Part shown: piece after piece, positions 1-64,000 of the stretch
How the letters are laid out: every line of letters starts with the position of its first letter
How positions within the stretch are numbered: the first letter of the stretch is position 1
Assembly: GCA_001829315.1 (NCBI GenBank)
Contig: MIAY01000001.1
Coordinates: 262,927 to 326,926, forward strand
Length of the DNA: 64,000 nucleotides
Origin: Spirochaetes bacterium GWE1_32_154
Lineage (GTDB): Bacteria > Spirochaetota > GWE2-31-10
Direction: 5' to 3'
Made by a program: the position numbers and the translations under genes
Notes under the pieces: model-generated
Seen by the model: only the letters and a program-made list of their open reading frames with translations
Database searches by the model: none
Told to the model about the DNA's origin: nothing

Positions 1-1
1 T

Positions 2-658
2 GGTATAAGTGAAGGTGAGAGATGGAGTATTGAAGATTTTTCACATTACGCTATTGCTATAGAAGACACTGTTAAGTGGATGAATGCAAATTTGTTGGGT
101 GATTTTATTTTCATCGGACATAGTACGGGAACTGTAGGCGTCACGGATGGTTTACTAAATCCGCATACTTCTCAAAGATTTATTAAACTTTTTCACAGGT
201 TTAAGGCAATTGTATATATTGCACCTTTGATCAGATCATTTGCCTGGGAATTATCAAAATTCAGTATGAAGAATTTTAGCGGATTATTTAAAATAATATT
301 TGATGAAAAATTACCCCGCTTACAGGATAAAGCAACATCTGACAAAAATTATAATGAAAAATCAGCAAATGATTTGTTATCCGGCAAATATGCACCGTTA
401 TCCTGGGCTAAAGCTCTGGTTTTGTGGAATGAAAAGAATGTTATGTATGGAAAATGTAATGCTGATATAACCATTTTTCAGGGTAAACTTGATGAGGTGG
501 TTGATTTCAGTTATAACATCCCGTATCTTCAGGAAAGATTTAGAAATGTTTCCGTAACAATGATAAAAGGTGCAAAACATAGTTTACAAAATGAACCAGG
601 GGCTGCCGGTAACCGGTTTTACATGGAACTCACAAAATATTTAGAAAAATTGGATTAA
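2..658 (+). CDS. alpha/beta hydrolase (5' end outside window)
   Basis: The reading frame is open from base 2, so the ATG at 80 is internal and the true start lies left of the window. The residues before it (DFSHYAIAIEDTVKWM) fit the helix that precedes the nucleophile elbow of serine-hydrolase-type alpha/beta hydrolases. The elbow is GHSTGT, with Ser as nucleophile. The likely acid is the Asp in QGKLDEVVDF and the likely base is the His in GAKHSL near the C-terminus, so the triad looks complete. The substrate cannot be told; the nearest families are serine aminopeptidase-like or lysophospholipase-like hydrolases (Hydrolase_4). It lies 16 bp before the srkA-like gene on the same strand and is probably co-transcribed with it. 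Confidence 0.8.
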   Translation, partial: GISEGERWSIEDFSHYAIAIEDTVKWMNANLLGDFIFIGHSTGTVGVTDGLLNPHTSQRFIKLFHRFKAIVYIAPLIRSFAWELSKFSMKNFSGLFKIIFDEKLPRLQDKATSDKNYNEKSANDLLSGKYAPLSWAKALVLWNEKNVMYGKCNADITIFQGKLDEVVDFSYNIPYLQERFRNVSVTMIKGAKHSLQNEPGAAGNRFYMELTKYLEKLD

Positions 659-674
659 AAAAAGTAAGGGAATA

Positions 675-1730
675 ATGCAGGAAAACGAATTTTTTTACAG
701 GTTGACTCCTCAGGTTATCATAAATGCCGTAGAACGTGAAGGTTTTAAAACAACCGGGGTTTGCTGGAAACTTAATAGTCTTGAAAATCGGGTGTATGAT
801 TTAGAGTTGGATGATCATTCCCATATTGTTGTTAAGTTTTACAGGCCCGGTCGATGGAGTAAAGAGCAAATTCTTGAAGAACACGAATTTTTATTTGATT
901 TACTCAATAGTGATATATCAGTGTGTGCACCGGTTCGTTTTAAAGATTACACATCATTGAAAGAAATTGAGGGAATTTATTACGCAGTCTGGAAAAGAAC
1001 AGGTGGCAGGTCACTTGATGAATTTAGTGATATTCAATATAAAACGCTTGGACGTTTGCTTGGCCGTATACATTCAGTCGGGAAAATGAAACAATCACCA
1101 CATCGGTTAGTTTTTAATTCTCAAACATTAGGACGTAATCCGTTTGAGTTTCTTCTATTAAATAGCATAATTCCGTCGGGTCTTGAAAAACGATATGGTG
1201 AACTTGTGAATACAATTTGTGTCATATATGATGATTTATCTTCGGGTATACCAGTTCATAGAATTCATGGCGATTGTCATATTGGTAATCTTTTGTATGG
1301 TAATGATGGTTTTTTCTTTTTAGATTTTGATGATTTTTATACCGGTCCGGCTGTTCAGGATTTCTGGATGCTGTTGCCGTTAAATGATGCAGAATCGTTA
1401 TATAAAACAAATCTTTTTCTAGAAGGATATTCAATTTTCAGTGAAATAAAAGATTCCTGGCTTACACTTTTTGAAGTGTTAAGAGGATTACGATTTATTC
1501 ATTATGCAGGTTGGATTGCAAAAAGATGGGAGGATCCCGCTTTTAAAGAAACATTTTCTCATTTCGGCAGTGATGAATATTGGCTTAAAGAAACGAATGA
1601 TCTTGAAGAACAGTTAAAAATTATTGAGAAACCGGTGTATTCTTTTTCTAATCACAAAGTTGATGTAACTCAGGATCAGACAGAACCTGAGTTAGGTAAT
1701 AAAGATATTTTCTGGGATTGGGATGGGTAA
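675..1730 (+). CDS. srkA: SrkA/YihE-type stress-response Ser/Thr kinase
   Basis: This is a 351-residue member of the aminoglycoside-phosphotransferase/choline-kinase fold. The SrkA (YihE) signature is clear: FYRPGRW at residues 55-61 followed by QILEEHEF, the catalytic loop HGDCHIGN at 198-205, and the metal-binding LDFDD at 216-220. E. coli SrkA phosphorylates Ser/Thr and opposes MazF-type and stress-induced death; that role is known for the family and is not shown here. The start is the ATG preceded by AAGGGAA. The C-terminus, after about residue 320, is poorly conserved and acidic. It follows the alpha/beta hydrolase closely and converges on the DUF1456 gene. Confidence 0.85.
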   Translation: MQENEFFYRLTPQVIINAVEREGFKTTGVCWKLNSLENRVYDLELDDHSHIVVKFYRPGRWSKEQILEEHEFLFDLLNSDISVCAPVRFKDYTSLKEIEGIYYAVWKRTGGRSLDEFSDIQYKTLGRLLGRIHSVGKMKQSPHRLVFNSQTLGRNPFEFLLLNSIIPSGLEKRYGELVNTICVIYDDLSSGIPVHRIHGDCHIGNLLYGNDGFFFLDFDDFYTGPAVQDFWMLLPLNDAESLYKTNLFLEGYSIFSEIKDSWLTLFEVLRGLRFIHYAGWIAKRWEDPAFKETFSHFGSDEYWLKETNDLEEQLKIIEKPVYSFSNHKVDVTQDQTEPELGNKDIFWDWDG

Positions 1731-1750
1731 AAGTAATAATCACACTACTT

Positions 1751-2221
1751 TCATTTTCCTCTTAACTTGATCGTTAATCCTTTTAAAAAGTTTCTTAACC
1801 CCTGATCGCCAAGTTCTTTGTAATTGGTTTGTCCTTTTTTTCTGAATAAAGCGCTAAGTTCCGATTTTGACAGATCAAATTCGGCAAGTTTGAAAATTGC
1901 AAGCATGTCTTCTTCTTTAAACTCAAAAGCAATGCGTATTTTCTTCAGAATCATATTATTTGATAATGTAACAATTGTTGATTGGGAATCCGGCATTTCT
2001 GCCGGATTTTCACCTCTTCGTTTTATAATAAGACCATCCAGGAAAAACTGTAATGCCATATCACTCATTTCCTTAAAATCTTCATCATCTTCTTTTGATT
2101 CAAAACTTTTAATGTCGTCATAGGTTACCGGGAATTTCTTCAATGAACATATTTTAATTATCTCATTATCCGATGCGTTAATTGCATATCGTAATCTTCT
2201 GAATATATCGTTATTAATCAT
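1751..2221 (-). CDS. DUF1456 (YehS-like) protein
   Basis: The 156-residue protein consists of two tandem copies of the DUF1456 unit. The first begins NNDIFRRLRYAINASD and the second NNMILKKIRIAFEFKEED; each ends in an FL-GL-IK-RG segment (LDGLIIKRRG and LKGLTIKLRG). This duplicated helical architecture matches E. coli YehS, whose function is unknown. It is transcribed toward srkA, with only 20 bp between the stop codons, and its own upstream gap to the RND gene is short. No catalytic motif is visible. Confidence 0.85.
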   Translation of the reverse strand: MINNDIFRRLRYAINASDNEIIKICSLKKFPVTYDDIKSFESKEDDEDFKEMSDMALQFFLDGLIIKRRGENPAEMPDSQSTIVTLSNNMILKKIRIAFEFKEEDMLAIFKLAEFDLSKSELSALFRKKGQTNYKELGDQGLRNFLKGLTIKLRGK

Positions 2222-2275
2222 TGCTGGTTACTCCGTTTTAATAGTACAATTATTCATGGAATGTAGTCAATCATT

Positions 2276-5200
2276 TTAAACCATCGAATTTATTTCTTTC
2301 AATTTTGGTTCTTTTTTCAGTAAAACGGTAATTTTTTGTCTTATTCGTAATAATACCAGATATAATGAAGGTAAAAGAACAAGGGTGAGTAAAGTTGCAA
2401 ATATTAAACCCCATGCTATAGCCATAATCATAGGAACGATTAATGCATTATCTCCACCAAATCCGTACGCAGTTGGAAATAAACCGGCTGCTGTTGTTGA
2501 ACTAGTCAGTATAATTGGTCTTAATCTATGTTTAGCAGCCTCGGCAAAATCAGAAATTTTTGTACTGCCTTCTTTTGCTTTGTTATTTAAAAATGTTATC
2601 ATAACCAATGAATCATTAACAACGACACCACATAAACCGATCATCCCAATTAAAGCAACAAAGCTAAATGGCATATTATGCAAATAAAAAGCTACAATGA
2701 CTCCCGATAAACTAAATGGAATTGTAATCATAACTAAAAAAGGCTGTATGAAAGAGTTAAAAAGTATTACAAGGATAAAATAAACGCCTACTAAAGCTAA
2801 CATTAACGCTATATATAAACTTGTCATAGCTTCCTGAGTATCCTGTTCTTCTCCTCCAAAAGTAATTTCCATACCGGGGTATTGATCTACAATTGGTATA
2901 AATGTGCTCTTTAATTCCTGATTTATTTTTGTTGAAGTAATTATCTCTGTATCAACATCAGCAAAAACAGAAATGGATCTTTCATTTTCATCATGATTTA
3001 TCAGCATTAAATCGTCTTTTTCAATAGTTTTAATAATTTGTCCTAATGGAATCAATTTACCATACATATTTTGCACAGTTAATGAATTATAATTTTCAAT
3101 ATTAATTGAGCCTAATGTATCGGTACTTTTCCTTGAAGAATCATCAAGAATCACCCGATAATCAATATTTTCACCATTCCAGCGCAGTGTTGTTACAATA
3201 GAACCATCAAATGCGGTTCTAATAACATCGGCAGCTTCAAGCGGGTTCAGTCCCAGTCTTGCCATTAGTTGATAATCAAAAATAATTTGAATCTGTTTTT
3301 TCCCGGTTCCCTGATTATCTTCAATCCTGCTAACACCAGGTTTTTCTTTTAGAAAATTCTTTATTTCTACTGATAATTTATTTCTGACTACATCATTATT
3401 TCCAAGTATTGTAACGGTAACAGCCCTTCCGACCGGTGGCCCGTCTTCAACAATATCAGCTTCAAGTTTTTCAAAACCCTGGAGTGAATTCAGTTTTTCT
3501 TTAAGTTCTTTTAAAATATCACGGGCGATTCGTTCTCTGTCTCTCATTGGTGTTAAATGGATAAGAATATTCCCCATAAACGGACTATCCATATTAGCCC
3601 CCTCAGAAGCAATTGATGGTGATTCCTGTCCATTTGTTGTTACAAATCCTGCAATTTCACCTTTTACCGGCCAATTGAGCAAAACTTCCTCGATAGATTT
3701 AACTTTCTCAGCGGTAATATCAAGAGGTGTTCCTCTTTCTGTACGATATTTTATGTATGCAATATTTCCATCATCGGATGGGAATAAAATAAATTTCATT
3801 CCTGTTACAAGAAGAATCAAAGATCCAATAAAGAATAGTATGAAAAACAATATTGTAAAATATTTTCTTTTTAGTGTAATCAATATGAATTTTTCATATA
3901 AATCTTCAATTTTGTTGAAAAATGTCTTACCTTTTCTTTCGCTTTTTTTCTTAATTTTTATGTGTGCAATATGTGACGGTAAAAGAAAAATACTTTCAAT
4001 TAAAGAACCTGCTAACATGAGTGAAACAACTATAGGCATTTCTCTCATGAATTTCCCGAGAATTCCTTTCATAGTCACCATGGGTAAGAAAACAATAATT
4101 GTTGTCAAAACAGTGGTTATTACCGGCCATAAAACTTCATTTAATCCTTTTATCGCTGCTTCCTCCGGTGAAAAACCAGCCTCACGATATCTGAATATAT
4201 TTTCACCAATAACTATTGCGTCATCTACTAACATACCGAGGACAATTATTATTGCAATAAGGGAAATAAAATTGAGAGTAATATTCAAAAATGGGAATAA
4301 AGCAAATGCAATAAAAATAGAAGTGGGTATCCCCATTGCTGTCCAGAAAGCTATTTTATAATTTAACATAATTATTAGTGCGATTATTACAAGAATAAAT
4401 CCAAGTTGTGCATTATCGATAACTAACTGAAAGAGATTTTTCACATCAGTAGAGTAATCAACAATAACATTCAATATAATATTTTCAGGCAGTTTTGATT
4501 TGAAATTATTTATTACTTTATGAATATCAGTAACAGCGTTTATAATATCAGCATCCGGTTTTTTGATAATTGTAAGGATGATTGCATTTTCACCATTATA
4601 CTTAACAATATGATCGGGTTTTTTAAAACCTTCTTTTACATTGGCAACATCTTTAACCTGAATTTTTTCACCTTCAAAACCCGATTTAATTATGACATTA
4701 TTAACATCAAGAGGTTTTTTAAATTCTGACATTACAACATATTTTTTTTCTTTATCACCTTTAAGATCTCCGGCACTCATTCTGAAATTTTGTGTTGATA
4801 TAGATCTCATAAGTTCATTTATTGAAATATAATTCTTATTCAATTTACTATTATCTGCTTGAATAGTAATTTCTCTATCGAGAAAACCTTCTTTTGTGAT
4901 TTTCCCGACAAACTTACTTTTTAAGAGTTTTTTTTCAAGATCTTCAGCATAAGCCCGTTTTTCATTATATGAAGCATCTCCGGTTATTGCTACTTCAATT
5001 ACAGGTGTTGAATTAACATCAAGAACAGAAACTACTGTCTTTTTTGCATCATCAGGTAAATCTGTAACTTTATCAACTTTTTCTTTAACATCATCCCGGA
5101 CTTTGCTAATATCGGCATTATCATCAACTTGAAGAAAAATCCCCGAATAACTTTCCATTGAATAGGAACTTGATTTTTTTATTCCATCAACACCTTTTAA

Positions 5201-5413
5201 AGATTCTTCGAGTTTTATTGTCACCTTTTCTTCTACATCCGATGGAGATGCGCCCGGATAAATTGTAGATACTGAAATCCACCCGTAATCAACTGAGGGG
5301 TATCCTTGCTTTTTAATATTAAATAAAGAAATTACACCTGCTAAAATAATAAATACTATAATAAGATTTACAACTTTAGGTCTTCTAATAAACCATGTAG
5401 CTATTTTTTCCAT
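2276..5413 (-). CDS. RND-family efflux transporter, inner-membrane pump
   Basis: At 1045 residues this is the usual length for an AcrB-type RND permease. It begins with a first transmembrane helix after WFIRRPKVV, has a large periplasmic loop, then the TM4 region GMLVDDAIVIGENIF with the paired Asp residues that carry protons in this family. A second large loop and a second six-helix bundle follow. The TM10 region reads GVVVNDSLVMITF, so the Lys seen in AcrB is replaced by Asn, as in many RND pumps of unassigned substrate. It follows the TolC gene by 60 bp and is very probably in one operon with it under MarR control. No periplasmic adaptor gene is present beside it, which is unusual. The substrate is unknown. 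Confidence 0.92.
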   Translation of the reverse strand: MEKIATWFIRRPKVVNLIIVFIILAGVISLFNIKKQGYPSVDYGWISVSTIYPGASPSDVEEKVTIKLEESLKGVDGIKKSSSYSMESYSGIFLQVDDNADISKVRDDVKEKVDKVTDLPDDAKKTVVSVLDVNSTPVIEVAITGDASYNEKRAYAEDLEKKLLKSKFVGKITKEGFLDREITIQADNSKLNKNYISINELMRSISTQNFRMSAGDLKGDKEKKYVVMSEFKKPLDVNNVIIKSGFEGEKIQVKDVANVKEGFKKPDHIVKYNGENAIILTIIKKPDADIINAVTDIHKVINNFKSKLPENIILNVIVDYSTDVKNLFQLVIDNAQLGFILVIIALIIMLNYKIAFWTAMGIPTSIFIAFALFPFLNITLNFISLIAIIIVLGMLVDDAIVIGENIFRYREAGFSPEEAAIKGLNEVLWPVITTVLTTIIVFLPMVTMKGILGKFMREMPIVVSLMLAGSLIESIFLLPSHIAHIKIKKKSERKGKTFFNKIEDLYEKFILITLKRKYFTILFFILFFIGSLILLVTGMKFILFPSDDGNIAYIKYRTERGTPLDITAEKVKSIEEVLLNWPVKGEIAGFVTTNGQESPSIASEGANMDSPFMGNILIHLTPMRDRERIARDILKELKEKLNSLQGFEKLEADIVEDGPPVGRAVTVTILGNNDVVRNKLSVEIKNFLKEKPGVSRIEDNQGTGKKQIQIIFDYQLMARLGLNPLEAADVIRTAFDGSIVTTLRWNGENIDYRVILDDSSRKSTDTLGSINIENYNSLTVQNMYGKLIPLGQIIKTIEKDDLMLINHDENERSISVFADVDTEIITSTKINQELKSTFIPIVDQYPGMEITFGGEEQDTQEAMTSLYIALMLALVGVYFILVILFNSFIQPFLVMITIPFSLSGVIVAFYLHNMPFSFVALIGMIGLCGVVVNDSLVMITFLNNKAKEGSTKISDFAEAAKHRLRPIILTSSTTAAGLFPTAYGFGGDNALIVPMIMAIAWGLIFATLLTLVLLPSLYLVLLRIRQKITVLLKKEPKLKEINSMV

Positions 5414-5473
5414 TTTTTAATCCTTTACTATTTGATATTTCGTTGATAACTCCGTAGTATTATCCCGAAGATT

Positions 5474-6928
5474 TTATTGCTTTACAAAATTAAGATATTC
5501 CAGATATAATGAAATTAGGTCATTCTTTAAACTGAGTAAATTTGTTTGTTCAATTGTTATTGAGTTGTCAGTATCGATAAGACTATAGGTATCAGTTCTA
5601 ACTTGAGAATACTTTTTCTTTTCAGTCTCATATCTTGATTGAAGTGATTTTATTTTATCATTAACATAATTGATATTTTCTTTAATAGTATTTAATTGTA
5701 TTTCTATTAAATCTTTATTTTTCTCATAGTTATTTCTTGTTTTAGTATATTCATTCGTTATTTCATCTAAAAGCAATTTATTTTCTGCAATGAGTGCTTT
5801 ATTTTTAGTATCACCTAATGGATGTTTTAATTCTAAACCTGCAGTAAAATCAACTTTTCCATAATTTTCACGTGTATTATAAATATTATCATAACCATCA
5901 GGATTAATGTCACTATAATATTTGTGAAATTTAACATCAAGCATTCCAAAAAGATTTAATTGTGGCATATTCATATTTTTATAAACTTTTTCAAGTTCAT
6001 TAAGTCTTTCTTTTGAGACATTTAACAAAGCAGATGTTTTTGTTTTGTCAAAATCTTCAAATTTATAATCATTGGATAACGCATTCTGGAAAAAGATTTC
6101 AAATTCCTCTGTATTCGGTTCTAAATTTTCAGAGTTAATATACTGAGAAAATTCTCTTATAATCATTTTTTCATTTTGAAGAATTTTACTATTAGCCTGA
6201 TTATATTGAAGAAGCATATACCGGACCCGTTCGTAATCATCGTTTTCAGCAACCCCGTTTTTAACTTTTTGTAATGTTTGTTGTTCAAGTGTTTTTGCAT
6301 TTTCTATTGTTTTAATTAAAACTGAACCATTTAATTTAAGTTGAATCCAGGTGAAATATAATTTCTGGTAAACAAGCATATACGCATCATCAGATAATTC
6401 TTTTTTCATTTTCTCGATTGCCAGTGCTTTTAACGCATCTTTTTTCCCGAATCTGTCAAGAAAACCAAACCAGTTATATAAAAGAGGTTGTGCTATAGTA
6501 ATTTTAATTACAGGATCATAACTGTCAGCGGTGAATACACCGTCAAATGACATTGGTTGTTCATTTTTTTTTAATGATCCCCATGAATGTACTTGAGTAT
6601 ATTCTACTCCTCCATATAATCTTGTTCCTGATGCAAATACATTACTTAAACCGGCACTACCTGTAAAACCTGAAGAAAAATCAATATATGTATCCCCTTG
6701 ATCAGTAAAAGGTGATTTTCCAAAACCTGCTCCTGAAATTGATAGTGAAATATCATTAATCGAGTTTTCTTTTTTGATATTATTTTCAGCCTTTGCAACA
6801 TTTATTTCTGATTTTTTGAAATCAGGTAATTTTTGTTTAATTAACTCTATGAAAGTATTAAAGTCTAATTGGTCTGAATAAAGGTTAATTGATAGAATAC
6901 TTACCAAAAAAATAATAATTTTTTTCAT
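5474..6928 (-). CDS. TolC-like outer-membrane efflux protein
   Basis: The 484-residue protein has an N-terminal signal peptide (MKKIIIFLVSILSINLYS) followed by long, heptad-like helical stretches rich in Glu, Lys, Asn and Leu. Two repeats of the helix/strand/helix arrangement are typical of outer-membrane efflux proteins. It would form the trimeric exit duct for the RND pump encoded next. The start is preceded by GGAGGA. Just upstream of that ribosome site lies an 18-bp-arm palindrome, probably a MarR operator, which on the transcript could also fold as a hairpin beside the ribosome site. Confidence 0.85.
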   Translation of the reverse strand: MKKIIIFLVSILSINLYSDQLDFNTFIELIKQKLPDFKKSEINVAKAENNIKKENSINDISLSISGAGFGKSPFTDQGDTYIDFSSGFTGSAGLSNVFASGTRLYGGVEYTQVHSWGSLKKNEQPMSFDGVFTADSYDPVIKITIAQPLLYNWFGFLDRFGKKDALKALAIEKMKKELSDDAYMLVYQKLYFTWIQLKLNGSVLIKTIENAKTLEQQTLQKVKNGVAENDDYERVRYMLLQYNQANSKILQNEKMIIREFSQYINSENLEPNTEEFEIFFQNALSNDYKFEDFDKTKTSALLNVSKERLNELEKVYKNMNMPQLNLFGMLDVKFHKYYSDINPDGYDNIYNTRENYGKVDFTAGLELKHPLGDTKNKALIAENKLLLDEITNEYTKTRNNYEKNKDLIEIQLNTIKENINYVNDKIKSLQSRYETEKKKYSQVRTDTYSLIDTDNSITIEQTNLLSLKNDLISLYLEYLNFVKQ

Positions 6929-6937
6929 TTTTCCTCC

Positions 6938-6976
6938 ATGGTATATATTGTTTAGTTGCTAAACAATATATACCAT
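6938..6976. promoter_or_regulatory. palindromic operator 1 (MarR-type)
   Basis: A perfect inverted repeat has 18-base arms (left arm ATGGTATATATTGTTTAG) around a 3-base centre, TTG. It lies directly upstream of the tolC ribosome site and downstream of marR. Its core, TTGTTTAG-N3-CTAAACAA, recurs in operator 2. MarR-family dimers typically bind AT-rich palindromes of this kind, so autoregulated repression of the tolC-RND operon is inferred. Confidence 0.75.
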
Positions 6977-7022
6977 AAATTATCACGGAAATAGATAAAA
7001 ACAAAGTTTTTACAATTTATTT

Positions 7023-7049
7023 AATATTGTTTAGCTGCTAAATAATATT
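7023..7049. promoter_or_regulatory. palindromic operator 2 (MarR-type)
   Basis: A near-perfect inverted repeat, AATATTGTTTAG-CTG-CTAAATAATATT, has one mismatch. It shares the TTTAG-N3-CTAAA core with operator 1 about 50 bp away. The two sites bracket the DNA where the tolC promoter must lie (a weak TTGTTT ... TAATTT pair on the minus strand is visible). The site also sits just after the marR stop codon. Confidence 0.65.
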
Positions 7050-7063
7050 TTTGACAGAAGTTA

Positions 7064-7525
7064 TTATATTAATGAAGAGTGGGTTTTTCTAATATATTCA
7101 TTTGAATCATTTAAGAATCTGATAATGACTTTAATTTCATCATCAGTATAATTCTGAGCTAATAACTTTTCTACATCACTTAATTCTTCTTCGTGAAATC
7201 TTTTATGTTCAGAATAAATAAATTCACCATCATTTGTTAGTTTAAAAAAAACTTCCTTACAATTAGTTGGAGATCTGTATTTGGTTATAAATTTCTTTTT
7301 ACATAATTTAGTTACCATTTGTGAAACACCGCCTTTGGTGATTCCAATGATATCAGCTAAATCGGTCATGTTTTTCCCGGGATTATCTTTGATAAATGCA
7401 ATCATGTGCATTTCAGCCGGATATAATGTATGATTACCGACGGAAATTGTTTGTTTACGAAAGTCCTCAATAGAGGAAATCAATCGCTCGAAATAATCAA
7501 AAATATCAATATATAATTTTTTCAT
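7064..7525 (-). CDS. MarR-family transcriptional regulator
   Basis: From the chosen ATG the product is 153 residues, normal for MarR regulators. The winged helix is seen as MHMIAFIKDNPGKNMTDLADIIGITKGGVSQMVTKL, quoted here only as its two ends: MHMIAFIKD and TKGGVSQMVTKL (recognition helix). The wing follows (KKFITKYRSP). An earlier in-frame ATG at 7561 overlaps hisC, but the ATG at 7525 has a better ribosome site (AGGG, five bases before). It lies between hisC and the tolC-RND operon, all on one strand, and probably represses the pump operon through the two palindromes after its own stop. Confidence 0.88.
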   Translation of the reverse strand: MKKLYIDIFDYFERLISSIEDFRKQTISVGNHTLYPAEMHMIAFIKDNPGKNMTDLADIIGITKGGVSQMVTKLCKKKFITKYRSPTNCKEVFFKLTNDGEFIYSEHKRFHEEELSDVEKLLAQNYTDDEIKVIIRFLNDSNEYIRKTHSSLI

Positions 7526-7550
7526 AGTACCCTGATTACATGATATATTA

Positions 7551-8609
7551 CTATAGGTCAAGTTTTTTTAAAAATTCAACAAGAGCATCCATTTCCTGAT
7601 CAGTTCCAATTGTGATTCTTAAATAATTATCAATTTTATTGGCTTTGAAATAACGAACTAAAATTCCATTCTGTTTCAGACTAATAAATAAATCTTCAGC
7701 CCGGATTTTTTTATGTTCAGCAAATATAAAATTAGCTTGTGAAGGTATAACATGAAAACCAAGTTCTTTCATAGTTTTAACAGTTTTTTCACGTGTTTGG
7801 ATAATTTTTTTCCGGCATAATTCAAAATATTCAACATCTTTAAACGCTTCTACTCCACAAAGCATTGCAAGTCTATCAATCGGATATGAATTAAATGAAT
7901 CTTTTACCCGCGTCAAACCTTCAATTAATTCTTTTTGACCAAGAGCAAAACCAAGTCTTGAGCCTGCTAATGACCTGGATTTAGAAAATGTTTGCACGAC
8001 AAGAACATTATCATAGTCTTTTATGAATTTCACTGCCGATTCACCGCCGAAATCAATATACGCCTCATCAACGATTACTATTGTATCAGGATTAGTTTTT
8101 ATAATTTTTTCAACATATTCAATTTCTAAATATCTTCCGGTTGGTGCATTTGGATTAGGAAAAATAATACCGGCATTTTTATTTAGAAATTGTTCTACTG
8201 GTATTTTAAATTCATTGTCCAATGTAATAATATCCGGTTGTAACTGAAATAATTTTGCATACACATTATAAAAACTATAACTGATATCAGGGTAAACTAC
8301 CTGATCATTTTTGTCAAAATAAGCCATAAAACAAAGTGCAAGAACCTCGTCAGAACCATTACCAATAAAAACTTCATCTTTTGTAAGCCCGTAATATTGA
8401 CTGATTGTTTCTCGTAAAATTTCACTTGTCGGTTCAGGATATAATCGCAAATCATCAGCATTATATTCCTTTAAAAGAGTATTGATTTTTGGAGAAGGTC
8501 CATAAGGACTTTCATTCGTATTTAATTTAATGTATTTTTTATCTTTAGGTTGTTCACCCGGAACATAAGGTTTTAATTCTTTTGTCAGATTGCTCCAGAA
8601 TTTACTCAT
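7551..8609 (-). CDS. hisC: histidinol-phosphate aminotransferase
   Basis: This 352-residue fold-type I PLP aminotransferase converts imidazole-acetol phosphate to histidinol phosphate in histidine synthesis. Diagnostic segments are NESPYGPSPK near the N-terminus, FIGNGSDEVL, the FPNPNAPTGR loop, IVDEAYIDFGG with the PLP-contacting Asp/Tyr, and the Schiff-base lysine in TFSKSRSLAGSRLGF. The start has GAAGG upstream. It stands apart from hisA and hisF (about 32 kb away) and instead precedes marR. Related aminotransferases for aromatic amino acids share this fold, but the motifs fit HisC best. Confidence 0.9.
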   Translation of the reverse strand: MSKFWSNLTKELKPYVPGEQPKDKKYIKLNTNESPYGPSPKINTLLKEYNADDLRLYPEPTSEILRETISQYYGLTKDEVFIGNGSDEVLALCFMAYFDKNDQVVYPDISYSFYNVYAKLFQLQPDIITLDNEFKIPVEQFLNKNAGIIFPNPNAPTGRYLEIEYVEKIIKTNPDTIVIVDEAYIDFGGESAVKFIKDYDNVLVVQTFSKSRSLAGSRLGFALGQKELIEGLTRVKDSFNSYPIDRLAMLCGVEAFKDVEYFELCRKKIIQTREKTVKTMKELGFHVIPSQANFIFAEHKKIRAEDLFISLKQNGILVRYFKANKIDNYLRITIGTDQEMDALVEFLKKLDL

Positions 8610-8702
8610 ATTGACCTTCTTTTCTTGTGGTTTTTTCGAGCCTCTTTCTTATACATCATTTAAAATAGTTTGAGAATAAATTAATATTGTGAAATTGTAT
8701 AT

Positions 8703-10640
8703 TTATGCTTTTTTTAAAGTAAATCTAAATGAACTGCCTTTTCCCGATTTACTTTCTACACAGATTGTTCCCTGATGTTTTTCAATAAAATCTTTACATA
8801 ATAATAAACCTAATCCGGTACCGACCTCATCGTTTGTACCGTTTGTTGAAGTGTTATTACCAATAATAAATAAATTTTTCATTGTAGTCTCATTCATACC
8901 TATTCCAGTATCGGTAATTGAAACCTCAATGAAATCATTTATTTCTGAAAGACCGATTGTAATTGTTCCTGCTTCATGAGTAAATTTAACGGCATTGGTT
9001 AAGAGATTTCTAATAACAGTTTTAATCATTTCTTTATCGGCAAGAACATAATAATTGTGCTCCATTTGTATGTTTAAAACAATCTTTTTAGCATCTGATA
9101 ACATTAATACTGACGGAATGGATTCATGGATAATTGTGGCTATAGAAACTTTCTTAGGATCATAGGTTATTTGATTTTGCTGACTTTTACCCCATAATAA
9201 AAGATCATTAAGAGTTGCAAATGTATTGACTGCCGTTTGTTGTATCAATTGTGCATATTCCATTATGTTAGTGGTATTATTTTCTGATAATTCGAGTAGT
9301 AAAAGTTCAGAAAATCCAAGAAGAGAAGTAAACGGGTTTCGTAAATCATGCGCAAGTATTGATATGAATTTATCTTTCGTTTTATTCGTTTCCTGCAATT
9401 GTTCAGAGTATTGGATAATTTGTTCTATATATTTTTTCTTTTCGGTTATATTTTGTTTCACACCGACATAATTAACAATTTTGTTTTCATGAAAAATTGG
9501 AGAAATAATTGCCGATTCCCAAAAGTATTCCCCTGATTTTGTTTTGTTATAGAATTCGCCTGTCCAGATATTTCCTGAACTAATTGTTTCCCATAAATTT
9601 TTATAGTAGGACTCAGGATAATGATCTGTTTTAAGAAATCGGGGATTATTTCCTATTGCTTCTTCGAGAGAATACCCCGTTATTTGAGTAAAACTTGGAT
9701 TAACATACTCGATAGTACCGTGTAAATCGGTAATTACTATTGCAACCGGCGATTGTTTTATGGCTGTTGATAGTTTAGTGAGCTCCAGTTCTTTTAATTT
9801 GTGATCGGTAATATCAGCGATTGAGCCAATAGCTTTTAAAGGTTTTCCTTCACTTGTATAATCAATATGCGCTCTTTCAGTTATATATTTGATATTCCCT
9901 GAATGAGTAATAATTCTATGTTCAACAAAAAAATCGGTTTTTTCATCAACGCTTTTTTTAAATGCATTTTCAACCATATCTTTGTCTTCCGGGTGAAAAA
10001 AATTAACAACTTTTTGATAAGTTGGAATAAAAATATCAGGATTTAGTTCGTATATTTTAAATATTTGATCAGACCAACAAAGAAAATTATTTTGCAAATC
10101 ATATTCCCAATGTCCGAAGTTTCCGATTTCCTGTGCTTTTTTTAAATTTGAATTAGCTTTTTCAAGTTCCTTCTGTACTTTGAATCTTTCAATTCTTTTT
10201 GACAACATTTGCCCGTATTCATGTATCAATTTTTGTTCATGAATATCAATAAATGGGGATTCATCAGTATATGTTACAATTAATTCACCAATGATTTCAT
10301 TGAAAGCAATAATATCAGCACAAAGAATACTTTTATTCTTTTCAACCACAAAAGAATTGTTATTGGTATATTTTTTATTTTGTATAGTAAGTAAAGCAAT
10401 TGTTTTCTCAGGAAATTGCATACTTGCAGGTACAATCGTGTGTACAAATTCATTATAAATGTCATCACAATTATCGGTAGTGTTGGTTAAATTTGCTAAT
10501 GAAAAAATACCGTTAAGTTCTTTAATTCTTTCATTAAGAGCATGTTCTGTCTCAATACGACTTGTAATATCATGATGTAGAATTTTAATTTCAAGTTCAT
10601 TTATTTTTTGCTGTAACTTTTCATATGAATCATTAAGCAT
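8703..10640 (-). CDS. PAS-containing sensor histidine kinase
   Basis: The 645-residue protein has no predicted transmembrane helix, so it is probably a cytoplasmic sensor. Order: a coiled coil (1-40), a GAF-like domain (about 40-145), PAS 1 (about 165-280), PAS 2 (about 290-400), a HisKA dimerisation domain with phospho-accepting His431 in ILAHDLRNPF, and a HATPase domain (about 530-645) with N, G1 and G2 motifs (NLLTNAVKF, DTGIGM, GTGLGL). PAS 2 resembles LOV domains in sequence (GNNPRFLK) but has Pro where LOV needs Cys. No response regulator gene is adjacent, so it is an orphan here and its output is unknown. Confidence 0.9.
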   Translation of the reverse strand: MLNDSYEKLQQKINELEIKILHHDITSRIETEHALNERIKELNGIFSLANLTNTTDNCDDIYNEFVHTIVPASMQFPEKTIALLTIQNKKYTNNNSFVVEKNKSILCADIIAFNEIIGELIVTYTDESPFIDIHEQKLIHEYGQMLSKRIERFKVQKELEKANSNLKKAQEIGNFGHWEYDLQNNFLCWSDQIFKIYELNPDIFIPTYQKVVNFFHPEDKDMVENAFKKSVDEKTDFFVEHRIITHSGNIKYITERAHIDYTSEGKPLKAIGSIADITDHKLKELELTKLSTAIKQSPVAIVITDLHGTIEYVNPSFTQITGYSLEEAIGNNPRFLKTDHYPESYYKNLWETISSGNIWTGEFYNKTKSGEYFWESAIISPIFHENKIVNYVGVKQNITEKKKYIEQIIQYSEQLQETNKTKDKFISILAHDLRNPFTSLLGFSELLLLELSENNTTNIMEYAQLIQQTAVNTFATLNDLLLWGKSQQNQITYDPKKVSIATIIHESIPSVLMLSDAKKIVLNIQMEHNYYVLADKEMIKTVIRNLLTNAVKFTHEAGTITIGLSEINDFIEVSITDTGIGMNETTMKNLFIIGNNTSTNGTNDEVGTGLGLLLCKDFIEKHQGTICVESKSGKGSSFRFTLKKA

Positions 10641-10762
10641 GATTAATCCTTACATTGTAATAATTGTTGAATATTCTTTTGATGTTCAAAAGTAATCGTT
10701 AAATTATAGACTATTAATTAAAAAAGTGATAATTTTTTTGAATATAAAAAAAGGAGTTGATA

Positions 10763-12265
10763 ATGATTAAGAAAAAAGAAATTCACATTATTGGCGCAGG
10801 AATTGCGGGATTAACTATCGGTTGCTATTTACAAATGAATGGTTTTAATACTCAAATATTTGAATCACATTCAATCGCCGGTGGTTTATGTACTGCATGG
10901 AAAAGGAAAGGTTATACTTTTGACGGATGTATTCATTCAACTATTGCCTCAGGTGATAGATATAAACTAAATAAATGGTTTGGTGAAATTATCAATTTTG
11001 ATACAATTAAATATCACTTTTATAATGAATTATCATTAATTCAATTTGAAGACGGAAAAACGTTTCATTTTTATACAAACCCCGATAAACTGGAAAATGA
11101 ATTAATCGCATTAGCACCGGAAGATGAAACATTCATCAAAAAAATGATACAAAGCATAAAAGTTTTTGCTAAACATGATTTGCAAATGTCGAAACCAATT
11201 GAATTGTGGAGTCCGTTAGATTATTATTTACGCCAGTTTATAACATTACCATACATAAGTCATTTATCAAAATGGTCTAAATCGTTAAAAGAGACAATTT
11301 CAAAATGTAAAAGTCCTTTGCTACGATCAGTTTTAAACCAGGACTTTTTCACACGGTACCCATTTTATTTTTTTCTTATTAGCCTTGGTCAAATGAATAA
11401 TAATAGTGTTGGTTATCCGATTGGTGGTTCATTACAATTTGCAAATACAATAGAAGAAACATATAAAAATTGTGGTGGTACAATACATTACAATTCAAAA
11501 GTTGAGAAAATTATAGTTAACAATCATAGAGCATCCGGTATTGTTCTCGAAGATGGTAAAAAAATGGAAAATGCAGATTATGTCATCTCGGCTGCTGACG
11601 GGTTTGAAACTATTTACTCAATGCTTGATGGAAAATATATAGATAAAAAAATAACGCAAAGGTATGAAAGTCATTCTAAATGGCCATCAGTGGTTTTAGT
11701 TTCATTGGGAGTAAACCGGTCATTTGCCACAGAACCGTCCTTAGTTGATATCCGTTTAAATAGTGAGTTTATTATAGATGAGCAGACAAAAACCGATACG
11801 TTACCGGTAACAATATATAATTTTGATTCAACACTGGCACCAGAAGGCAAAACGTGTATCAGGGTAATTTTTCATACTCATAATTATAAATACTGGGATG
11901 ATTTAAAAAAGAATAATCCGGTTTTGTATACAAAAGAAAAAAATAGAATTGCTGAAAATTGTATTGAAATCCTTGATAAACGGTTGGGAAATATTAAAAA
12001 TTATGTAGAAGTAATCGATGTAGCTACACCGGCTACTTTTAAACGATATACCAAAAACTGGAACGGTAGTATTCAAGGATGGGAATGGATGTCCGGTTTA
12101 ATTCCTGAACATTTTAAAAATAATCTAAAAGGATTACAGAATTTTTATATGACCGGACAATGGACAATGCCGGGCGGAGGAATTGCCGGCGCTTTTTTGA
12201 ATGCACGAGACTTAGCCCGTATTATTTGTAAAAAAAATCGTGTTGCATTTAAAGGACGACGTTGA
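10763..12265 (+). CDS. phytoene-dehydrogenase-like FAD oxidoreductase
   Basis: The 500-residue flavoprotein starts with a Rossmann FAD-binding motif (IIGAGIAGLTIGCYLQMNGF) and the CrtI-family continuation GGLCTAWKRKGYTFDGCIH. It closes with the second FAD contact MTGQWTMPGGGIAGAF. This architecture is shared by carotene desaturases, carotenoid isomerases and retinol saturases, and many anaerobes carry members acting on unknown isoprenoids or lipids. No carotenoid-synthesis gene is in the window, so the substrate is left open. AAGGAG precedes the ATG by six bases; a TTG six bases earlier abuts the ribosome site and is rejected as the start. Confidence 0.82.
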   Translation: MIKKKEIHIIGAGIAGLTIGCYLQMNGFNTQIFESHSIAGGLCTAWKRKGYTFDGCIHSTIASGDRYKLNKWFGEIINFDTIKYHFYNELSLIQFEDGKTFHFYTNPDKLENELIALAPEDETFIKKMIQSIKVFAKHDLQMSKPIELWSPLDYYLRQFITLPYISHLSKWSKSLKETISKCKSPLLRSVLNQDFFTRYPFYFFLISLGQMNNNSVGYPIGGSLQFANTIEETYKNCGGTIHYNSKVEKIIVNNHRASGIVLEDGKKMENADYVISAADGFETIYSMLDGKYIDKKITQRYESHSKWPSVVLVSLGVNRSFATEPSLVDIRLNSEFIIDEQTKTDTLPVTIYNFDSTLAPEGKTCIRVIFHTHNYKYWDDLKKNNPVLYTKEKNRIAENCIEILDKRLGNIKNYVEVIDVATPATFKRYTKNWNGSIQGWEWMSGLIPEHFKNNLKGLQNFYMTGQWTMPGGGIAGAFLNARDLARIICKKNRVAFKGRR

Positions 12266-12395
12266 TATACCGGTAAAAAGCAGTTCTCATTTAGAAAATT
12301 ATGTAGTATATTGGCTGTATATTAAAAATGAGCCTCTATGAACCATCAAGTTTATGGAAAATCAAACTGACAGTAAAAACCGGAGCTTTCAATAG

Positions 12396-13922
12396 ATGAA
12401 TATGACAGAAAAAGAGATTGAAAATTGTATTTCAACACTCGAAACATTAGTAAATGACACGAACAAATTTGCACAATTATCTGAAGCAAACCGCATTGCA
12501 TTACTAACAGCAGCAGGAAGATTATCCCGCCCAAATCGGGATGAAGACAGAAAACGGCAAATTCATGCAAAAAAGTTACGTGAAAAAGAAGCCGATAAAA
12601 CAAACCGTGTAGCCAGAGCGTCAACCGGCATACGAACAGCACGAAATACCGATATATTCACAGCACCACTTCAGTTAACAGCAAGTGATCCTTCATTAAA
12701 TGCAAACTTTAAGTTAAATTCACCGCGAAATTGTTATGTATGTAAAGCAGAATATACCGATGTACATTTTTTCTATGATGCAATGTGTCCTAAATGTGCT
12801 GAGTTTAATTATCAAAAAAGATTTCAAACAGCATCACTCGACGGACAGGTTGCTCTCATTACCGGGTCCCGATTGAAAATAGGGTATCAGGCAACATTAA
12901 TGATGCTTCGTGCCGGCGCAACGGTTATTGCAACAACCCGTTTCCCCGTTGATTCGGCATTGCGTTTTTCAAAAGAAGCCGATTTTCCTCAATGGCAAAA
13001 CAGGTTACAGATTTTCGGACTTGATTTAAGACATACACCGAGTGTTGAAATATTCTGCACATTTATTGAACAGAATTATGACCGTCTTGATATACTAATA
13101 AACAATGCAGCGCAAACTGTTCGAAGACCGGCCGGTTTTTATGCTCATCTCATGGAGAATGAAACAAAATCACTCAATGTGCTTGATAAAAATGTCATGA
13201 AACTTCTCCATAATCACCATGAATGTGTTGATAAATTAAGCTCATTTTCAACATCCAATATAGCAAACGAACACGCTTTACCGGTCACCTGGGAAGGAAA
13301 AGCCCCCGGCATAGGTCTGCGTGCATCGGCTGAACTTTCTCAAATACCGTATGAATATGATCATACCCTCGATACGCAAGCGGTGTTTCCAAGTGGCAAA
13401 CTTGATGTTGATTTACAACAAGTTGATTTGCGAACAACAAACAGCTGGCGACTTAAACTTGGCGAAATCCAGACATCAGAAATGCTTGAAATCCAATTAG
13501 TAAATGCGGTTGCCCCTTTTGTACTATGCAACAGACTTTCTGCAATGATGAAACGGGATAATACCGGCAAAAAACATATTGTTAATGTCTCAGCAATGGA
13601 AGGTAAATTTCACCGTTTTAAAAAAGCCGACCGGCATCCTCATACAAATATGGCAAAAGCTGCATTAAATATGTTAACTCACACATCGGCAAGTGATCTA
13701 GCAAACTATGGGATTTACATGAACGCAGTAGATACGGGTTGGGTAACCGATGAAGATCCGGCACAACTTTCAACATTAAAACAGGAACTTCACGATTTTC
13801 AGCCGCCATTGGATATAGTTGATGGTGCTGCCCGTGTATGTGACCCGTTTTTTGATGGAATAAACACAGGAAAACACTGGTGCGGAAAGTTCTTAAAAGA
13901 TTATTTCCCGATTGACTGGTAA
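12396..13922 (+). CDS. SDR-family oxidoreductase with N-terminal zinc-ribbon-like extension
   Basis: The 508-residue protein has a charged N-terminal region (1-105), a four-cysteine knuckle (CYVCKAEY ... MCPKCAEF) around residues 110-135, and then a short-chain dehydrogenase fold. The cofactor motif is [13 protein letters not shown] and the second motif INNAAQT. Where the catalytic YxxxK is expected the protein reads TNMAK, so Lys is kept but Tyr is replaced by Thr. I believe this is characteristic of this large SDR subfamily, but the reaction is unknown. An insertion of about 90 residues separates the NNA and catalytic regions. It is followed 15 bp later by yaeQ and appears co-transcribed with it. 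Confidence 0.75.
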
Positions 13923-13937
13923 AAAAAGGAGAAGATT

Positions 13938-14480
13938 GTGGCATTAAAATCAACAATTTATAAAATCGCAATGCAAATAACTAACATGGATACTCACTAT
14001 TACGAAGACCATTCAATAACGCTTGCATCACATCCGTCAGAAAATGAAGCCAGACTAATGGTGCGTTTATTGGCGTTTGCATTAAACGCAAGTGAATCAC
14101 TCAAATTTGGTAATGGTTTATCCGACCCCAATGAAGCTGATGTGTGGGAAAAAGATTTAACCGGTGATGTAAAACTCTGGATTGATATGGGTCAACCTGA
14201 TGAAAAAACAATTCTTAAAGCATGCGGAAAATCTGAAAAAGTTAAAATATATTCATATACAAGAAGCCCCAATTTATGGTGGGATCCGATATCGACAAAA
14301 TTAACAAGAGCTAAAAACCTTACGGTGTATGCAGTTAATGCAGATTCAGTTGATGCACTTGCTCATTTGGTAGATCGCTCAATGAACCTTTTATTTTCAA
14401 TTCAGGATGGTGAAATATGGGTTCGTGATGAAAAAGAAAATAGTGTTCATGTTATAGTGGATGTGTTATATGGCGAATAA
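13938..14480 (+). CDS. yaeQ: YaeQ-family protein
   Basis: This 180-residue protein matches YaeQ in length and sequence: MALKSTIYKIAMQITNMD at the start, HPSENEARLMVRLLAFAL, a WIDMGQPDEKTI segment and the C-terminal IWVRD strand. The fold is PD-(D/E)XK nuclease-like, but no activity is established for the family. The start is GTG with AAGGAG seven bases upstream. It sits between the SDR gene and an EFR1-type flavodoxin/ferredoxin gene, whose start overlaps its end. Confidence 0.85.
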   Translation: MALKSTIYKIAMQITNMDTHYYEDHSITLASHPSENEARLMVRLLAFALNASESLKFGNGLSDPNEADVWEKDLTGDVKLWIDMGQPDEKTILKACGKSEKVKIYSYTRSPNLWWDPISTKLTRAKNLTVYAVNADSVDALAHLVDRSMNLLFSIQDGEIWVRDEKENSVHVIVDVLYGE

Positions 14481-15348
14481 AATAGCGATTATTTATTTTT
14501 CTGGAACAGGAAATACAGAACAAATTGCCAAAGAACTTGGGTATAATTTTGAGAATTCCGGTAAATCAGTCACTTTTTTTAAAGTTGAAGATTTGATTAA
14601 AAATCCGGCACAATTAATAATAAACGGGTATGAAACTATTGGATTCGGATATCCCGTTCACGCATTCGGTGTTCCGAAAATATACAAAAAACTTTTAAAA
14701 ATACTACCGCATGGAAATAATATAAAGACATTTACATTTAAAACAATGGGTGATCCATTATGTAACGGCGGTTCAAATACTGATTTAAGAAAACAATTAG
14801 CTAAAAAGGGATATGTTGTTTTTTATGAAACAATGTATGTTATGCAGGCAAATATCGGAATACGATATGAAGATGAACTAATTGAAAAATTATATTTGTT
14901 TGCAAAAGAAAAAGCTAAATATGATGTTAAAAATATTATTGAGAATAAAACAAGTCTTCTGAAAAGTGATTTTCTCACTGATGTTTTTTCAATTATATTT
15001 AATAATTCAGAACATTCAGGAAGTGCATTAATAAGTTCAACATTTTATGTTAATAAAAATTGTACTTTATGTGGTAACTGCGTAAAAATCTGCCCTGAGT
15101 TGAATATTAGAATAGAAAACAAGAAAATTAAATTCGGGTCAAACTGTACTTTTTGCATGCGATGTTTTTATGAATGTCCCAAAGATTCAATAAATACTTT
15201 TTTACCGATTAAATTAAAAGGTTTTAAATCAATACAAACTATTATTAAATCCGGCAATCTTTGTAGATCTTATTTGATTGATGAAAATAAAAATGGAATG
15301 ATTCTTAAAAGAATTAGAAAATATATGGAACGATGCAGTTTAATATAA
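14470..15348 (+). CDS. EFR1-type flavodoxin-ferredoxin fusion
   Basis: The N-terminal half is a flavodoxin domain with the FMN phosphate loop FSGTGNTE. The C-terminal half carries two [4Fe-4S] motifs, CTLCGNCVKICP and CTFCMRCFYECP. This pairing is the EFR1 family of anaerobes, thought to shuttle electrons between low-potential carriers. I chose the ATG at 14470 (MANKIAIIYFSG); an ATG at 14461 is possible. Either overlaps the end of yaeQ, which suggests translational coupling. The partner enzyme is not obvious; the upstream SDR could be served by it. Confidence 0.85.
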   Translation: MANKIAIIYFSGTGNTEQIAKELGYNFENSGKSVTFFKVEDLIKNPAQLIINGYETIGFGYPVHAFGVPKIYKKLLKILPHGNNIKTFTFKTMGDPLCNGGSNTDLRKQLAKKGYVVFYETMYVMQANIGIRYEDELIEKLYLFAKEKAKYDVKNIIENKTSLLKSDFLTDVFSIIFNNSEHSGSALISSTFYVNKNCTLCGNCVKICPELNIRIENKKIKFGSNCTFCMRCFYECPKDSINTFLPIKLKGFKSIQTIIKSGNLCRSYLIDENKNGMILKRIRKYMERCSLI

Positions 15349-15437
15349 TGTATATTTAACCATTTAAACTTTCGGTTATTAAAGAAATTGTGCAGGCTAA
15401 TAGTTGTTAGGGAACACCTTTCGGGGCGAGGAGGATT

Positions 15438-15743
15438 ATGAAGAATTTTCTTAAAGTTGATGATTTTACAAAAGAGGAAATTATTACGATTCTGAATCGT
15501 GCTGATTTTCTTCAAGAATGCTGGGTTAATAATTTAATGCCAAAAACATTAAAAAATAAAAAAATTGCTTTGTGGTTTTTCGGACAAGGATTTTTTATGC
15601 CATGTCCCCCAATAATGAGAGGGCAGGAAGTATCAGAAGATTCATTAACAACATCACAGTATTGTGATTATCAAGCAAAAGAATATTTACTACATTCACA
15701 AAATGCTATTATGGAATATTGTTTTAATGAAAAATTTGCCTAA
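15438..15743 (+). pseudogene. N-terminal remnant of an aspartate/ornithine carbamoyltransferase-family gene
   Basis: The first ~50 residues (MKNFLKVDDFTKEEII ... LKNKKIALWFFGQGF) read like the start of a carbamoyltransferase-family protein, where a phosphate-binding loop and more than 240 further residues should follow. Instead the sequence changes character at GQGF and stops after 101 codons. A strong AGGAGG ribosome site remains before the ATG. No continuation was found in the other two frames. It is therefore probably a 3'-truncated relic fused to unrelated DNA. The ORF that overlaps its end in another frame has no recognisable features. Confidence 0.55.
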
Positions 15744-15912
15744 GAACTGCTTAAACCGGATAATTGAACGTTCAACATACCTTACGCAGGCAAGGATTAA
15801 AAAAGTTAATTCCAAAAAAGTTTTTTTCAAGAGTATTGTTGACAACATATAATTTATATTTTAATATATTTTCTAAATAAACTCTTCAATCTGGAAGAGG
15901 GGGTACAAACCG

Positions 15913-15930
15913 ATGGACATATCTAAATAA
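15913..15930 (+). promoter_or_regulatory. possible leader peptide MDISK upstream of the ABC-F gene
   Basis: A five-codon ORF, ATG GAC ATA TCT AAA TAA, is preceded by AGAGGGGG at a workable distance and lies 112 bp before the ABC-F gene. Resistance ABC-F genes are often controlled by ribosome stalling on short leader ORFs. A small hairpin (CTCTTC ... GAAGAG) lies just upstream. I did not find a clear terminator hairpin, so attenuation is only a suggestion. The rest of 15744-16041 holds nothing else I can name. Confidence 0.3.
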
Positions 15931-16041
15931 CTTCAATTTGACAGTAGATTATATTCTTTCAAAACAGGGCAGCTTGCTTAACTAAGTGTTTGCAATCATC
16001 ACCTGACGAAGGGTTTATTAATTTAAACTATGAGGTTATTT

Positions 16042-17619
16042 ATGATACACATTAACAATATGGACTTTCGGTTTCCTGGATTAACAGACAATCTATTTAG
16101 TAATCTAAATCTTATTATTGACACAAACATACGTACAGGCCTAATCGGTAGGAACGGCAGAGGAAAATCAACACTTCTTTCTCTAATTGCAGGTGATATC
16201 AAGCCCTTATCGGGGAATATTTCATCTTCGGTTCAAGTTTCTATCTTTCGTTATCAAATTGACAAATTTGACTGTGATGTAATGAGATTGGTTAAGAATC
16301 TTGCCGGCAACTTTGCAATTAGTGAAAAACTTATGGAAGAGCTTCTTTCTAATAACAGGATGGAAGAGTATTATAAACTTCAAACAGAGTTTTCTGAAAG
16401 CGGCGGGTATGAGATGGATTATAGGATACGAAAAGAATTTGCTGCAATAAAGCTGGATGATAATTTGCTGGAAAGAACATTCGATACTCTATCATCAGGG
16501 CAGAAAATCAGAGCAATGATAACTGCAATGTTTCTCAAAAAAGATGCTTATCCCTTAATCGATGAACCGGCTAATCACCTTGATATGGATGGGATGGATA
16601 TTCTTGGTGAGTATCTCAATACGAAGAAAGGGTTTCTTCTTGTTTCGCATGACCGTCATCTGCTTGATACCTCAGTTGAAAATATTATCTCAATAAATAA
16701 GAGTGATATTAAACAGACAAAAGGTAATTATACCACATGGTTCAGAGATCATACAAATCAGCTGGAGCATGAAAAGAGAGTTGACGAGAATATCAGACGG
16801 GAAGTTGTGAATCTTAGGATTGCAGAGGGTAAGCGTAAAAAATGGGCAGATGATAAAGAAAAAGAAATAAACGGATCTAAACTGGGTAAGGGATTTATCA
16901 GCCGAAGAGCTGCAAAATTACAGAAGAGGGCTCTGTCAATTACAGACAGGATTAATAAAAAGATAGAGGAAAAAGAAGAACTTCTTCAGAATAAAGAGCA
17001 TGAAATCGGGCTGGCAATTATGCAGAATATAAGAAAAACAGACAATCCGATTCTGCGTGTTGATAACCTTGCAGCAGTTCGCGGAGATAAAGAATTATTC
17101 TCAAATCTTTCATTTGATATATATCCCGGAGAAAAAGTCGGGATAAACGGACCTAACGGTTGCGGAAAATCAACATTGTTCCAGATATTAAGAGGGGAAT
17201 TTAAAGCAAATGATGGAACAATAAGTATTTTACCGGAAGTTACTATCAGAAGTATTACTGATATATTTAATGACAAAAGTAAAATAGTATCAGAAATCCT
17301 CATTGATGTAAAGATTGATAGAAGAGTATTTACAGGGATACTTGACGGATTTGGAACTGATAGAAATGTCATGGATAATAAACTTTCACTTTGCAGTGCC
17401 GGTGAGCTTCAGAAGATTTACCTGGCATGGACGATGTATGGAGAGTCGGATCTGATATTATGGGATGAGCCGTTAAACTATCTTGATATTGCTTCAAGAG
17501 AAAAACTTGAAGATCTGTTGTTAAACTCGAAATGTTCCATCTTGTTTATTGAACATGACAGAAGGTTTATTGAGAATGTTTCTGACCGGGTTATTGAGTT
17601 AAATAATTATTTGAATTAG
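16042..17619 (+). CDS. ABC-F family ATPase, antibiotic-resistance (Lsa/Vga-like) type
   Basis: The 525-residue protein has two ATP-binding cassettes and no membrane segments. Cassette 1 has Walker A GRNGRGKST, signature LSSGQ and Walker B LIDEPANHLD. A charged coiled-coil linker (about residues 240-330) follows. Cassette 2 has GPNGCGKST and WDEPLNYLD. The phrases FLKKDAYPLIDEP and WDEPLNYLD resemble ribosome-protection proteins of the Lsa/Vga/Msr kind, which displace macrolide-, lincosamide- or pleuromutilin-type drugs. The first-site Walker B has Ala for the usual Thr (EPANHLD). The start at 16042 has GAGG six bases before it; an ATG at 16030 overlaps that site. A GNAT gene follows 10 bp later. 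Confidence 0.85.
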   Translation: MIHINNMDFRFPGLTDNLFSNLNLIIDTNIRTGLIGRNGRGKSTLLSLIAGDIKPLSGNISSSVQVSIFRYQIDKFDCDVMRLVKNLAGNFAISEKLMEELLSNNRMEEYYKLQTEFSESGGYEMDYRIRKEFAAIKLDDNLLERTFDTLSSGQKIRAMITAMFLKKDAYPLIDEPANHLDMDGMDILGEYLNTKKGFLLVSHDRHLLDTSVENIISINKSDIKQTKGNYTTWFRDHTNQLEHEKRVDENIRREVVNLRIAEGKRKKWADDKEKEINGSKLGKGFISRRAAKLQKRALSITDRINKKIEEKEELLQNKEHEIGLAIMQNIRKTDNPILRVDNLAAVRGDKELFSNLSFDIYPGEKVGINGPNGCGKSTLFQILRGEFKANDGTISILPEVTIRSITDIFNDKSKIVSEILIDVKIDRRVFTGILDGFGTDRNVMDNKLSLCSAGELQKIYLAWTMYGESDLILWDEPLNYLDIASREKLEDLLLNSKCSILFIEHDRRFIENVSDRVIELNNYLN

Positions 17620-17629
17620 AGGAGTTTTT

Positions 17630-18589
17630 ATGCTAAAATTTGAATATTATACAGAAAAATATTTTTATGAAATTGAGAAACTGATTTTAAAAAGTTATGA
17701 GTATGACTTCCCGTTATGGGGACTCTCAAGACATGAGTTTTGTAAAGCATTACATCCTGACTTTAAGAATTGTCATAAGGTTTGGACTGAATCTATGGGA
17801 GTGTACCTTGATGGCGATAATGTCGCAGCAGCTGTTTTATCAGAAGGTTGCTATGAGGGGGATGCTTTTTTATTGTTTGATAGTAGAGAGCGTGCCGGGG
17901 ATAAGGTGCTTATTGAGAGGATGGTAAAATTCGCTGTTACTTATTTATCTAAAGTTGATGATAATGGTTACACTAATATGCTTTATATTAATGTGCCGGA
18001 CTGGCATGCTGAATTAAAAGAGGTTTTGCTTGAGCTTGGATTTGAGCAACAGGATCACAAGGAGAAAGTAAATATCCTGCATTTTGATAAGAAACCATAC
18101 AATGTGAACTTACCTGAAGATTTTTATTTTGCAGAAGATATTGTTGAGTCCTTTTATCTGTCAAATGTTCATCGTAGTTCATTTAACTATGGACTTCCGC
18201 ATGCAGAAAACGGGAGTGATGCTTTTAGTAAAATGCGTACTATGAAAAATTATGACCCTAAGTTGGAGGTCGTAATCCTTGATGATGAAAATCGTCCAGT
18301 GGGGTTTGCTGTCGGTTGGATGAGTGAGTTAATGCCTTATGCTGAGCTTGAGCCGATGGCCGTATCATGGTGGTGCCGTAGAAAGGGGCTTGCAACAGCT
18401 CTGATTTATGAATTGTCTAATAGGATTAAAAGTAAATATCCGCATGCCTATGGTATTATAGGAGGAAATCAGCCATTTTATGAGGCAATTGGCTTTAAAA
18501 ATGTTGCTGAGGTGCCGGTATATGTATTTAAAAAGGATATTTATAAATCCTGGGATTCAAGGTCTAAGGATGTTGACTACAGTTTGTAA
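17630..18589 (+). CDS. GNAT-family N-acetyltransferase
   Basis: The 319-residue protein has a canonical GNAT domain in its C-terminal half: LEPMAVSWWCRRKGLATALI contains beta-4 and the acetyl-CoA pyrophosphate loop RRKGLA, followed by YEAIGFKNV. The N-terminal half (1-150) looks like a second, degenerate GNAT domain. The gene follows the ABC-F gene by 10 bp with an AGGAG site, so the pair is probably one operon and may have moved as a unit. The acceptor is unknown; drug acetylation is possible given the neighbour but unproven. Confidence 0.8.
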   Translation: MLKFEYYTEKYFYEIEKLILKSYEYDFPLWGLSRHEFCKALHPDFKNCHKVWTESMGVYLDGDNVAAAVLSEGCYEGDAFLLFDSRERAGDKVLIERMVKFAVTYLSKVDDNGYTNMLYINVPDWHAELKEVLLELGFEQQDHKEKVNILHFDKKPYNVNLPEDFYFAEDIVESFYLSNVHRSSFNYGLPHAENGSDAFSKMRTMKNYDPKLEVVILDDENRPVGFAVGWMSELMPYAELEPMAVSWWCRRKGLATALIYELSNRIKSKYPHAYGIIGGNQPFYEAIGFKNVAEVPVYVFKKDIYKSWDSRSKDVDYSL

Positions 18590-18829
18590 TGCTGTTGTTC
18601 TAAAGTAACTTTTGTGACAAGAAAACTATGCCGGGTTCAATTTGTAATCCGGCAATATAAGAACCGATTTTACACCGACTCGCATATTGTCACACAAATT
18701 GCTGAAATGGTTTTGATACATTCTAATTTTGTGTTAAACTGGAAGATTAGTTGTTAATCACTAAGAACCTGGCTGAAAAAAACAATTTATGCGCTAATGT
18801 ACGCCTCACTGGTTAATCGAATGTTGAGA

Positions 18830-18909
18830 CTGTAGAAAAACCCTGTTTTAGTACCATAAAATGGCATTATAAGTACATTTTAGGTGTCAAATAAGAGGTT
18901 TTTCTACAG
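18830..18909. repeat. 80-bp element with 13-bp terminal inverted repeats (MITE-like)
   Basis: The 13-mer CTGTAGAAAAACC at the left end is perfectly inverted at the right end (GGTTTTTCTACAG). The pentamer GTTGA occurs just outside both ends (18823-18827 and 18914-18918), which would fit a target duplication. There is no ORF inside. It occupies part of the 350-bp gap between the GNAT and HAD genes; the rest of that gap shows no gene. A non-autonomous transposable element is the simplest reading. Confidence 0.55.
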
Positions 18910-18941
18910 CCTCGTTGATGCTACGCGCTCAAGGGAGAAAA

Positions 18942-19613
18942 ATGAATAAAAAGTTAAATGAATATAAGGCTTTTATTTTTGATTTTAATGGCACCTTACT
19001 GTGGGATACAGAGCTTCACAACGTAGCTTGGGACATATTTCTAAAAGATCATGGTATTAAATTTTCAGATGAAGAAAAGAATAGACTGCTTCACGGAAAA
19101 ACCAATAAGGATGTTTTTCAATTAGCATTTAATAAAGTATTTTCAACAGAGGATATTTATATACTATCAGAACAAAAGGAAAGTATATATAGACGACTGG
19201 TAAAAGAAACAGGAATTTCTTTAGCAGATGGTGTGGTAGATCTTTTTGAAAGTTGTAAAAAAAATAAGATTCAAATTGCAATCGCAACTTCTTCATATAA
19301 AGAAAATGTGAATTTTTTCATAGAACATTTTAAACTGATAAATTGGTTTGAAGAAAAGAATATCATATTTAATGATGGAACTATGAAAAGCAAACCACAC
19401 CCCGATATATTTAATTATGCAATTGATATTATCAATATTAAAAAGCAAGATGCTGTAATATTTGAAGACTCCTATGCCGGGATTAGTGCAGCAGAAAGAT
19501 CCATGGTTGGGGAAATAGTTATTGTGAATTCGATGAAAGAAAATTGGAATAACAGTAAGCACATGGTAATTGATAGTTTTAGAGAAATTAACCTAACAAC
19601 GAGTTCGAGCTGA
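18942..19613 (+). CDS. HAD-superfamily hydrolase (beta-phosphoglucomutase-like)
   Basis: The 223-residue protein has HAD motif I as IFDFNGTLL, a four-helix cap resembling beta-phosphoglucomutase and Gph phosphatases (ELHNVAWDIFLKDHGI), motif II ATSS, motif III KSKPHPD and motif IV FEDSYAGI. In motif I the second Asp, which normally acts as general acid/base, is Asn (DFNGT), a variant seen in some HAD subgroups. The substrate is unknown. The ATG at 18942 follows AAGGGAG; the ORF could extend 27 bases upstream but lacks a ribosome site there. Its last codons overlap an attC-like sequence. Confidence 0.8.
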   Translation: MNKKLNEYKAFIFDFNGTLLWDTELHNVAWDIFLKDHGIKFSDEEKNRLLHGKTNKDVFQLAFNKVFSTEDIYILSEQKESIYRRLVKETGISLADGVVDLFESCKKNKIQIAIATSSYKENVNFFIEHFKLINWFEEKNIIFNDGTMKSKPHPDIFNYAIDIINIKKQDAVIFEDSYAGISAAERSMVGEIVIVNSMKENWNNSKHMVIDSFREINLTTSSS

Positions 19614-19629
19614 TTCGCCTTCGGCGCGG
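19592..19629 (+). other. integron attC-like half site
   Basis: CCTAACAACGAGTTCGAGC is followed by a small hairpin (CGCC-TTC-GGCG). This closely resembles the 5' half of the aadA-type attC site as I remember it (TAACAATTCGTTCAAGC, then a GCTTCGC hairpin). It overlaps the end of the HAD gene, as attC sites often do. The complementary 3' half is not found downstream; only a GTTGAAC that fits GTTRRRY lies at 19650-19656. It is a candidate for a decayed or recombined site. Confidence 0.35.
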
Positions 19630-19679
19630 AGGAAAAGCAGCGTAAAATAGTTGAACTTAAGATAAAGGATACAAAGCAG

Positions 19680-20030
19680 ATGATTGAACAAGGTCAAATA
19701 TATTGGCTGAAGGAGCCATTAGAAGTTGAAAAGGCTAATTCAATTAAACATCCACAAGTCGTAATTCAACATACTGCTATTAATGAGAGTCGGATTGATA
19801 CTGTTGTCGTGTGTGGAATTTCTACTAATATGGCACGAGCGTTCGATGTGGGAAATGTTTTACTCACGATTGGAGAAGCTGGGCTAGAAAAAGAAAGCTT
19901 TGTGGCGGTCGGACAGGTAAGTGTAATCAATAAAAGCCAGTTTGGAACAATGATTGGAAAACTAGAGAATTTTAGAGTACAAGAAATTTTGGATGGAATA
20001 ATGTTTAGGGCAAGAAGACTCAAGGAGTAA
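19680..20030 (+). CDS. PemK/MazF-like toxin-family protein
   Basis: The 116-residue protein aligns by eye with the PemK/MazF fold: an N-terminal GQIYWL strand, KHPQVVIQ in place of RPALVIS, VVVCGIST, a central KESFVAVGQVSVINKSQ corresponding to the DQ-R-D region, and IGKL. Members are usually mRNA interferases. No antitoxin-like gene lies immediately upstream, where a coupled partner is expected, and the next gene is a flavoprotein. It may be a solitary toxin from a cassette or a family member with another role. The start follows AAAGG. Confidence 0.65.
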   Translation: MIEQGQIYWLKEPLEVEKANSIKHPQVVIQHTAINESRIDTVVVCGISTNMARAFDVGNVLLTIGEAGLEKESFVAVGQVSVINKSQFGTMIGKLENFRVQEILDGIMFRARRLKE

Positions 20031-20138
20031 GAATAATGGAAAAGTCCATCCCCATTAAATAAAATAAATTATTTTAATAATGATATCCAAAGAGAAGAAT
20101 TATACATAAGTTTTCATTAACTTTTCAGGAGTTTTACA

Positions 20139-21926
20139 ATGTCAATTTCATACACAGAAAATAAAAAACCGTGGGATTTAATAGTAATCGGTGGCGGACC
20201 AATCGGTTTGTCTGCAGCAAAAGTTGCAGCAGATAAAAATCTCAATGTAATACTATTGGAAAAAGGAAATACCTGCGGATTTGAGATCCGGGCGGAAACA
20301 ATTTCACATGATCCGATTATAGATACAATATGGGGAGAGAATTTTTTAGATTCTTCCATAGTAATAAGTTATCAGCGTATTAATATACTGCATTCTCCTC
20401 TTGATAAATTTAATTCTGAAGTAACAATGATTGAAACGCCGAATAGTTATCACTGGCATGATTTTATTGGTAAAATGGTACAAATTATTTCAGATAAATC
20501 AAATGTTACAATTTCATTAAACACTGAAGTACACAATGTTATTTTACCGGCTAAACCAGGTCATGCGGTTGATTCTGTCTCAACAAATAAAGGTATTGTA
20601 TATGGAAAAACTATACTGGACTGCTCGGGATGGAATACAAGAATCGGAAGACAGAACGGTATTGATATTGACTATTCAAAAATTGTTGATCCGATAATAA
20701 AGGCCAGATATTCAAATTTCCCTTATGATACAATAAAGAACTTTCAATCATTTTTTATAACCGCAGGAAGCATTGTGCCTGATTCTCCTCCTTGTATAGT
20801 TGTTATGTTTCCTAACGCAAAACATGAAGTAGAAATAGGAGCTCTTTTTCTTTCGGATTTTGGACCTGATGGAAGATTAATCGATGGTCGGAAATATTCA
20901 AATGAATTCTTAATTGACTATTTTGAAAATATTAAACAAAAAGCACACGGTTTTTCAGATTTAATGAAGCCTTTGCAGAAAGAAATAGAGTTTTTCACCG
21001 GGATGCCTGCAAAGAAAGTTCTACATAACCCGATGATTTTACCCGGTCTTGCATTATGCGGTGATGCTGCGGGTTTTATGGATCCGCGAACTTATTCAGG
21101 TTTAATTATGGGGATGTATTCTGCAGAATTCTGGGCAAATGTTGCGGTAAAGAAAAGCCGTAATATTCTATCATCATGGAATGAAAATTCTATGAATTCA
21201 TATAATACATTACTTCATAAACAGGAATTTTTTATTCAATTGAAAAATTATCATATACGAATGACAACGGCAAAAGACTTCGCATATTCTGTATGGAGAA
21301 ATGCAGAGAATTATAATAAAAACTGGGATTTTTTTGTAAGTATGTATAATATTAATAATAAATTTGACGCTATGAAAATAACCAATGAAGAATATAAAAA
21401 AATCATCTGGACCGAACAGGTTTCCTGTATTAATGCAATCTGCAGTAGTTTTCTTGCATTACAGCCGGCTGAAAATAAAATTTTATCTTTTTTAACTATA
21501 TCAAAAAACCAATTGAGTGAAGATAATTGGAGTAAATTTACAGCCGGGCTTTTATATGATTCCTTATTTACCAAATTTCAAGGAACAAAAGATCTTAATG
21601 CCCTTTTTGATTTACTTGGTACTGTTTCAAGAGTTGAATATGCAATCAAAATGAATAAAAAATCATTGATCGTGACATTTTTGAATTCTAATGCAATAAA
21701 AATGTGTACCATCCATCAAATTACTGAATTATTATTCATTATGCTTAAGGGTAAACCATTTCTGTTGAAAGAACAAAGTAAAGTATTAGAAATCATAAAA
21801 ATCACAAAAGAAAATTCTGCATTAAAAGATTTCAATGAAATAATAAAAATTCTTGGCGGAAAAGATAAAATAATTAATTCAATATGGTACGGTAAATTTA
21901 GAAACAAATTATCAGAACTTATATAA
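20139..21926 (+). CDS. FAD-dependent oxidoreductase (geranylgeranyl-reductase/halogenase-like)
   Basis: Residues 1-370 form an FAD-binding monooxygenase/reductase fold: VIGGGPIGLSAAKVAADKNL near the N-terminus and the GD motif ALCGDAAGFMDPRTYSG near 300. The arrangement resembles geranylgeranyl reductase (FixC-like) and flavin halogenase families, but the halogenase WxWxIP motif is absent. Residues 380-595 are mainly helical and unfamiliar to me, so the protein is a two-part fusion. AGGAG precedes the ATG. It immediately precedes the V/A-ATPase operon, with a 158-bp gap. The function is unknown. Confidence 0.6.
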   Translation: MSISYTENKKPWDLIVIGGGPIGLSAAKVAADKNLNVILLEKGNTCGFEIRAETISHDPIIDTIWGENFLDSSIVISYQRINILHSPLDKFNSEVTMIETPNSYHWHDFIGKMVQIISDKSNVTISLNTEVHNVILPAKPGHAVDSVSTNKGIVYGKTILDCSGWNTRIGRQNGIDIDYSKIVDPIIKARYSNFPYDTIKNFQSFFITAGSIVPDSPPCIVVMFPNAKHEVEIGALFLSDFGPDGRLIDGRKYSNEFLIDYFENIKQKAHGFSDLMKPLQKEIEFFTGMPAKKVLHNPMILPGLALCGDAAGFMDPRTYSGLIMGMYSAEFWANVAVKKSRNILSSWNENSMNSYNTLLHKQEFFIQLKNYHIRMTTAKDFAYSVWRNAENYNKNWDFFVSMYNINNKFDAMKITNEEYKKIIWTEQVSCINAICSSFLALQPAENKILSFLTISKNQLSEDNWSKFTAGLLYDSLFTKFQGTKDLNALFDLLGTVSRVEYAIKMNKKSLIVTFLNSNAIKMCTIHQITELLFIMLKGKPFLLKEQSKVLEIIKITKENSALKDFNEIIKILGGKDKIINSIWYGKFRNKLSELI

Positions 21927-21975
21927 ATAATCGTATAATATGCATCTATATTTCATCCTGTCATTTTATTGTGAA

Positions 21976-21999
21976 AATATTTACAAAAAAGTAAATATT
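21976..21999. promoter_or_regulatory. inverted repeat upstream of the V/A-ATPase operon
   Basis: AATATTTAC and GTAAATATT form perfect 9-base arms around six A residues, about 85 bp before atpE. It could end transcription of the flavoprotein gene or act as an operator. No clear T-run follows, so the role is undecided. Confidence 0.3.
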
Positions 22000-22084
22000 A
22001 ATCATTTTTATAGTAAAAGCATTTCTTTTTTATTTCTTTTAACTTATAATAAACCAAATCATTTTTTTGAAAGGGAGATAGCAG

Positions 22085-22696
22085 ATGGAGTCAAGACTGC
22101 AGGAACTAACAGAGAAGTTGTATAAAGAGGGTGTTGAAAAAGCAAATAACGAAGCGTCCTCTATTATTGCAAAAGCAAAAGCCGAAGCTGAACAAATAAT
22201 TGATAATGCAAAAAAACAGGCATTAGTAGTTAAACAAAACAGTGAGAAAGATGCTGAACAACTTGCAACAAGAATTAAGTCAGAAATTAAAATGGCAGGA
22301 GATCAGGCTGTTTCAATTTTGAAACAGGAAATTGTTGATTTATTATCAAAAAATGCTTTAGGGGCTTCAATAAAAGATGCTGTTTCAAGCAAAGATTTGT
22401 TAGTCAGTGTGATAAAAGAAATCATATCAAAATGGGATATGTCAAAACCTATGGATCTTGACGTAATACTCCCTGAAAAACTAAAAGGTGATTTAGAAAA
22501 AGCATTTAAAACTGAAGGTTCAGCTCTTTTATCAAAAGGTTCAGAACTTAAATTTGAAAATAGAATGAATGGCGGTTTTAAAATTGCACCGAAAGATGGT
22601 TCATTTGTTCTCTCTTTTACTGATGAAGACTTTATTAAATTCTTTCAATCATTTTTAAGACCTAAGGCAAAAGAAATCCTCTTTCCGGGAGCATAA
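22085..22696 (+). CDS. atpE: V/A-type ATPase subunit E
   Basis: This 203-residue subunit has the long, charged N-terminal helix of the peripheral stalk (EKANNEASSIIAKAKAEAEQ) and a compact C-terminal domain (KFENRMNGGFKIAPKDGSF) typical of E subunits, which tie the catalytic head to the membrane part. It is the first gene of the ATPase operon. The start follows AAGGGAG. The next gene begins 2 bp after its stop. No separate G or H stalk gene is present. Confidence 0.88.
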   Translation: MESRLQELTEKLYKEGVEKANNEASSIIAKAKAEAEQIIDNAKKQALVVKQNSEKDAEQLATRIKSEIKMAGDQAVSILKQEIVDLLSKNALGASIKDAVSSKDLLVSVIKEIISKWDMSKPMDLDVILPEKLKGDLEKAFKTEGSALLSKGSELKFENRMNGGFKIAPKDGSFVLSFTDEDFIKFFQSFLRPKAKEILFPGA

Positions 22697-22698
22697 AA

Positions 22699-23526
22699 GT
22701 GCGAGAATATTATTACCTGATATCAAGTCTTTATGATCCGGAACTTGATTCACAAAAGAAATTATATTCAATGGAAGAGTTTATCTCATTTTGTGAGGAA
22801 GAACTTCATCCTGTTGACTATGAAGATCTTAAGAAAGTGTTTATATTTAATGATATAATGAATATTATTAATGTAAAAAATGAAGATTCTTTTTATAGAA
22901 CACCTTCATTTTATGATAAAGAAACTTTCTTTGGTAATCTTTCGGATTATTCTCAATTTTTTCCTTTTATTGAAATATTTTTGGAAAATAAAAAAAATGA
23001 TAAAAAAATCAATAGTCATTTAATTGCTGTTGATGAGTTAATTACTTTGTTTTATGAAAATATTGACAGTCTTACAAAAAATAAATTTCTTAAAAAGTAT
23101 TTTGAATTTGAATTGGATTTAAAAAATATTTCAAATTCAATATCACTGAAAAAACTCGGTATTTCAACAGAAAACGCCTTTATTCCTTCAGGAGAGGCTT
23201 ATGAAAGACTTGTTAAATCAATTCCATTAGATCACGGTTTAGTTCCTATGCTCGAAAAATTAACCGAATCATTAAATAGTGATGATTTAACAGCTTCAGA
23301 AATTCTAATCGAGAATATTAAATGGCTCTGGCTGGATGAAGAAATTGCACAGGATTATTTTTCATTCAAATATGTAATAGGTTATGCAATCAAATTGACC
23401 GCAGTTGAAAGATGGTCAAAATTGACTGAGGAAACCGGTAAAATGGTATTAGATGGATTAATTAATAAAATAAAGTCAGGTATTAAATTCTCTGACGAAT
23501 TTTTAAAAACCGGAGGTAAAAAATAA
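22699..23526 (+). CDS. DUF2764 protein, V/A-ATPase-associated
   Basis: This 275-residue, largely helical protein opens with REYYYLISSLYDPEL, the typical start of DUF2764 proteins, which are encoded between subunits E and A in spirochaete and chlamydial ATPase operons. Its position and helical content suggest a structural part of the ATPase, perhaps standing in for the central-stalk C/d subunit, which the operon lacks. That is an inference and no function is established. The start is GTG. The stop overlaps the start of atpA. Confidence 0.8.
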   Translation: MREYYYLISSLYDPELDSQKKLYSMEEFISFCEEELHPVDYEDLKKVFIFNDIMNIINVKNEDSFYRTPSFYDKETFFGNLSDYSQFFPFIEIFLENKKNDKKINSHLIAVDELITLFYENIDSLTKNKFLKKYFEFELDLKNISNSISLKKLGISTENAFIPSGEAYERLVKSIPLDHGLVPMLEKLTESLNSDDLTASEILIENIKWLWLDEEIAQDYFSFKYVIGYAIKLTAVERWSKLTEETGKMVLDGLINKIKSGIKFSDEFLKTGGKK

Positions 23527-25280
23527 TGACAAAAGGTAAAGTAACAGGAGTAGTTGGTAACCTCGTTACTGTTGAAGTAAATGGACCGGTGGGTCAAAAT
23601 GAGATTTGCTACATTCATCTCGAAAAAGAAAAACTAATGTCTGAAGTAATAAAAGTTAAAGGTAATATTGCTTCTACTCAGGTATATGAAAGTACGAGAG
23701 GGCTTAAAGTAGGTATGGATGTCGAGTTTACTGAGCATATGCTTGAAGTTGAACTTGGACCGGGTCTCTTATCAAAAAACTTCGATGGTTTACAAAGTGA
23801 TCTTGATACAAAAGAAGGTATTTTCTTAAAAAGAGGAGAATATACTGATCCATTAAATAAAGATAAAAAATTTGCTTTTAAAGCACTGGCAAAAGTCGGC
23901 GATACTGTAAAAGCTGCTGATTGGCTTGCAGTCGTAAAAGAAGGCTGGATTGATCATAAAATTATGGTTCCTTTCAAATTTGAAGGGAAATATAAAGTTA
24001 AATCAATTGTTTCAGATGGTGAATATAAAGTGTATGACACTGTTGCTGTTTTAACTAATGATAAAGGTGATGATGTAAAAGTTACCATGTCACAGAAATG
24101 GCCGGTTAAAATGGCGATAAACCATTTTAAAGAAAAACCAAGACCTAACAAAATAATGGAAACCGGTGTTAGAATTATCGATATTTTTAATCCGATGGCA
24201 GAAGGTGGAACAGGGTTTATTCCGGGACCGTTTGGTTGTGGAAAAACAGTTTTACAACATGCAATATCAAAAAATGCCGAAGCTGATTTAATCATTATCG
24301 CAGCGTGTGGAGAACGAGCAAATGAAGTCGTTGAAATATTTACTGACTTTCCTGAATTAATTGACCCGAGAACAGGTCGAAAGCTGATGGAAAGAACAAT
24401 GATTATTTGTAACACATCAAACATGCCGGTTGCCGCACGAGAGGCTTCTGTATATACTGCAATGACATTGGCTGAGTATTACAGACAAATGGGTCTTAAG
24501 GTGTTATTGTTAGCCGATTCTACTTCAAGATGGGCTCAGGCACTTCGGGAAATGTCAAACCGACTTGAAGAATTACCGGGACAGGATGGTTTCCCTATGG
24601 ACTTACCTGCTGTCATTTCACAATTTTATTCAAGAGCCGGAATGGTACATCTTGATAATGGTGCAACCGGATCAGTAACATTTATTGGTACTGTTTCGCC
24701 TGCCGGTGGTAACTTGAAAGAACCTGTTACCGAGTCAACAAAAAAAGCGGCACGATGTTTTTATGCGTTACAACAAAATAGAGCTGATGCGAAACGATAT
24801 CCTGCAGTTGATCCGATTGAAAGTTATTCAAAATATCTTGAATACCCTGAAATCAAAGAATACTTTAAAAAAACAATTTCAGAAGGCTGGGTTGATTTAG
24901 TTTTAAGTGCGAAGAACTGGGCACAAAGAGGTAAAGAAACATACGATCAGATCAATATTCTTGGTGATGATTCTGTACCGGTTGATTATCATGTTATATT
25001 CTGGAAATCTGAAGTAATCGATTTCGTTCTCATGCAGCAGGATGCTTTTGATAAGATAGATTCAATAACACCGTTAGCAAGACAAAAAGTCATGCTTGAA
25101 CTTGTTATGAGTTTATGTGAACAAAATTATAAATTTGATTCTTTTGAAGAGGTAACTCCTTACTTTAAGAAAATGATAAATCTATTCAGACAGATGAATT
25201 ATTCTGAGTTTAAATCAGATGATTTCTTCAATTTTGAAAAAGAAGTTAAACAACTCGCTGAAGAAAGGAGGGCAAAATAA
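23526..25280 (+). CDS. atpA: V/A-type ATPase catalytic subunit A
   Basis: At 584 residues this is the normal length for the V/A-type catalytic subunit. The P-loop GPFGCGKT is followed by the catalytic region CGERANEVVEIF, and the protein has the extra non-homologous region (about 110-200) that distinguishes A from F-type beta subunits. LADSTSRWAQALREMSNRLEE is the conserved nucleotide-site segment, shown here only by its ends LADSTSRWAQ and REMSNRLEE. It hydrolyses or makes ATP in alternation with subunit B. Its start overlaps the preceding stop and its stop overlaps the atpB start by one base. Confidence 0.96.
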   Translation: MTKGKVTGVVGNLVTVEVNGPVGQNEICYIHLEKEKLMSEVIKVKGNIASTQVYESTRGLKVGMDVEFTEHMLEVELGPGLLSKNFDGLQSDLDTKEGIFLKRGEYTDPLNKDKKFAFKALAKVGDTVKAADWLAVVKEGWIDHKIMVPFKFEGKYKVKSIVSDGEYKVYDTVAVLTNDKGDDVKVTMSQKWPVKMAINHFKEKPRPNKIMETGVRIIDIFNPMAEGGTGFIPGPFGCGKTVLQHAISKNAEADLIIIAACGERANEVVEIFTDFPELIDPRTGRKLMERTMIICNTSNMPVAAREASVYTAMTLAEYYRQMGLKVLLLADSTSRWAQALREMSNRLEELPGQDGFPMDLPAVISQFYSRAGMVHLDNGATGSVTFIGTVSPAGGNLKEPVTESTKKAARCFYALQQNRADAKRYPAVDPIESYSKYLEYPEIKEYFKKTISEGWVDLVLSAKNWAQRGKETYDQINILGDDSVPVDYHVIFWKSEVIDFVLMQQDAFDKIDSITPLARQKVMLELVMSLCEQNYKFDSFEEVTPYFKKMINLFRQMNYSEFKSDDFFNFEKEVKQLAEERRAK

Positions 25281-26608
25281 TGCAGGGACAGGCTTTTCAA
25301 AAAATATATACTAAAATTATTAAATTAAATAAAGCAACATGTACTCTTAAAGCAGAAGGCATTGGTAACGAAGAGCTTGCTTTTGTAGACGGTAGACCGG
25401 CACAGGTTGTTAAAATTGAAAGAGATGAAGTAACATTACAGGTTTTTCAGGGAACTGAAGGTATTGCAACCGATGCTGAAGTTATTTTTACAGGAAAACC
25501 GCCAACATTAAAAGTTTCTGAACAATTAGCAGGTAGATTTTTCAATGCTTATGGTAAACCTATTGATGGCGGACCTGAGGTTGATGGTGAAGAGCGAGAA
25601 ATCGGTGGACCATCCGTTAATCCGGTTCGAAGAATGCAGCCTTCAGAGTATATTAAAACAGGTATTGCCGGTATTGACTTAAATAACGCGCTTGTTACAG
25701 GGCAGAAAATTCCGTTTTTTGCCGATCCTGACCAGCCATATAACCAGGTAATGGCTGATGTTGCATTACGAGCTGAAGCTGATAAAATCATCCTTGGTGG
25801 TATGGGTTTGTCTAATGATGACTATTTATACTACAAACATTTATTTGATAACGCAGGAGCATTGGATAAAATCGTATGTTTTATCAATACAACCGATGAT
25901 CCGTCAGTAGAAAGACTTCTAATTCCTGATATGGCGCTAACAACTGCAGAATATTTTGCCGTTGATAAAAATGAAAAAGTTCTTGTATTACTTACCGATA
26001 TGACATTGTTTGCCGATGCACTTGCCATTGTATCCAATAAAATGGATCAGATACCGTCAAAAGATTCAATGCCTGGTTCTTTATATTCAGACCTTGCAAA
26101 AATCTATGAGAAAGCAGTACAGTTTCCTGCAGGTGGTTCAATAACAATTATTGCGGTAACAACATTATCAGGTGGTGATATTACTCATGCGATTCCGGAT
26201 AATACAGGGTATATTACAGAAGGTCAGTTATTCTTAAGAAAAGATACTGATATCAATAAGGTAATTGTAGATCCATTCAGATCGTTATCAAGACTTAAAC
26301 AGCTTGTTATTGGTAAGAAATCGCGGGCAGATCATCCACAGGTTATGAATACAGCTATACGTTTATTTGCAGAAGCGACAAGTGCGAAAACAAAAAGAGA
26401 TAATGGTTTTGATTTAACCGATTATGATGAAAGATGTATCAAATTTGCATATGAATATTCTGAGAAGCTGTTGGCTATTGATGTTAATATTCAGGTTGAT
26501 GAAATGCTTGATACAGGCTGGAATCTCTTTAGCAGATTCTTTGATAAGAATGAAGTTGGTATCAAAAAAGAATTTATGGATAAGTACTGGAAGGCGGATG
26601 CAAAATAA
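25280..26608 (+). CDS. atpB: V/A-type ATPase regulatory subunit B
   Basis: The 442-residue subunit is homologous to the catalytic one but lacks a P-loop, as expected for the B subunit that completes each nucleotide site. Recognisable segments are FNAYGKPIDGGP, the MPGSLYSDLAKIYEKA region, TLSGGDITHAIPDNTGYITE and SRLKQLVIGKKSRADH. The start ATG directly follows the A-subunit stop with AGGAGG upstream. atpD follows after 18 bp. Confidence 0.96.
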   Translation: MQGQAFQKIYTKIIKLNKATCTLKAEGIGNEELAFVDGRPAQVVKIERDEVTLQVFQGTEGIATDAEVIFTGKPPTLKVSEQLAGRFFNAYGKPIDGGPEVDGEEREIGGPSVNPVRRMQPSEYIKTGIAGIDLNNALVTGQKIPFFADPDQPYNQVMADVALRAEADKIILGGMGLSNDDYLYYKHLFDNAGALDKIVCFINTTDDPSVERLLIPDMALTTAEYFAVDKNEKVLVLLTDMTLFADALAIVSNKMDQIPSKDSMPGSLYSDLAKIYEKAVQFPAGGSITIIAVTTLSGGDITHAIPDNTGYITEGQLFLRKDTDINKVIVDPFRSLSRLKQLVIGKKSRADHPQVMNTAIRLFAEATSAKTKRDNGFDLTDYDERCIKFAYEYSEKLLAIDVNIQVDEMLDTGWNLFSRFFDKNEVGIKKEFMDKYWKADAK

Positions 26609-26626
26609 AAGCAAGGAGACCTTTTA

Positions 26627-27229
26627 ATGGCTATTAAATATCAATTTAATAAGATCTCAATGCAGTATATCAGAAAGCAGCTTAAAATTAGGCAGACTGC
26701 CTTGCCTACTATTAAGAGTAAAGAATCTGCGCTGAGACTTACAGTAAAAAAACAGAAGGAAATCCTGAAAAGGCTGACCGGAAAATTTGATGAAAGAATT
26801 TATAGTCTTTCTAATATAATGAGATTGTGGGGAGAATTTCCTGAAGAAATATTCAGTCTGAAAGAAGTGATTTTAAATGTAAAAAAAATCGCTGGTGTTA
26901 AAACACCGGAACTTGAAAAGATTGATTATGAAATTAAAAGTTTTTCTCGATTTATTAATCCGGTTTGGTTAAATACAGGGATTTTATTATTAAAAGAGCT
27001 GACAGAAATAATAACTCAGCTTGAAATTGCTAAAAGAAAACTTATTATTTTAGAGTATGCGCGAAAGAAAACGACTCAGAAAGTAAACTTGTATGAAAAG
27101 GTACAAATACCTGAGTTTTCAGATGCTATTTTAAAAATTAAGCGTTATCTTGAAGATGTCGACAATCTCGAAAAAGCCGGTCAGAAAATATCAAAACAAA
27201 GACAGGCAGCTCAAGGGGGCAACTCATGA
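26627..27229 (+). CDS. atpD: V/A-type ATPase central-rotor subunit D
   Basis: This 200-residue, mostly helical protein begins with YQFNKISMQYIRKQLKIR and has long N- and C-terminal helices that form the rotor coiled coil inside the A3B3 head. Length and operon position agree with subunit D. AAGGAG lies before the ATG. Its TGA overlaps the ATG of atpI in ATGA, so the two are probably translationally coupled. No F subunit gene, the usual partner of D, is in the operon. Confidence 0.9.
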   Translation: MAIKYQFNKISMQYIRKQLKIRQTALPTIKSKESALRLTVKKQKEILKRLTGKFDERIYSLSNIMRLWGEFPEEIFSLKEVILNVKKIAGVKTPELEKIDYEIKSFSRFINPVWLNTGILLLKELTEIITQLEIAKRKLIILEYARKKTTQKVNLYEKVQIPEFSDAILKIKRYLEDVDNLEKAGQKISKQRQAAQGGNS

Positions 27230-29148
27230 TAGTAAAAATGAAGAAAATGACTCTTTTGATTTATCATTCTTCAAAAGATGCGTTTCTGGCTGATTTGCAA
27301 AATCTCGGAGTTGTTCACCTCGAAACAAATAGATCGGCATCGTCAGACAAAATTGTTCGTTGCAAAGATTTTATTAATAGACTCGGCAATTCATACAAAA
27401 TTTTAAAACCGTATGAAGATTTGAAAACAGATTTTAATCCGGGATATTCAATAAATGATTCAGTTGAGATTCTTCTTGAAAAAGTTGAACGTGATAAAGG
27501 TATTTACGACAATGCTTTATCTGAAAGAGAAACATTAAAAAAAGATTTAAGTCAGGCAATACCATTTGGTACATTCATTAAAGAATCGGTTAGTAAATTA
27601 AATGAAATCGGTGTTCACTTTAAAGTTTTTTCAGCAACAAAGTCAGCGTATGCTAAGATTCAACATACTAATATTGTGTGTGAAGAGATTTATACTGATA
27701 AAAGCACTGTATATTATGCTGTTTTCTTCAAGAACGGTGAAATTCTACCTGAACTTCCCGGTATCGAAGAAAAATTGCCTAAGTTAAATATAACTGAACT
27801 TCAAGAAAAAATTACTGAATTTGATATCGTTATTAAAGAATGTGAAGAAAAATTTATTTTTTGTGCACGGTTTATTTCTTTAATTGAGCAAAAAGTGAAA
27901 GAAGAATACAATAATCTTCATTATGCTTTTGCCGATGCAAGTTTATCGCCTGAGGTTGATGGAAAGGTATTTATCATTAATGGTTTTATACCAAATAAGA
28001 TTGAAAAACAGGTTGACCTTTTTCTTAAATCACAAGATTGTGCGTATATAATAGAAGATCCGAAACCGGATGATAATGTTCCAATACGATTAAAGAATAA
28101 TAGTTTTGCGAAATTATTTGAGCCTATCGGACAGTTATTTAGTTTACCTGATTACGGTGAACTTGATACAGTTCCGTTTTTCGCTCCGTTTTTTGCACTT
28201 TTTTTTGGTTTATGCCTTGGTGATATAGGGTATGGTTTTATCATTCTTGTTTTAGTTGTCATTGGTTTGTTTACCGTAAAAAACAAAGGTATAAAGAAGA
28301 TTTTGTATCTTGGATTGGTTCTCGGTTTATTTACTGTATTAGGAGGTTTTATTCTTAATACTTTCTTCGGAAATGCTATTGTAGAGAAAACCGCGTATGG
28401 AAATGTTGAAACGAAAATCGGGGTTTTTGACAGTCTGAAAAATCTGGTTACATTTAGTGATCCGAATGATAGAAAAGGACCGATGATTTTTGCTATACTT
28501 CTTGGTATAATTCAGGTTTTGCTTGGTCAGACATTAAATGCGTATAACCGGGTAAAAAACCTTGGTATTCAGGGGATTTTCCAACCAATCGGAACAGGTA
28601 TGATACTTATCGGTTCTGTTATGATGATTATGATTTGGATGTATAAGCCGTCACCTGAACATTCGTTAACTAATTTTCTTGTAGGACCTATCCCGATCGG
28701 TGATATGTTAGCAAGTGTTGGTGATCCGTACAAAGTGGGTAGTTATATTGCTTTAAGTGGCATTGGATTAATATTACTATTCAATAGTATAGGTTCAGGA
28801 AGTTTTTTTCTCCGACCACTCAAAGGTCTTTGGGAATTATATAATGTTTTTACGGGACTACTTGGTGATATTTTATCATACATAAGAATTTTTGCTCTTG
28901 GGTTAGCAGGTGGTTTACTCGGCGCTGCGTTTAATGGTATAGCACTTAGTTTAAAAGAATTACCCGGTGGTATATTCTTTATGATATTGATTATGGTTCT
29001 CGGGCATACACTTAACTTTTTATTAGCATCTCTTGGTGCATTTGTTCATCCGTTAAGGTTAACATTTGTTGAGTTCTATAAAGCAGTTGGCTTTACAGGG
29101 GGCGGGAAACCTTATACCCCTTTTACAAATAAAACAGTAGAAAAATAA
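27226..29148 (+). CDS. atpI: V/A-type ATPase membrane subunit I (a-like)
   Basis: The 640-residue subunit has a cytoplasmic N-terminal half (1-310) with paired helical arms and a C-terminal half with seven to eight membrane helices beginning FFAPFFALFFGLCLGDIGYG. The essential ion-channel arginine is present in LSYIRIFALGLAGG. It forms the stator channel that faces the c-like ring made by atpK. An in-frame ATG at 27238 is possible, but the ATGA overlap with atpD favours the first. Confidence 0.94.
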   Translation: MIVKMKKMTLLIYHSSKDAFLADLQNLGVVHLETNRSASSDKIVRCKDFINRLGNSYKILKPYEDLKTDFNPGYSINDSVEILLEKVERDKGIYDNALSERETLKKDLSQAIPFGTFIKESVSKLNEIGVHFKVFSATKSAYAKIQHTNIVCEEIYTDKSTVYYAVFFKNGEILPELPGIEEKLPKLNITELQEKITEFDIVIKECEEKFIFCARFISLIEQKVKEEYNNLHYAFADASLSPEVDGKVFIINGFIPNKIEKQVDLFLKSQDCAYIIEDPKPDDNVPIRLKNNSFAKLFEPIGQLFSLPDYGELDTVPFFAPFFALFFGLCLGDIGYGFIILVLVVIGLFTVKNKGIKKILYLGLVLGLFTVLGGFILNTFFGNAIVEKTAYGNVETKIGVFDSLKNLVTFSDPNDRKGPMIFAILLGIIQVLLGQTLNAYNRVKNLGIQGIFQPIGTGMILIGSVMMIMIWMYKPSPEHSLTNFLVGPIPIGDMLASVGDPYKVGSYIALSGIGLILLFNSIGSGSFFLRPLKGLWELYNVFTGLLGDILSYIRIFALGLAGGLLGAAFNGIALSLKELPGGIFFMILIMVLGHTLNFLLASLGAFVHPLRLTFVEFYKAVGFTGGGKPYTPFTNKTVEK

Positions 29149-29169
29149 TAATTTTGAGGAGTTACAATT

Positions 29170-29622
29170 ATGGATTTAGGATTAATTTTAGCAGGTATCG
29201 GATTAGCTTTTATGGTTGGATTAGCAGGTGCGGGTTCATCAATCGGGTTGGTTATTGGTGGAACAGCAGCAATAGGTTCAATGAAAAAGAAACCGGAAGG
29301 TTTTGGTTCATACCTTGTATTATCAGGTCTTCCCGCGACTCAAGGTCTTTATGGTTTTGTAAGTTATATTATCTGGTCAGGTGCATTGAATGCAAATATT
29401 TCAGTATTTGAAGGTTCATTATTTCTAGCAGCCGGTTTTGCTGTTGGGCTTGTATGTTTAATATCAGCAATTCAGCAAGGTAAAGTGTGTGCAGCCGGTA
29501 TAAATGCTATTGGTTCAGGTCATAATGTCTTTGGTAACACAATGATTTTAGCTGCTTTCCCTGAATTTTATGCGATTTTGGCATTAGTAGCAAGTATATT
29601 GATGAATGGTTCAATTGGTTAA
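29170..29622 (+). CDS. atpK: V/A-type ATPase rotor subunit K (Na+-type signature)
   Basis: The 150-residue proteolipid has two hairpins, that is four membrane helices, like Enterococcus NtpK. The residues that coordinate Na+ in NtpK all have counterparts: Leu54, Thr57 and Gln58 in LPATQG, Gln103 in QGKVCAAG, and the essential carboxylate Glu132 in FPEFYAIL. A Na+-pumping enzyme is therefore predicted. The start has GAGGAG upstream. It is the last gene of the operon and is followed by a terminator. Confidence 0.93.
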   Translation: MDLGLILAGIGLAFMVGLAGAGSSIGLVIGGTAAIGSMKKKPEGFGSYLVLSGLPATQGLYGFVSYIIWSGALNANISVFEGSLFLAAGFAVGLVCLISAIQQGKVCAAGINAIGSGHNVFGNTMILAAFPEFYAILALVASILMNGSIG

Positions 29623-29646
29623 TAAACCGGGATTTTAAAAAATATA

Positions 29647-29674
29647 ACCGCTCTTGTAAAAGGGCGGTTTTTTT
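29647..29674 (+). terminator. rho-independent terminator after the V/A-ATPase operon
   Basis: The stem ACCGCTC / GGGCGGT (one G-T wobble) closes an eight-base loop and is followed by a run of seven T. Confidence 0.88.
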
Positions 29675-29743
29675 ATAACTGTTTTACGGCGATAATACTT
29701 TATTTTTTAACTTTAAAAGACGATTTATACATAGGATGTATTA

Positions 29744-30490
29744 ATGGGACAGAATATTGTAAATAGGGAAGAATTAAAAAATAATATCATACAAGCGTAT
29801 TACAGACGAAATTCTGAAGACGATTTCATAGATCTTGAAAGTAAAGCGAGTGATTTAGAAGAACCGTTCATTATAGAATTTAAAAAAATCATTGAAAACT
29901 ATGGTAAAAAAAGCAAATATTTTTCAGGAAATATTTCATCCGATACATCTGAAGATGTTCTTGAAGTAGAAGATATTGAGGAATTAGATGATGAAGATGA
30001 TTTTGTTGATATTGACACACTTAATGAAATAGAAGCAGTTGTAATTGCAACATTACAATATTTGAATCTGGAATTATACGATAGTCATAAGATAAAAGAG
30101 TTTATTACTAATATCACTTTAACCGATTTTGAAAAAAAAGGTCTTTCCTGGAATATGAAAGAACGAATAAAGAATGTAATAAAAAATATTGTTGAACATG
30201 AATTCCGGGAACTTGATAATAAAAAACAGTTTAGAAAAGAAACGCTGGTAAATATATCAGTGAAATATTATGAAAATGTTTTGAATGAAATGATAGAAGA
30301 GCATAAAGAAAAATCGATCGGTAAAATAACAACATTTCAAAAAAAAATATTTAAAGAGTATATGTATAAAACAGTTATCGCAAATCATATTGAAGAATTC
30401 AAGAAAAAAAATAAACTCAATTACGAAGAAGTAAGATTTGTCGATAATTTGATTAAAAAACTAATAATTAAAAAAATTACTCTTTTATAA
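29744..30490 (+). CDS. hypothetical acidic/helical protein
   Basis: I do not recognise this 248-residue protein. The first third is acidic, with a run of Glu/Asp around residues 70-95 (EVEDIEELDDEDDFVDID). The rest is Lys/Glu-rich and helical with no signal peptide, membrane segment or cysteine pair. A ribosome site (AGGATG) lies before the ATG. murB follows 9 bp later, so the two are probably co-transcribed. An adaptor or regulatory role is conceivable but nothing in the sequence shows it. Confidence 0.7.
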   Translation: MGQNIVNREELKNNIIQAYYRRNSEDDFIDLESKASDLEEPFIIEFKKIIENYGKKSKYFSGNISSDTSEDVLEVEDIEELDDEDDFVDIDTLNEIEAVVIATLQYLNLELYDSHKIKEFITNITLTDFEKKGLSWNMKERIKNVIKNIVEHEFRELDNKKQFRKETLVNISVKYYENVLNEMIEEHKEKSIGKITTFQKKIFKEYMYKTVIANHIEEFKKKNKLNYEEVRFVDNLIKKLIIKKITLL

Positions 30491-30499
30491 AGGTGAAAT

Positions 30500-31366
30500 A
30501 TGAAAATAAAAAAAAATGTTAATTTGAAAAATAAAGTTACTTTCAGAATCGGCGGTATTTGTTCATATTTTGCTGAACCGGAGAATGTATTAGATTATAT
30601 CAAAGCAGTTGAATTTGGAAAAGAAAAAAATCTAACAGTGATAATTTTGGGTGGTGGAGCTAATATTTTATTTCCTGATTACAAACTCAATGCTTTAGTG
30701 ATATCAACGTGCAAGTTAAACCACTTTATTATTAATGATACTACAGCAACTATTGGCGCGGGTTTCAATGTAAATAAAGCAATCAAAAAATTAATTAATA
30801 ATCAATTATCCGGAATGGAATTTGCCGGAGGTTTACCCGGTTCTATCGGTGGTGCTGTTTATATGAATGCGCGATGTTATGGTAATGAATTTGCTGATAT
30901 TCTACAATCAGTTACCGTAATTGATAAAAATTATGATGTAAGAGTTTTAACCAGGGAACAAATACAATATGGATATAAAACAAGTATATTTATGACAGAA
31001 TCAGATTTATTTATTATTGAAGCGGTCTTTACATTAAAGAAATGTGCAAAGAAAGATATTGTAACTGTATATAACAAAAATTATCAAGACCGTATTGTAA
31101 AAGGGCAATTTAAATATCCCTCAGCAGGGTGTGTGTTTAAAAATGATTATTCGGTAGGTATTTCGTCGGGTAAATTAATTGATGATTCAGGTCTCAAAGG
31201 AAAATCGATTGGTGGTGCCGAAGTTTATGTCAATCATGCTAATTTTATAATAAATAAGAAAAATGCACGCTATTCAGATGTGATTAATCTTATTAACACG
31301 GTAGTAAAAGAAGTAGAATTAAAGAAAGGTGTAATACTTGAGAAGGAATTAAGAGTAATTGAATAG
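30500..31366 (+). CDS. murB: UDP-N-acetylenolpyruvoylglucosamine reductase
   Basis: MurB reduces the enolpyruvyl group to make UDP-MurNAc, using FAD and NADPH. This 288-residue protein has the FAD-binding segments LGGGANILF and GLPGSIGGAVYMNA, the substrate loop YPSAGCVFKND, and the terminal KELRVI containing the conserved Glu. The length and the absence of a third-domain insert point to the short, type II MurB. Cys takes the place of the catalytic Ser (AGCVFKN), as is usual in type II enzymes. The start follows AAAGGTG. Confidence 0.93.
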   Translation: MKIKKNVNLKNKVTFRIGGICSYFAEPENVLDYIKAVEFGKEKNLTVIILGGGANILFPDYKLNALVISTCKLNHFIINDTTATIGAGFNVNKAIKKLINNQLSGMEFAGGLPGSIGGAVYMNARCYGNEFADILQSVTVIDKNYDVRVLTREQIQYGYKTSIFMTESDLFIIEAVFTLKKCAKKDIVTVYNKNYQDRIVKGQFKYPSAGCVFKNDYSVGISSGKLIDDSGLKGKSIGGAEVYVNHANFIINKKNARYSDVINLINTVVKEVELKKGVILEKELRVIE

Positions 31367-31432
31367 CCTGTATGGACAGAGAACCATTATTTTGCTATAA
31401 ATGGATATGTTTTGTTTATAGAGGTGAAAAGT

Positions 31433-32827
31433 ATGGGTGGCGAATTTAAAGATGAATGTGGCGTTTTCGGGCTTTCATTAAAAGATAGATCTGATTATAT
31501 GGTTAGACATATGTTTCTCGGGCTTTTTTCACTTCAACATAGAGGACAGGAAAGTTGCGGTATATCGTATGAAACAGATGACGGAATAGAAGTTGTTAAA
31601 AGTAGAGGTCTTGTTTCAGGTGATTTCCTTGAAAATTTGCCAAAAAATGTTTCGTCTAAAATTGCAGTCGGACATGTTCGATATGCAACCTGTGGAGCGT
31701 CAAATCTTATAAATGCCCAACCATTAATTTTCAAGTCAAATAAAGGTGATGTTGCTATTGCACACAATGGTAATTTACCTAATTCAGAAAGATTAAAAAG
31801 AGACCTTTTACTTAAAGGGGCAATTTTTCAAACTACCAGTGATTCAGAAATATTGATACACCTTATGTCTATGTTGCCGGGAAGCGATTTTGAAACATCA
31901 CTGATTGATTCTTTAAAAACTTTAGAAGGTGCTTATGCAATGCTTGTTATGAGCAACGATAAACTGATTGCATTTCGTGATCCTCAAGGGTTCAGACCTT
32001 TATCGTATGGTTTTATAAATGAAGGAGTCGTTTTTTCAAGTGAAACAGCAGCTTTAACAATTATAGGTGCACATGATATAACAACAGTGAAACCGGGTGA
32101 ACTTATTGTTTGCAGCAATGGTGCAATTATTAAGAAAATAGATTTATCCGGTGGTCAGAAACCGGCACAATGTGTTTTTGAGTTAATCTATTTTGCACGA
32201 CCTGATTCTGTAGTATTTGATGAAGCTGTTTATCAGTTCAGATTGAGGGTGGGACGAAAACTAGCTCAAAACAGACATAAAGATACTGATTTAGTAATAC
32301 CGGTTCCTGATTCGGGCAATGTTTCGGCTTTGGGGTTTTCAAGAGAATCGGGTATACCGTTTGATCTTTCATTAATGCGAAATCATTATACCGGCAGAAC
32401 TTTTATTAAACCCGGTCAGCAATTAAGAGAAGATAGTGTGAAAATGAAACTGAATCCTGTAGCTACCGAAATTAGAGGGAAAACACTTTCAATAATAGAT
32501 GATTCTCTTGTTCGTGGAACGACATCAAAAAAAATCGTTAAAATGCTACGGGAAGCCGGTGCAAAAGAAGTTCATGTGTATTTAGCAAGTCCTGAAATTA
32601 TAGGTAGCTGTTATTATGGTATCAACACACCGACTACCGATGAGTTAATTTCTGCACAAAATAAACCGGTTGAAATTGCAAAAATAATTGGTGCTGATTC
32701 AGTAACATTTTTAAGTGTAGCTGATCTAAAAGAATGTTTGACTGATTCAAACGCATTTTGTTATGCGTGTTTTAATAGAGAATATCCGACAACAATTGAT
32801 GAATTAAGTTGTAAAGGTTGTTTTTAA
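31433..32827 (+). CDS. purF: amidophosphoribosyltransferase
   Basis: PurF makes 5-phosphoribosylamine from PRPP and glutamine, the first step of purine synthesis. The protein of 464 residues has the Ntn glutaminase domain first, with the catalytic Cys in ECGVFG exposed after removal of the short propeptide MGGEFKDE. The phosphoribosyltransferase domain carries SIIDDSLVRGTT, the PRPP-binding motif. GAGGTG six bases before the ATG at 31433 makes this the start; an in-frame TTG at 31412 is less likely. The C-terminal cysteines (CYACFNREYP, CKGCF) resemble the cluster-binding ones of Bacillus-type PurF. Confidence 0.94.
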   Translation: MGGEFKDECGVFGLSLKDRSDYMVRHMFLGLFSLQHRGQESCGISYETDDGIEVVKSRGLVSGDFLENLPKNVSSKIAVGHVRYATCGASNLINAQPLIFKSNKGDVAIAHNGNLPNSERLKRDLLLKGAIFQTTSDSEILIHLMSMLPGSDFETSLIDSLKTLEGAYAMLVMSNDKLIAFRDPQGFRPLSYGFINEGVVFSSETAALTIIGAHDITTVKPGELIVCSNGAIIKKIDLSGGQKPAQCVFELIYFARPDSVVFDEAVYQFRLRVGRKLAQNRHKDTDLVIPVPDSGNVSALGFSRESGIPFDLSLMRNHYTGRTFIKPGQQLREDSVKMKLNPVATEIRGKTLSIIDDSLVRGTTSKKIVKMLREAGAKEVHVYLASPEIIGSCYYGINTPTTDELISAQNKPVEIAKIIGADSVTFLSVADLKECLTDSNAFCYACFNREYPTTIDELSCKGCF

Positions 32828-32842
32828 TTTTCACGTACTATG

Positions 32843-32879
32843 GAATAAAAAAAGGCTGTCAGACAGCCTTTTTTTATTC
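32843..32879. terminator. bidirectional terminator between purF and apt
   Basis: An almost perfect 37-base palindrome has 17-base arms (GAATAAAAAAAGGCTGT) around CAG. Each strand reads a GC-containing stem followed by T residues, so it can end both convergent units. The apt stop codon lies inside it. Confidence 0.88.
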
Positions 32880-33404
32880 TGATTGATATTCAATAAGAGT
32901 CGTTACGGTATATTTTTCAAGAACTTTTGTATAATTAAGAAATGGTAACCCGATAACGCCAAATATACCGGTCACTTTTGCACCGATTTGCTCAATCATT
33001 CCAGCACATGCCTTAAGAGTTCCTCCGGTTGCAATTAAATCGTCAATGATTAAAACATTATTGCCTTTTTTTATGTCATCAATATGAATCTCTAATGTTG
33101 CCTCTCCATATTCTAACGCATAACTTTCTGAAATAGTTTTACCGGGTAATTTTCCTTTTTTACGTGCAAGTGCAAAAGGTTTTTTTAGTTTATAGGCAAG
33201 AACTGAAGCGAAAATAAAACCTCTTGATTCTACTGCGAGGAGAAGATCAATGTCCTTGTTTTTATATAATTCATACGCTGTGTTAATAATAAATTCGAAT
33301 GCTTCGGGATTTGTAAAAATGCTGGTGATATCATAAAACAATATACCCGGTTTTGGAAAATCGCTTACTTTTCGTATTGCCTGATCAAGGTTAAATTTTT
33401 CCAT
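32874..33404 (-). CDS. apt: adenine phosphoribosyltransferase
   Basis: The 176-residue enzyme salvages adenine to AMP. FPKPGILFYDITSI at the N-terminus and the PRPP motif VLIIDDLIATGGT are characteristic of Apt, with AVESRGFIFASVLA between them. Its start codon shares a base with the stop of acyP, so glmS-acyP-apt form a tightly packed operon. The stop is inside the shared terminator. Confidence 0.95.
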   Translation of the reverse strand: MEKFNLDQAIRKVSDFPKPGILFYDITSIFTNPEAFEFIINTAYELYKNKDIDLLLAVESRGFIFASVLAYKLKKPFALARKKGKLPGKTISESYALEYGEATLEIHIDDIKKGNNVLIIDDLIATGGTLKACAGMIEQIGAKVTGIFGVIGLPFLNYTKVLEKYTVTTLIEYQSE

Positions 33405-33691
33405 TAATAATCCTCCTGAAAAACGACATTGAAACCCTTATGTTTAAGGTCAATTGAAATCACTTCTTTAGTTACAGAATCTACTTTTGAATATGACGGA
33501 CCTTTTTTAAGTGCATTTTCAATTATTTGTAAATCACTATCGCATCCGGCAACAACAACCTCAACGCTTCCATTGTGCATATTTCTTACATAACCGTCAA
33601 CATCAAGACGACTTGCTATGTTTTCAACAAAATAGCGAAAACCAACACCCTGTACAACACCTTTAACAATAAAATGAGTGGCGGCTATCAT
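33404..33691 (-). CDS. acyP: acylphosphatase
   Basis: This 95-residue protein has the acylphosphatase motif VKGVVQGVGFRYFVE, with the phosphate-binding Arg, and GYVRNMHNGSVEVVVAG containing the catalytic Asn. Such enzymes hydrolyse acyl phosphates such as acetyl phosphate. The start overlaps the glmS stop by ATGA and the stop touches apt. Confidence 0.93.
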   Translation of the reverse strand: MIAATHFIVKGVVQGVGFRYFVENIASRLDVDGYVRNMHNGSVEVVVAGCDSDLQIIENALKKGPSYSKVDSVTKEVISIDLKHKGFNVVFQEDY

Positions 33692-35511
33692 TCAACAGTT
33701 ACCGACTTTGCAAGATTTCGAGGCTGGTCGATATCACACCCTAATTCTTTGGCAACATAATATGCTAATAATTGTAATGGAATAATTGATAATAAAGGTG
33801 ATAATAAAGGATCACATTCAGGTATTTCTATATAATCATGAACTAATTCTTTAACTCTTTGATTATTTGGTGTGCAAATTGCAAGTAATCTCCCGCCACG
33901 GGCTTTTACTTCTTCGATATTTGAAATCATTTTTTCCTGTAAGTGATCTTTTGGAACGATGAATATTACCGGTGTATTTTTATCAATTAATGCAATCGGG
34001 CCATGTTTAATCTCCCCGGCAGGAATACCCTCAGCATGTCTGTAACTGATTTCTTTGAGTTTTAATGCACCCTCTAAAGCAACCGGGTAACTTATACCAC
34101 GACCGAGAAAAAGAAAATTATCAAGTTTAGAATATTCTTTAGCAATGGATTGTATTTTTTCAGTAGACTTTAGAATTTCTTCAATTTGTTCGGGTATCAT
34201 TTTGAGCGCCTGTATCAACTCAATACCTTTTTGTTGACTGACATCCTTCATTCTACCCATAAGTAATGAGAAAAGATAAAAAACGGTAAGTTGTGATGTA
34301 AATGCTTTGGTTGATGCCACTGATATTTCAGGTCCCGAATGAACATAAACGCCACCGTTACTTTCCCTCGGGATGGTGCTTCCAACGACATTACAAATAC
34401 CGAGTACTCTAGAGCCTTTTCGCTGGAATTCTTTCATTGCAAGAAATGTATCAATTGTTTCACCTGACTGGCTTACGGCAAAATAGACTGAATTCTTATC
34501 GACAATCGGGTTTTTATATCGAATTTCAGAAGCGATATGAACAGCTGTCGGTACTCTTGCTAATTCTTCGAGAACATAAGAACCAACTAAACCGGCATGA
34601 TAACTGGTTCCGCAGGCAATTACACCAACTCGATCTATGTTAATTAATTCCTGAGGTGTCATATTAAGTCCGCCAAGTTTTGCAGTTCCAATACTTTCCA
34701 TAAATCGACCGGCAAATGCTCTTCGTATACTTTCAGGTTGTTCGTAAATTTCTTTGAGTAAATAATGTTCAAAATTGTTTTTATTAAGTTCTGAAATATC
34801 CCAGTCAATGGTTGCTATTTCTTTTTTCTTTTCTTCTAAAGTAAAGTCTGTTGTTTTAAAATTATTGATAGATAATTTGGATATTTCGTTGTCTTCAAGA
34901 TATACAACTTGTTTTGTATGCCCGAGAAATGCACTGACATCACTTGCAACAAACATTTCATCATTCCCGATACCCAATACTAAAGGGCTGCCTTTTCTTC
35001 CAATCATTAAGTAATCAGGATTATCAAGTGATAAAGCAACGATACCGTACGTTCCTTCAAGTAATGAAAGTGTTTTATGAAATGATTTTTCAAAATCACC
35101 GGTATAATTTTTCTCTAAAAGATGAGCAATAACTTCTGAATCTGTTGATGACCGGAAAGTATAGCCATCATTTTCTAAATGTGTTTTTAATGTTTTGTAA
35201 TTTTCTATAATACCGTTATGGACTATTGCAAATTTATTATTCTGACTTAAATGAGGATGACTATTTTCATCGGTAACCCCGCCATGAGTAGCCCATCGGG
35301 TATGACCAATGCCTATTGTTGCTGAAAGACTTTTAGGAACGGTCGCTTCCATATTGACAATTTTACCTGTTTTCTTAAAAGTTGATATTGAGCCTTGATG
35401 TAAACATGAGATTCCGGAAGAGTCATACCCTCGATATTCGAGTCTTTTTAAGCCTTCTATTAATAAAGGCAAACAATTGTTTTTCCCAATATAACCTACA
35501 ATTCCACACAT
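33688..35511 (-). CDS. glmS: glutamine-fructose-6-phosphate aminotransferase
   Basis: GlmS makes glucosamine-6-phosphate, the entry to peptidoglycan amino-sugar synthesis. At 607 residues it has full length: the Ntn glutaminase domain begins MCGIVGYIGK with Cys2 as nucleophile, and two SIS domains follow (GCGTSYHAG, SQSGETIDT, and the C-terminal CDIDQPRNLAKSVTVE). AAGGAAG precedes the ATG. The 49-bp leader after the preceding gene is too short for a glmS ribozyme. Confidence 0.97.
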   Translation of the reverse strand: MCGIVGYIGKNNCLPLLIEGLKRLEYRGYDSSGISCLHQGSISTFKKTGKIVNMEATVPKSLSATIGIGHTRWATHGGVTDENSHPHLSQNNKFAIVHNGIIENYKTLKTHLENDGYTFRSSTDSEVIAHLLEKNYTGDFEKSFHKTLSLLEGTYGIVALSLDNPDYLMIGRKGSPLVLGIGNDEMFVASDVSAFLGHTKQVVYLEDNEISKLSINNFKTTDFTLEEKKKEIATIDWDISELNKNNFEHYLLKEIYEQPESIRRAFAGRFMESIGTAKLGGLNMTPQELINIDRVGVIACGTSYHAGLVGSYVLEELARVPTAVHIASEIRYKNPIVDKNSVYFAVSQSGETIDTFLAMKEFQRKGSRVLGICNVVGSTIPRESNGGVYVHSGPEISVASTKAFTSQLTVFYLFSLLMGRMKDVSQQKGIELIQALKMIPEQIEEILKSTEKIQSIAKEYSKLDNFLFLGRGISYPVALEGALKLKEISYRHAEGIPAGEIKHGPIALIDKNTPVIFIVPKDHLQEKMISNIEEVKARGGRLLAICTPNNQRVKELVHDYIEIPECDPLLSPLLSIIPLQLLAYYVAKELGCDIDQPRNLAKSVTVE

Positions 35512-35560
35512 AGTAAACTTCCTTAAAAATAAATAAAATACATTTTTATCATAATTATAA

Positions 35561-37924
35561 TTATTTGTCGGCTATAAATTTGAAATATTTCACTAGTTTT
35601 TTTTCGTAATAATTTCTGGGATTTTTAATATGCACAGCAAACCTCGAATCTCTTGAACGTATGTATATTCTTTCCTGGTCAAATCCAACAAATATTTCTT
35701 TTTTATCCGGACTGAATATACTATCTCCCCAATAAGATTCGGGATAATCAATTCCTGCTATATCAAGTATTGTAGGTGCAAGGTCAATCTGGGATGATAA
35801 CTTGTTTGTATAACTGAAATCATTAATCCATTTATAGTCAATAACTAATGGTATGCGAGCTAGTGAGGTTTGCGGGTAATCGGGAATATTTGCCACTGCA
35901 GGGTTTAATGGGCATGCATGATCTGCTGTATAAATAAAACATGTTTTATCGTCAAAATGGCCATTGTTTTTTAATTTGGTATAGAGGTTTTTTAAGTCAT
36001 AATTCATATTTGCTACAGATTTAAGAAAGAATTCAGAGCCTTTGTATGCTTTAAATGTAGAATTATCAAATGGATATTGTAAGTCAAGAAAACTTTTTCT
36101 TCCATCTAAAGGATGCGTGTCAACACCAAGTGTCATAATAAAAATTTTTTCATTTTTATAGGTATCGAGTAACTCTGATAGTTTATTGAAAATAATTCTA
36201 TCCATAAGTCCCCATGCGTGAATATATTCGCTTGAGTCTTCTGCAAAATCTTCCAGGGCGATGATTTCCTGAAAACCTAAAGCGGAAAAAATAACATCCT
36301 CATTCGCAAAATATTTTGATGCTGAACGAAGAAATATTGTTTTATATCCATCATCCGCGAGTTTTTTTACAAATGAATTGTTAAAATAAAACTTTTTTCC
36401 TTCCGCCATTAGTGTAAAGTTAGGATGTGAGTTGAACGTGGAAATAAGTCCCTGAAGAGTATTATGTCCGGTTGTATAATAATTTGTTGCAGTTTTAGAA
36501 ATAATGTCATCAAGTGCCCATATTCCGGAATTATCAGGTGTAATTGCCGGATTATGTACGGATATTAAATCCAGTGTTAACGATTCGTTTGCAATCATTA
36601 CAATACGATCCGGTTTAGGAATATCTAATCCCCTTGATCGTTTCCCATAAGGAAGATTATAATATTCTGCTACTTCTTTAAATTTTTTAATATCTAAATC
36701 ATGTGGTATATTAAAAATCGGATAGAAAAACATTTCAGCAAAGAAATTTATCAAAGAATTTTCATGTGAATATCGTAAATCATCATTTTTCTCTATATTT
36801 GAGATTTCAGTAGGACTATAGGTATTAAATAATGAGAATATGGGAAAGAAAATTGATGGAAGATTGACAAAATAAAAGAATAAAACAATTACAGCAAGTT
36901 TGTTACTATTTGTTTTTTTAAGACCTTTAATGAGGCAATAATTGACCGGAACTAAAGAGATAAAAAGTAAAGCAATTAAGACAAGTAATTGCGGAGATAA
37001 AAAACCTAGAACACTGTATGGTGTAACTAAGGATGCATGATTTTTTTCAGAGACGGTGAAACCAAAATAATAAACAGCGGCATCAGCAAGATTCATAAAA
37101 ATACCGAGGGTTAATATTGAAATCGGTATCAGTTTAAAGCGAAATATTTTTAATAAGGCTGCAAATACCAATGCATAAAATACCGGATCAAATAATAGTT
37201 TATGAATAGAATGCAATATGAAAAGATTTATATCAAGATTGTCTTGTCTTATGTAAACACTTACTAAAAGCGGTATATTAGTAAATAATAACATACCAAG
37301 ACCAGCCAGTAAATATCGGTTATGTAAGATATCACGCGCTAATTTGAAAATAGAAATCAGTAAATACATAATAAATTCATTGAAAGAAACCGTATTTGAT
37401 ATTGTTAATTTATTTGCACGAAATGTGATTTCTGTTGAATAATTGATCCGGTCTACTATTAGATACAAAATTAAAAATAAAATTAGAAAATATTTAAGTA
37501 ATGATAACAGAAACGTTAGGATTGTATCTGAAATTAAATTAGTAATGGACAGATTAATTGGAAATATATATCTTTTAATATGAGAATGAATTTTGTTCTT
37601 TTCTTTGTGAAGTAAAATAATTTTTTCTTTTGTATAGAGACTGAAGGGTATTGAGCTTGAAATTGTAATGGTATATATATATTGATTGAATAATGCTTTA
37701 TGTACATCCTCTGTGAAAGAGGGAATTAATTCGTTATATTGATTATATGCTTCAATCTGAACTTCTTCAGTGGATGGACTCGTGATGTAAATGGGTAAAA
37801 TATATTTACCATTACTAAAATTTTGTAAAGGAATAATCACTGCTAAGAGTGATGAAAAAAATAAAGCAATATACAAAATATACTTAAATGTTTGTTTGTT
37901 ATGTAATAAATCACTTTTAATCAT
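35561..37924 (-). CDS. membrane sulfatase-fold transferase (LtaS/EptA-like)
   Basis: The 787-residue protein has an N-terminal membrane helix (15-33), a small extracytoplasmic segment, then about seven more helices between residues 130 and 370. A C-terminal alkaline-phosphatase/sulfatase-fold domain follows from about 430. Metal and nucleophile candidates are Glu in IANESLTLD, Thr in TTGHNTLQG, and Asp/His in YTADHACPL. This plan is shared by LTA synthases, phosphoglycerol transferases and phosphoethanolamine transferases, so it probably decorates an envelope polymer or lipid with a phospho-group. The target is unknown. It precedes glmS by 49 bp on the same strand. Confidence 0.8.
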   Translation of the reverse strand: MIKSDLLHNKQTFKYILYIALFFSSLLAVIIPLQNFSNGKYILPIYITSPSTEEVQIEAYNQYNELIPSFTEDVHKALFNQYIYTITISSSIPFSLYTKEKIILLHKEKNKIHSHIKRYIFPINLSITNLISDTILTFLLSLLKYFLILFLILYLIVDRINYSTEITFRANKLTISNTVSFNEFIMYLLISIFKLARDILHNRYLLAGLGMLLFTNIPLLVSVYIRQDNLDINLFILHSIHKLLFDPVFYALVFAALLKIFRFKLIPISILTLGIFMNLADAAVYYFGFTVSEKNHASLVTPYSVLGFLSPQLLVLIALLFISLVPVNYCLIKGLKKTNSNKLAVIVLFFYFVNLPSIFFPIFSLFNTYSPTEISNIEKNDDLRYSHENSLINFFAEMFFYPIFNIPHDLDIKKFKEVAEYYNLPYGKRSRGLDIPKPDRIVMIANESLTLDLISVHNPAITPDNSGIWALDDIISKTATNYYTTGHNTLQGLISTFNSHPNFTLMAEGKKFYFNNSFVKKLADDGYKTIFLRSASKYFANEDVIFSALGFQEIIALEDFAEDSSEYIHAWGLMDRIIFNKLSELLDTYKNEKIFIMTLGVDTHPLDGRKSFLDLQYPFDNSTFKAYKGSEFFLKSVANMNYDLKNLYTKLKNNGHFDDKTCFIYTADHACPLNPAVANIPDYPQTSLARIPLVIDYKWINDFSYTNKLSSQIDLAPTILDIAGIDYPESYWGDSIFSPDKKEIFVGFDQERIYIRSRDSRFAVHIKNPRNYYEKKLVKYFKFIADK

Positions 37925-38024
37925 TATAAATCCTTATTTTTTAAAAAATTATAATACTATAATAATAATGATTTGACTAAAACAATAAAAATATTTACAA
38001 TATATCAAAAAAAAAGGCAAGAGT

Positions 38025-39548
38025 TTGGATTTAACTAATAAGATAAATTGGAATAATATTTTTAACTATTTTATATTCAGTTTTATAGGAACAATTTTTA
38101 CTATTTATGTTGTTGTAATTGGCTGGAATGCTGTCATTGCATCAAGTATCGCAGGTATAATTTTTTCGATTTTTACAATAACAGTTCATGATGAAACAAG
38201 ACGATCGTGGGCTGGTTTTGCCGGTTCGTTTGCCGGAATGACATCAACATATCTATTAGCAGATCAATCTGTTAATCCCTTTTCAATCAAATTTATACTT
38301 ATTGCACTGTTTTTATCTGCTATTGTTGGTGTTTTATATTCAGTTGGAGAGATTGCATCATCAATTCAACCCGGCTTATTTTTTGACGGATATGGTGGAC
38401 GATTAGGTACTATTGCATTTATTTCTGTTATTTTCTTTCTACTTTTTAAGTTCTTTTTTAAATCACATTCATTTACTATTTTCGATTTTTATTCTTATAA
38501 TTTATTAAATGATCCATTATTTTATCTGACAATTCCTTCAGCTATGGTGGGCGCAATGATTTCAATGGAAATAAAGAATGCTGTTTCATCCCTTAATGAT
38601 AACTACAAAGTATTGTCGGTTGCAATTACCGGTATGATTGGTGGGATTTTGATTACTAAAATACCGGTTTATGGTGAAGAATATGCACTGGCCTGGTATA
38701 CCGGCGCATTTGTTGGTATGAGTTCATACTTTATATTGATGCTCAAAAGAAATTATTTTTTCTCAGGTATAATTGCCGGTGTTTTCTATGTTGTTTTCCG
38801 GGGCGTATTTACCGGGGTTGGTGGTAAACTCGGGTTCATATCTTTTATGGCAGTTTTAACAATGCGACTTATAGGAATATGTTATAATGTAATCATTTCA
38901 TTAATTAATAAAAACAAGATTTCTTCTTTTAGTTCTGTAAATTCTATGTCAGGTATTACAGTTGATGATAAATATGCTCAAAAACTTGTTGAATCAATTA
39001 TGAGAGCAAAAGAAGCGGGTGAGGATGTTTTATCTGATTATAGACAACCTATTGGTGATTTTGTTATTGGTGAGAGATTTGATTATCAATCGAATCAAAA
39101 TGAAAAAAATAATGAAATAATAAATTTTAAATATATGAATCAGCAAATTAAAGAAATAATTGAATTTATTACTAATTTAGGTGTTTCAAAGTGGGTTTAT
39201 TTACAAAAATCTAATAAGGATTTAATCCCATTTTCATATAAAAACATAAGTGATGAATCAATTGCAAAATGTGTTTTTTCAATGGAGAGTTCTTTTTCTA
39301 AAATATTAACACGTGAAAACAGAATAATAAGTTTTTCAAGTCAGGGTGTAAAACAACCAGTTTTCTCGGAAAGATTTATTGAGAGTGATTTATCGAATAT
39401 TACGTATTTATTAATTCTACCAATTTTAGAAACTAATGAAATACAAAGTATTTTTATACTAATGTATAAAAATTATGACGCTAATGAAATAAAAAGAAAT
39501 ATGAAAATTATTAATCAATTTTATAAAGAAACAATTTTAAGAGAATAG
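38025..39548 (+). CDS. polytopic membrane protein with cytoplasmic C-terminal domain
   Basis: I do not recognise a family. Residues 1-305 contain about eight to nine hydrophobic helices. Two segments look like an internal repeat: WAGFAGSFAGMTSTYL and WYTGAFVGMSSYFIL, each Gly-rich and ending in aromatic residues. Residues 360-507 form a soluble domain that may be GAF-like. The start is TTG, with AAAAAGG upstream, because the first in-frame ATG would remove the first two helices. It could be a transporter or a membrane sensor; no neighbour helps. It is divergent from the sulfatase-fold gene. Confidence 0.6.
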   Translation: MDLTNKINWNNIFNYFIFSFIGTIFTIYVVVIGWNAVIASSIAGIIFSIFTITVHDETRRSWAGFAGSFAGMTSTYLLADQSVNPFSIKFILIALFLSAIVGVLYSVGEIASSIQPGLFFDGYGGRLGTIAFISVIFFLLFKFFFKSHSFTIFDFYSYNLLNDPLFYLTIPSAMVGAMISMEIKNAVSSLNDNYKVLSVAITGMIGGILITKIPVYGEEYALAWYTGAFVGMSSYFILMLKRNYFFSGIIAGVFYVVFRGVFTGVGGKLGFISFMAVLTMRLIGICYNVIISLINKNKISSFSSVNSMSGITVDDKYAQKLVESIMRAKEAGEDVLSDYRQPIGDFVIGERFDYQSNQNEKNNEIINFKYMNQQIKEIIEFITNLGVSKWVYLQKSNKDLIPFSYKNISDESIAKCVFSMESSFSKILTRENRIISFSSQGVKQPVFSERFIESDLSNITYLLILPILETNEIQSIFILMYKNYDANEIKRNMKIINQFYKETILRE

Positions 39549-39583
39549 TAGATTGCTGTTAAAGAGTCATAAAATACCGGTAT

Positions 39584-39973
39584 TTATTTTATATAGTCAG
39601 GATGTTTATAGAAAATAGTCATATATTTAAGTTGATAATATAAATTTAAGTCTAATATATAGTTATTTTGTTTTTCATTCATACACATATGTGTTTGGAA
39701 TTCTGTAGAACTTACTATAACATCCCGGCAACGCTCAATAATTTCTTTAAGCATACCCAAAATCACACCATTTTTTAGAATAAGAAAAAGCCTTAATATA
39801 TACCTTAAAATCGTTGCAAAACTAAATGAATGAAATCTTAATCTTAAAAATCGTATAACATCAAAATTATACTCTCGTATTTTAATTGAAATATCTTCAG
39901 TAACAGAAATTGGCTCGTCATTTAATCCAATACTATAAGGATTTTTAATTTCCTCATTAATATAAGGCATCAT
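39584..39973 (-). CDS. hypothetical protein, possibly the 3' part of a frameshifted gene
   Basis: The 129-residue ORF starts MMPYINEEIKN. Its ATG overlaps the TGA of the small RHH-like ORF upstream (ATGA). Two explanations fit. Either the two ORFs are translationally coupled genes, or one gene of about 170 codons has suffered a frameshift near 39985, since reading back in this frame gives WIFETMMPY, a natural continuation of the upstream helix. No family is recognised. There is a basic, aromatic-rich middle (FLRLRFHSFSFATILRYI). Confidence 0.45.
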   Translation of the reverse strand: MMPYINEEIKNPYSIGLNDEPISVTEDISIKIREYNFDVIRFLRLRFHSFSFATILRYILRLFLILKNGVILGMLKEIIERCRDVIVSSTEFQTHMCMNEKQNNYILDLNLYYQLKYMTIFYKHPDYIK

Positions 39974-40095
39974 GGTTTCAAAAATCCAATTAATTGCCCC
40001 TCACGACTTGTAATATTCATTTTTTTCTTAAATGCATCAATTTCTTCAAGTAAAAACGTATCAATTTTAAAGTGAAATCTATGAGTAATATACAT
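39970..40095 (-). CDS. small ribbon-helix-helix-like ORF (41 residues)
   Basis: A 41-codon ORF begins ATG TAT ATT ACT with a strong GGAGG four to nine bases upstream. The product (MYITHRFHFKIDTFLLEEID, then AFKKKMNITSREGQLIGFLK) looks like a ribbon-helix-helix unit: a beta strand, helix, turn at NITS, helix. It ends at a TGA that overlaps the next ORF's ATG. It may be a small DNA-binding partner or the 5' part of a broken gene. Confidence 0.4.
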   Translation of the reverse strand: MYITHRFHFKIDTFLLEEIDAFKKKMNITSREGQLIGFLKP

Positions 40096-40205
40096 ATAGG
40101 CCTCCATGTATATTAAAGGGGAAAAAGTGAAAAAAGATGAAAAAAATATTTATTTTTTTATAAGTATTTTTAATGAATAAATGCACTATAAAGCTAAAAA
40201 AAACT

Positions 40206-40967
40206 TTATATATCTAAACGAACTTGAACACCATTTTTTGCCATATACTTTTTGAGTTCAAGTATATCAATTTCGCCAAAATGGAACACACTTGCTGCAA
40301 GGAGTGCGCTTGCACCACCATGTAATGCCGCAGTTACAAAATGATTCATCGTTCCGCCACCACCGGATGCAATGATCGGGATTTTTACTTTTTTAGTTAC
40401 TTTTGCAAGTAACTCATCATCAAAACCGGATTTAGTACCGTCTTTATCCCAACTTGTAAGTAATATTTCACCAGCGCCACAATTTTCGCATTCTTTTACC
40501 CAGTCAAGTACGGTAATACCGGTATCTTCTCTACCGCCATAAATAAAGACATGATCAATGCCATTTACTTTTTTAGAGTCTATCGCAACAACGATACATT
40601 GAGAACCGAAATTATTAGCACCTTCAGTAATAAGTGATTTATTTAAAACAGCTTGTGTATTAATTGAAACTTTATCAGAACCGGCTTGTAATATTTTTTC
40701 AATATCATTGATGGAACGAATCCCACCACCGACAGTAAATGGAATAAATGTTACTTCGCTTACTTTTCGTATTGTTTCTACAATAGTTTCTCTTCTATTA
40801 GAACTTGCAGTAATATCAAGAAAAACCAATTCGTCAGCACCCGATTCTGAATAGCGTTTTGCACATTCAACCGGATCTCCGGCATCGACAAGATTTAAGA
40901 AATTAATACCTTTTACGACCCTTCCATTATCAACGTCAAGACATGGAATAATTCTAGTTTTTAACAT
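40206..40967 (-). CDS. hisF: imidazole glycerol phosphate synthase cyclase subunit
   Basis: HisF makes imidazole glycerol phosphate and AICAR from PRFAR and ammonia. The 253-residue (beta/alpha)8 barrel starts [18 protein letters not shown] with catalytic Asp11, and has FTVGGGIRS and the catalytic Asp in [13 protein letters not shown]. It directly follows hisA on the minus strand. hisH is not in the window. Confidence 0.96.
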
Positions 40968-41696
40968 TTACTTGTCCTTAAATTTAATTATGGCTTCTTT
41001 AAGATTTATTCTGCCTTCGTAATATGCTTTACCAATTATTATACCTTGTAAGCCGTAAAAACGAAGAGTAGACGCTTCTTCAATATCCTGTAAAGAACTA
41101 ATACCACCTGATAAAATCGTCCTAAGCCCTGTTGACGCAGCAAAGTTTTTCGTCGCTTCAAGATTAGGTCCCTGAAGTTTACCGTCTTTAGAAATATCAG
41201 TGTAAACCGCAATTTTAAAACCGGTTTGAAATATTTTTTTACCAAGTTCAATCGGATCTATCATATTCCCATCCAACCAGCCCTTAGTTTTTACAACATT
41301 ATCTTTTACATCAATGCCTGCGATAAAATATCTGCCATAATCTGCCATCATAGATTCAATAACAGCAAATTTTTCGGTAAGCATGGTTCCAAGAATTAAA
41401 TAGTCTATTCCTGAGTGAATTAAGTCTTTTATATCCTCTTCTGTTCTAATACCACCACCGGTTTGAACTTTCAGGTTTGTTCTTTTTTTAATTTCTTTAA
41501 TTATTTGTCTGTTTTTTCCGTTGCCGGTTTTTGCTCCATCAAGATCAATTAAATGAATTCTTTGAGCACCTGCTTCTTTGAATATCATAGCTTGTGCTAT
41601 AGGATCAGAATTATATTCTTTAACTTGATTGAAATCTCCTTCCGTGAGTCTTACGCATTGTCCATTTATTAAATCAATTGCAGGTATTAAATCCAT
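40968..41696 (-). CDS. hisA: phosphoribosylformimino-AICAR ribotide isomerase
   Basis: HisA opens ProFAR to PRFAR, the substrate of HisF. The 242-residue barrel has LIPAIDLINGQCVRL with the catalytic Asp, QTGGGIRT, and the second acidic residue in YTDISKDGKLQGPN. It abuts hisF and follows a small hypothetical gene by 9 bp, in an apparent operon proC-hypothetical-hisA-hisF. Confidence 0.95.
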   Translation of the reverse strand: MDLIPAIDLINGQCVRLTEGDFNQVKEYNSDPIAQAMIFKEAGAQRIHLIDLDGAKTGNGKNRQIIKEIKKRTNLKVQTGGGIRTEEDIKDLIHSGIDYLILGTMLTEKFAVIESMMADYGRYFIAGIDVKDNVVKTKGWLDGNMIDPIELGKKIFQTGFKIAVYTDISKDGKLQGPNLEATKNFAASTGLRTILSGGISSLQDIEEASTLRFYGLQGIIIGKAYYEGRINLKEAIIKFKDK

Positions 41697-41705
41697 AAAT
41701 AACTC

Positions 41706-42182
41706 CTAAATATCGAGATCGGCTTTTTCTTTGTAGTAAATTTTTGTATTTATATCAATTGTTTTTACATTTTTTGAATGCTCTGAAACAGGTAAACCGT
41801 TGCTGTCAAAAAATGCTTGCGGATATTTTTCTTTAATTGAATAAAGAATATCTGTAAAATCATTTAAGTCATAAATTTCAAGATACTTAATGAATATTTT
41901 TTCCGACTGAATTTTTGTGAAAATGTGATTGGGCAAAACGTCTGAAGGTAATCGCGAAAAAAGTTTAAGGAGAGTCGGTCTTAATCCGGTGAACCAGGCT
42001 CCGCCAACAATACAAGGGGCAAGTCTTTTGTATTTATTTAAATAAAAGACGACATATACCCCTGTCATCTCTGTCATCTTTTGAAGGACATTAAATTTTG
42101 TTCCTTCAATATAATCTGACCAGGTAAGACCGTAAGAAATAGTTTCTCTATGTTGTTTTTTCTCGTATTTCATTATGTTCAT
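41706..42182 (-). CDS. hypothetical protein in the proC-hisA operon
   Basis: This 158-residue protein has no recognised domain. It carries a GIY-YIG-like hint at most (YVVFYLNKYKRLAPCIVGG), which is too weak to call. There is no signal peptide or membrane helix. An AAGGCG ribosome site lies five bases before the ATG. Its place between proC and hisA with short gaps suggests co-transcription. Confidence 0.65.
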   Translation of the reverse strand: MNIMKYEKKQHRETISYGLTWSDYIEGTKFNVLQKMTEMTGVYVVFYLNKYKRLAPCIVGGAWFTGLRPTLLKLFSRLPSDVLPNHIFTKIQSEKIFIKYLEIYDLNDFTDILYSIKEKYPQAFFDSNGLPVSEHSKNVKTIDINTKIYYKEKADLDI

Positions 42183-42194
42183 AAACGCCTTTTT

Positions 42195-43019
42195 TTAATT
42201 ACTTAATTCTTTTGATCGTGTATATGCAGAATATACTGCTTTAATAACACTGTTTCTAAAGCCATTTTCTTCAAGAGTAGCCATACCTTGAATTGTTGTT
42301 CCGCCCGGTGATGTAACCATGTGTCGTAATTCTTCAACGGTTTTGTCACTTGATTGTGCCATCAGAGCTGTTCCGGCAACAGTTTGAATTGCTAGTTTCT
42401 CCGCAATATGTTTTGGTAAACCTGAAAGAATCCCGCCTTGAGTTAATGATTCGATAAACGCTAAAACAAAAGCCGGTCCTGAACCGCTTAATCCGGTAAC
42501 AGCGTCAATTAATTTTTCTTCAACTAATTCAACTTCACCGATTGAATGAAAAATTGCCTTTACAGTTGCAATATTACTTTCAGAAACTTCTTTAGAATGA
42601 GCAATTGCACTCATACTTTTTCCGATAAGTGCCGGAGTATTAGGCATTACTCTAATAATTTCCTTAGAATTTTTAAAAAATTCACCAATTTTCGCAATAT
42701 TGATTCCAGCCATAATTGAAACAATTACTTGTGATTTTGTTGAATATTGAGATAGTTTTAATGAAATATCATCTTCATGAAATGATTTGAAAACCTGAGG
42801 TTTAACAGCAAGTATAATAATGTTAAATTGACTGATTGTACTATCGATAGTCTCAAGACTTTTTATTTGAAATTTATTTTTTACAAAATCACGCATTGCA
42901 ATATAAGGTTCATAAAACGAAATATTATCCTGACTTACTGTTTTGCTTCGTATTAACCCGTCAATTATTGCCTGCCCCATATTACCGGCACCAATAAATA
43001 AAATTTTTTTTGTATTCAT
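42195..43019 (-). CDS. proC: pyrroline-5-carboxylate reductase
   Basis: ProC reduces pyrroline-5-carboxylate to proline with NAD(P)H. The 274-residue protein has the nucleotide-binding FIGAGNMGQAIIDGL, the VKPQVF segment, RVMPNTPALIG, and the C-terminal signature GLSGSGPAFVLAFIE ... VTSPGGTTIQG. AAAGGG seven bases before the ATG at 43019 decides the start over an in-frame ATG seven codons earlier. Confidence 0.94.
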   Translation of the reverse strand: MNTKKILFIGAGNMGQAIIDGLIRSKTVSQDNISFYEPYIAMRDFVKNKFQIKSLETIDSTISQFNIIILAVKPQVFKSFHEDDISLKLSQYSTKSQVIVSIMAGINIAKIGEFFKNSKEIIRVMPNTPALIGKSMSAIAHSKEVSESNIATVKAIFHSIGEVELVEEKLIDAVTGLSGSGPAFVLAFIESLTQGGILSGLPKHIAEKLAIQTVAGTALMAQSSDKTVEELRHMVTSPGGTTIQGMATLEENGFRNSVIKAVYSAYTRSKELSN

Positions 43020-43113
43020 AATATACCCTTTAAAAATCAAAAATTTTATATATTATCTCATTTTATTTGTTATAATACCATAGTAAATAAATAAAATTTA
43101 TAAGGAATATTGA

Positions 43114-43824
43114 ATGTATAATGAAATAGCTGATTATTACAATGAGATTTTTCCACTTGATCAGGATGCAGTAAATTTCACAACTCATAAAATAAAATCA
43201 GGTTCTATTTTAGATATCGGATGTGGAACAGGGGAGCTGACAAAATCATTAGCAAATAAAGGGTATCCTTTAATAGGTGTCGATTTGGATGAAGGTATGA
43301 TCGCCCAGGCAAATTCTGGTCAGATTAATAATGATAATCCGGTATTTAAAGTTATGGATATGCGCGAGGTCCCGCTCCACTATGACGAAGATGTATTTGA
43401 TGGTGTAATATGTTATGGCAATACTCTGGCACATATGTGTAATATGGAAGAACTCATGAATTTTCTAAAAGGAATACATACAATATTAAAAAAAGACGGA
43501 CATTTTATTCTGCAAATTTTAAATTATAAAAGAATTCTTGATAATAATATAACGCAATTACCTGTTATAAAAACAAATCGGTTTTCTTTTGAAAGAGCAT
43601 ATAGAAAAGTATCCAATGATAATTTATTGTATTTTGATATTACTCTTAATGTAGAAGGTGCTATCTATAAAGGCACAACGCAATTAAATCCGATTCAATA
43701 TGACACATTAATTCAAATTCTAAGTCAAGCCGGTTTTTCATCAATAACCAGTTATGGTGGTTTTAAGGAAGAAATATTTAACCCGGATACCAGTTTTGTT
43801 TTAATAATTGAAGCTTTAAAATAA
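43114..43824 (+). CDS. class I SAM-dependent methyltransferase
   Basis: The 236-residue Rossmann methyltransferase has motif I ILDIGCGTGELTKSLA, motif II VDLDEGMI and a DGVICYGNTLAH segment. Its YNEIADYYNEIFP start resembles small-molecule methyltransferases of the Methyltransf_11/25 type. The substrate is unknown. It is divergent from proC with a 94-bp gap that contains TTATAATAC as a possible -10 element. Confidence 0.85.
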   Translation: MYNEIADYYNEIFPLDQDAVNFTTHKIKSGSILDIGCGTGELTKSLANKGYPLIGVDLDEGMIAQANSGQINNDNPVFKVMDMREVPLHYDEDVFDGVICYGNTLAHMCNMEELMNFLKGIHTILKKDGHFILQILNYKRILDNNITQLPVIKTNRFSFERAYRKVSNDNLLYFDITLNVEGAIYKGTTQLNPIQYDTLIQILSQAGFSSITSYGGFKEEIFNPDTSFVLIIEALK

Positions 43825-43913
43825 ATATCAATTTGAATTATTAATAATAAATGGTATGATATTTTATAGCGTACGCTCAATGACTATATAAGAATTTCAA
43901 ATGGACAGCCGGT

Positions 43914-45101
43914 ATGGATAAAAAAATATTCAATAAGAAAAGATTTTTCTTTCTAAGCATTACATTTTTCTTTTTTGTCATAATGCTTTTTTTATATCTC
44001 AATGTTTCAAATATAATGTATAACAATGCAAGTATACTTCTTGCTATAAAAGAAACCAAAAATATTAGAACTATTCTATCTTCAAGATATAATTTTGGTA
44101 AAGAAATCATCACTGACCATCAAAAAAAAGATTTAGATTTACTGCTGTCAAAATTGGAATTTTACCCGCCTAAAATGTATTTAAAAATATTTTCTGATAA
44201 TGGAAAATTAGTCTATCAGAATGGAAGAGATATTATTCTTGAGTCATCATTATCAGTTACAGAATCAAGCAGAACTAAAATTACCTATAAGAAAACGGTA
44301 ATTAAAGGGGAGCGTCAGGTTGTTTATGAAGTAATTATTCCTGTTGAAAACAGTTCAGGGAATGCTGAGTGGTTTATAAATATATTATTTGATTTACAGA
44401 TGGTTGATGATTCTTTTTTTAATGAAAAGAGATTGTTATTTCTTATTGTGTTCATTGTGAATTTATTTATTATTGTTTTTTTAATGGTTATGGTGCTTAA
44501 TTTGCAGAAAAGACTATTTATTTCTGAAAATGAGCTCTCTAATTTAACTGTTTCTGATAAACTGACGGGTTTGTTGACTAAAGATGCTTTCTTTAATGAA
44601 ATGAGAAATGAAATAGAAAGAATTGAATCAAATGGCGGTAAATTTTCTCTTATAACAGCTGATATTGATAATTTTGTAGACATCAATGAAAAATGTGGCA
44701 TTGAATTCGGTGATCATATTTTAAGAAATATTTCAACAGGGTTTAAAGAATCATTTAGAAAATTTGATTTCATTGGTAGATTTGGTGGAGACGAAATTAT
44801 TGTAATGATGATTGGAGCTAGTGAAAATGATGCAATTGTTTTATCAGAAAAATGCAGAGCTTTTATAACAGAAACAAACTTCTTTTTTGAAGGTCAACAA
44901 ATTCCTGTTACAATGAGTTTTGGTGTAGCATCAACAGAAAATATTGAACCAATAGGTAAAATATCAGAGTCGTCAAAGCGAAATAATTTTAGAAATCTCA
45001 TGTTTAATTCTTTAAATGCCTTGTCAAGAGCAAAAAGAACCGGCAAAAACACAGTTGTAAAGTATTCTGATTTATCAAATGGAAATCAATTAAATATATA
45101 A
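43914..45101 (+). CDS. membrane diguanylate cyclase
   Basis: The 395-residue protein has a membrane helix at 11-30, an extracytoplasmic sensor region (31-170), a second helix at 173-196 and a GGDEF domain. The active-site signature is GGDEI at 291-295, with Ile in place of Phe. The I-site RxxD (Arg282, Asp285) is five residues upstream, so product inhibition by c-di-GMP is expected. The LTGLLTKDAFF and DIDNFVDINEKCG motifs are present. Its 3' end overlaps the convergent MBL gene by 16 bp. Confidence 0.88.
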   Translation: MDKKIFNKKRFFFLSITFFFFVIMLFLYLNVSNIMYNNASILLAIKETKNIRTILSSRYNFGKEIITDHQKKDLDLLLSKLEFYPPKMYLKIFSDNGKLVYQNGRDIILESSLSVTESSRTKITYKKTVIKGERQVVYEVIIPVENSSGNAEWFINILFDLQMVDDSFFNEKRLLFLIVFIVNLFIIVFLMVMVLNLQKRLFISENELSNLTVSDKLTGLLTKDAFFNEMRNEIERIESNGGKFSLITADIDNFVDINEKCGIEFGDHILRNISTGFKESFRKFDFIGRFGGDEIIVMMIGASENDAIVLSEKCRAFITETNFFFEGQQIPVTMSFGVASTENIEPIGKISESSKRNNFRNLMFNSLNALSRAKRTGKNTVVKYSDLSNGNQLNI

Positions 45102-45931
45102 TAACAACCTTGTCGTGCGAAACCGGCAAAACCATTATCCCGCGGGTGAAAGTTTTTATAATTATCACCATAATGACAAAGGTTAATCATTTTCTTAATT
45201 TCAGGATCAAGTGTGCTTAATTCCTGAAAGGAAGCGTGAACGCCACCCGGAAAGAATTGACAGTCGTGGAAAATATGCTCAATAGTAGGATAATCTTTTA
45301 AAAGCCAGTTTATTAAATCAATATCGAATCGTGTATCAGAAGAAAAGATCACTCTATTATCAACTAAAATTCCATACGACAATGAAGAATCACTCCATGA
45401 TTTTGCTGAATCAGGAATGTGCATTGTTCTGTATAATTTAATATTAATTGAACCTGCATTTATTTCATATAATGGTCGAGGCGATTTAGATATCATTTCA
45501 GGTTTTATCTGGTTAAAAAAATGGTGATATTCAAGGGGTTTTCCTTCATAAATTTCACCAAAAGCGAGACCTCCTTTTAATGAACTGTTCCATAAAAGGT
45601 CTTTATATTCATCAGTAATAATCATGTTTGGACGTTTTTTTGTAACATAACGCCCCATGAGGGCTGATTCCTCAAGACCACCAATATGATCGGCGTGAGA
45701 ATGGGTAATAAGAAAATTTGATATATTAATAATTGATGATTTATAATTATGTAATGCTGTCGGGCAGACAGTGCCACAATCGATAAGGACGTGATCCTGA
45801 CCTTTTATAATAAGAAGATTAGTCTGATAATGTAATTTGGAAAATGCAGACCCTATCCCCAGAAAGAAAAAAGTGAGCTTACCATCATTTGTAAGCTCTA
45901 ATGGTTTATCTTTTAAATAGTTTTTTTCCAT
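45086..45931 (-). CDS. MBL-fold metallo-hydrolase
   Basis: The 281-residue protein has the metallo-beta-lactamase fold, with metal ligands THSHADHIGG, MHIPDSAKS, SSDTRFD and a late His in LCHYGDN. It resembles RNase Z/phosphodiesterase-like members, but the substrate cannot be told. It converges on and overlaps the end of the diguanylate cyclase gene, so a link to cyclic-nucleotide turnover is possible but unsupported. Confidence 0.82.
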   Translation of the reverse strand: MEKNYLKDKPLELTNDGKLTFFFLGIGSAFSKLHYQTNLLIIKGQDHVLIDCGTVCPTALHNYKSSIINISNFLITHSHADHIGGLEESALMGRYVTKKRPNMIITDEYKDLLWNSSLKGGLAFGEIYEGKPLEYHHFFNQIKPEMISKSPRPLYEINAGSINIKLYRTMHIPDSAKSWSDSSLSYGILVDNRVIFSSDTRFDIDLINWLLKDYPTIEHIFHDCQFFPGGVHASFQELSTLDPEIKKMINLCHYGDNYKNFHPRDNGFAGFARQGCYYIFN

Positions 45932-46004
45932 ACTTTTTATTATTCCCGCCTTTTATTATAAATATATATCATTTTTATTAAGATAAATGGGCACTACACA
46001 AAAA

Positions 46005-46439
46005 TTACAATTCAGTTATTATTTTATCGGCAGAAACTAAAGTTATATTATTTTTTTCAGCAATATTTATTGCTTTATCAAGTTCGTCAATTTTAAAAAT
46101 CATAATCGCATTGCTATGTTTTTTTTCAACGAAAGCATAAGCGTACTCAATATTAATATTATTTGTATCAAAAATTTCAAGTATACTATTAAGGCCACCG
46201 GGAACATCTGGAACTTCAACAGCGAGGATATCAGTTTTATCACAAACAAAATCATTGTTTTTTAATATAGCGATTGCTTTATCGGTAGAATCAACTAACA
46301 TTCTTACAATACCATAGTTTTCTGTTTCTGCGATGCACAATGAACGAATATTAATATTTTGTTCTGCTAACACTTTTGTAACAGTAGCAAGACGACCTTT
46401 TTTATTACCGAGAAAAACGGATATTTGAGTAATTTTCAT
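46005..46439 (-). CDS. tandem ACT-domain protein
   Basis: The 144-residue protein contains two ACT domains: residues 1-70 (ITQISVFLGNKKGRLATV) and 71-144 (ILAVEVPDVPGGLNSILE). Such proteins bind amino acids and are regularly encoded beside phenylacetate-CoA ligase and indolepyruvate:ferredoxin oxidoreductase in anaerobes. It is the last gene of the ior-paaK cluster and probably senses an aromatic or branched amino acid. Confidence 0.9.
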   Translation of the reverse strand: MKITQISVFLGNKKGRLATVTKVLAEQNINIRSLCIAETENYGIVRMLVDSTDKAIAILKNNDFVCDKTDILAVEVPDVPGGLNSILEIFDTNNINIEYAYAFVEKKHSNAIMIFKIDELDKAINIAEKNNITLVSADKIITEL

Positions 46440-46449
46440 TCAGTTCTCC

Positions 46450-47748
46450 TTATATTATTCTTTTATCAATAATTCTTTTTGCTTTTCCTTCGCTTCTCGG
46501 AATTGTTTTAGGTTCAACAAGTGTTACTTTTGTATGAATATTCAACATTGCATATAAATCTTTTTCAATTCGCTTTTCAGTATGTGAAAGGTTCTTAATT
46601 TCATCAGAGAAAAGTTTATTACTCATTTCAACCTGAACTTCAAGAATATCAAGCTGGTCTTTTCTTTCAATAATTAATTGGTAATGAGGTTCTACACCTT
46701 CAATTTTAAGTAGAATCTCTTCAATTTGTGATGGAAATACATTAACCCCGCGAATTATTATCATATCATCTGTTCTTCCCATAAGTCTATGCATTCTTGC
46801 ACTTGTTCGTCCGCATTTACATGGTTCACGGGTGATAAATGTTATATCTCTTGTACGGTAACGTATAACCGGAGTGCCTTCTTTTGTAAGTGTTGTAAAA
46901 ACGAGTTCTCCCTTTTCACCATCGGGAAGTTGTTTACCTGTTTCTGGGTCTATTATTTCAGCATAAAAATGATCTTCTGCAATATGAAGCATATCCTGAT
47001 ATTCACATTCACACGCTACTCCCGGTCCGATAATTTCGGTTAATCCATAAATATCCAATGCTTTGAGATTGAGTTTTGATTCAATTTCAGTCCGCATACT
47101 TTCACTCCACGGCTCTGCACCGAAAAAACCTACTTTCAGATTTAATTGTGAAAAATCAATTCCCTGCTCTTTTGCTGATTCTGCAAGGTATAATGAATAT
47201 GAAGGAGTGCATGTTAAAACTTCGGGTTTAAAATCCTGTAGAATTGAAAGTTGTTTCATCGTATTTCCACCGGAAATCGGAATGATAGTTGCACCAATTT
47301 CTTTTGCCCCATAATGAACACCAAGACCGCCGGTAAAAAGGCCATATCCGTAAGCATTTTGAATAGAATATTCATTTGTGACTCCGCCCATTGCTAAAGC
47401 CCTCGCCATAACTTCGGACCAGATTTTAAGATCTTTGTTTGTATACCCGACAACGACTGATTTCCCGGTTGTTCCGCTTGACATGTGAAGCTCTTCGATT
47501 TCCTTCATATCAACGGCAAATAAACCAAACGGATATACATCGCGCATATCCATTTTTGATATAAAAGGTAATTTGACAATATCATCGATACTTTTGATGT
47601 CTTCCGGTTTAACCCCGGCAGTAATCATTTTTTCTCTATAAAATTCTACATTAGTATACATTCGATTAACGAGTGAAATGAGGTTTTTACTTTGTAAACT
47701 CCGCAATTCTTTTAAAGGCATCTTTTCAGCTTTTTCATTCCAAATCAT
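46450..47748 (-). CDS. paaK: phenylacetate-CoA ligase family enzyme
   Basis: The 432-residue adenylate-forming enzyme has the P-loop [12 protein letters not shown], the [10 protein letters not shown] motif and the hinge region [16 protein letters not shown]. In anaerobes with IOR it probably interconverts arylacetyl-CoA and arylacetate, which conserves ATP during aromatic amino acid fermentation when run in reverse; that role is inferred from the neighbours. The ACT gene follows after 10 bp and iorB precedes by 15 bp. Confidence 0.92.
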
Positions 47749-47763
47749 AATGATTTTCCTTGT

Positions 47764-48324
47764 TTAATAATTTTTTCCGGCATTAAAAGCTTCGAGGTTT
47801 TTATCGAATGTGCCTTCAGGTACCAAAGATTTAATTGCTTTATTCCAGCAATCATCAGGAATTTGAATAAATTTTGAGAGAACCCCAAGCAGAAAAATAT
47901 TAAGAAATTTTTCATTACCAAGTTTTTCTGTATATTTCTTTGGGTCGATTGCTATTGTATTCGTAAGTTTTGCTGAAATCTCAGAAACAATTCCTTCCGG
48001 ATAAACAGTAACGTTTGCAGGGAAAATTCTATTAGTTAGTATAATAACTTTTGAATCTTTATTTAAATAATCAAGCCATCGCGCTGTTTCCATTTCTTCG
48101 AGTGAAATAAGAACGTCAACTTCACCTAAAGGTATAACTGGTGATGAAACAGTCTTACCAAAACGAACGTGACTGAAAACAGACCCGCCTCTTTGACTCA
48201 TACCGTGAATTTCGCTTTTTTTTACATCAAGTCCTGCATTCATTGCTGCATAACTCACAACATTACTTGCAAGAATTGTTCCTTGACCCCCAACACCGAC
48301 AATTAATATATTCGTAACTTTCAA
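47764..48324 (-). CDS. iorB: indolepyruvate:ferredoxin oxidoreductase, beta (gamma-type) subunit
   Basis: The 186-residue subunit carries the 2-oxoacid:acceptor oxidoreductase gamma domain: ILIVGVGGQGTILASNVVSY and SEIHGMSQRGGSVFSHVRFG. Start is TTG, with AAGGAG six bases upstream. It lies 10 bp after iorA. Together they oxidise aryl pyruvates to arylacetyl-CoA with CoA and a low-potential acceptor. Confidence 0.93.
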   Translation of the reverse strand: MKVTNILIVGVGGQGTILASNVVSYAAMNAGLDVKKSEIHGMSQRGGSVFSHVRFGKTVSSPVIPLGEVDVLISLEEMETARWLDYLNKDSKVIILTNRIFPANVTVYPEGIVSEISAKLTNTIAIDPKKYTEKLGNEKFLNIFLLGVLSKFIQIPDDCWNKAIKSLVPEGTFDKNLEAFNAGKNY

Positions 48325-48334
48325 AATCGTCTCC

Positions 48335-49912
48335 TTATTGTTTCTTGCTCTTTTTTTTGTTGTAAATTATACATAAACCTTTAACTAAGAGAACAGAAAG
48401 TTTTTTAGTTGCTAAAAGTTTTTTTATAGCACTTTCAATTTCAGCAGGTTTGTATGCGTTAACTTCAATGAAGTTTTCATCGGATATTCCGACAGCTTTG
48501 CAAAGATGATAGTAATTTACCGGTTCTGCGGGTAATGATTGAATTGTTTCGCCTGAGAAAGGGTTTGGTTGCATACCCGTCATTGCTGTAGTACCGTTAT
48601 CAAGAATGATAATTAAATTTTTTCTTCCATTATATGCAGCATTAACAAGACCTGTAATGCCGGAATGAGCAAATGTCGAATCACCGATTATTGCTGCGTA
48701 TGTTTTAGATGGATCTGTTAATTCTAAACCCTGGGCAACAGTGATACTTCCACCCATATCAACACAGGTGTCAATGCCGTTGTAAGGTGGTAACACACCA
48801 AGAGTGTAGCATCCAATATCACCTGCGACTGTTATGTTCATTTTACCTAATGTCTCATATACAAATGAGTGAGGGCAACCTTTACATAATGCCGGTGGTC
48901 GCGGAGGGACTTTAGAATTTATAGTAAGAGGCGTTTCTTTTTGTTTCCCGAGAAAATTGCTGATAGAATCAGGTGATAATTCACCGGTAATAGGAAATAC
49001 ATTTTTGCCGGTAACCGATATACCCATCGCTTTAATTCTGGTTTCAAAGAACGGTTCAAGTTCTTCAACAATAACGACTTTTTTTACTTTACTGCAGAAT
49101 TCTTTGATTAGTTTCTCAGGCAAAGGATACACCATTCCCAATTTTAAAATGGATGCATCGGGTGCAGCTTCTTTCACATAGTGATATGAAATGCCTGATG
49201 TTATATAACCGACATCAGTATTATTATATTCAGTTTTATTAATTGACAAGGTATTTGCGTCTTCTTTTATTAAATTCTCTCTATCTTCAACAATGAAATG
49301 TCTGGCTCGTGCGTAGGCAGGAATCATAACATATTTTTTTAGGTTTCTTTCAAATCTGCCTTTATCTATTTCAACCCGTTTATCTTTGTTTTTATCGACA
49401 TTAACAATGCTGTATGCATGGCAAACCCGTGTAGTAGGCCTTAAAAACACCGGGGTATCATATTTTTCACTTAGCTCAAATGCAAGTTTTGTGAAACTTC
49501 GTGCTTCTTCAGAATCAGATGGTTCTAACATAGGAATTTTAGCCGCATACGCGTAATTTCTATTATCCTGTTCATTTTGTGATGAATGCATAAACGGGTC
49601 ATCAGCACTAATAATTACTAAACCACCTTTTACGCCCATATATGAAACGGTAAATAAAGGGTCAGCCGCCACATTAACACCGACATGTTTCATAGTTACC
49701 AGTGTTCTTGCACCGCCGAGTGATGCTCCGATACCAACTTCAAGTGCAACTTTTTCATTAACAGACCATTCAGTATACACATCTTTGTGTTCTTTAAGAT
49801 TTTCAAGTATTTCTGTAGATGGAGTGCCCGGATAACCAACTCCGACTTTTACCCCTGCTTCATACGCGCCAAGAGCAATTGCTTCATTTCCGGAAAGAAG
49901 TAAAGTTTCCAT
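48335..49912 (-). CDS. iorA: indolepyruvate:ferredoxin oxidoreductase, alpha subunit lacking the ferredoxin domain
   Basis: The 525-residue subunit has the N-terminal pyrimidine-binding domain (LLSGNEAIALGAYEAGVKVG ... GYPGTPSTEIL), a middle transketolase C-like domain and the TPP domain (LCKGCPHSF, MGGSITVAQG, IIGDSTFAHSG). IorA normally continues for about 60 residues after the AKGPC-like strand with a ferredoxin domain holding two [4Fe-4S] clusters. Here it stops at VKGLCIIYNKKKSKKQ. The stop is followed at once by the iorB ribosome site, with no cysteine-rich remnant. Confidence 0.9.
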   Translation of the reverse strand: METLLLSGNEAIALGAYEAGVKVGVGYPGTPSTEILENLKEHKDVYTEWSVNEKVALEVGIGASLGGARTLVTMKHVGVNVAADPLFTVSYMGVKGGLVIISADDPFMHSSQNEQDNRNYAYAAKIPMLEPSDSEEARSFTKLAFELSEKYDTPVFLRPTTRVCHAYSIVNVDKNKDKRVEIDKGRFERNLKKYVMIPAYARARHFIVEDRENLIKEDANTLSINKTEYNNTDVGYITSGISYHYVKEAAPDASILKLGMVYPLPEKLIKEFCSKVKKVVIVEELEPFFETRIKAMGISVTGKNVFPITGELSPDSISNFLGKQKETPLTINSKVPPRPPALCKGCPHSFVYETLGKMNITVAGDIGCYTLGVLPPYNGIDTCVDMGGSITVAQGLELTDPSKTYAAIIGDSTFAHSGITGLVNAAYNGRKNLIIILDNGTTAMTGMQPNPFSGETIQSLPAEPVNYYHLCKAVGISDENFIEVNAYKPAEIESAIKKLLATKKLSVLLVKGLCIIYNKKKSKKQ

Positions 49913-50014
49913 ACTATTCCTTATATTTGATTGAGTAAAATATATTTCAATTTATCAAAAAAGGTATTGTTTAGTCAATCTGAATATATTATTATTTTAT
50001 ATTTTGGAGCAAGT

Positions 50015-50602
50015 ATGATTGATTTGAATAATGTATTAAATATTTTAAATGTATTACTTAATAACTGTGTGAAATCAGGTGATACAGTTATTGATGGAAC
50101 CACCGGCAATGGTTATGATACTGTAACTTTAAGCAATCTCGTTGGAGAAAAGGGGATTGTTTATTCATTTGATATACAGAATATTGCAATTGAAAAATCA
50201 AAAAAACTGTTAAGCGAGAGCGGAGTGCATAATAATGTACTATTTTTTAATGAATCACACGAAAATGTTAAACATACAATAGGGAAAGATGTTAAAATCA
50301 ACTGTGCAGTGTTTAATTTAGGTTTTCTGCCGGGTGGAGATAAAAATATTACAACTCATTTTCATTCTTCTATCTATGCAATTGAAAATGTAGTGGAAAT
50401 GCTTGATGATAATGGTATTGTATATATCGTAGTTTATTGGGGGCATGAAAATGGAAAGCTAGAAAAATCTGCATTGGATACATATTTAAGGGGGGTAGAT
50501 CAGAAAATTTATAATTGTGGCAGAATTGAATTAGTTAATCAGAAGAATTGTCCGCCAATTTTATTGTTTATTCAAAAACGGGTTGGGAAAAAAGAGGGTT
50601 AA
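50015..50602 (+). CDS. mnmM: MnmM/YtqB-family tRNA methyltransferase
   Basis: The 195-residue class I methyltransferase has the YtqB/MnmM signature: VIDGTTGNGYDTVTL as the SAM motif, then NLGFLPGGDKNITT and VVYWGHENGKLEK. The family methylates nm5s2U34 to mnm5s2U34 in tRNA. The ATG at 50015 follows TTGGAG; a longer ORF from 49931 lacks a ribosome site. It is divergent from iorA. Confidence 0.88.
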   Translation: MIDLNNVLNILNVLLNNCVKSGDTVIDGTTGNGYDTVTLSNLVGEKGIVYSFDIQNIAIEKSKKLLSESGVHNNVLFFNESHENVKHTIGKDVKINCAVFNLGFLPGGDKNITTHFHSSIYAIENVVEMLDDNGIVYIVVYWGHENGKLEKSALDTYLRGVDQKIYNCGRIELVNQKNCPPILLFIQKRVGKKEG

Positions 50603-50605
50603 AAA

Positions 50606-50631
50606 TGAAAGGGGTATTGTTACCCCTTTCA
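50606..50631 (-). terminator. terminator between mnmM and the alpha-amylase gene
   Basis: The perfect stem TGAAAGGGGTA / TACCCCTTTCA encloses a four-base loop. On the minus strand it runs into a T-rich tail (ATTTTTAA), so it serves the amylase gene. It also separates the convergent mnmM gene. Confidence 0.75.
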
Positions 50632-50644
50632 CGGTGATTATACA

Positions 50645-52114
50645 TTAATCTTTAGTGAAGATTTGAAATGTATCACCTGATATTTTTAGTGTCCATCCTG
50701 CATCCGGGATGAATTTGTTTTTTCCTATTCTGATAATTAATTTGTCATCAATCATAGCTGTATAGTCATCGCTTGTTGTAGTACCCACTATTTCAAAAGT
50801 ACTATTACTTTTAAGTCCTGTTGATTTTCGTAACTCAATTAATTCTTTGATTAATTCTTTAAGTGTTTTATCATATCCCTTAATTGTCATGTCAGAAATA
50901 AATTGAGCCGTTACATCAGATTTAAAGTAATGCTGCCATGCAACAGCAGGGTAACCGGGATGGGTCAGGATAAAAACATATCCTAAATAAACATGACTTT
51001 CCAGTGAATCTGTAGATTTGTGATATATTGGCCAGTGACTTTGAGTACTTCCAGTATCGTGATTATCAACAAACGTAACCGCATGCGAAGGATCTTTTCT
51101 GAATATATTGTTTTCATCATTAAGTTTTGTCATATTCCATGCTGAATTTGTTTTTGTTCCAAAAGCTTCATTCAAATTACCCTTTAAAACAAAATCAAAC
51201 GCCCTTGATTTAACACCTCCAATGTTAGCCGTTTTGTTTATCCAATCACTTATTGCGGTACTCCACTCAGAAGAATTGAATGTTTTTGTCGGCCAGTATT
51301 CACCTACTGAGAATTCCGGGTACGTTTCTTTGTTGTATAGACCAATGTATTTACCATCAAACCCTTTTACATAATCATATCTCCAGCCTTTGAAACCTAC
51401 TTCTGTTCTCATTAGGTCATACATCCAGTCAATGATTCCTTTTTTAACAATTGCGTTTGTATGGTCAAGGTCTCTAAATGCACTATAAACCTCTCCTGTA
51501 TCAGGGGAGCCTCTTTTAGTATTTTTAAACATGGGGTCACCTTTCGCTTGAGTAAAACCCTCATCTTCAGAACATATAGAATAAAAATCGTCATCCCAAA
51601 TTGGATTTGTAAAAGTACCCCAGTTTGCGCTGCCTGCTCTATGATTAATAACGATATCACCTATTGCTTTTGCCGGTGCAATGTCACTTATAGCTTGTTT
51701 TAATTCGGACTTTGATCCGTATTGGGAATCAAGGTTATTAAGTTGAGTTGGACCGTAACCTTGAGGTGCAAAATCAGGTGATATTGTTGATGGTGGAAAC
51801 CATACAATAGAAAAAGTATTAGAAATTTCAGACTTGTTGTCGCTTATTTCTTTATACCATCCCTTATTTGCCACTTTACAGCTATCCCAGTGAAAACCTT
51901 GTAGTAAAACGCCTGATTCATCAATTGTATCGGTTGTAAGTTCTTTTTTGCTTTCATACGTATAATTGTCATCAAAAGGCTTTCTCTCAATAATTAATTC
52001 TTCTACAATAGGTACATCGCTAATAGTTTGAGTTTCAGGTTCATTAGCAGGTTGATTGTCAGGACAACCTGTGAATATTAGAAGTAATAGTAATAATAAA
52101 AAGTGCTTGTTCAT
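50645..52114 (-). CDS. lipoprotein alpha-amylase (GH13)
   Basis: The 489-residue enzyme has a lipoprotein signal (LLLLLIFTGC), a short acidic linker (20-55) and a complete GH13 domain. The four conserved regions are DIVINHRAG, GWRYDYVKGF with the nucleophile Asp, FSVGEYW with the acid/base Glu, and FVDNHDTGS. The compact beta-sheet C-terminal domain ending FQIF follows directly, so the fold is complete. It resembles plant-type/bacterial alpha-amylases cutting internal alpha-1,4 bonds. As a lipoprotein it would be membrane-tethered outside the cytoplasm. It opens the glucan-related locus. Confidence 0.9.
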   Translation of the reverse strand: MNKHFLLLLLLLIFTGCPDNQPANEPETQTISDVPIVEELIIERKPFDDNYTYESKKELTTDTIDESGVLLQGFHWDSCKVANKGWYKEISDNKSEISNTFSIVWFPPSTISPDFAPQGYGPTQLNNLDSQYGSKSELKQAISDIAPAKAIGDIVINHRAGSANWGTFTNPIWDDDFYSICSEDEGFTQAKGDPMFKNTKRGSPDTGEVYSAFRDLDHTNAIVKKGIIDWMYDLMRTEVGFKGWRYDYVKGFDGKYIGLYNKETYPEFSVGEYWPTKTFNSSEWSTAISDWINKTANIGGVKSRAFDFVLKGNLNEAFGTKTNSAWNMTKLNDENNIFRKDPSHAVTFVDNHDTGSTQSHWPIYHKSTDSLESHVYLGYVFILTHPGYPAVAWQHYFKSDVTAQFISDMTIKGYDKTLKELIKELIELRKSTGLKSNSTFEIVGTTTSDDYTAMIDDKLIIRIGKNKFIPDAGWTLKISGDTFQIFTKD

Positions 52115-52190
52115 AGAATAAAATCCTTTAAAGTGAATTAAAATAAGTGATCAGATATTATATCAATTTTAAAACAAAATCTATTAGATA

Positions 52191-52220
52191 TTGACAATTG
52201 TTTAATAATATTTCTAATAT
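52191..52220 (+). promoter_or_regulatory. sigma70-like promoter for the SGNH gene
   Basis: TTGACA (52191-52196) is separated by 18 bases from TAATAT (52215-52220), 28 bp before the SGNH-hydrolase start; TATAAT also occurs just after. Confidence 0.6.
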
Positions 52221-52247
52221 ATAATTAATTAAATTGGAGGATCGGGA

Positions 52248-53843
52248 ATGAAGATTAAAAAGTTTGCGTTTCTTATTGTATATACAGTGCTTATTTTTTT
52301 CATCTTTTATATTTTTGATGCATTATTATTAATCAGTGGTATAGTCAAAAGCACTGAGCCGTACCAAAAAACTAAGTATAGCGGAAAATATTTTCTTAAT
52401 AATCCTGCTTTTATTACTAAATATTATCCCGGCGTGTCAATGCCGGATGATTCTGAACCGGTAGATTACCTGACAATGACACCTGAAGAAAGCGTTGTTC
52501 GCGGGTTTGTTCTCGGTGGATCAACAGCACAAGGGTATCCTGATGCAACAAATAATAGTTTTGCGAAAATTACAGAACGAATATTAAATTATGGTGATAA
52601 ACAAAGTATTGAAATTTTAAATCTTTCATTTAGTGGCTTAAATAGTTTTTATGTTAATGATGCGATGAAGAAAATTCTTAAATATAAACCGAATTTTATT
52701 ATAATCTATGCCGGTCATAATGAAATATTCGGAACATTTGGTGCAGCTTCCGGTGGAAATATATTTCAAAAAAAATTGTATATGAGTTTGTATGAAATAA
52801 ATAGTGTCCGTTGGCTTTTCGATTTGATTAATACAAGTGAGAATAATAAAGATTTATCTTTAATGAATATTCAATTTGCAGGTAAGATATTTGAGAATGA
52901 TAGTAAAAAGAATGATGTGGTAAAAAATAATTTCTACACAAATATTAGTGAAACAATTGCATTGTGTAAAAAAAACAATATAAGAGTTTTCATTTTTGAT
53001 CCTGTTTCCAACTTGATTGATATGCCCCCTTTTAAAACAGATTACCCGGATTCATTTATAATAGAAGAAACTCAAAATATTCGTGATATTCAAAAACTAA
53101 TACAAATAAAAGATAATGATATGATTCCGTTTCGAGCACGTTCATATATTAGTAAAGAAATAGAAAAAATTGCTAAAAATAATGATAATGTTGTGTATAT
53201 TCCTTTGTTTGATATTCTTTATTCAAAATTTGGTGTTTCAGGGTTTGGTCAACAATTATTTATTGATCATTTGCATTTTAATTATACCGGTAATCATGAA
53301 GCGGCTATCGTTTTGGCACAATCATTATCTGCGTTGTATAATTTTGATTTTAATAAAGATTTGCTATATGAAAAAAATTCAAGAATGATTATGAATTATT
53401 CCCCGGTTTGTGAAGTAATAGCATCACGGAAAATCAGGAATATGATCGAAAATCCGCCATATTCTGATATGACAGTTAAATATAATAAAGACATTTTATT
53501 TGATTATGAAAATAAAATTCCTTTAGATCTTAATGAAAGAATTAAGAATATAGAGACAGAGGAGGAAATTCATAATATAGTATTGGCATATCTCAAGGAA
53601 ATCGGCCGTATTGACTTGTTGGTTGATTATTTAAAAATGCTTAATAGTATACATCTTTCAAGCCCCGATTCGTATATTCTACTATCAGATTATTATTCCT
53701 ATTCAGGTGATATGGAAACGGCAGAAATGTATTTGACTAAAGGGTATTTATTGTCAGCGGAAAGACAAAAAATAATTAAATCAATTCAGGAGTATCAGAA
53801 AAAATATAATCCGGCTTTTTTTAATAAGTATGTTAAGAATTAA
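52248..53843 (+). CDS. membrane-anchored SGNH/GDSL hydrolase
   Basis: The 531-residue protein has an N-terminal membrane helix (7-29) and an extracytoplasmic SGNH domain. Block I is VLGGSTAQGYPD with the Ser, block III IIYAGHNEIFG, and block V FIDHLHFNYTG with Asp and His. The C-terminal ~140 residues look helical and TPR-like. The family removes acetyl groups or other esters from glycans and envelope polymers. The gene lies between two glucan enzymes, but a part in glucan use is not shown. A small lipoprotein gene follows 16 bp later. Confidence 0.82.
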   Translation: MKIKKFAFLIVYTVLIFFIFYIFDALLLISGIVKSTEPYQKTKYSGKYFLNNPAFITKYYPGVSMPDDSEPVDYLTMTPEESVVRGFVLGGSTAQGYPDATNNSFAKITERILNYGDKQSIEILNLSFSGLNSFYVNDAMKKILKYKPNFIIIYAGHNEIFGTFGAASGGNIFQKKLYMSLYEINSVRWLFDLINTSENNKDLSLMNIQFAGKIFENDSKKNDVVKNNFYTNISETIALCKKNNIRVFIFDPVSNLIDMPPFKTDYPDSFIIEETQNIRDIQKLIQIKDNDMIPFRARSYISKEIEKIAKNNDNVVYIPLFDILYSKFGVSGFGQQLFIDHLHFNYTGNHEAAIVLAQSLSALYNFDFNKDLLYEKNSRMIMNYSPVCEVIASRKIRNMIENPPYSDMTVKYNKDILFDYENKIPLDLNERIKNIETEEEIHNIVLAYLKEIGRIDLLVDYLKMLNSIHLSSPDSYILLSDYYSYSGDMETAEMYLTKGYLLSAERQKIIKSIQEYQKKYNPAFFNKYVKN

Positions 53844-53859
53844 ATATCGGGAGGTTTTT

Positions 53860-54366
53860 ATGAATAGAATCATTATAAGTTTCATTGTAATATGTATGCT
53901 CTCTGGTTGTGTGAATACCAAAAAAAATGTGAAGTTGAGTCAGGTATTGTTGGGAATTAGAGAAGAATCAATGAAGAAAAAGTATTCTAATATTAAAGAT
54001 AAGTATCTTTATAGTATAGAAATTTATAATAATGATAAATCAAAAATTGTTTTTAACTCGGGTTCATTTATTTTAAACGGCATTCTTTTTTTCAAAGAAG
54101 ATGAAGATTTTGCTTATTCAGATGATGCAGCTTTATATCATTCTCAATTTGTTGATGCGATGGCAATTGATGTTAATCAGGAAATAATAGAGAAATATCT
54201 CAATGAGTATAATATACTTGAATATGATCGAAACTTACAAAGTTTAATTGATGAATCACCGTCAAATGTAAAATGTTATATCAACGGGAAGACCGTTTTG
54301 CTGTTTGTGAATGATAATGGAAGTTATAAATTATTTTTTACAGTTGATATGACAGCACAGGGATAA
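53860..54366 (+). CDS. putative lipoprotein of unknown function
   Basis: The 168-residue product has a signal peptide with lipobox MLSGC, then a Lys-rich linker and a compact mixed alpha/beta region (YSIEIYNNDKSKIVFNSGSF). I recognise no family. The start at 53860 follows GGGAGG; an ORF start at 53830 overlaps the SGNH gene and lacks a site. It probably shares a transcript with the SGNH hydrolase and ends at a terminator. Confidence 0.75.
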   Translation: MNRIIISFIVICMLSGCVNTKKNVKLSQVLLGIREESMKKKYSNIKDKYLYSIEIYNNDKSKIVFNSGSFILNGILFFKEDEDFAYSDDAALYHSQFVDAMAIDVNQEIIEKYLNEYNILEYDRNLQSLIDESPSNVKCYINGKTVLLFVNDNGSYKLFFTVDMTAQG

Positions 54367-54405
54367 AAAAAGCTAACAAAGGTTTTAACCTATGCTAGCT
54401 TTTCT
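54366..54405. terminator. terminator between convergent lipoprotein genes
   Basis: An outer stem, AAAAGCTA (54368-54375) with TAGCTTTT (54396-54403), encloses an inner stem AGGTT / AACCT. T-rich tails are present on both sides, so it may act in both directions. Confidence 0.7.
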
Positions 54406-54412
54406 TAGCTTA

Positions 54413-54781
54413 TTATTTCTTAAAAATTACTGAAGTAACAGCTTCTAATACTATTTTGTTATCTACAATAGATACACCTTTTGGACTTGAAATCACATCT
54501 GTTCCGGCAACTTCCTGATCAACAATAACCTGATTTAATGTTAAACCGTCTGTATTCGGGAATGAAGCATTTCTTGTTTTATCAGAATTCACAAAAACAA
54601 AATATGTGGCATCACTACCAATACATTTATACCCGACAGCCATTAACTCAGTTGATGTTTCAGTTTTGGTGTTTGTATTTGTATCTGTATTACTTGTTGG
54701 TGTACATGATACAGTAAAAAATGAAAGTGAAGTGATAATGAATAAAGCAAAAAGAATTGGTTTTATATTTTTATTTTTCAT
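54413..54781 (-). CDS. lipoprotein resembling a detached pullulanase C-terminal domain
   Basis: The 122-residue product has a lipoprotein signal (FFTVSC), a Thr/Asn linker (TNTDTNTKTETS-like) and an ~85-residue beta-rich domain. That domain reads like the end of a type I pullulanase: YFVFVNSDK, VIVDQEVAGTDVISSP, GVSIVDNKIVLEAVTSVIFK, matching the usual VDGxxAGT and V-x-ALS-x-VVL pattern. The pullulanase gene just upstream (14 bp) stops exactly where this domain should begin. The pair therefore looks like one enzyme split into a secreted catalytic part and a lipid-anchored C domain. The start is ATG with AAGGAG upstream. Confidence 0.7.
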   Translation of the reverse strand: MKNKNIKPILFALFIITSLSFFTVSCTPTSNTDTNTNTKTETSTELMAVGYKCIGSDATYFVFVNSDKTRNASFPNTDGLTLNQVIVDQEVAGTDVISSPKGVSIVDNKIVLEAVTSVIFKK

Positions 54782-54795
54782 CAATAATCTCCTTA

Positions 54796-57444
54796 TTATT
54801 TAATTACATTAATAACAGTTATATTACTGTCAATTAAAGATTTTTCGCCAAGTCTGAAAGCGTCTGTTGATTTTCTCAGTTTAATCAAACCTTTTGTATA
54901 TTCCATTGTTTTTTTACCCGGTTTTCCATCTTCAAGGAATGACCAGTTAATCATGTTGATATAATCTGAGGAATCATAAGAATCTTTTGAAACAGCCATT
55001 TCTTTATCATTGTCAAAAGGTATAATTCGTACTTTTACACCATCACCAGTTTCATTTTCAAATGATTTTGTTCTTCCCAGTTCTTGACCGGCATGCATAA
55101 AAGCTATACCTTGTGATGTTAAAAGCACCAAATTTCCCATTCTGATTCTTTTGTGAATTAATTCTTCATTTCCCGGGTCACGAGGATCTTTTGCTGTATG
55201 CATCATAATTACATCGTGAAGCGTTTCATTATCATGAGCTGCAATATATTGAACGGCTTGTCCCGGATCATTGACAACCCCTGAGTCAAGTGAAAAAGTT
55301 GCTGAATTAAAATTACCCGGTTGACCTTTAATATTAAGAAATAATTGAGCTATATCAATTACTCCGCCTGTTAGGAATTTGGGTTGATCCTCACCACCAA
55401 AACCTGATTTCATCAAATTTCTGAATTCATCGGAGAAAACTCCAATACCACTATTTTTAGTCCAGGTAAAACCAGTATAAATACCGTTTGATGAATCATT
55501 CATTTTATTCATTGCATCTTGATCAGCCCCTTTGTCTGTTGTAACACCTTCTCCTGCAAAAGTTCTCCATCCCTCTCCAATCAATAAAACTCGAGGATTA
55601 ATATTCCCGGCTGCCTTAATAACTTCCATAATAGATTCATCAGTTCCGTCACCCATCATATCAAATCTGAAACCATCGATTTTATATTCATTTAACATAT
55701 ATTTAATTGAATCTACCATGATTTTTTGAGACATTTTGTGTGTTGTAGCAAGGTTATTACCAAATCCACCTACAAAGTTACCATCTTTCATGAAGAAGTA
55801 ATAATTCGGAACTATGTCATCTAAAAAACTAGCTTTTGACATATGTGTATAAACAACATCAAGTATAACACCCATATCGTTTTGATGAATTGCATGAACA
55901 AGTTCTTTAAGTTCTTTAATTCTTACATGCGGGTCTTTTTCATCTGTTGCATACATACCTTCAGGAGTAAAATAATGATGAGGATCGAAACCCCAATTAT
56001 AATTGTTATCACCGCCGGAAATATTTGCTTCGATGGTTTTATTTGACTCGTCACCATAGTAAAAATTCATTATTGGTAGTAATTGAATGTGAGTATAACC
56101 CATAGACTTTAAATAAGGTAAATTTTGAATAAAAGCTTTATAAGTTCCTAATGGTGCAATTGGTTTAGTCACTACCGTTGCAGTTGTACCGGAAGTTTTA
56201 ACTCCCCAGAAAGATGTAAAATCTCTAACATGTACCTCATAAATAATTGCATTTTCTCTTTGTGTAAAATAAGAATTAAAATTTGCTGACGTTTCCTGAG
56301 CAAAATTCAACCCTGTTACATTTGTTGCTGAAAGATCAACAATAGCACCTTTTCCTACTGTATCTTCATCAGGAGCTCCCGTAACAACTTTTCCATCAGA
56401 ACCTACATAAAATGCAGCCATTGATTTTGCATACGGGTCAAGACAAGTTTTTTCAACACCCTCATTAGTGACTTTATATTGATAAAAGTATCCTTTTAAA
56501 TCTCCGGTTACTGTAGTTGAATAAACTCCCGGTTCGGCATTGTTTGCTTTTACAAGTGCTATTTCTCCATTAACATCTAATCCAAATTGACTACTTGCTT
56601 TTTGAATTTGATTGTTTTTGTCATAAAGAACAAGTTTTACAGAAGAGGCAGTTGGTGCCCATAATTTAAATGTTGTAGCAGTTGAAGTGTAGTTCGCACC
56701 CAAGTCGTTGCCGGTGTAATTAATTGCATCAACCAATTTATAGCCGGGGACAACCGTAATAGTTTTTGTACCATATTTTACGTTATATGGTGATTTTGTT
56801 TTATAATCGGTAGTTGCTATTGTTATTTCAGTCTGGTTGTCTTCAATAGTTGTTAGCGATGTTGCTGATATTGTAGTTCCTGTGTTATCTGTAATTGTTA
56901 ATTCTGTTACAAGCAGAGCATTAACATTTACAAATGTTAAACTAAGTTTAGTTTCAGAAACAATTTGTCCTCCAATAATTCCTTTTGCAAGAGCTTTTTC
57001 TTTACTGATGTAGCAATTAGTGTCACCCTGGAAAACCCAGATTTCTTTGTAGTCATTAACAAAGTTAAAAACATGATCCCCTGCATCCTTACTTGAGTCG
57101 CCAAGTTTTTTGTTAACTGGTACAAACCCGATTTTTTGCGCATTATCTATTAAAGGTACTTTAAAAACAGCACCAAAATCATCTGTTGTTGCATAATCTA
57201 AACCAAAAGGCCATCCTCCATTAACAAAACTGGTATCTTCCCACAACCATAATGTAAAGTCAGTGTAATCCTTTTCTGTTCGTTGATAATGCACTATCAA
57301 TTCTTCACCCGCTCTTGTTGAATTGAAAAGCTGCAACTTATTATTTACTACTCTTTGAGTGTCAGGTTGAGCATTTACAAATGTAAACAATACCAAAAAA
57401 AAACTAAGTGATAAAAAAATTTTTCCTTTAAGTTTTCTACCCAT
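54796..57444 (-). CDS. pulA: secreted type I pullulanase lacking domain C
   Basis: The 882-residue enzyme has a signal peptide cut near VNA-Q, a CBM41-like module (about 35-150), a linking domain, a CBM48 domain (about 250-350; TFKLWAPTASSVKLVLYD) and a GH13_14 catalytic barrel. The pullulanase mark YNWGFDPHHYFTPEG is present, with region II GFRFDMMGD, region III LIGEGW and region IV AAHDNETLHD. Region I is DVVYTHM, with Thr where Asn is usual. It debranches alpha-1,6 bonds. The ORF ends at FRLGEKSLIDSNITVINVIK, before the final beta domain of the family. AGGAG or GGAGG precedes the ATG. Confidence 0.92.
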   Translation of the reverse strand: MGRKLKGKIFLSLSFFLVLFTFVNAQPDTQRVVNNKLQLFNSTRAGEELIVHYQRTEKDYTDFTLWLWEDTSFVNGGWPFGLDYATTDDFGAVFKVPLIDNAQKIGFVPVNKKLGDSSKDAGDHVFNFVNDYKEIWVFQGDTNCYISKEKALAKGIIGGQIVSETKLSLTFVNVNALLVTELTITDNTGTTISATSLTTIEDNQTEITIATTDYKTKSPYNVKYGTKTITVVPGYKLVDAINYTGNDLGANYTSTATTFKLWAPTASSVKLVLYDKNNQIQKASSQFGLDVNGEIALVKANNAEPGVYSTTVTGDLKGYFYQYKVTNEGVEKTCLDPYAKSMAAFYVGSDGKVVTGAPDEDTVGKGAIVDLSATNVTGLNFAQETSANFNSYFTQRENAIIYEVHVRDFTSFWGVKTSGTTATVVTKPIAPLGTYKAFIQNLPYLKSMGYTHIQLLPIMNFYYGDESNKTIEANISGGDNNYNWGFDPHHYFTPEGMYATDEKDPHVRIKELKELVHAIHQNDMGVILDVVYTHMSKASFLDDIVPNYYFFMKDGNFVGGFGNNLATTHKMSQKIMVDSIKYMLNEYKIDGFRFDMMGDGTDESIMEVIKAAGNINPRVLLIGEGWRTFAGEGVTTDKGADQDAMNKMNDSSNGIYTGFTWTKNSGIGVFSDEFRNLMKSGFGGEDQPKFLTGGVIDIAQLFLNIKGQPGNFNSATFSLDSGVVNDPGQAVQYIAAHDNETLHDVIMMHTAKDPRDPGNEELIHKRIRMGNLVLLTSQGIAFMHAGQELGRTKSFENETGDGVKVRIIPFDNDKEMAVSKDSYDSSDYINMINWSFLEDGKPGKKTMEYTKGLIKLRKSTDAFRLGEKSLIDSNITVINVIK

Positions 57445-57587
57445 TTTAAAAAACCTCCATTAATATTATCATTATACTATATTTAATTTGAAGAAGATTC
57501 AAGAAAAAAAATTAAAAATTGTATTTTTTGAAATATTTATAATTATTTTTAATAAAATGCAGTTGTAAAATAAATGTATAATTATTG

Positions 57588-57616
57588 TTGACGATATGTA
57601 ATATTAGATTTATAAT
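57588..57616 (+). promoter_or_regulatory. strong sigma70-like promoter for the CBM48 lipoprotein operon
   Basis: TTGACG (57588-57593), 17 bases, TATAAT (57611-57616), with a start expected about 55 bp before the lipoprotein ATG and GGGGG as its ribosome site. The rest of 57445-57679 is AT-rich; on the minus strand TATAAT at 57471-57476 could serve pullulanase. Confidence 0.75.
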
Positions 57617-57679
57617 ATTTCTTAAATCAGCCGGTATGGCATGATATTATAGTATTTAGTTCATTAGGGGGATTTCTAA

Positions 57680-58114
57680 ATGAAAAGAATTTTATCCGTA
57701 TTATCACTCATTGCTGCTGTTATGATGATAGCAAGTTGTGAAGGTGGAGCAGAAACAACAGCGACAACAAAAGCGACTGCACTTCCTTTACATGGTTATA
57801 CTATCGCAGGTAACGACATAACTTTTTACATGAATGAAGTAGATTATCCTTCATTCGACGAAGTTGAGTCAATGACTCTTGCTGGTGAATTTAATGGTTG
57901 GGATCCTGCTGCAGCTGAATGGCAAATGACAGATGATGATGGCGACAAAGTGTGGGAATTCAAGACAACTCTTGACAAAACACCGGTTGGATCAAAATTC
58001 AAGTATGTTTCAAATCAAGTTGACTGGAATCAGCCTGCTGCTGACAAACTTGACAAAAAATATCTTGCTGACGATGGTTTTGGTGGTTTTAACTTAGTTA
58101 TTGTAGCTGAGTAA
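57680..58114 (+). CDS. CBM48/AMPK-beta-like glycogen-binding lipoprotein
   Basis: The 144-residue product has a lipoprotein signal (MMIASC), a Thr/Ala linker and one domain with the hallmark of CBM48/AMPK-beta glycogen-binding modules: LAGEFNGWDPAA, then DDDGDKVWEF, SKFKYVSNQVDWNQP. No catalytic domain is attached. It is probably an abundant membrane-anchored starch or glycogen binder. It heads a unit ending with the beta-barrel gene, and a hairpin lies after its stop. Confidence 0.85.
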   Translation: MKRILSVLSLIAAVMMIASCEGGAETTATTKATALPLHGYTIAGNDITFYMNEVDYPSFDEVESMTLAGEFNGWDPAAAEWQMTDDDGDKVWEFKTTLDKTPVGSKFKYVSNQVDWNQPAADKLDKKYLADDGFGGFNLVIVAE

Positions 58115-58122
58115 CGTTAATT

Positions 58123-58158
58123 TAAAGTTCAGGCTGTATAATTACAGCCTGAACTTTA
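58123..58158 (+). terminator. intercistronic hairpin after the CBM48 lipoprotein
   Basis: Perfect 16-base arms (TAAAGTTCAGGCTGTA) enclose the loop TAAT. The T-run that follows is weak (TTAATTTTAA), so it may be a partial terminator or an RNA-stabilising stem. Confidence 0.65.
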
Positions 58159-58180
58159 TTAATTTTAAGGAGGATTTTAA

Positions 58181-58390
58181 ATGAAAAAAACTATTATGTC
58201 TTTTCTATGCATTATTACTTTTCTTTTAGGAATTATGTCCTGTCAAGTTTATTCACAGAAAGGTGATCGGGTTCTTGTTAATTATCAGAATTACAAATAT
58301 GGTATAGACGAGGGGACTGATAAGACTGATATGACAACTGATGACAATTGGGATGCTTCTTTTCCTGTAGATTGGGATCAACCAAGATAA
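58181..58390 (+). CDS. short putative lipoprotein (69 residues)
   Basis: The product has a lipoprotein signal (LLGIMSC) and only about 48 mature residues, ending NWDASFPVDWDQPR. The VDWDQP tail recalls VDWNQP in the CBM48 lipoprotein before it, so it may be a truncated duplicate or a short aromatic peptide that binds glucan. AAGGAGG precedes the ATG. It is followed 33 bp later by the beta-barrel gene. Confidence 0.65.
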   Translation: MKKTIMSFLCIITFLLGIMSCQVYSQKGDRVLVNYQNYKYGIDEGTDKTDMTTDDNWDASFPVDWDQPR

Positions 58391-58423
58391 TTTCAACAAT
58401 ATAACTTTAATTTAGGGGGAATA

Positions 58424-61045
58424 ATGAAAAAACTTACGAGTTTTCTGATTGCTGTTTTTATGTTGTTTAGCGTTATGTTAGTTGATGCTAAAGTGTCTTA
58501 TAGTGAAAAAAATGGTGTTTGGTTTGTTACTATTACATATAAAAATGATGATGTTGGTGCAATGAATCTTATTGGTACATTAACTAATGATTGGTTAGTT
58601 CCCGGAGTGCCTATGGCTAAAAATGCTGATGGTAGATGGGAAATTACAATGGAAATGAAAAGAGCAAAAGAATTTTATAAATTCTATAATCCTGCTATGT
58701 CCGGTGATATTGCATATATAGAAGATCCGGAACCGGATGAAGAAGTTGCCAATCCTTTTGGTTCAAAAAACGCTGTTTTAAGAAGACCAAAAGCCGGAGC
58801 AGTTGCTGGGGCTTCTGCCGGTACTGCTGAAGAAGAATATCCGAAGTTAAGTTTTGGTATGTGGTCAAGAAATTATTATCTAATGAGATTTGGTTCTCAA
58901 TTGTCTCAAAAAGTTTCTTATGATAAGAATGGAGATATTGCTTCTGGGGATGACAATACTACTGACAAAATGCCTTTAACAGGTTATGCAGTTAGAGATA
59001 AAGATTTAACTAAAAGATGGCAGGGTGAATATGGAACGACTAAGGATAATGCAACAAGAGTTTGGTTGCAAAGTCATAAGTTAAGATCATCCAGTACATG
59101 GAAGGTTCATGGTTTAGCGCTAAAACATTTACAGTTAGATGCTGAAGTTAATTGTAACTATAGTTTAAATGTATCGTATAATTCATACTGGTCAACAAAA
59201 GGAAATGATAATTCAAGATACGAAGCTTTAGAACTTATTAATAGGGGTGCTGGAAGTGGTATTATGAATCTTTTCCTTGGTCCTATTGCAAAGAATGGGG
59301 CATGGGGTAGATGGGTTGGAGAAAAAACAGGAGAATGGGGGACAAACGATAATGGAATCTGGATAGATCAGATTGTAATAAGTTTTCCTTTTGATGATTT
59401 TGAAGTTAAGCTTGGCGTTCTTGGTAATAATGCTTACAGATCTAAAGATCCTATGAAATTATTGTCAGGTAAAAGAACTGGTGATAAAGAAGATATTGCT
59501 ACAAATGTAGAATTGATTGTACATCCTACTAAAATAAAAGGTTTAAATCTTGCAATTGGCGGGGCGCATTCATGGAGAGATGATACAGGTGGTGAAGGTG
59601 ATTTTAAAGATACGGTAAATGCAAACAGCAGAAAATTCATGACTTATTTTGATGCCAGTTATACACTATCTGTTGTAGAATTTGGGTATATGAATTATTT
59701 TACATCATGGTCACCTATGGCAATAGATATGTTTGCAAATGGTGATATGACTCAAGGGCTTTGGGCAAGAATTAAACCAGTAAAAGGTTTAATTATAGAA
59801 TTACAAGGTGCTAATCAATTATCTACTGTTTATTTAGATTCTACTGCAGTAAATGATGTTAATAATTATGTTCTATATAGAACAAAGAAAACAGGATTTG
59901 ATTTTCTAGCTAACTCAGCAATAATGGCATCAGTATCTTATGTAATGCCTGGTTTCTTTGATGTTGCTTATACGCTAGCTGCCGGTGGAACGATGTTCAA
60001 AGGTAATCTTGGTGCTGAAGACGGAAGATTCTCAGGTTGGGATGATTCAGATAGAAGAGTTGTTGGTACAAAGAATTATTCTTCTAAGTTAGTTCCTTAT
60101 TATTACAATAATAGAGGATCTCAAATAAGTAATAAAATTGATCTTTCAATAGCTCCGTTAAAAAATGACTTGATTAAAATTGGTTATACTCATGATTTAG
60201 TTATAGGAAAGCTTGATAATGTTATTGGATTGGCTAAGGAAGATAAATACGATTATTATGATAATGGTATCGGTTTACAAACTAATAAAATTCAAATTGA
60301 TAATTTGTTCAATCCTTCTATATCTTCTAAAGTTAATAAAGATTTAAGTTTAGTAGCAGCAACACAATTTTCTTTAACTATGTATCAAGATGAACTTCAA
60401 AGAATTGACGGGAAAGATAAAAGTTATAAAATGGCCACAGCATTTACTTTTAATAAAGCAAAAGTTGGATTAAAGGTGTCAAATATTTCAAAAATATTAA
60501 AAAGTGTTAATCTTGACTATACTCTTGAATTTCAGTACTATCCGGGATATTATGAAAATGGTACTACAAAAACATGGGAGATTATGGGGAATTCAATTCA
60601 ATGGAAGAATTTTTATAATCAGATAGTAGGAACTATGTATTTTGATAAGGATATTAGTCTTGGACTTGGTTTTATTGTAAGAAATTTTAGAGGGGATCAA
60701 CGAGACGGAAATGTTCAAAACCAGTTTAATCCTGAATTAATGAAAAAATTAGTTGATGCGGGACAAAGAACAACAGCAGATCTTGAAAATTTTTATACTG
60801 CTATTGTTTATTATTGGAATATTGGTGGAGCACTTCAATTTAAATGGAAATTACCATTTGATGATATTGCAAATCCAACTTTTTTTGCCAATATTGGTTT
60901 AGGTTGGGATCCTTTTGCTGAGGATAATGATACTACAATGGATTTCAGAGAAGATAAAACAAGTCCTATGTGGACAAGGGGTTTAACTAATAATTGGAAA
61001 TCAGAGGCAAGCATTGTAGCTTTTGGACTTCAATGGGCATTTTAA
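58424..61045 (+). CDS. outer-membrane beta-barrel with N-terminal CBM48-like module
   Basis: The 873-residue protein has a signal peptide (FLIAVFMLFSVMLVDA) and an N-terminal domain (about 24-125) of E-set/CBM48 character: MNLIGTLTNDWLVPGVPMAK, ADGRWEITMEM, AKEFYKFYNP. A Gly/Ala linker follows (AGAVAGASAGTAEE), then about 720 residues of alternating amphipathic strands rich in Tyr, Trp and Gly (LSVSYNSYWS-type). The last residues are FGLQWAF, the C-terminal aromatic expected of BAM substrates. I infer a glucan-binding porin. No family is recognised for the barrel. Confidence 0.72.
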   Translation: MKKLTSFLIAVFMLFSVMLVDAKVSYSEKNGVWFVTITYKNDDVGAMNLIGTLTNDWLVPGVPMAKNADGRWEITMEMKRAKEFYKFYNPAMSGDIAYIEDPEPDEEVANPFGSKNAVLRRPKAGAVAGASAGTAEEEYPKLSFGMWSRNYYLMRFGSQLSQKVSYDKNGDIASGDDNTTDKMPLTGYAVRDKDLTKRWQGEYGTTKDNATRVWLQSHKLRSSSTWKVHGLALKHLQLDAEVNCNYSLNVSYNSYWSTKGNDNSRYEALELINRGAGSGIMNLFLGPIAKNGAWGRWVGEKTGEWGTNDNGIWIDQIVISFPFDDFEVKLGVLGNNAYRSKDPMKLLSGKRTGDKEDIATNVELIVHPTKIKGLNLAIGGAHSWRDDTGGEGDFKDTVNANSRKFMTYFDASYTLSVVEFGYMNYFTSWSPMAIDMFANGDMTQGLWARIKPVKGLIIELQGANQLSTVYLDSTAVNDVNNYVLYRTKKTGFDFLANSAIMASVSYVMPGFFDVAYTLAAGGTMFKGNLGAEDGRFSGWDDSDRRVVGTKNYSSKLVPYYYNNRGSQISNKIDLSIAPLKNDLIKIGYTHDLVIGKLDNVIGLAKEDKYDYYDNGIGLQTNKIQIDNLFNPSISSKVNKDLSLVAATQFSLTMYQDELQRIDGKDKSYKMATAFTFNKAKVGLKVSNISKILKSVNLDYTLEFQYYPGYYENGTTKTWEIMGNSIQWKNFYNQIVGTMYFDKDISLGLGFIVRNFRGDQRDGNVQNQFNPELMKKLVDAGQRTTADLENFYTAIVYYWNIGGALQFKWKLPFDDIANPTFFANIGLGWDPFAEDNDTTMDFREDKTSPMWTRGLTNNWKSEASIVAFGLQWAF

Positions 61046-61071
61046 TTAAGATTTTAAAGGAGGTTGTTTAT

Positions 61072-61596
61072 ATGAAAATAAATATGATGAAAATTCTGTT
61101 TATTCTAACTATTATTTTATCAATGATGTCTTGTAATATAAGTTCTGAATTACCAGAATTGGGTGATATAACGATAAAATTTATAAATTGTACTATAAAA
61201 GGAAAACCCGTGGAAGGTTCGGCAACTATAGCAGGAGCATTTGCTCCTGCATATGGTGTTGAATGGATTGATTGTCTTGATGATGAGCGTTTTAAAATGA
61301 CGTTTAAATCTGGAACAGCTGAGTTTATTGTTAAAGAATGGCCAATTGCTAATGAACTTCAGTTTCAGGTGATGGGGGGGTTTCCGGCAGGCTGGGATCC
61401 TAAATTAGATAATCTTCATTCTTATGAGAATACAAGATATAATTTTAAAAATCCTGATGATTTATTTAATTTAAATGGTGGTGATTATCTTCTTTTTGAT
61501 GGTAATCAGCCATATGTTAAAGGTGCCGCAGAAGCTGGATATTATGGTCAAATTCAAAGAAAAGCAAAAAACGATCCACCTGAGTGGGTTAAATAA
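61072..61596 (+). CDS. putative lipoprotein in the glucan locus (174 residues)
   Basis: The signal has lipobox LSMMSC. The mature part looks like an all-beta domain with aromatic clusters (VEWIDCLDDERFKMTF, FIVKEWP, MGGFPAGWDPKL) that could bind carbohydrate. AAAGGAGG before the ATG at 61072 decides the start; the ORF extends upstream into the barrel gene's end without a site. The barrel gene stops 26 bp before it and a terminator follows it. Confidence 0.7.
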   Translation: MKINMMKILFILTIILSMMSCNISSELPELGDITIKFINCTIKGKPVEGSATIAGAFAPAYGVEWIDCLDDERFKMTFKSGTAEFIVKEWPIANELQFQVMGGFPAGWDPKLDNLHSYENTRYNFKNPDDLFNLNGGDYLLFDGNQPYVKGAAEAGYYGQIQRKAKNDPPEWVK

Positions 61597-61609
61597 ATTT
61601 AAAAAATTT

Positions 61610-61654
61610 AAGAACAAATTTAAAATATTTTATTTGTTCTTGACTTTTTTTTTT
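61610..61654 (+). terminator. rho-independent terminator after the 174-residue lipoprotein
   Basis: AAGAACAAAT / ATTTGTTCTT stem with an AT-rich 12-base loop, followed by GAC and a run of about ten T. It ends the barrel transcript. Confidence 0.72.
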
Positions 61655-61667
61655 GATTGGTTATAAT
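61640..61667 (+). promoter_or_regulatory. sigma70-like promoter for the 214-residue lipoprotein
   Basis: TTGACT (61640-61645), 16 bases, TATAAT (61662-61667), overlapping the preceding terminator; a second TATAAT starts at 61672. TTTAGGAG precedes the ATG. Confidence 0.7.
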
Positions 61668-61699
61668 TAGTTATAATATTATATTTTTAGGAGTTAAAA

Positions 61700-62344
61700 A
61701 TGAAAAAGAATTTTTTAAGAGTTTTAGCAACATTGATGACAGTTGCTATGATGAGTTTTTTGGTTGCTTGTCCTGACACAACAACAACAACAACAGCTGC
61801 TGATGAAATTAAATATTCTGATGCAACAGGTATTGAAGTAACAGTAGAAGTTGCTAAATTGAACGATCATCTACAATTGAAGGGTACTACAGAAACTAAT
61901 GCGCAAGCTGCTTCATTAGTTGCTACTGGTTATACACCACTTCTTATTGGTGGAATTACAATGGGTGCTGATGCCGCAAATGATGCTGCTTTTGTAACTA
62001 ATTTCTGGAATACAAATGCTCTTAAAATGACAGGATCAAATGGTGTTTTTAAAGTTAAAGTTCCTAAGTCATATATCGACCTTGCAGGTGGATGGGGTGG
62101 TGTTGCTGATACATCATTTACTGTAAAAGTTGTATTTGTTAAAGATGCTCTTGTTTCTACTATTCCTGCTGCTAGTGGAGATGCTGTAATGTTTACTGAT
62201 GCAGCTGTAACATATGTTTATTCTGATGCTGCACAAGATAATGGTGTTGTTACTTTAGCTGATTTAAATAAAGTTAACGCAACTGTTGTTCCTACTGGTA
62301 AAGTTGCTCCTTATGATGGTGTTTCTATTAAATGCTATAAATAA
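61700..62344 (+). CDS. putative lipoprotein in the glucan locus (214 residues)
   Basis: The signal has lipobox FLVAC, then a run of Thr (PDTTTTTTAADE) and an all-beta domain (IEVTVEVAKLNDHLQL, GVFKVKVPKSYIDL, SFTVKVVFVKDA). No family is recognised. It has its own strong promoter and terminator, and its codon use favours GCT and GTT, which suggests high expression. Position and form recall the small accessory binding lipoproteins (SusE/F) of other starch systems, but no homology to them is claimed. Confidence 0.75.
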   Translation: MKKNFLRVLATLMTVAMMSFLVACPDTTTTTTAADEIKYSDATGIEVTVEVAKLNDHLQLKGTTETNAQAASLVATGYTPLLIGGITMGADAANDAAFVTNFWNTNALKMTGSNGVFKVKVPKSYIDLAGGWGGVADTSFTVKVVFVKDALVSTIPAASGDAVMFTDAAVTYVYSDAAQDNGVVTLADLNKVNATVVPTGKVAPYDGVSIKCYK

Positions 62345-62357
62345 TTTTTTATTTATT

Positions 62358-62390
62358 GAAAAAAGTTGCAGTAAAACTGCAACTTTTTTC
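62358..62390 (+). terminator. rho-independent terminator after the 214-residue lipoprotein
   Basis: The stem GAAAAAAGTTGCAGT / ACTGCAACTTTTTTC has 15-base perfect arms and loop AAA, with T residues in the 3' arm. Confidence 0.88.
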
Positions 62391-62524
62391 ATTTTCAAGC
62401 AACAACTCCATTGAATTAGTTATAAATAATCCATTGGAGAGTTTTTTTTACATTTTACACTTCGTTTATTCAAATAAATTATCTATAAATAAAATCATAG
62501 TTGAAAAATAATTAAATATTTCGT

Positions 62525-62566
62525 ACTATAATATAATAATCAATATTTTGATTATTATATTATAGT
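62525..62566. promoter_or_regulatory. 42-bp perfect palindrome upstream of the right-hand alpha-amylase
   Basis: ACTATAATATAATAATCAA and its exact complement enclose TATT, 21 bp before the amylase ATG. Both strands contain TATAAT-like elements, and AAGGAG follows. It could be an operator or an mRNA hairpin. The remaining 62391-62524 is AT-rich without a gene. Confidence 0.65.
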
Positions 62567-62587
62567 TTTTTGAAAAGGAGTTTCGTT

Positions 62588-64000
62588 ATGGTAAAAAGAC
62601 TTTTGCCTTTTATGTTATTTTTAATAATTGTATCCTGTATTCCCGAGCAACCAAAAGTTGAAGACTTATATTACAATCTTGTGGTTAAAGTAATTCCGGA
62701 AGGAAGTGGTACAGTAACGCTTGATCCGAATGGAGGGAACTATAAAGAGGGTTCGAAGGTAGTATTAACTGCGGTTCCGACAGAAAATACTGAGTATTAT
62801 TTTACTCAATGGGGCGGGGCAAATTCTACTGAAATTATTGACAGTACTATTACAATGAATGGAAATAAAGAAATAACTGCTAATTTTGGACTCTATTCAC
62901 CAACAATACCTTCTTCAACAAATGTTAAAGTAAGCAGTTGGGATAATTCTATAGTGTATTTTGTTGTAACAGACAGATTTTATGATGGTAATACTACAAA
63001 TAATGAGCCATACGGAAGAATAAGTGATAAAACAAAAGCCGGTAATTTTTATGGCGGTGACTTGAAAGGTTTAACAACAAAAATTAACGAAGGTTATTTT
63101 ACCGGTTTAAATATTGATGCGATCTGGATTACATCTCCTGTTGAGCAAATACATGGCTGGATTACCGGTGGTGACGGTGCTTTTGAACATTATGCATATC
63201 ACGGGTATTATGCTCAGGATTTTACTAAATTAGATGCAAATATGGGTACTGAAGATGAATTAAAGACCTTTGTAGATACAGCACATTCAAAAGGCATAAA
63301 AATTGTATTTGATGTTGTTATGAATCATTCAGGGTATGCATCAATTAAAGATTTAGAAGAGTTTGGCTTGTCTTCCATTTTAAAAACCGGTTATGAAAAT
63401 GCTACAGTCTCAAACTATCATTCATTTATCGATTATGAACATAAAGACTGGATTAATTGGTGGGGACCTGATTGGATTAGAGCAGGTTTGGGCGTTGCCG
63501 GTGATTATGAAACAGGAACAGGTGATTTATTAGGTGCCTTAGTTTCTTTACCTGACTTTAAAACAGAGTCTACTAAAACAGGTATTGGTTTACCAAAATT
63601 CTATGCTCATAAATCAGATACAAATGCAAAAGAGAGTGATGGTACTACGGTACGAGAATATCTTGTGAAGTGGCATACTGATTGGGTAAAAACCTACGGC
63701 ATTGATGGTTTTAGAGTGGATACTGCGAAGCATGTTGAACTTGATTCATGGAAAGCATTAAAAGTAGCTGCAAAGAAAAGCTATGCAGATTGGAAGACCG
63801 CTAATCCTGGTAAAACTGTTGATAATGAAGACTTCTGGATGACTGGTGAAGTGTGGGGACATGGTGTTACGAAATCTGAATATTTCGAGAATGGTTTTGA
63901 TTCAATAATTAACTTCTCATATCAAACTTCTGTTGCCTCCGCAACAACGGAACCGATTAAAATTGAAGCTATTTATAAGACTTATGCTGAGAATATTAAT
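62588..64000 (+). CDS. lipoprotein alpha-amylase with InlB-like repeat (3' end outside window)
   Basis: The frame is open to the window's end, giving at least 471 residues. It starts with a lipoprotein signal (FMLFLIIVSC), then a bacterial beta repeat of the InlB-like kind (GSGTVTLDPNGGNYKEGSKV ... FTQWGG ... ITANF, about 40-105) and a GH13 domain: DRFYDGNTTNN, DVVMNHSG (region I), GFRVDTAKHV (region II, nucleophile Asp) and MTGEVWGHG (region III, Glu). Region IV lies beyond the edge. The layout resembles periplasmic MalS-type amylases. AAAAGGAG precedes the ATG at 62588. Confidence 0.9.
   Translation, partial: MVKRLLPFMLFLIIVSCIPEQPKVEDLYYNLVVKVIPEGSGTVTLDPNGGNYKEGSKVVLTAVPTENTEYYFTQWGGANSTEIIDSTITMNGNKEITANFGLYSPTIPSSTNVKVSSWDNSIVYFVVTDRFYDGNTTNNEPYGRISDKTKAGNFYGGDLKGLTTKINEGYFTGLNIDAIWITSPVEQIHGWITGGDGAFEHYAYHGYYAQDFTKLDANMGTEDELKTFVDTAHSKGIKIVFDVVMNHSGYASIKDLEEFGLSSILKTGYENATVSNYHSFIDYEHKDWINWWGPDWIRAGLGVAGDYETGTGDLLGALVSLPDFKTESTKTGIGLPKFYAHKSDTNAKESDGTTVREYLVKWHTDWVKTYGIDGFRVDTAKHVELDSWKALKVAAKKSYADWKTANPGKTVDNEDFWMTGEVWGHGVTKSEYFENGFDSIINFSYQTSVASATTEPIKIEAIYKTYAENIN

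Follow-up and report, generated by a model that had tools for sequence, protein, structure and literature searches.

The window, a 64,000-nt stretch of contig MIAY01000001.1 of Spirochaetes bacterium GWE1_32_154, carries a contiguous set of four genes, iorA-iorB-paaK-ACT, all on the minus strand (Table 1). The iorA frame opens with an ATG, and its product combines the Pfam domains POR_N and TPP_enzyme_C in one chain with iorB adjacent; the genome contains one copy of iorB, the one that adjoins iorA. The indolepyruvate/arylpyruvate specificity that we give to IorAB is presumed from two things, its family and the neighbouring ligase. The iorB product scored 227.6 bits against NF005325, just below the cut-off of 230, and the paaK-like ligase scored 575.6 bits against TIGR02155, below the cut-off of 646.3. 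A scan for promoters and terminators gave counts near those obtained with shuffles. Downstream of the ior cluster, at 45086-45931 on the minus strand, lies a gene for a metallo-beta-lactamase-fold protein, the best Pfam match of which is Anti-Pycsar_Apyc1 (117.2 bits, cut-off 50).

Table 1. Features of the ior locus, in coordinates of the window.
Feature	Position	Strand	Description	Family or domain match
iorA	48335..49912	minus	525 aa, ferredoxin-domain-free; putative alpha subunit of indolepyruvate/arylpyruvate:ferredoxin oxidoreductase	TIGR03336, POR_N, TPP_enzyme_C
Cys343-x-x-Cys346 (CKGC)	48875..48886	minus	first two predicted ligand positions of the proximal [4Fe-4S] site	CXGC motif
Cys368	48809..48811	minus	third predicted ligand position	phmmer pairs it with residue 46 of 5b48_B
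Cys514	48371..48373	minus	fourth predicted ligand position, 11 residues from the C-terminus	phmmer pairs it with residue 197 of 5b48_B
C-terminal basic tail and stop	48335..48370	minus	11 residues after Cys514, net charge +5, in place of the ferredoxin domain	
iorB	47764..48324	minus	putative beta subunit, 186 aa, TTG start	Pfam POR, 121.8 bits
paaK-like gene	46450..47748	minus	putative AMP-forming arylacetate-CoA ligase, 432 aa	AMP-binding, AMP-binding_C_2
ACT-domain pair protein	46005..46439	minus	144 aa, possible amino-acid sensor	Pfam ACT_8, 77.5 bits

The iorA product was matched by TIGR03336, the NCBIfam model for IorA, at 611.7 bits, with residues 5-524 lying on model positions 4-541 of 595. 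The score falls short of the curated cut-off of 650.9 bits because the end of the model, the ferredoxin domain, is missing from the protein, which is therefore not called under the equivalog rule. A Pfam search found no Fer4 family in the product at E ≤ 0.001. The coding-strand junction reads ...AAACAATAA GGAGACGATT TTG AAA GTT, which is the TAA stop of iorA, a ribosome-binding-site-like GGAG directly behind it and the TTG start of iorB (48324), in this order. As iorB begins 10 nt after the iorA stop, a ferredoxin relic would not fit in between. No ferredoxin domain is present between the stop and iorB in any frame, and the iorA reading frame beyond the stop contains more stops and has no ferredoxin likeness. 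The initial annotation had placed the end of the protein right where the ferredoxin domain should start, with no relic of it, and both points are borne out: the IorA at 48335-49912 is confirmed to end cleanly without the C-terminal 2[4Fe-4S] domain.

In order to place this protein among its relatives, we gathered 29 loci from related genomes (family model, 60 genomes searched) and 80 by similarity, in addition to the window copy. The alignment had 111 rows, window included, of which five were set aside and 106 classified. Set aside were a full-length IorA interrupted by a frameshift (L061), two rows that reach a contig end (L103 and L033), a row with a masked stretch (L041) and the window itself again (L001). 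The truncated group comprises 26 of the 106 rows, the window among them, with 4-34 residues after the last conserved Cys and not a single Cys in this segment. The full-length group (80 of 106) has tails of 63-113 residues after the same Cys, with at least eight tail Cys in 79 of its rows; the exception, L098, is ended by its contig. The relatives' loci divide into 18 truncated, 10 full-length and one broken, and the similarity-search loci into seven truncated, 70 full-length and three set aside. Hence the truncation, which the initial annotation had proposed to look for in relatives, recurs in 25 other loci that all lack the C-terminal 2[4Fe-4S] ferredoxin domain, and with the same end point in so many places it is not a sequencing fault. 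Furthermore, the window IorA is 71-72% identical to its counterparts in two genomes from its own family, both truncated, so the truncated form is maintained.

The history of this form was approached with two trees, both unrooted and built with no outgroup from a sample biased to the query, so that loss and gain of the domain carry no direction in them. For the first tree, nine rows were dropped (the five set-aside rows and four partial ones), leaving 102. The window falls in a 15-row clade that is entirely truncated, with an SH-aLRT support of 100 in this tree and 99 in a reduced one. Its rows come from Spirochaetota, Lentisphaerota and Actinomycetota, and its named members are Spirochaetales, Lentisphaeria and Actinomycetales/Propionibacteriaceae MAGs. 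The first tree placed the other truncated rows elsewhere and needed five changes, at least three of them forced by well-supported branches. In the reduced tree of 55 rows, from which the long rows L032 and L034 and two thirds of the full-length rows of the similarity search had been removed, two changes suffice and a single truncated clade is not rejected (p-AU 0.606). For this reason we do not claim several independent losses of the ferredoxin domain; judging from these sequences, a single old subfamily of truncated IorA is possible. Four Actinomycetota rows of the truncated clade (L040, L042, L045 and L058) have Cys-free tails of 33-34 residues, as compared to 4-20 in the others. Three relatives (G043, G046 and G053) have two IorA-like genes each; in the G046 pair one IorA is truncated and the other reaches the end of the model, which makes it a natural pair to compare.

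The four Cys residues of the proximal cluster site, C343, C346, C368 and C514, are invariant in all 26 truncated and all 80 full-length rows, along with the motifs around the TPP site, and again in 18 of 18 truncated rows of a separate alignment. The window IorA has eight Cys residues, and the remaining four vary among the rows. The phmmer partner 5b48_B, whose residues we numbered by counting along the alignment, is the beta chain of the single-cluster S. tokodaii OFOR, and we take its Cys46 and Cys197 to be further cluster ligands in that enzyme. The phmmer alignments start downstream of C343 and C346, which were assigned only from their position and their fit to CXGC. In enzymes of the OFOR family, the proximal cluster is bound by this motif (PMC5020499). 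At the level of sequence, the window IorA thereby has the architecture of a single-cluster OFOR, in which the proximal-cluster Cys are kept and an internal ferredoxin domain is absent, and the site formed by the four residues would be occupied by a single [4Fe-4S] cluster.

A structure model built from the 18 truncated sequences had a mean pLDDT of 80.3 and a pTM of 0.84, and its confidence was low at residues 306-341 and 370-375, which adjoin the cluster site. Model residues 1-311, a part that excludes the cluster domain, match OFOR alpha chains: 6n2n_A with Z of 32.0 (rmsd 3.0 over 303 residues), 5b46_A with Z of 30.8 (rmsd 3.3 over 307), and 4wbx, 5c4i_A and 5b48_C with Z of 30.7, 30.4 and 30.1, respectively, where entries less than 1 apart are to be read as tied. 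The model thus shows an OFOR-type fold for the N-terminal part of IorA. PFOR chains align with nearly the whole length of the model (1-525), with an rmsd near 18. A structure search with the N-terminal part alone returned nothing beyond the whole-model result, and no IorA chain was found when the PDB was searched by sequence.

The explanation that we consider very probable is that the locus encodes a functional IorA from a subfamily that lacks the ferredoxin domain, in which electrons from an arylpyruvate on TPP would travel through one proximal [4Fe-4S] cluster to a soluble ferredoxin. IorA and IorB would together form an arylpyruvate:ferredoxin oxidoreductase. The arylpyruvate would be decarboxylated on TPP in the C-terminal TPP domain of IorA, and electrons would pass singly to the cluster coordinated by C343, C346, C368 and C514. 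A soluble ferredoxin, docked at the place that the tethered domain occupies in full-length relatives, would then take them up directly from this cluster. We infer this route because the Cys residues are kept and because characterised cousins work in this way. The initial annotation had argued that electrons from TPP would need another route. This is right insofar as the tethered domain is absent, but the four proximal-site Cys are kept, and therefore electrons leaving TPP still find a first acceptor in the protein.

A bolder form of this explanation, which we regard as unlikely, has one ancient and widely spread ferredoxin-domain-free subfamily tuned for the reductive carboxylation of arylacetyl-CoA, with the basic tail as a docking strip. 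If true, the loss of the tethered ferredoxin would expose the proximal cluster directly to a low-potential ferredoxin. Over the 12 residues that follow C514, the mean net charge is +3.3 in the 26 truncated rows vs. +2.2 in the 80 full-length rows, a weak difference with a p of 0.010 that treats the rows as unrelated and is uncorrected for kinship. As the charge difference is weak, the docking strip was rejected as the main reading.

The soluble partner is likely to be a general 2[4Fe-4S] ferredoxin encoded elsewhere in the genome, which is 97.6% complete. All 36 matches of PF12838 in this genome were listed, and the 30 loci that were motif-scanned have clusters of the form C-x2-C-x2-C-x3-C and differ in this from IorA tails, in which the first cluster has x4. 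Small ferredoxin frames occur at C3:31966 (72 aa), C1:226818 (105 aa) and C29:20375 (111 aa), the first two of which are stand-alone 2[4Fe-4S] ferredoxins. Rnf is also encoded (RnfC, 519.7 bits). A 295-aa protein encoded at 14461-15348 on the plus strand of the window has a flavodoxin-like start (a weak match, below the cut-off) and a C-terminal 2[4Fe-4S] region, and is a candidate electron carrier with no evident link to ior.

Alternatively, a dedicated subunit could provide the ferredoxin domain in trans, like delta in four-subunit 2-oxoacid oxidoreductases. Separate ferredoxin-like subunits are known in the superfamily, HpdD of C. scatologenes being one described in PMC13285125, and the two stand-alone ferredoxins could be thought of in such a role. 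However, a profile of 14 IorA ferredoxin domains detected no detached domain of this type in the window genome. Its best match there, inside a 612-aa frame, was 43.8 bits, and the 72-aa ferredoxin frame scored 33.6 bits, whereas three control genomes that encode full-length IorA reached 88.1-92.8 bits. Nor was a ferredoxin gene retained beside a truncated ior in a motif scan of the flanking ORFs of the 29 loci then labelled truncated, a scan that covered about 1.5 kb or less for the relatives' loci and up to 4 kb for others and would miss genes lying farther away. Two ferredoxin-like ORFs were rejected: the one near L061 is the tail of a full-length IorA, displaced to another frame, and the one at L038 has no Pfam match. 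The initial annotation had offered a separate small ferredoxin as a possibility. A dedicated one adjacent to ior found no support in these flanks, nor did a detached IorA-type domain in the genome, and we consider a dedicated subunit quite improbable, although a diverged one might lie elsewhere in the genome.

It is also conceivable that this IorA is a non-redox or degenerate protein, a TPP decarboxylase or a pseudoenzyme, and simple TPP decarboxylases do score high in fold searches: among the Foldseek matches listed they form the majority, with one OFOR chain at rank 1. The invariance of the four cluster Cys and of the TPP-site motifs and the retention of iorB nevertheless make this very doubtful. 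An assembly error or a recent frameshift that removed the domain has a real precedent in L061, the tail of which continues in another frame, but is refuted here by independent genomes with the same end and by an iorB start and ribosome-binding site so close to the stop, and its probability is practically negligible.

The AMP-forming ligase and the ACT-domain neighbours suggest, by analogy, that the ior set of the window can work in the reverse, biosynthetic direction, in which salvaged arylacetates would be converted to arylpyruvates and so serve aromatic amino acids. In Bacteroides, according to PMC13285125, an AMP-forming arylacetate-CoA ligase accompanies IOR, and that paper argues in favour of the biosynthetic direction; what the two loci have in common is the gene neighbourhood of ior and ligase. 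The paaK gene was present in the scanned flanks of 18 of the 29 loci labelled truncated vs. 46 of the 81 labelled full-length, and since it lies near both forms of IorA it does not distinguish the truncated one. In three genomes of the same order (G005, G006 and G007), the truncated iorA (L023, L024 and L036) has no iorB directly downstream; iorB is about 8 kb away on the other strand of the same contig in G005 and on a different contig in G006 and G007. This separation counts against the preferred explanation, that of a working two-subunit enzyme with a soluble ferredoxin.

In the standard picture and in the curated model TIGR03336, IorA includes the ferredoxin domain. We find that IorA can do without this domain in several phyla but strictly retains the proximal cluster site, and this separates the needs of the chemistry, the proximal cluster, from the means of electron hand-over, the tethered domain. 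In practice, the curated cut-off of TIGR03336 misses iorA genes free of the domain. Natural pairs of enzymes with and without it would make its contribution to rate, direction and choice of ferredoxin testable. A literature search, outside which most subscription papers lay, found no paper describing an IorA that lacks the ferredoxin domain, and the accessible part of PMC11304471 contains nothing on domain content.

The window proteins follow the same two-subunit plan as the full-length archaeal and bacterial IorA/IorB of TIGR03336, with POR_N and TPP domains in IorA and POR in IorB, and all four proximal-cluster Cys are common to both. Unlike those proteins, the window IorA has no C-terminal 2[4Fe-4S] domain and scores below the curated cut-off. 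In the absence of an intramolecular ferredoxin domain and in the OFOR fold of the alpha part it resembles the Magnetococcus OGOR 6n2n, which we take to be a single-cluster enzyme. It shares these two features, as well as the proximal-cluster Cys, with S. tokodaii StOFOR1/2, which, according to PMC5020499, contain just one [4Fe-4S] cluster, equivalent to the proximal one, lack an intramolecular ferredoxin domain and have a large pocket in which a docking model placed the cognate external ferredoxin. More single-cluster enzymes from archaea and bacteria are listed there. The single-cluster OFORs belong to another sequence family and have their subunits arranged differently: the alpha chain of StOFOR is a fusion of the gamma, POR and pyrimidine domains, and the TPP domain forms the beta chain, whereas IorA has POR_N and TPP in one chain. 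In summary, IorA without a ferredoxin domain is a real and widespread architectural variant, the working mode of which is already understood in the superfamily.

Follow-up and report, generated by a model that had tools for sequence, protein, structure and literature searches.

We describe a protein of Spirochaetes bacterium GWE1_32_154 in which, on sequence and modeling evidence, a CBM48-type glucan-binding domain is fused to a large outer-membrane beta-barrel. It is encoded by the open reading frame 58424-61045 of the window, i.e., the whole stretch of 64,000 nucleotides that was analyzed. On balance, we lean towards the view that this protein serves, in the outer membrane, a system by which Spirochaetota take up alpha-glucan (starch, glycogen, or maltodextrin).

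Most of what is known about how glycans cross the outer membrane comes from Bacteroidota (SusCD) and Proteobacteria (LamB). Among the saccharolytic bacteria of rumen and gut, spirochaetes are common. With a sugar-binding module fused to the barrel, directional capture at an outer-membrane channel could be tested directly. In the openly licensed literature, we found neither a description of a CBM48-barrel fusion nor an outer-membrane starch transporter of spirochaetes. To our knowledge, CBM48 domains occur on GH13 enzymes, on glucan phosphatases, or in AMPK, and never on an outer-membrane barrel. Our analysis suggests that this fusion, undescribed as far as that literature shows, belongs among the outer-membrane glycan-uptake barrels.

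The Barrel Gene and Its Cluster

The barrel gene, of which the genome holds a single copy, and the surrounding features of the window are as follows:

50645..52114, - strand: alpha-amylase lipoprotein
54413..54784, - strand: separate lipoprotein corresponding to the pullulanase C-terminal (SpuA_C) domain
54796..57444, - strand: pullulanase with PUD, CBM48, and GH13 domains, divergent
57588..57616, + strand: promoter-like TTGACG-17-TATAAT upstream of the cluster (consensus match only)
57680..58114, + strand: 144-aa lipoprotein with a weak CBM48/X25-like domain, below the Pfam cut-off
58123..58158, + strand: strong 16-bp hairpin followed by a T-rich tract, between the first lipoprotein gene and the barrel gene
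58181..58390, + strand: 69-aa lipoprotein with a GIMSC lipobox, directly 5' of the barrel gene
58424..61045, + strand: barrel gene, intact, 873-aa product
58424..58489, + strand: residues 1-22, predicted type I Sec signal peptide without lipobox (from sequence)
58490..58789, + strand: residues 23-122, CBM48/AMPK-type glucan-binding domain
58790..58843, + strand: residues ~123-140, flexible Ala/Gly/Ser/Glu linker
58844..61045, + strand: residues 141-873 (~730 residues), outer-membrane beta-barrel region with ~24 predicted strands
61072..61596, + strand: 174-aa partner lipoprotein with an SMMSC lipobox, directly 3' of the barrel gene
61700..62344, + strand: 214-aa lipoprotein, weakly similar to a lipoprotein of the equivalent cluster L070
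62588..64000, + strand: GH13 alpha-amylase-like lipoprotein, continuing beyond the window end

A good ribosome-binding site (GGGGG) precedes the ATG of the barrel gene, whose product starts with the Sec signal peptide MKKLTSFLIAVFMLFSVMLVDA. Loci L022, L023, L024, and L070 all carry, at the equivalent places, an ortholog of the 144-aa lipoprotein and a small lipoprotein where the window has the 69-aa one. The hairpin is a possible terminator or attenuator, perhaps giving more lipoprotein than barrel.

The N-Terminal CBM48-Type Domain

Searches of the window protein against Pfam and NCBIfam returned zero matches, so that its own N-terminal domain lies below detection. The domain is recognized through its relatives, to which it is 33-61% identical in the domain alignment. 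Four of them (L025, L026, L028, and L005) exceed the gathering score of CBM_48 (PF02922). At E ≤ 0.01, CBM_48 is recognized in 24 of 30 full-length relatives and AMPK1_CBM in 20. The family profile also finds the carbohydrate-binding structure of AMPK-beta1 (1z0n) and a type II pullulanase, both at 6e-10 and both through the N-terminal domain only.

Mutants of AMPK in W100, K126, and W133 show reduced glycogen binding (PMC2642990). When AMPK-beta1 is aligned with the window protein, W100, K126, W133, and N150 correspond to W57, K86, Y98, and N116; the numbering of the AMPK-beta1 sequence in this alignment agrees with the residues named in PMC2642990. Together with F112 and S114, these four make up the putative binding residues of the window domain. 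Among 29 full-length members, the tryptophan, the lysine, and the aromatic position (W or Y) are present in all 29 and the asparagine in 27, and few columns of the domain are as conserved as the putative contact positions. The domain is homologous to the CBM48 and AMPK-beta modules (PF02922, PF16561) with the W/K/W(Y)/N set retained, which agrees with the CBM48/E-set features that the original prediction had read in this region. Among the sequence arguments for continued alpha-glucan binding by the domain, the retention of AMPK-type contact residues is the strongest. In the relative from G005, a tandem and nearly identical CBM48 pair precedes the barrel (L005 1045-3942, the same as L070 8752-11649), a duplication that is expected if a binding module gains avidity.

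The CBM48 domain also occurs alone. In G003, a 139-aa protein (L008 1483-1902), ~54% identical to the window N-terminal domain, has no barrel after it and bears a Sec signal peptide only, without lipobox. Its sequence is consistent with a soluble periplasmic location, and the gene could be a remnant.

The Predicted Barrel

The original prediction had also noticed a large barrel-like region ending in Phe, and several lines of evidence uphold this. The alternation of hydrophobicity over residues 141-873 stands at z = 2.9 above shuffles; it ranges from 2.5 to 4.8 in the family versus -1.5 to 0.5 in five soluble controls. The window protein ends in GLQWAF, a canonical outer-membrane beta-signal, and an outer-membrane C-signal with an aromatic or aliphatic end, mostly W[DNS][FLI], is found in all 29 members. 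At the sequence level, the Sec signal, the amphipathic strands, and the C-terminal aromatic beta-signal are those of an outer-membrane beta-barrel protein. The barrel region is without a match among the sequence families of Pfam and the PDB.

AlphaFold2, run on the window protein with a 10-sequence alignment, gave a model (mean pLDDT 49) whose barrel region has 24 long strands. This model being too weak alone, we also modeled the compact paralog L026, which again shows 24 strands (pLDDT 63). Both counts were taken from DSSP lists, and both models form a strand meander. The 50 best Foldseek matches of each model are outer-membrane proteins: MOMP, AlgE, SusC, and OccAB for the window model, and pilus ushers, PfeA, OccAB, and chitoporin for the L026 model, with low TM-scores that support the fold class and not one specific family. 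Structure prediction, by which the original prediction had proposed to check for a closed barrel, therefore favors ~24 strands and an outer-membrane fold, while pLDDT values of 49 and 63 leave closure and the exact strand number uncertain. From the fold class and the gene context, the barrel is probably a channel.

Distribution in Spirochaetota

A first scan of genome contigs with the single protein found nothing; a four-member alignment then gave relatives, and all eight confirmed matches among those listed belong to Spirochaetota. Among the matches listed, the nearest relatives come from uncultivated Spirochaetota: a 934-aa protein of the sheep-rumen MAG RGIG6909 (48% identity) and those of GWB1_27_13 (940 aa), G005 (965 aa), and HAN109 (ending at a contig edge). 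A ten-member profile matched 84 of 393 Spirochaetota genomes, many of them by the CBM48 domain only, and the CBM48-barrel fusion itself occurs in close to 30 genomes from at least 10 families of the phylum. QR_Bin.15 and Zod_Metabat.547 each carry two tandem paralogs, and RGIG9060 carries several. The design is widespread across Spirochaetota and not a one-off. Viral contigs yielded no relatives of the barrel protein.

Gene Context across the Family

The barrel family sits in alpha-glucan loci, phylum-wide. Of 20 family loci, 15 have GH13 genes within their 20 kb, versus 1 of 20 control loci from the same genomes (Fisher p = 1e-5, an optimistic value because the family loci are phylogenetically related and such tests overstate their independence). 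The five remaining family loci have no GH13 match when the enzymes of the window are used as queries. In all 25 members that have a directly downstream same-strand gene, this gene encodes a lipoprotein, versus 12 of 110 control gene pairs. These downstream partners are short, diverse, and Trp-rich; one contains a CBM26 and another has a sub-threshold X25 match. At five loci, and at none of the controls, genes for MalE-, MalF-, and MalG-like ABC proteins flank the barrel gene; this linkage occurs in a single family (f19), at some of its loci only, and was not observed at the window cluster.

At two loci, a LacI-family regulator gene adjoins the barrel gene in divergent orientation (L071 10860-11879 and L076 8443-9456). 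It is a candidate maltose-type regulator.

Comparison with Known Systems

As in the Sus systems of Bacteroidota, where SusC/SusD act with the starch-binding lipoproteins SusE/SusF, a barrel gene stands beside a lipoprotein gene, and glycan-binding surface-type lipoproteins and GH13 enzymes share one starch locus. On the contrary, this barrel has neither a Plug/TonB-receptor domain nor similarity to SusC, its partners are not SusD, and it bears a CBM48 of its own. The Plug profile (PF07715) matched none of 30 family members, and we thus rejected a SusC/TonB receptor; four TonB-dependent receptor Plug proteins are encoded elsewhere in this genome. As the SusD-like_3 profile (PF14322) had no match in this genome, we also rejected SusD as the identity of the partner lipoprotein.

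The likeness to LamB and MalEFGK lies in a proposed maltodextrin channel feeding a MalEFG-type importer, relatives of which are found in the cluster in several genomes. The protein differs from LamB by its ~24 predicted strands, versus 18, and by the additional N-terminal CBM48. The LamB profile (PF02264) matched nothing in the barrel family, which excludes LamB as its identity, nor in this genome and 40 relatives (41 genomes). With no LamB and no SusD-like_3 match, this genome shows no sign of either classical route of starch uptake. In architecture, the protein recalls BamA with its POTRA domains, LptD with its jelly roll, and the ushers with their N-terminal domain, in which a soluble beta domain also precedes a large C-terminal barrel. 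Unlike these, which handle proteins or lipids, its domain is predicted to be a sugar-binding module.

Another Spirochaetota genome does have a clear SusD-like_3 match (L105, G009:C315:4729-5334, E 1.7e-24), which may reflect the transfer of a Sus system, or else contamination.

Proposed Role and Orientation

In the uptake system that we favor, the GH13 lipoproteins and the glucan-binding lipoproteins encoded alongside, presumably at the cell surface, would capture and trim starch, and maltodextrins would cross the outer membrane through the large C-terminal barrel, as the fold class and gene context lead us to infer. The CBM48 on its flexible linker would bind the emerging alpha-1,4-glucan, hold it, and pass it on to enzymes of the periplasm and an ABC importer of the MalE type. 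The presence of MalEFG genes in the cluster with the barrel, in several genomes, is expected of such an uptake chain.

The N-terminal domain most likely lies on the periplasmic side, because it precedes the first strand and the predicted number of strands is even, as in ordinary outer-membrane topology. From there, it would bias the glucan flux inward. The original prediction had a porin with its own glucan-binding module concentrate maltodextrins at the pore: the module on the barrel is supported, but a role at the outer mouth is less likely, since an even count of ~24 strands would place the module in the periplasm, to capture or retain incoming glucan. That interpretation was right in kind, with the orientation probably reversed. 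A more ambitious and still tentative proposal is that of an undescribed phylum-wide class of outer-membrane glycan importers, separate from SusC/SusD and LamB: a wide barrel would work with a glucan-binding lipoprotein, and its own periplasmic CBM48 would act as a trap that pulls starch chains inward across the outer membrane.

Alternative Readings

The CBM48 could instead be threaded through the pore and displayed at the surface like an autotransporter passenger, gripping starch and concentrating maltodextrins at the pore mouth. We consider this unlikely. In classical autotransporters, the passenger is N-terminal to a barrel of 12 strands. The order of domains is the same here, and a flexible linker, 20-40 residues long across the family, is long enough for threading; modeling of the T. 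pallidum FadL proteins, moreover, predicts hatches that extend to the outer surface (PMC8407342). Yet the barrel has ~24 predicted strands and not 12, a domain before the first strand is usually periplasmic, as POTRA, the usher N-domain, and the LptD jelly roll illustrate, and the close relative L008, standing alone with a Sec signal peptide and no lipobox, appears soluble.

It is still less probable that the barrel is an anchor or scaffold, with the CBM48 and the partner lipoproteins tethering GH13 enzymes or starch granules to the cell while glucan fragments enter elsewhere. Barrels of about 24 strands are frequently closed or blocked by a plug, all members tested for it have the partner lipoprotein (25/25), and the genome has the four TonB-dependent receptor plugs mentioned above. 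Against this, no SusD-like_3 or LamB was found in the genome, and MalEFG shares the cluster of the barrel in several others.

We also regard as very improbable that the CBM48 sits in the barrel lumen as a plug or gate, much as the Ig-like plug of pilus ushers does, and is freed when it binds glucan. Wide barrels need gating, and 24-stranded ushers are the top Foldseek matches of the L026 model. However, an N-terminal position would resemble that of a TonB-receptor plug, to which the domain has no similarity; the two tandem CBM48 copies of G005 would not fit one lumen; and the AlphaFold2 models place no domain confidently.

That the domain is now an E-set fold with a role in assembly or protein contacts only, without sugar binding, is the least credible reading: many E-set domains are structural and the window copy falls under Pfam thresholds, yet its putative ligand-contact positions stand among its most conserved columns.

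Further Observations in and around the Window

The pullulanase of the window is split (54413-57444, - strand): its catalytic open reading frame has no C-terminal domain, and this domain, SpuA_C, is encoded after it by a separate reading frame that has a GGAG site, a signal peptide, and a lipobox (SFFTVSC) of its own. In related pullulanases, the SpuA_C domain forms the C-terminus of a single chain. Finally, ~18 kb to the right of the window end, a CotH-like lipoprotein with a CBM48-like C-terminal segment is encoded (L003 16904-19001).
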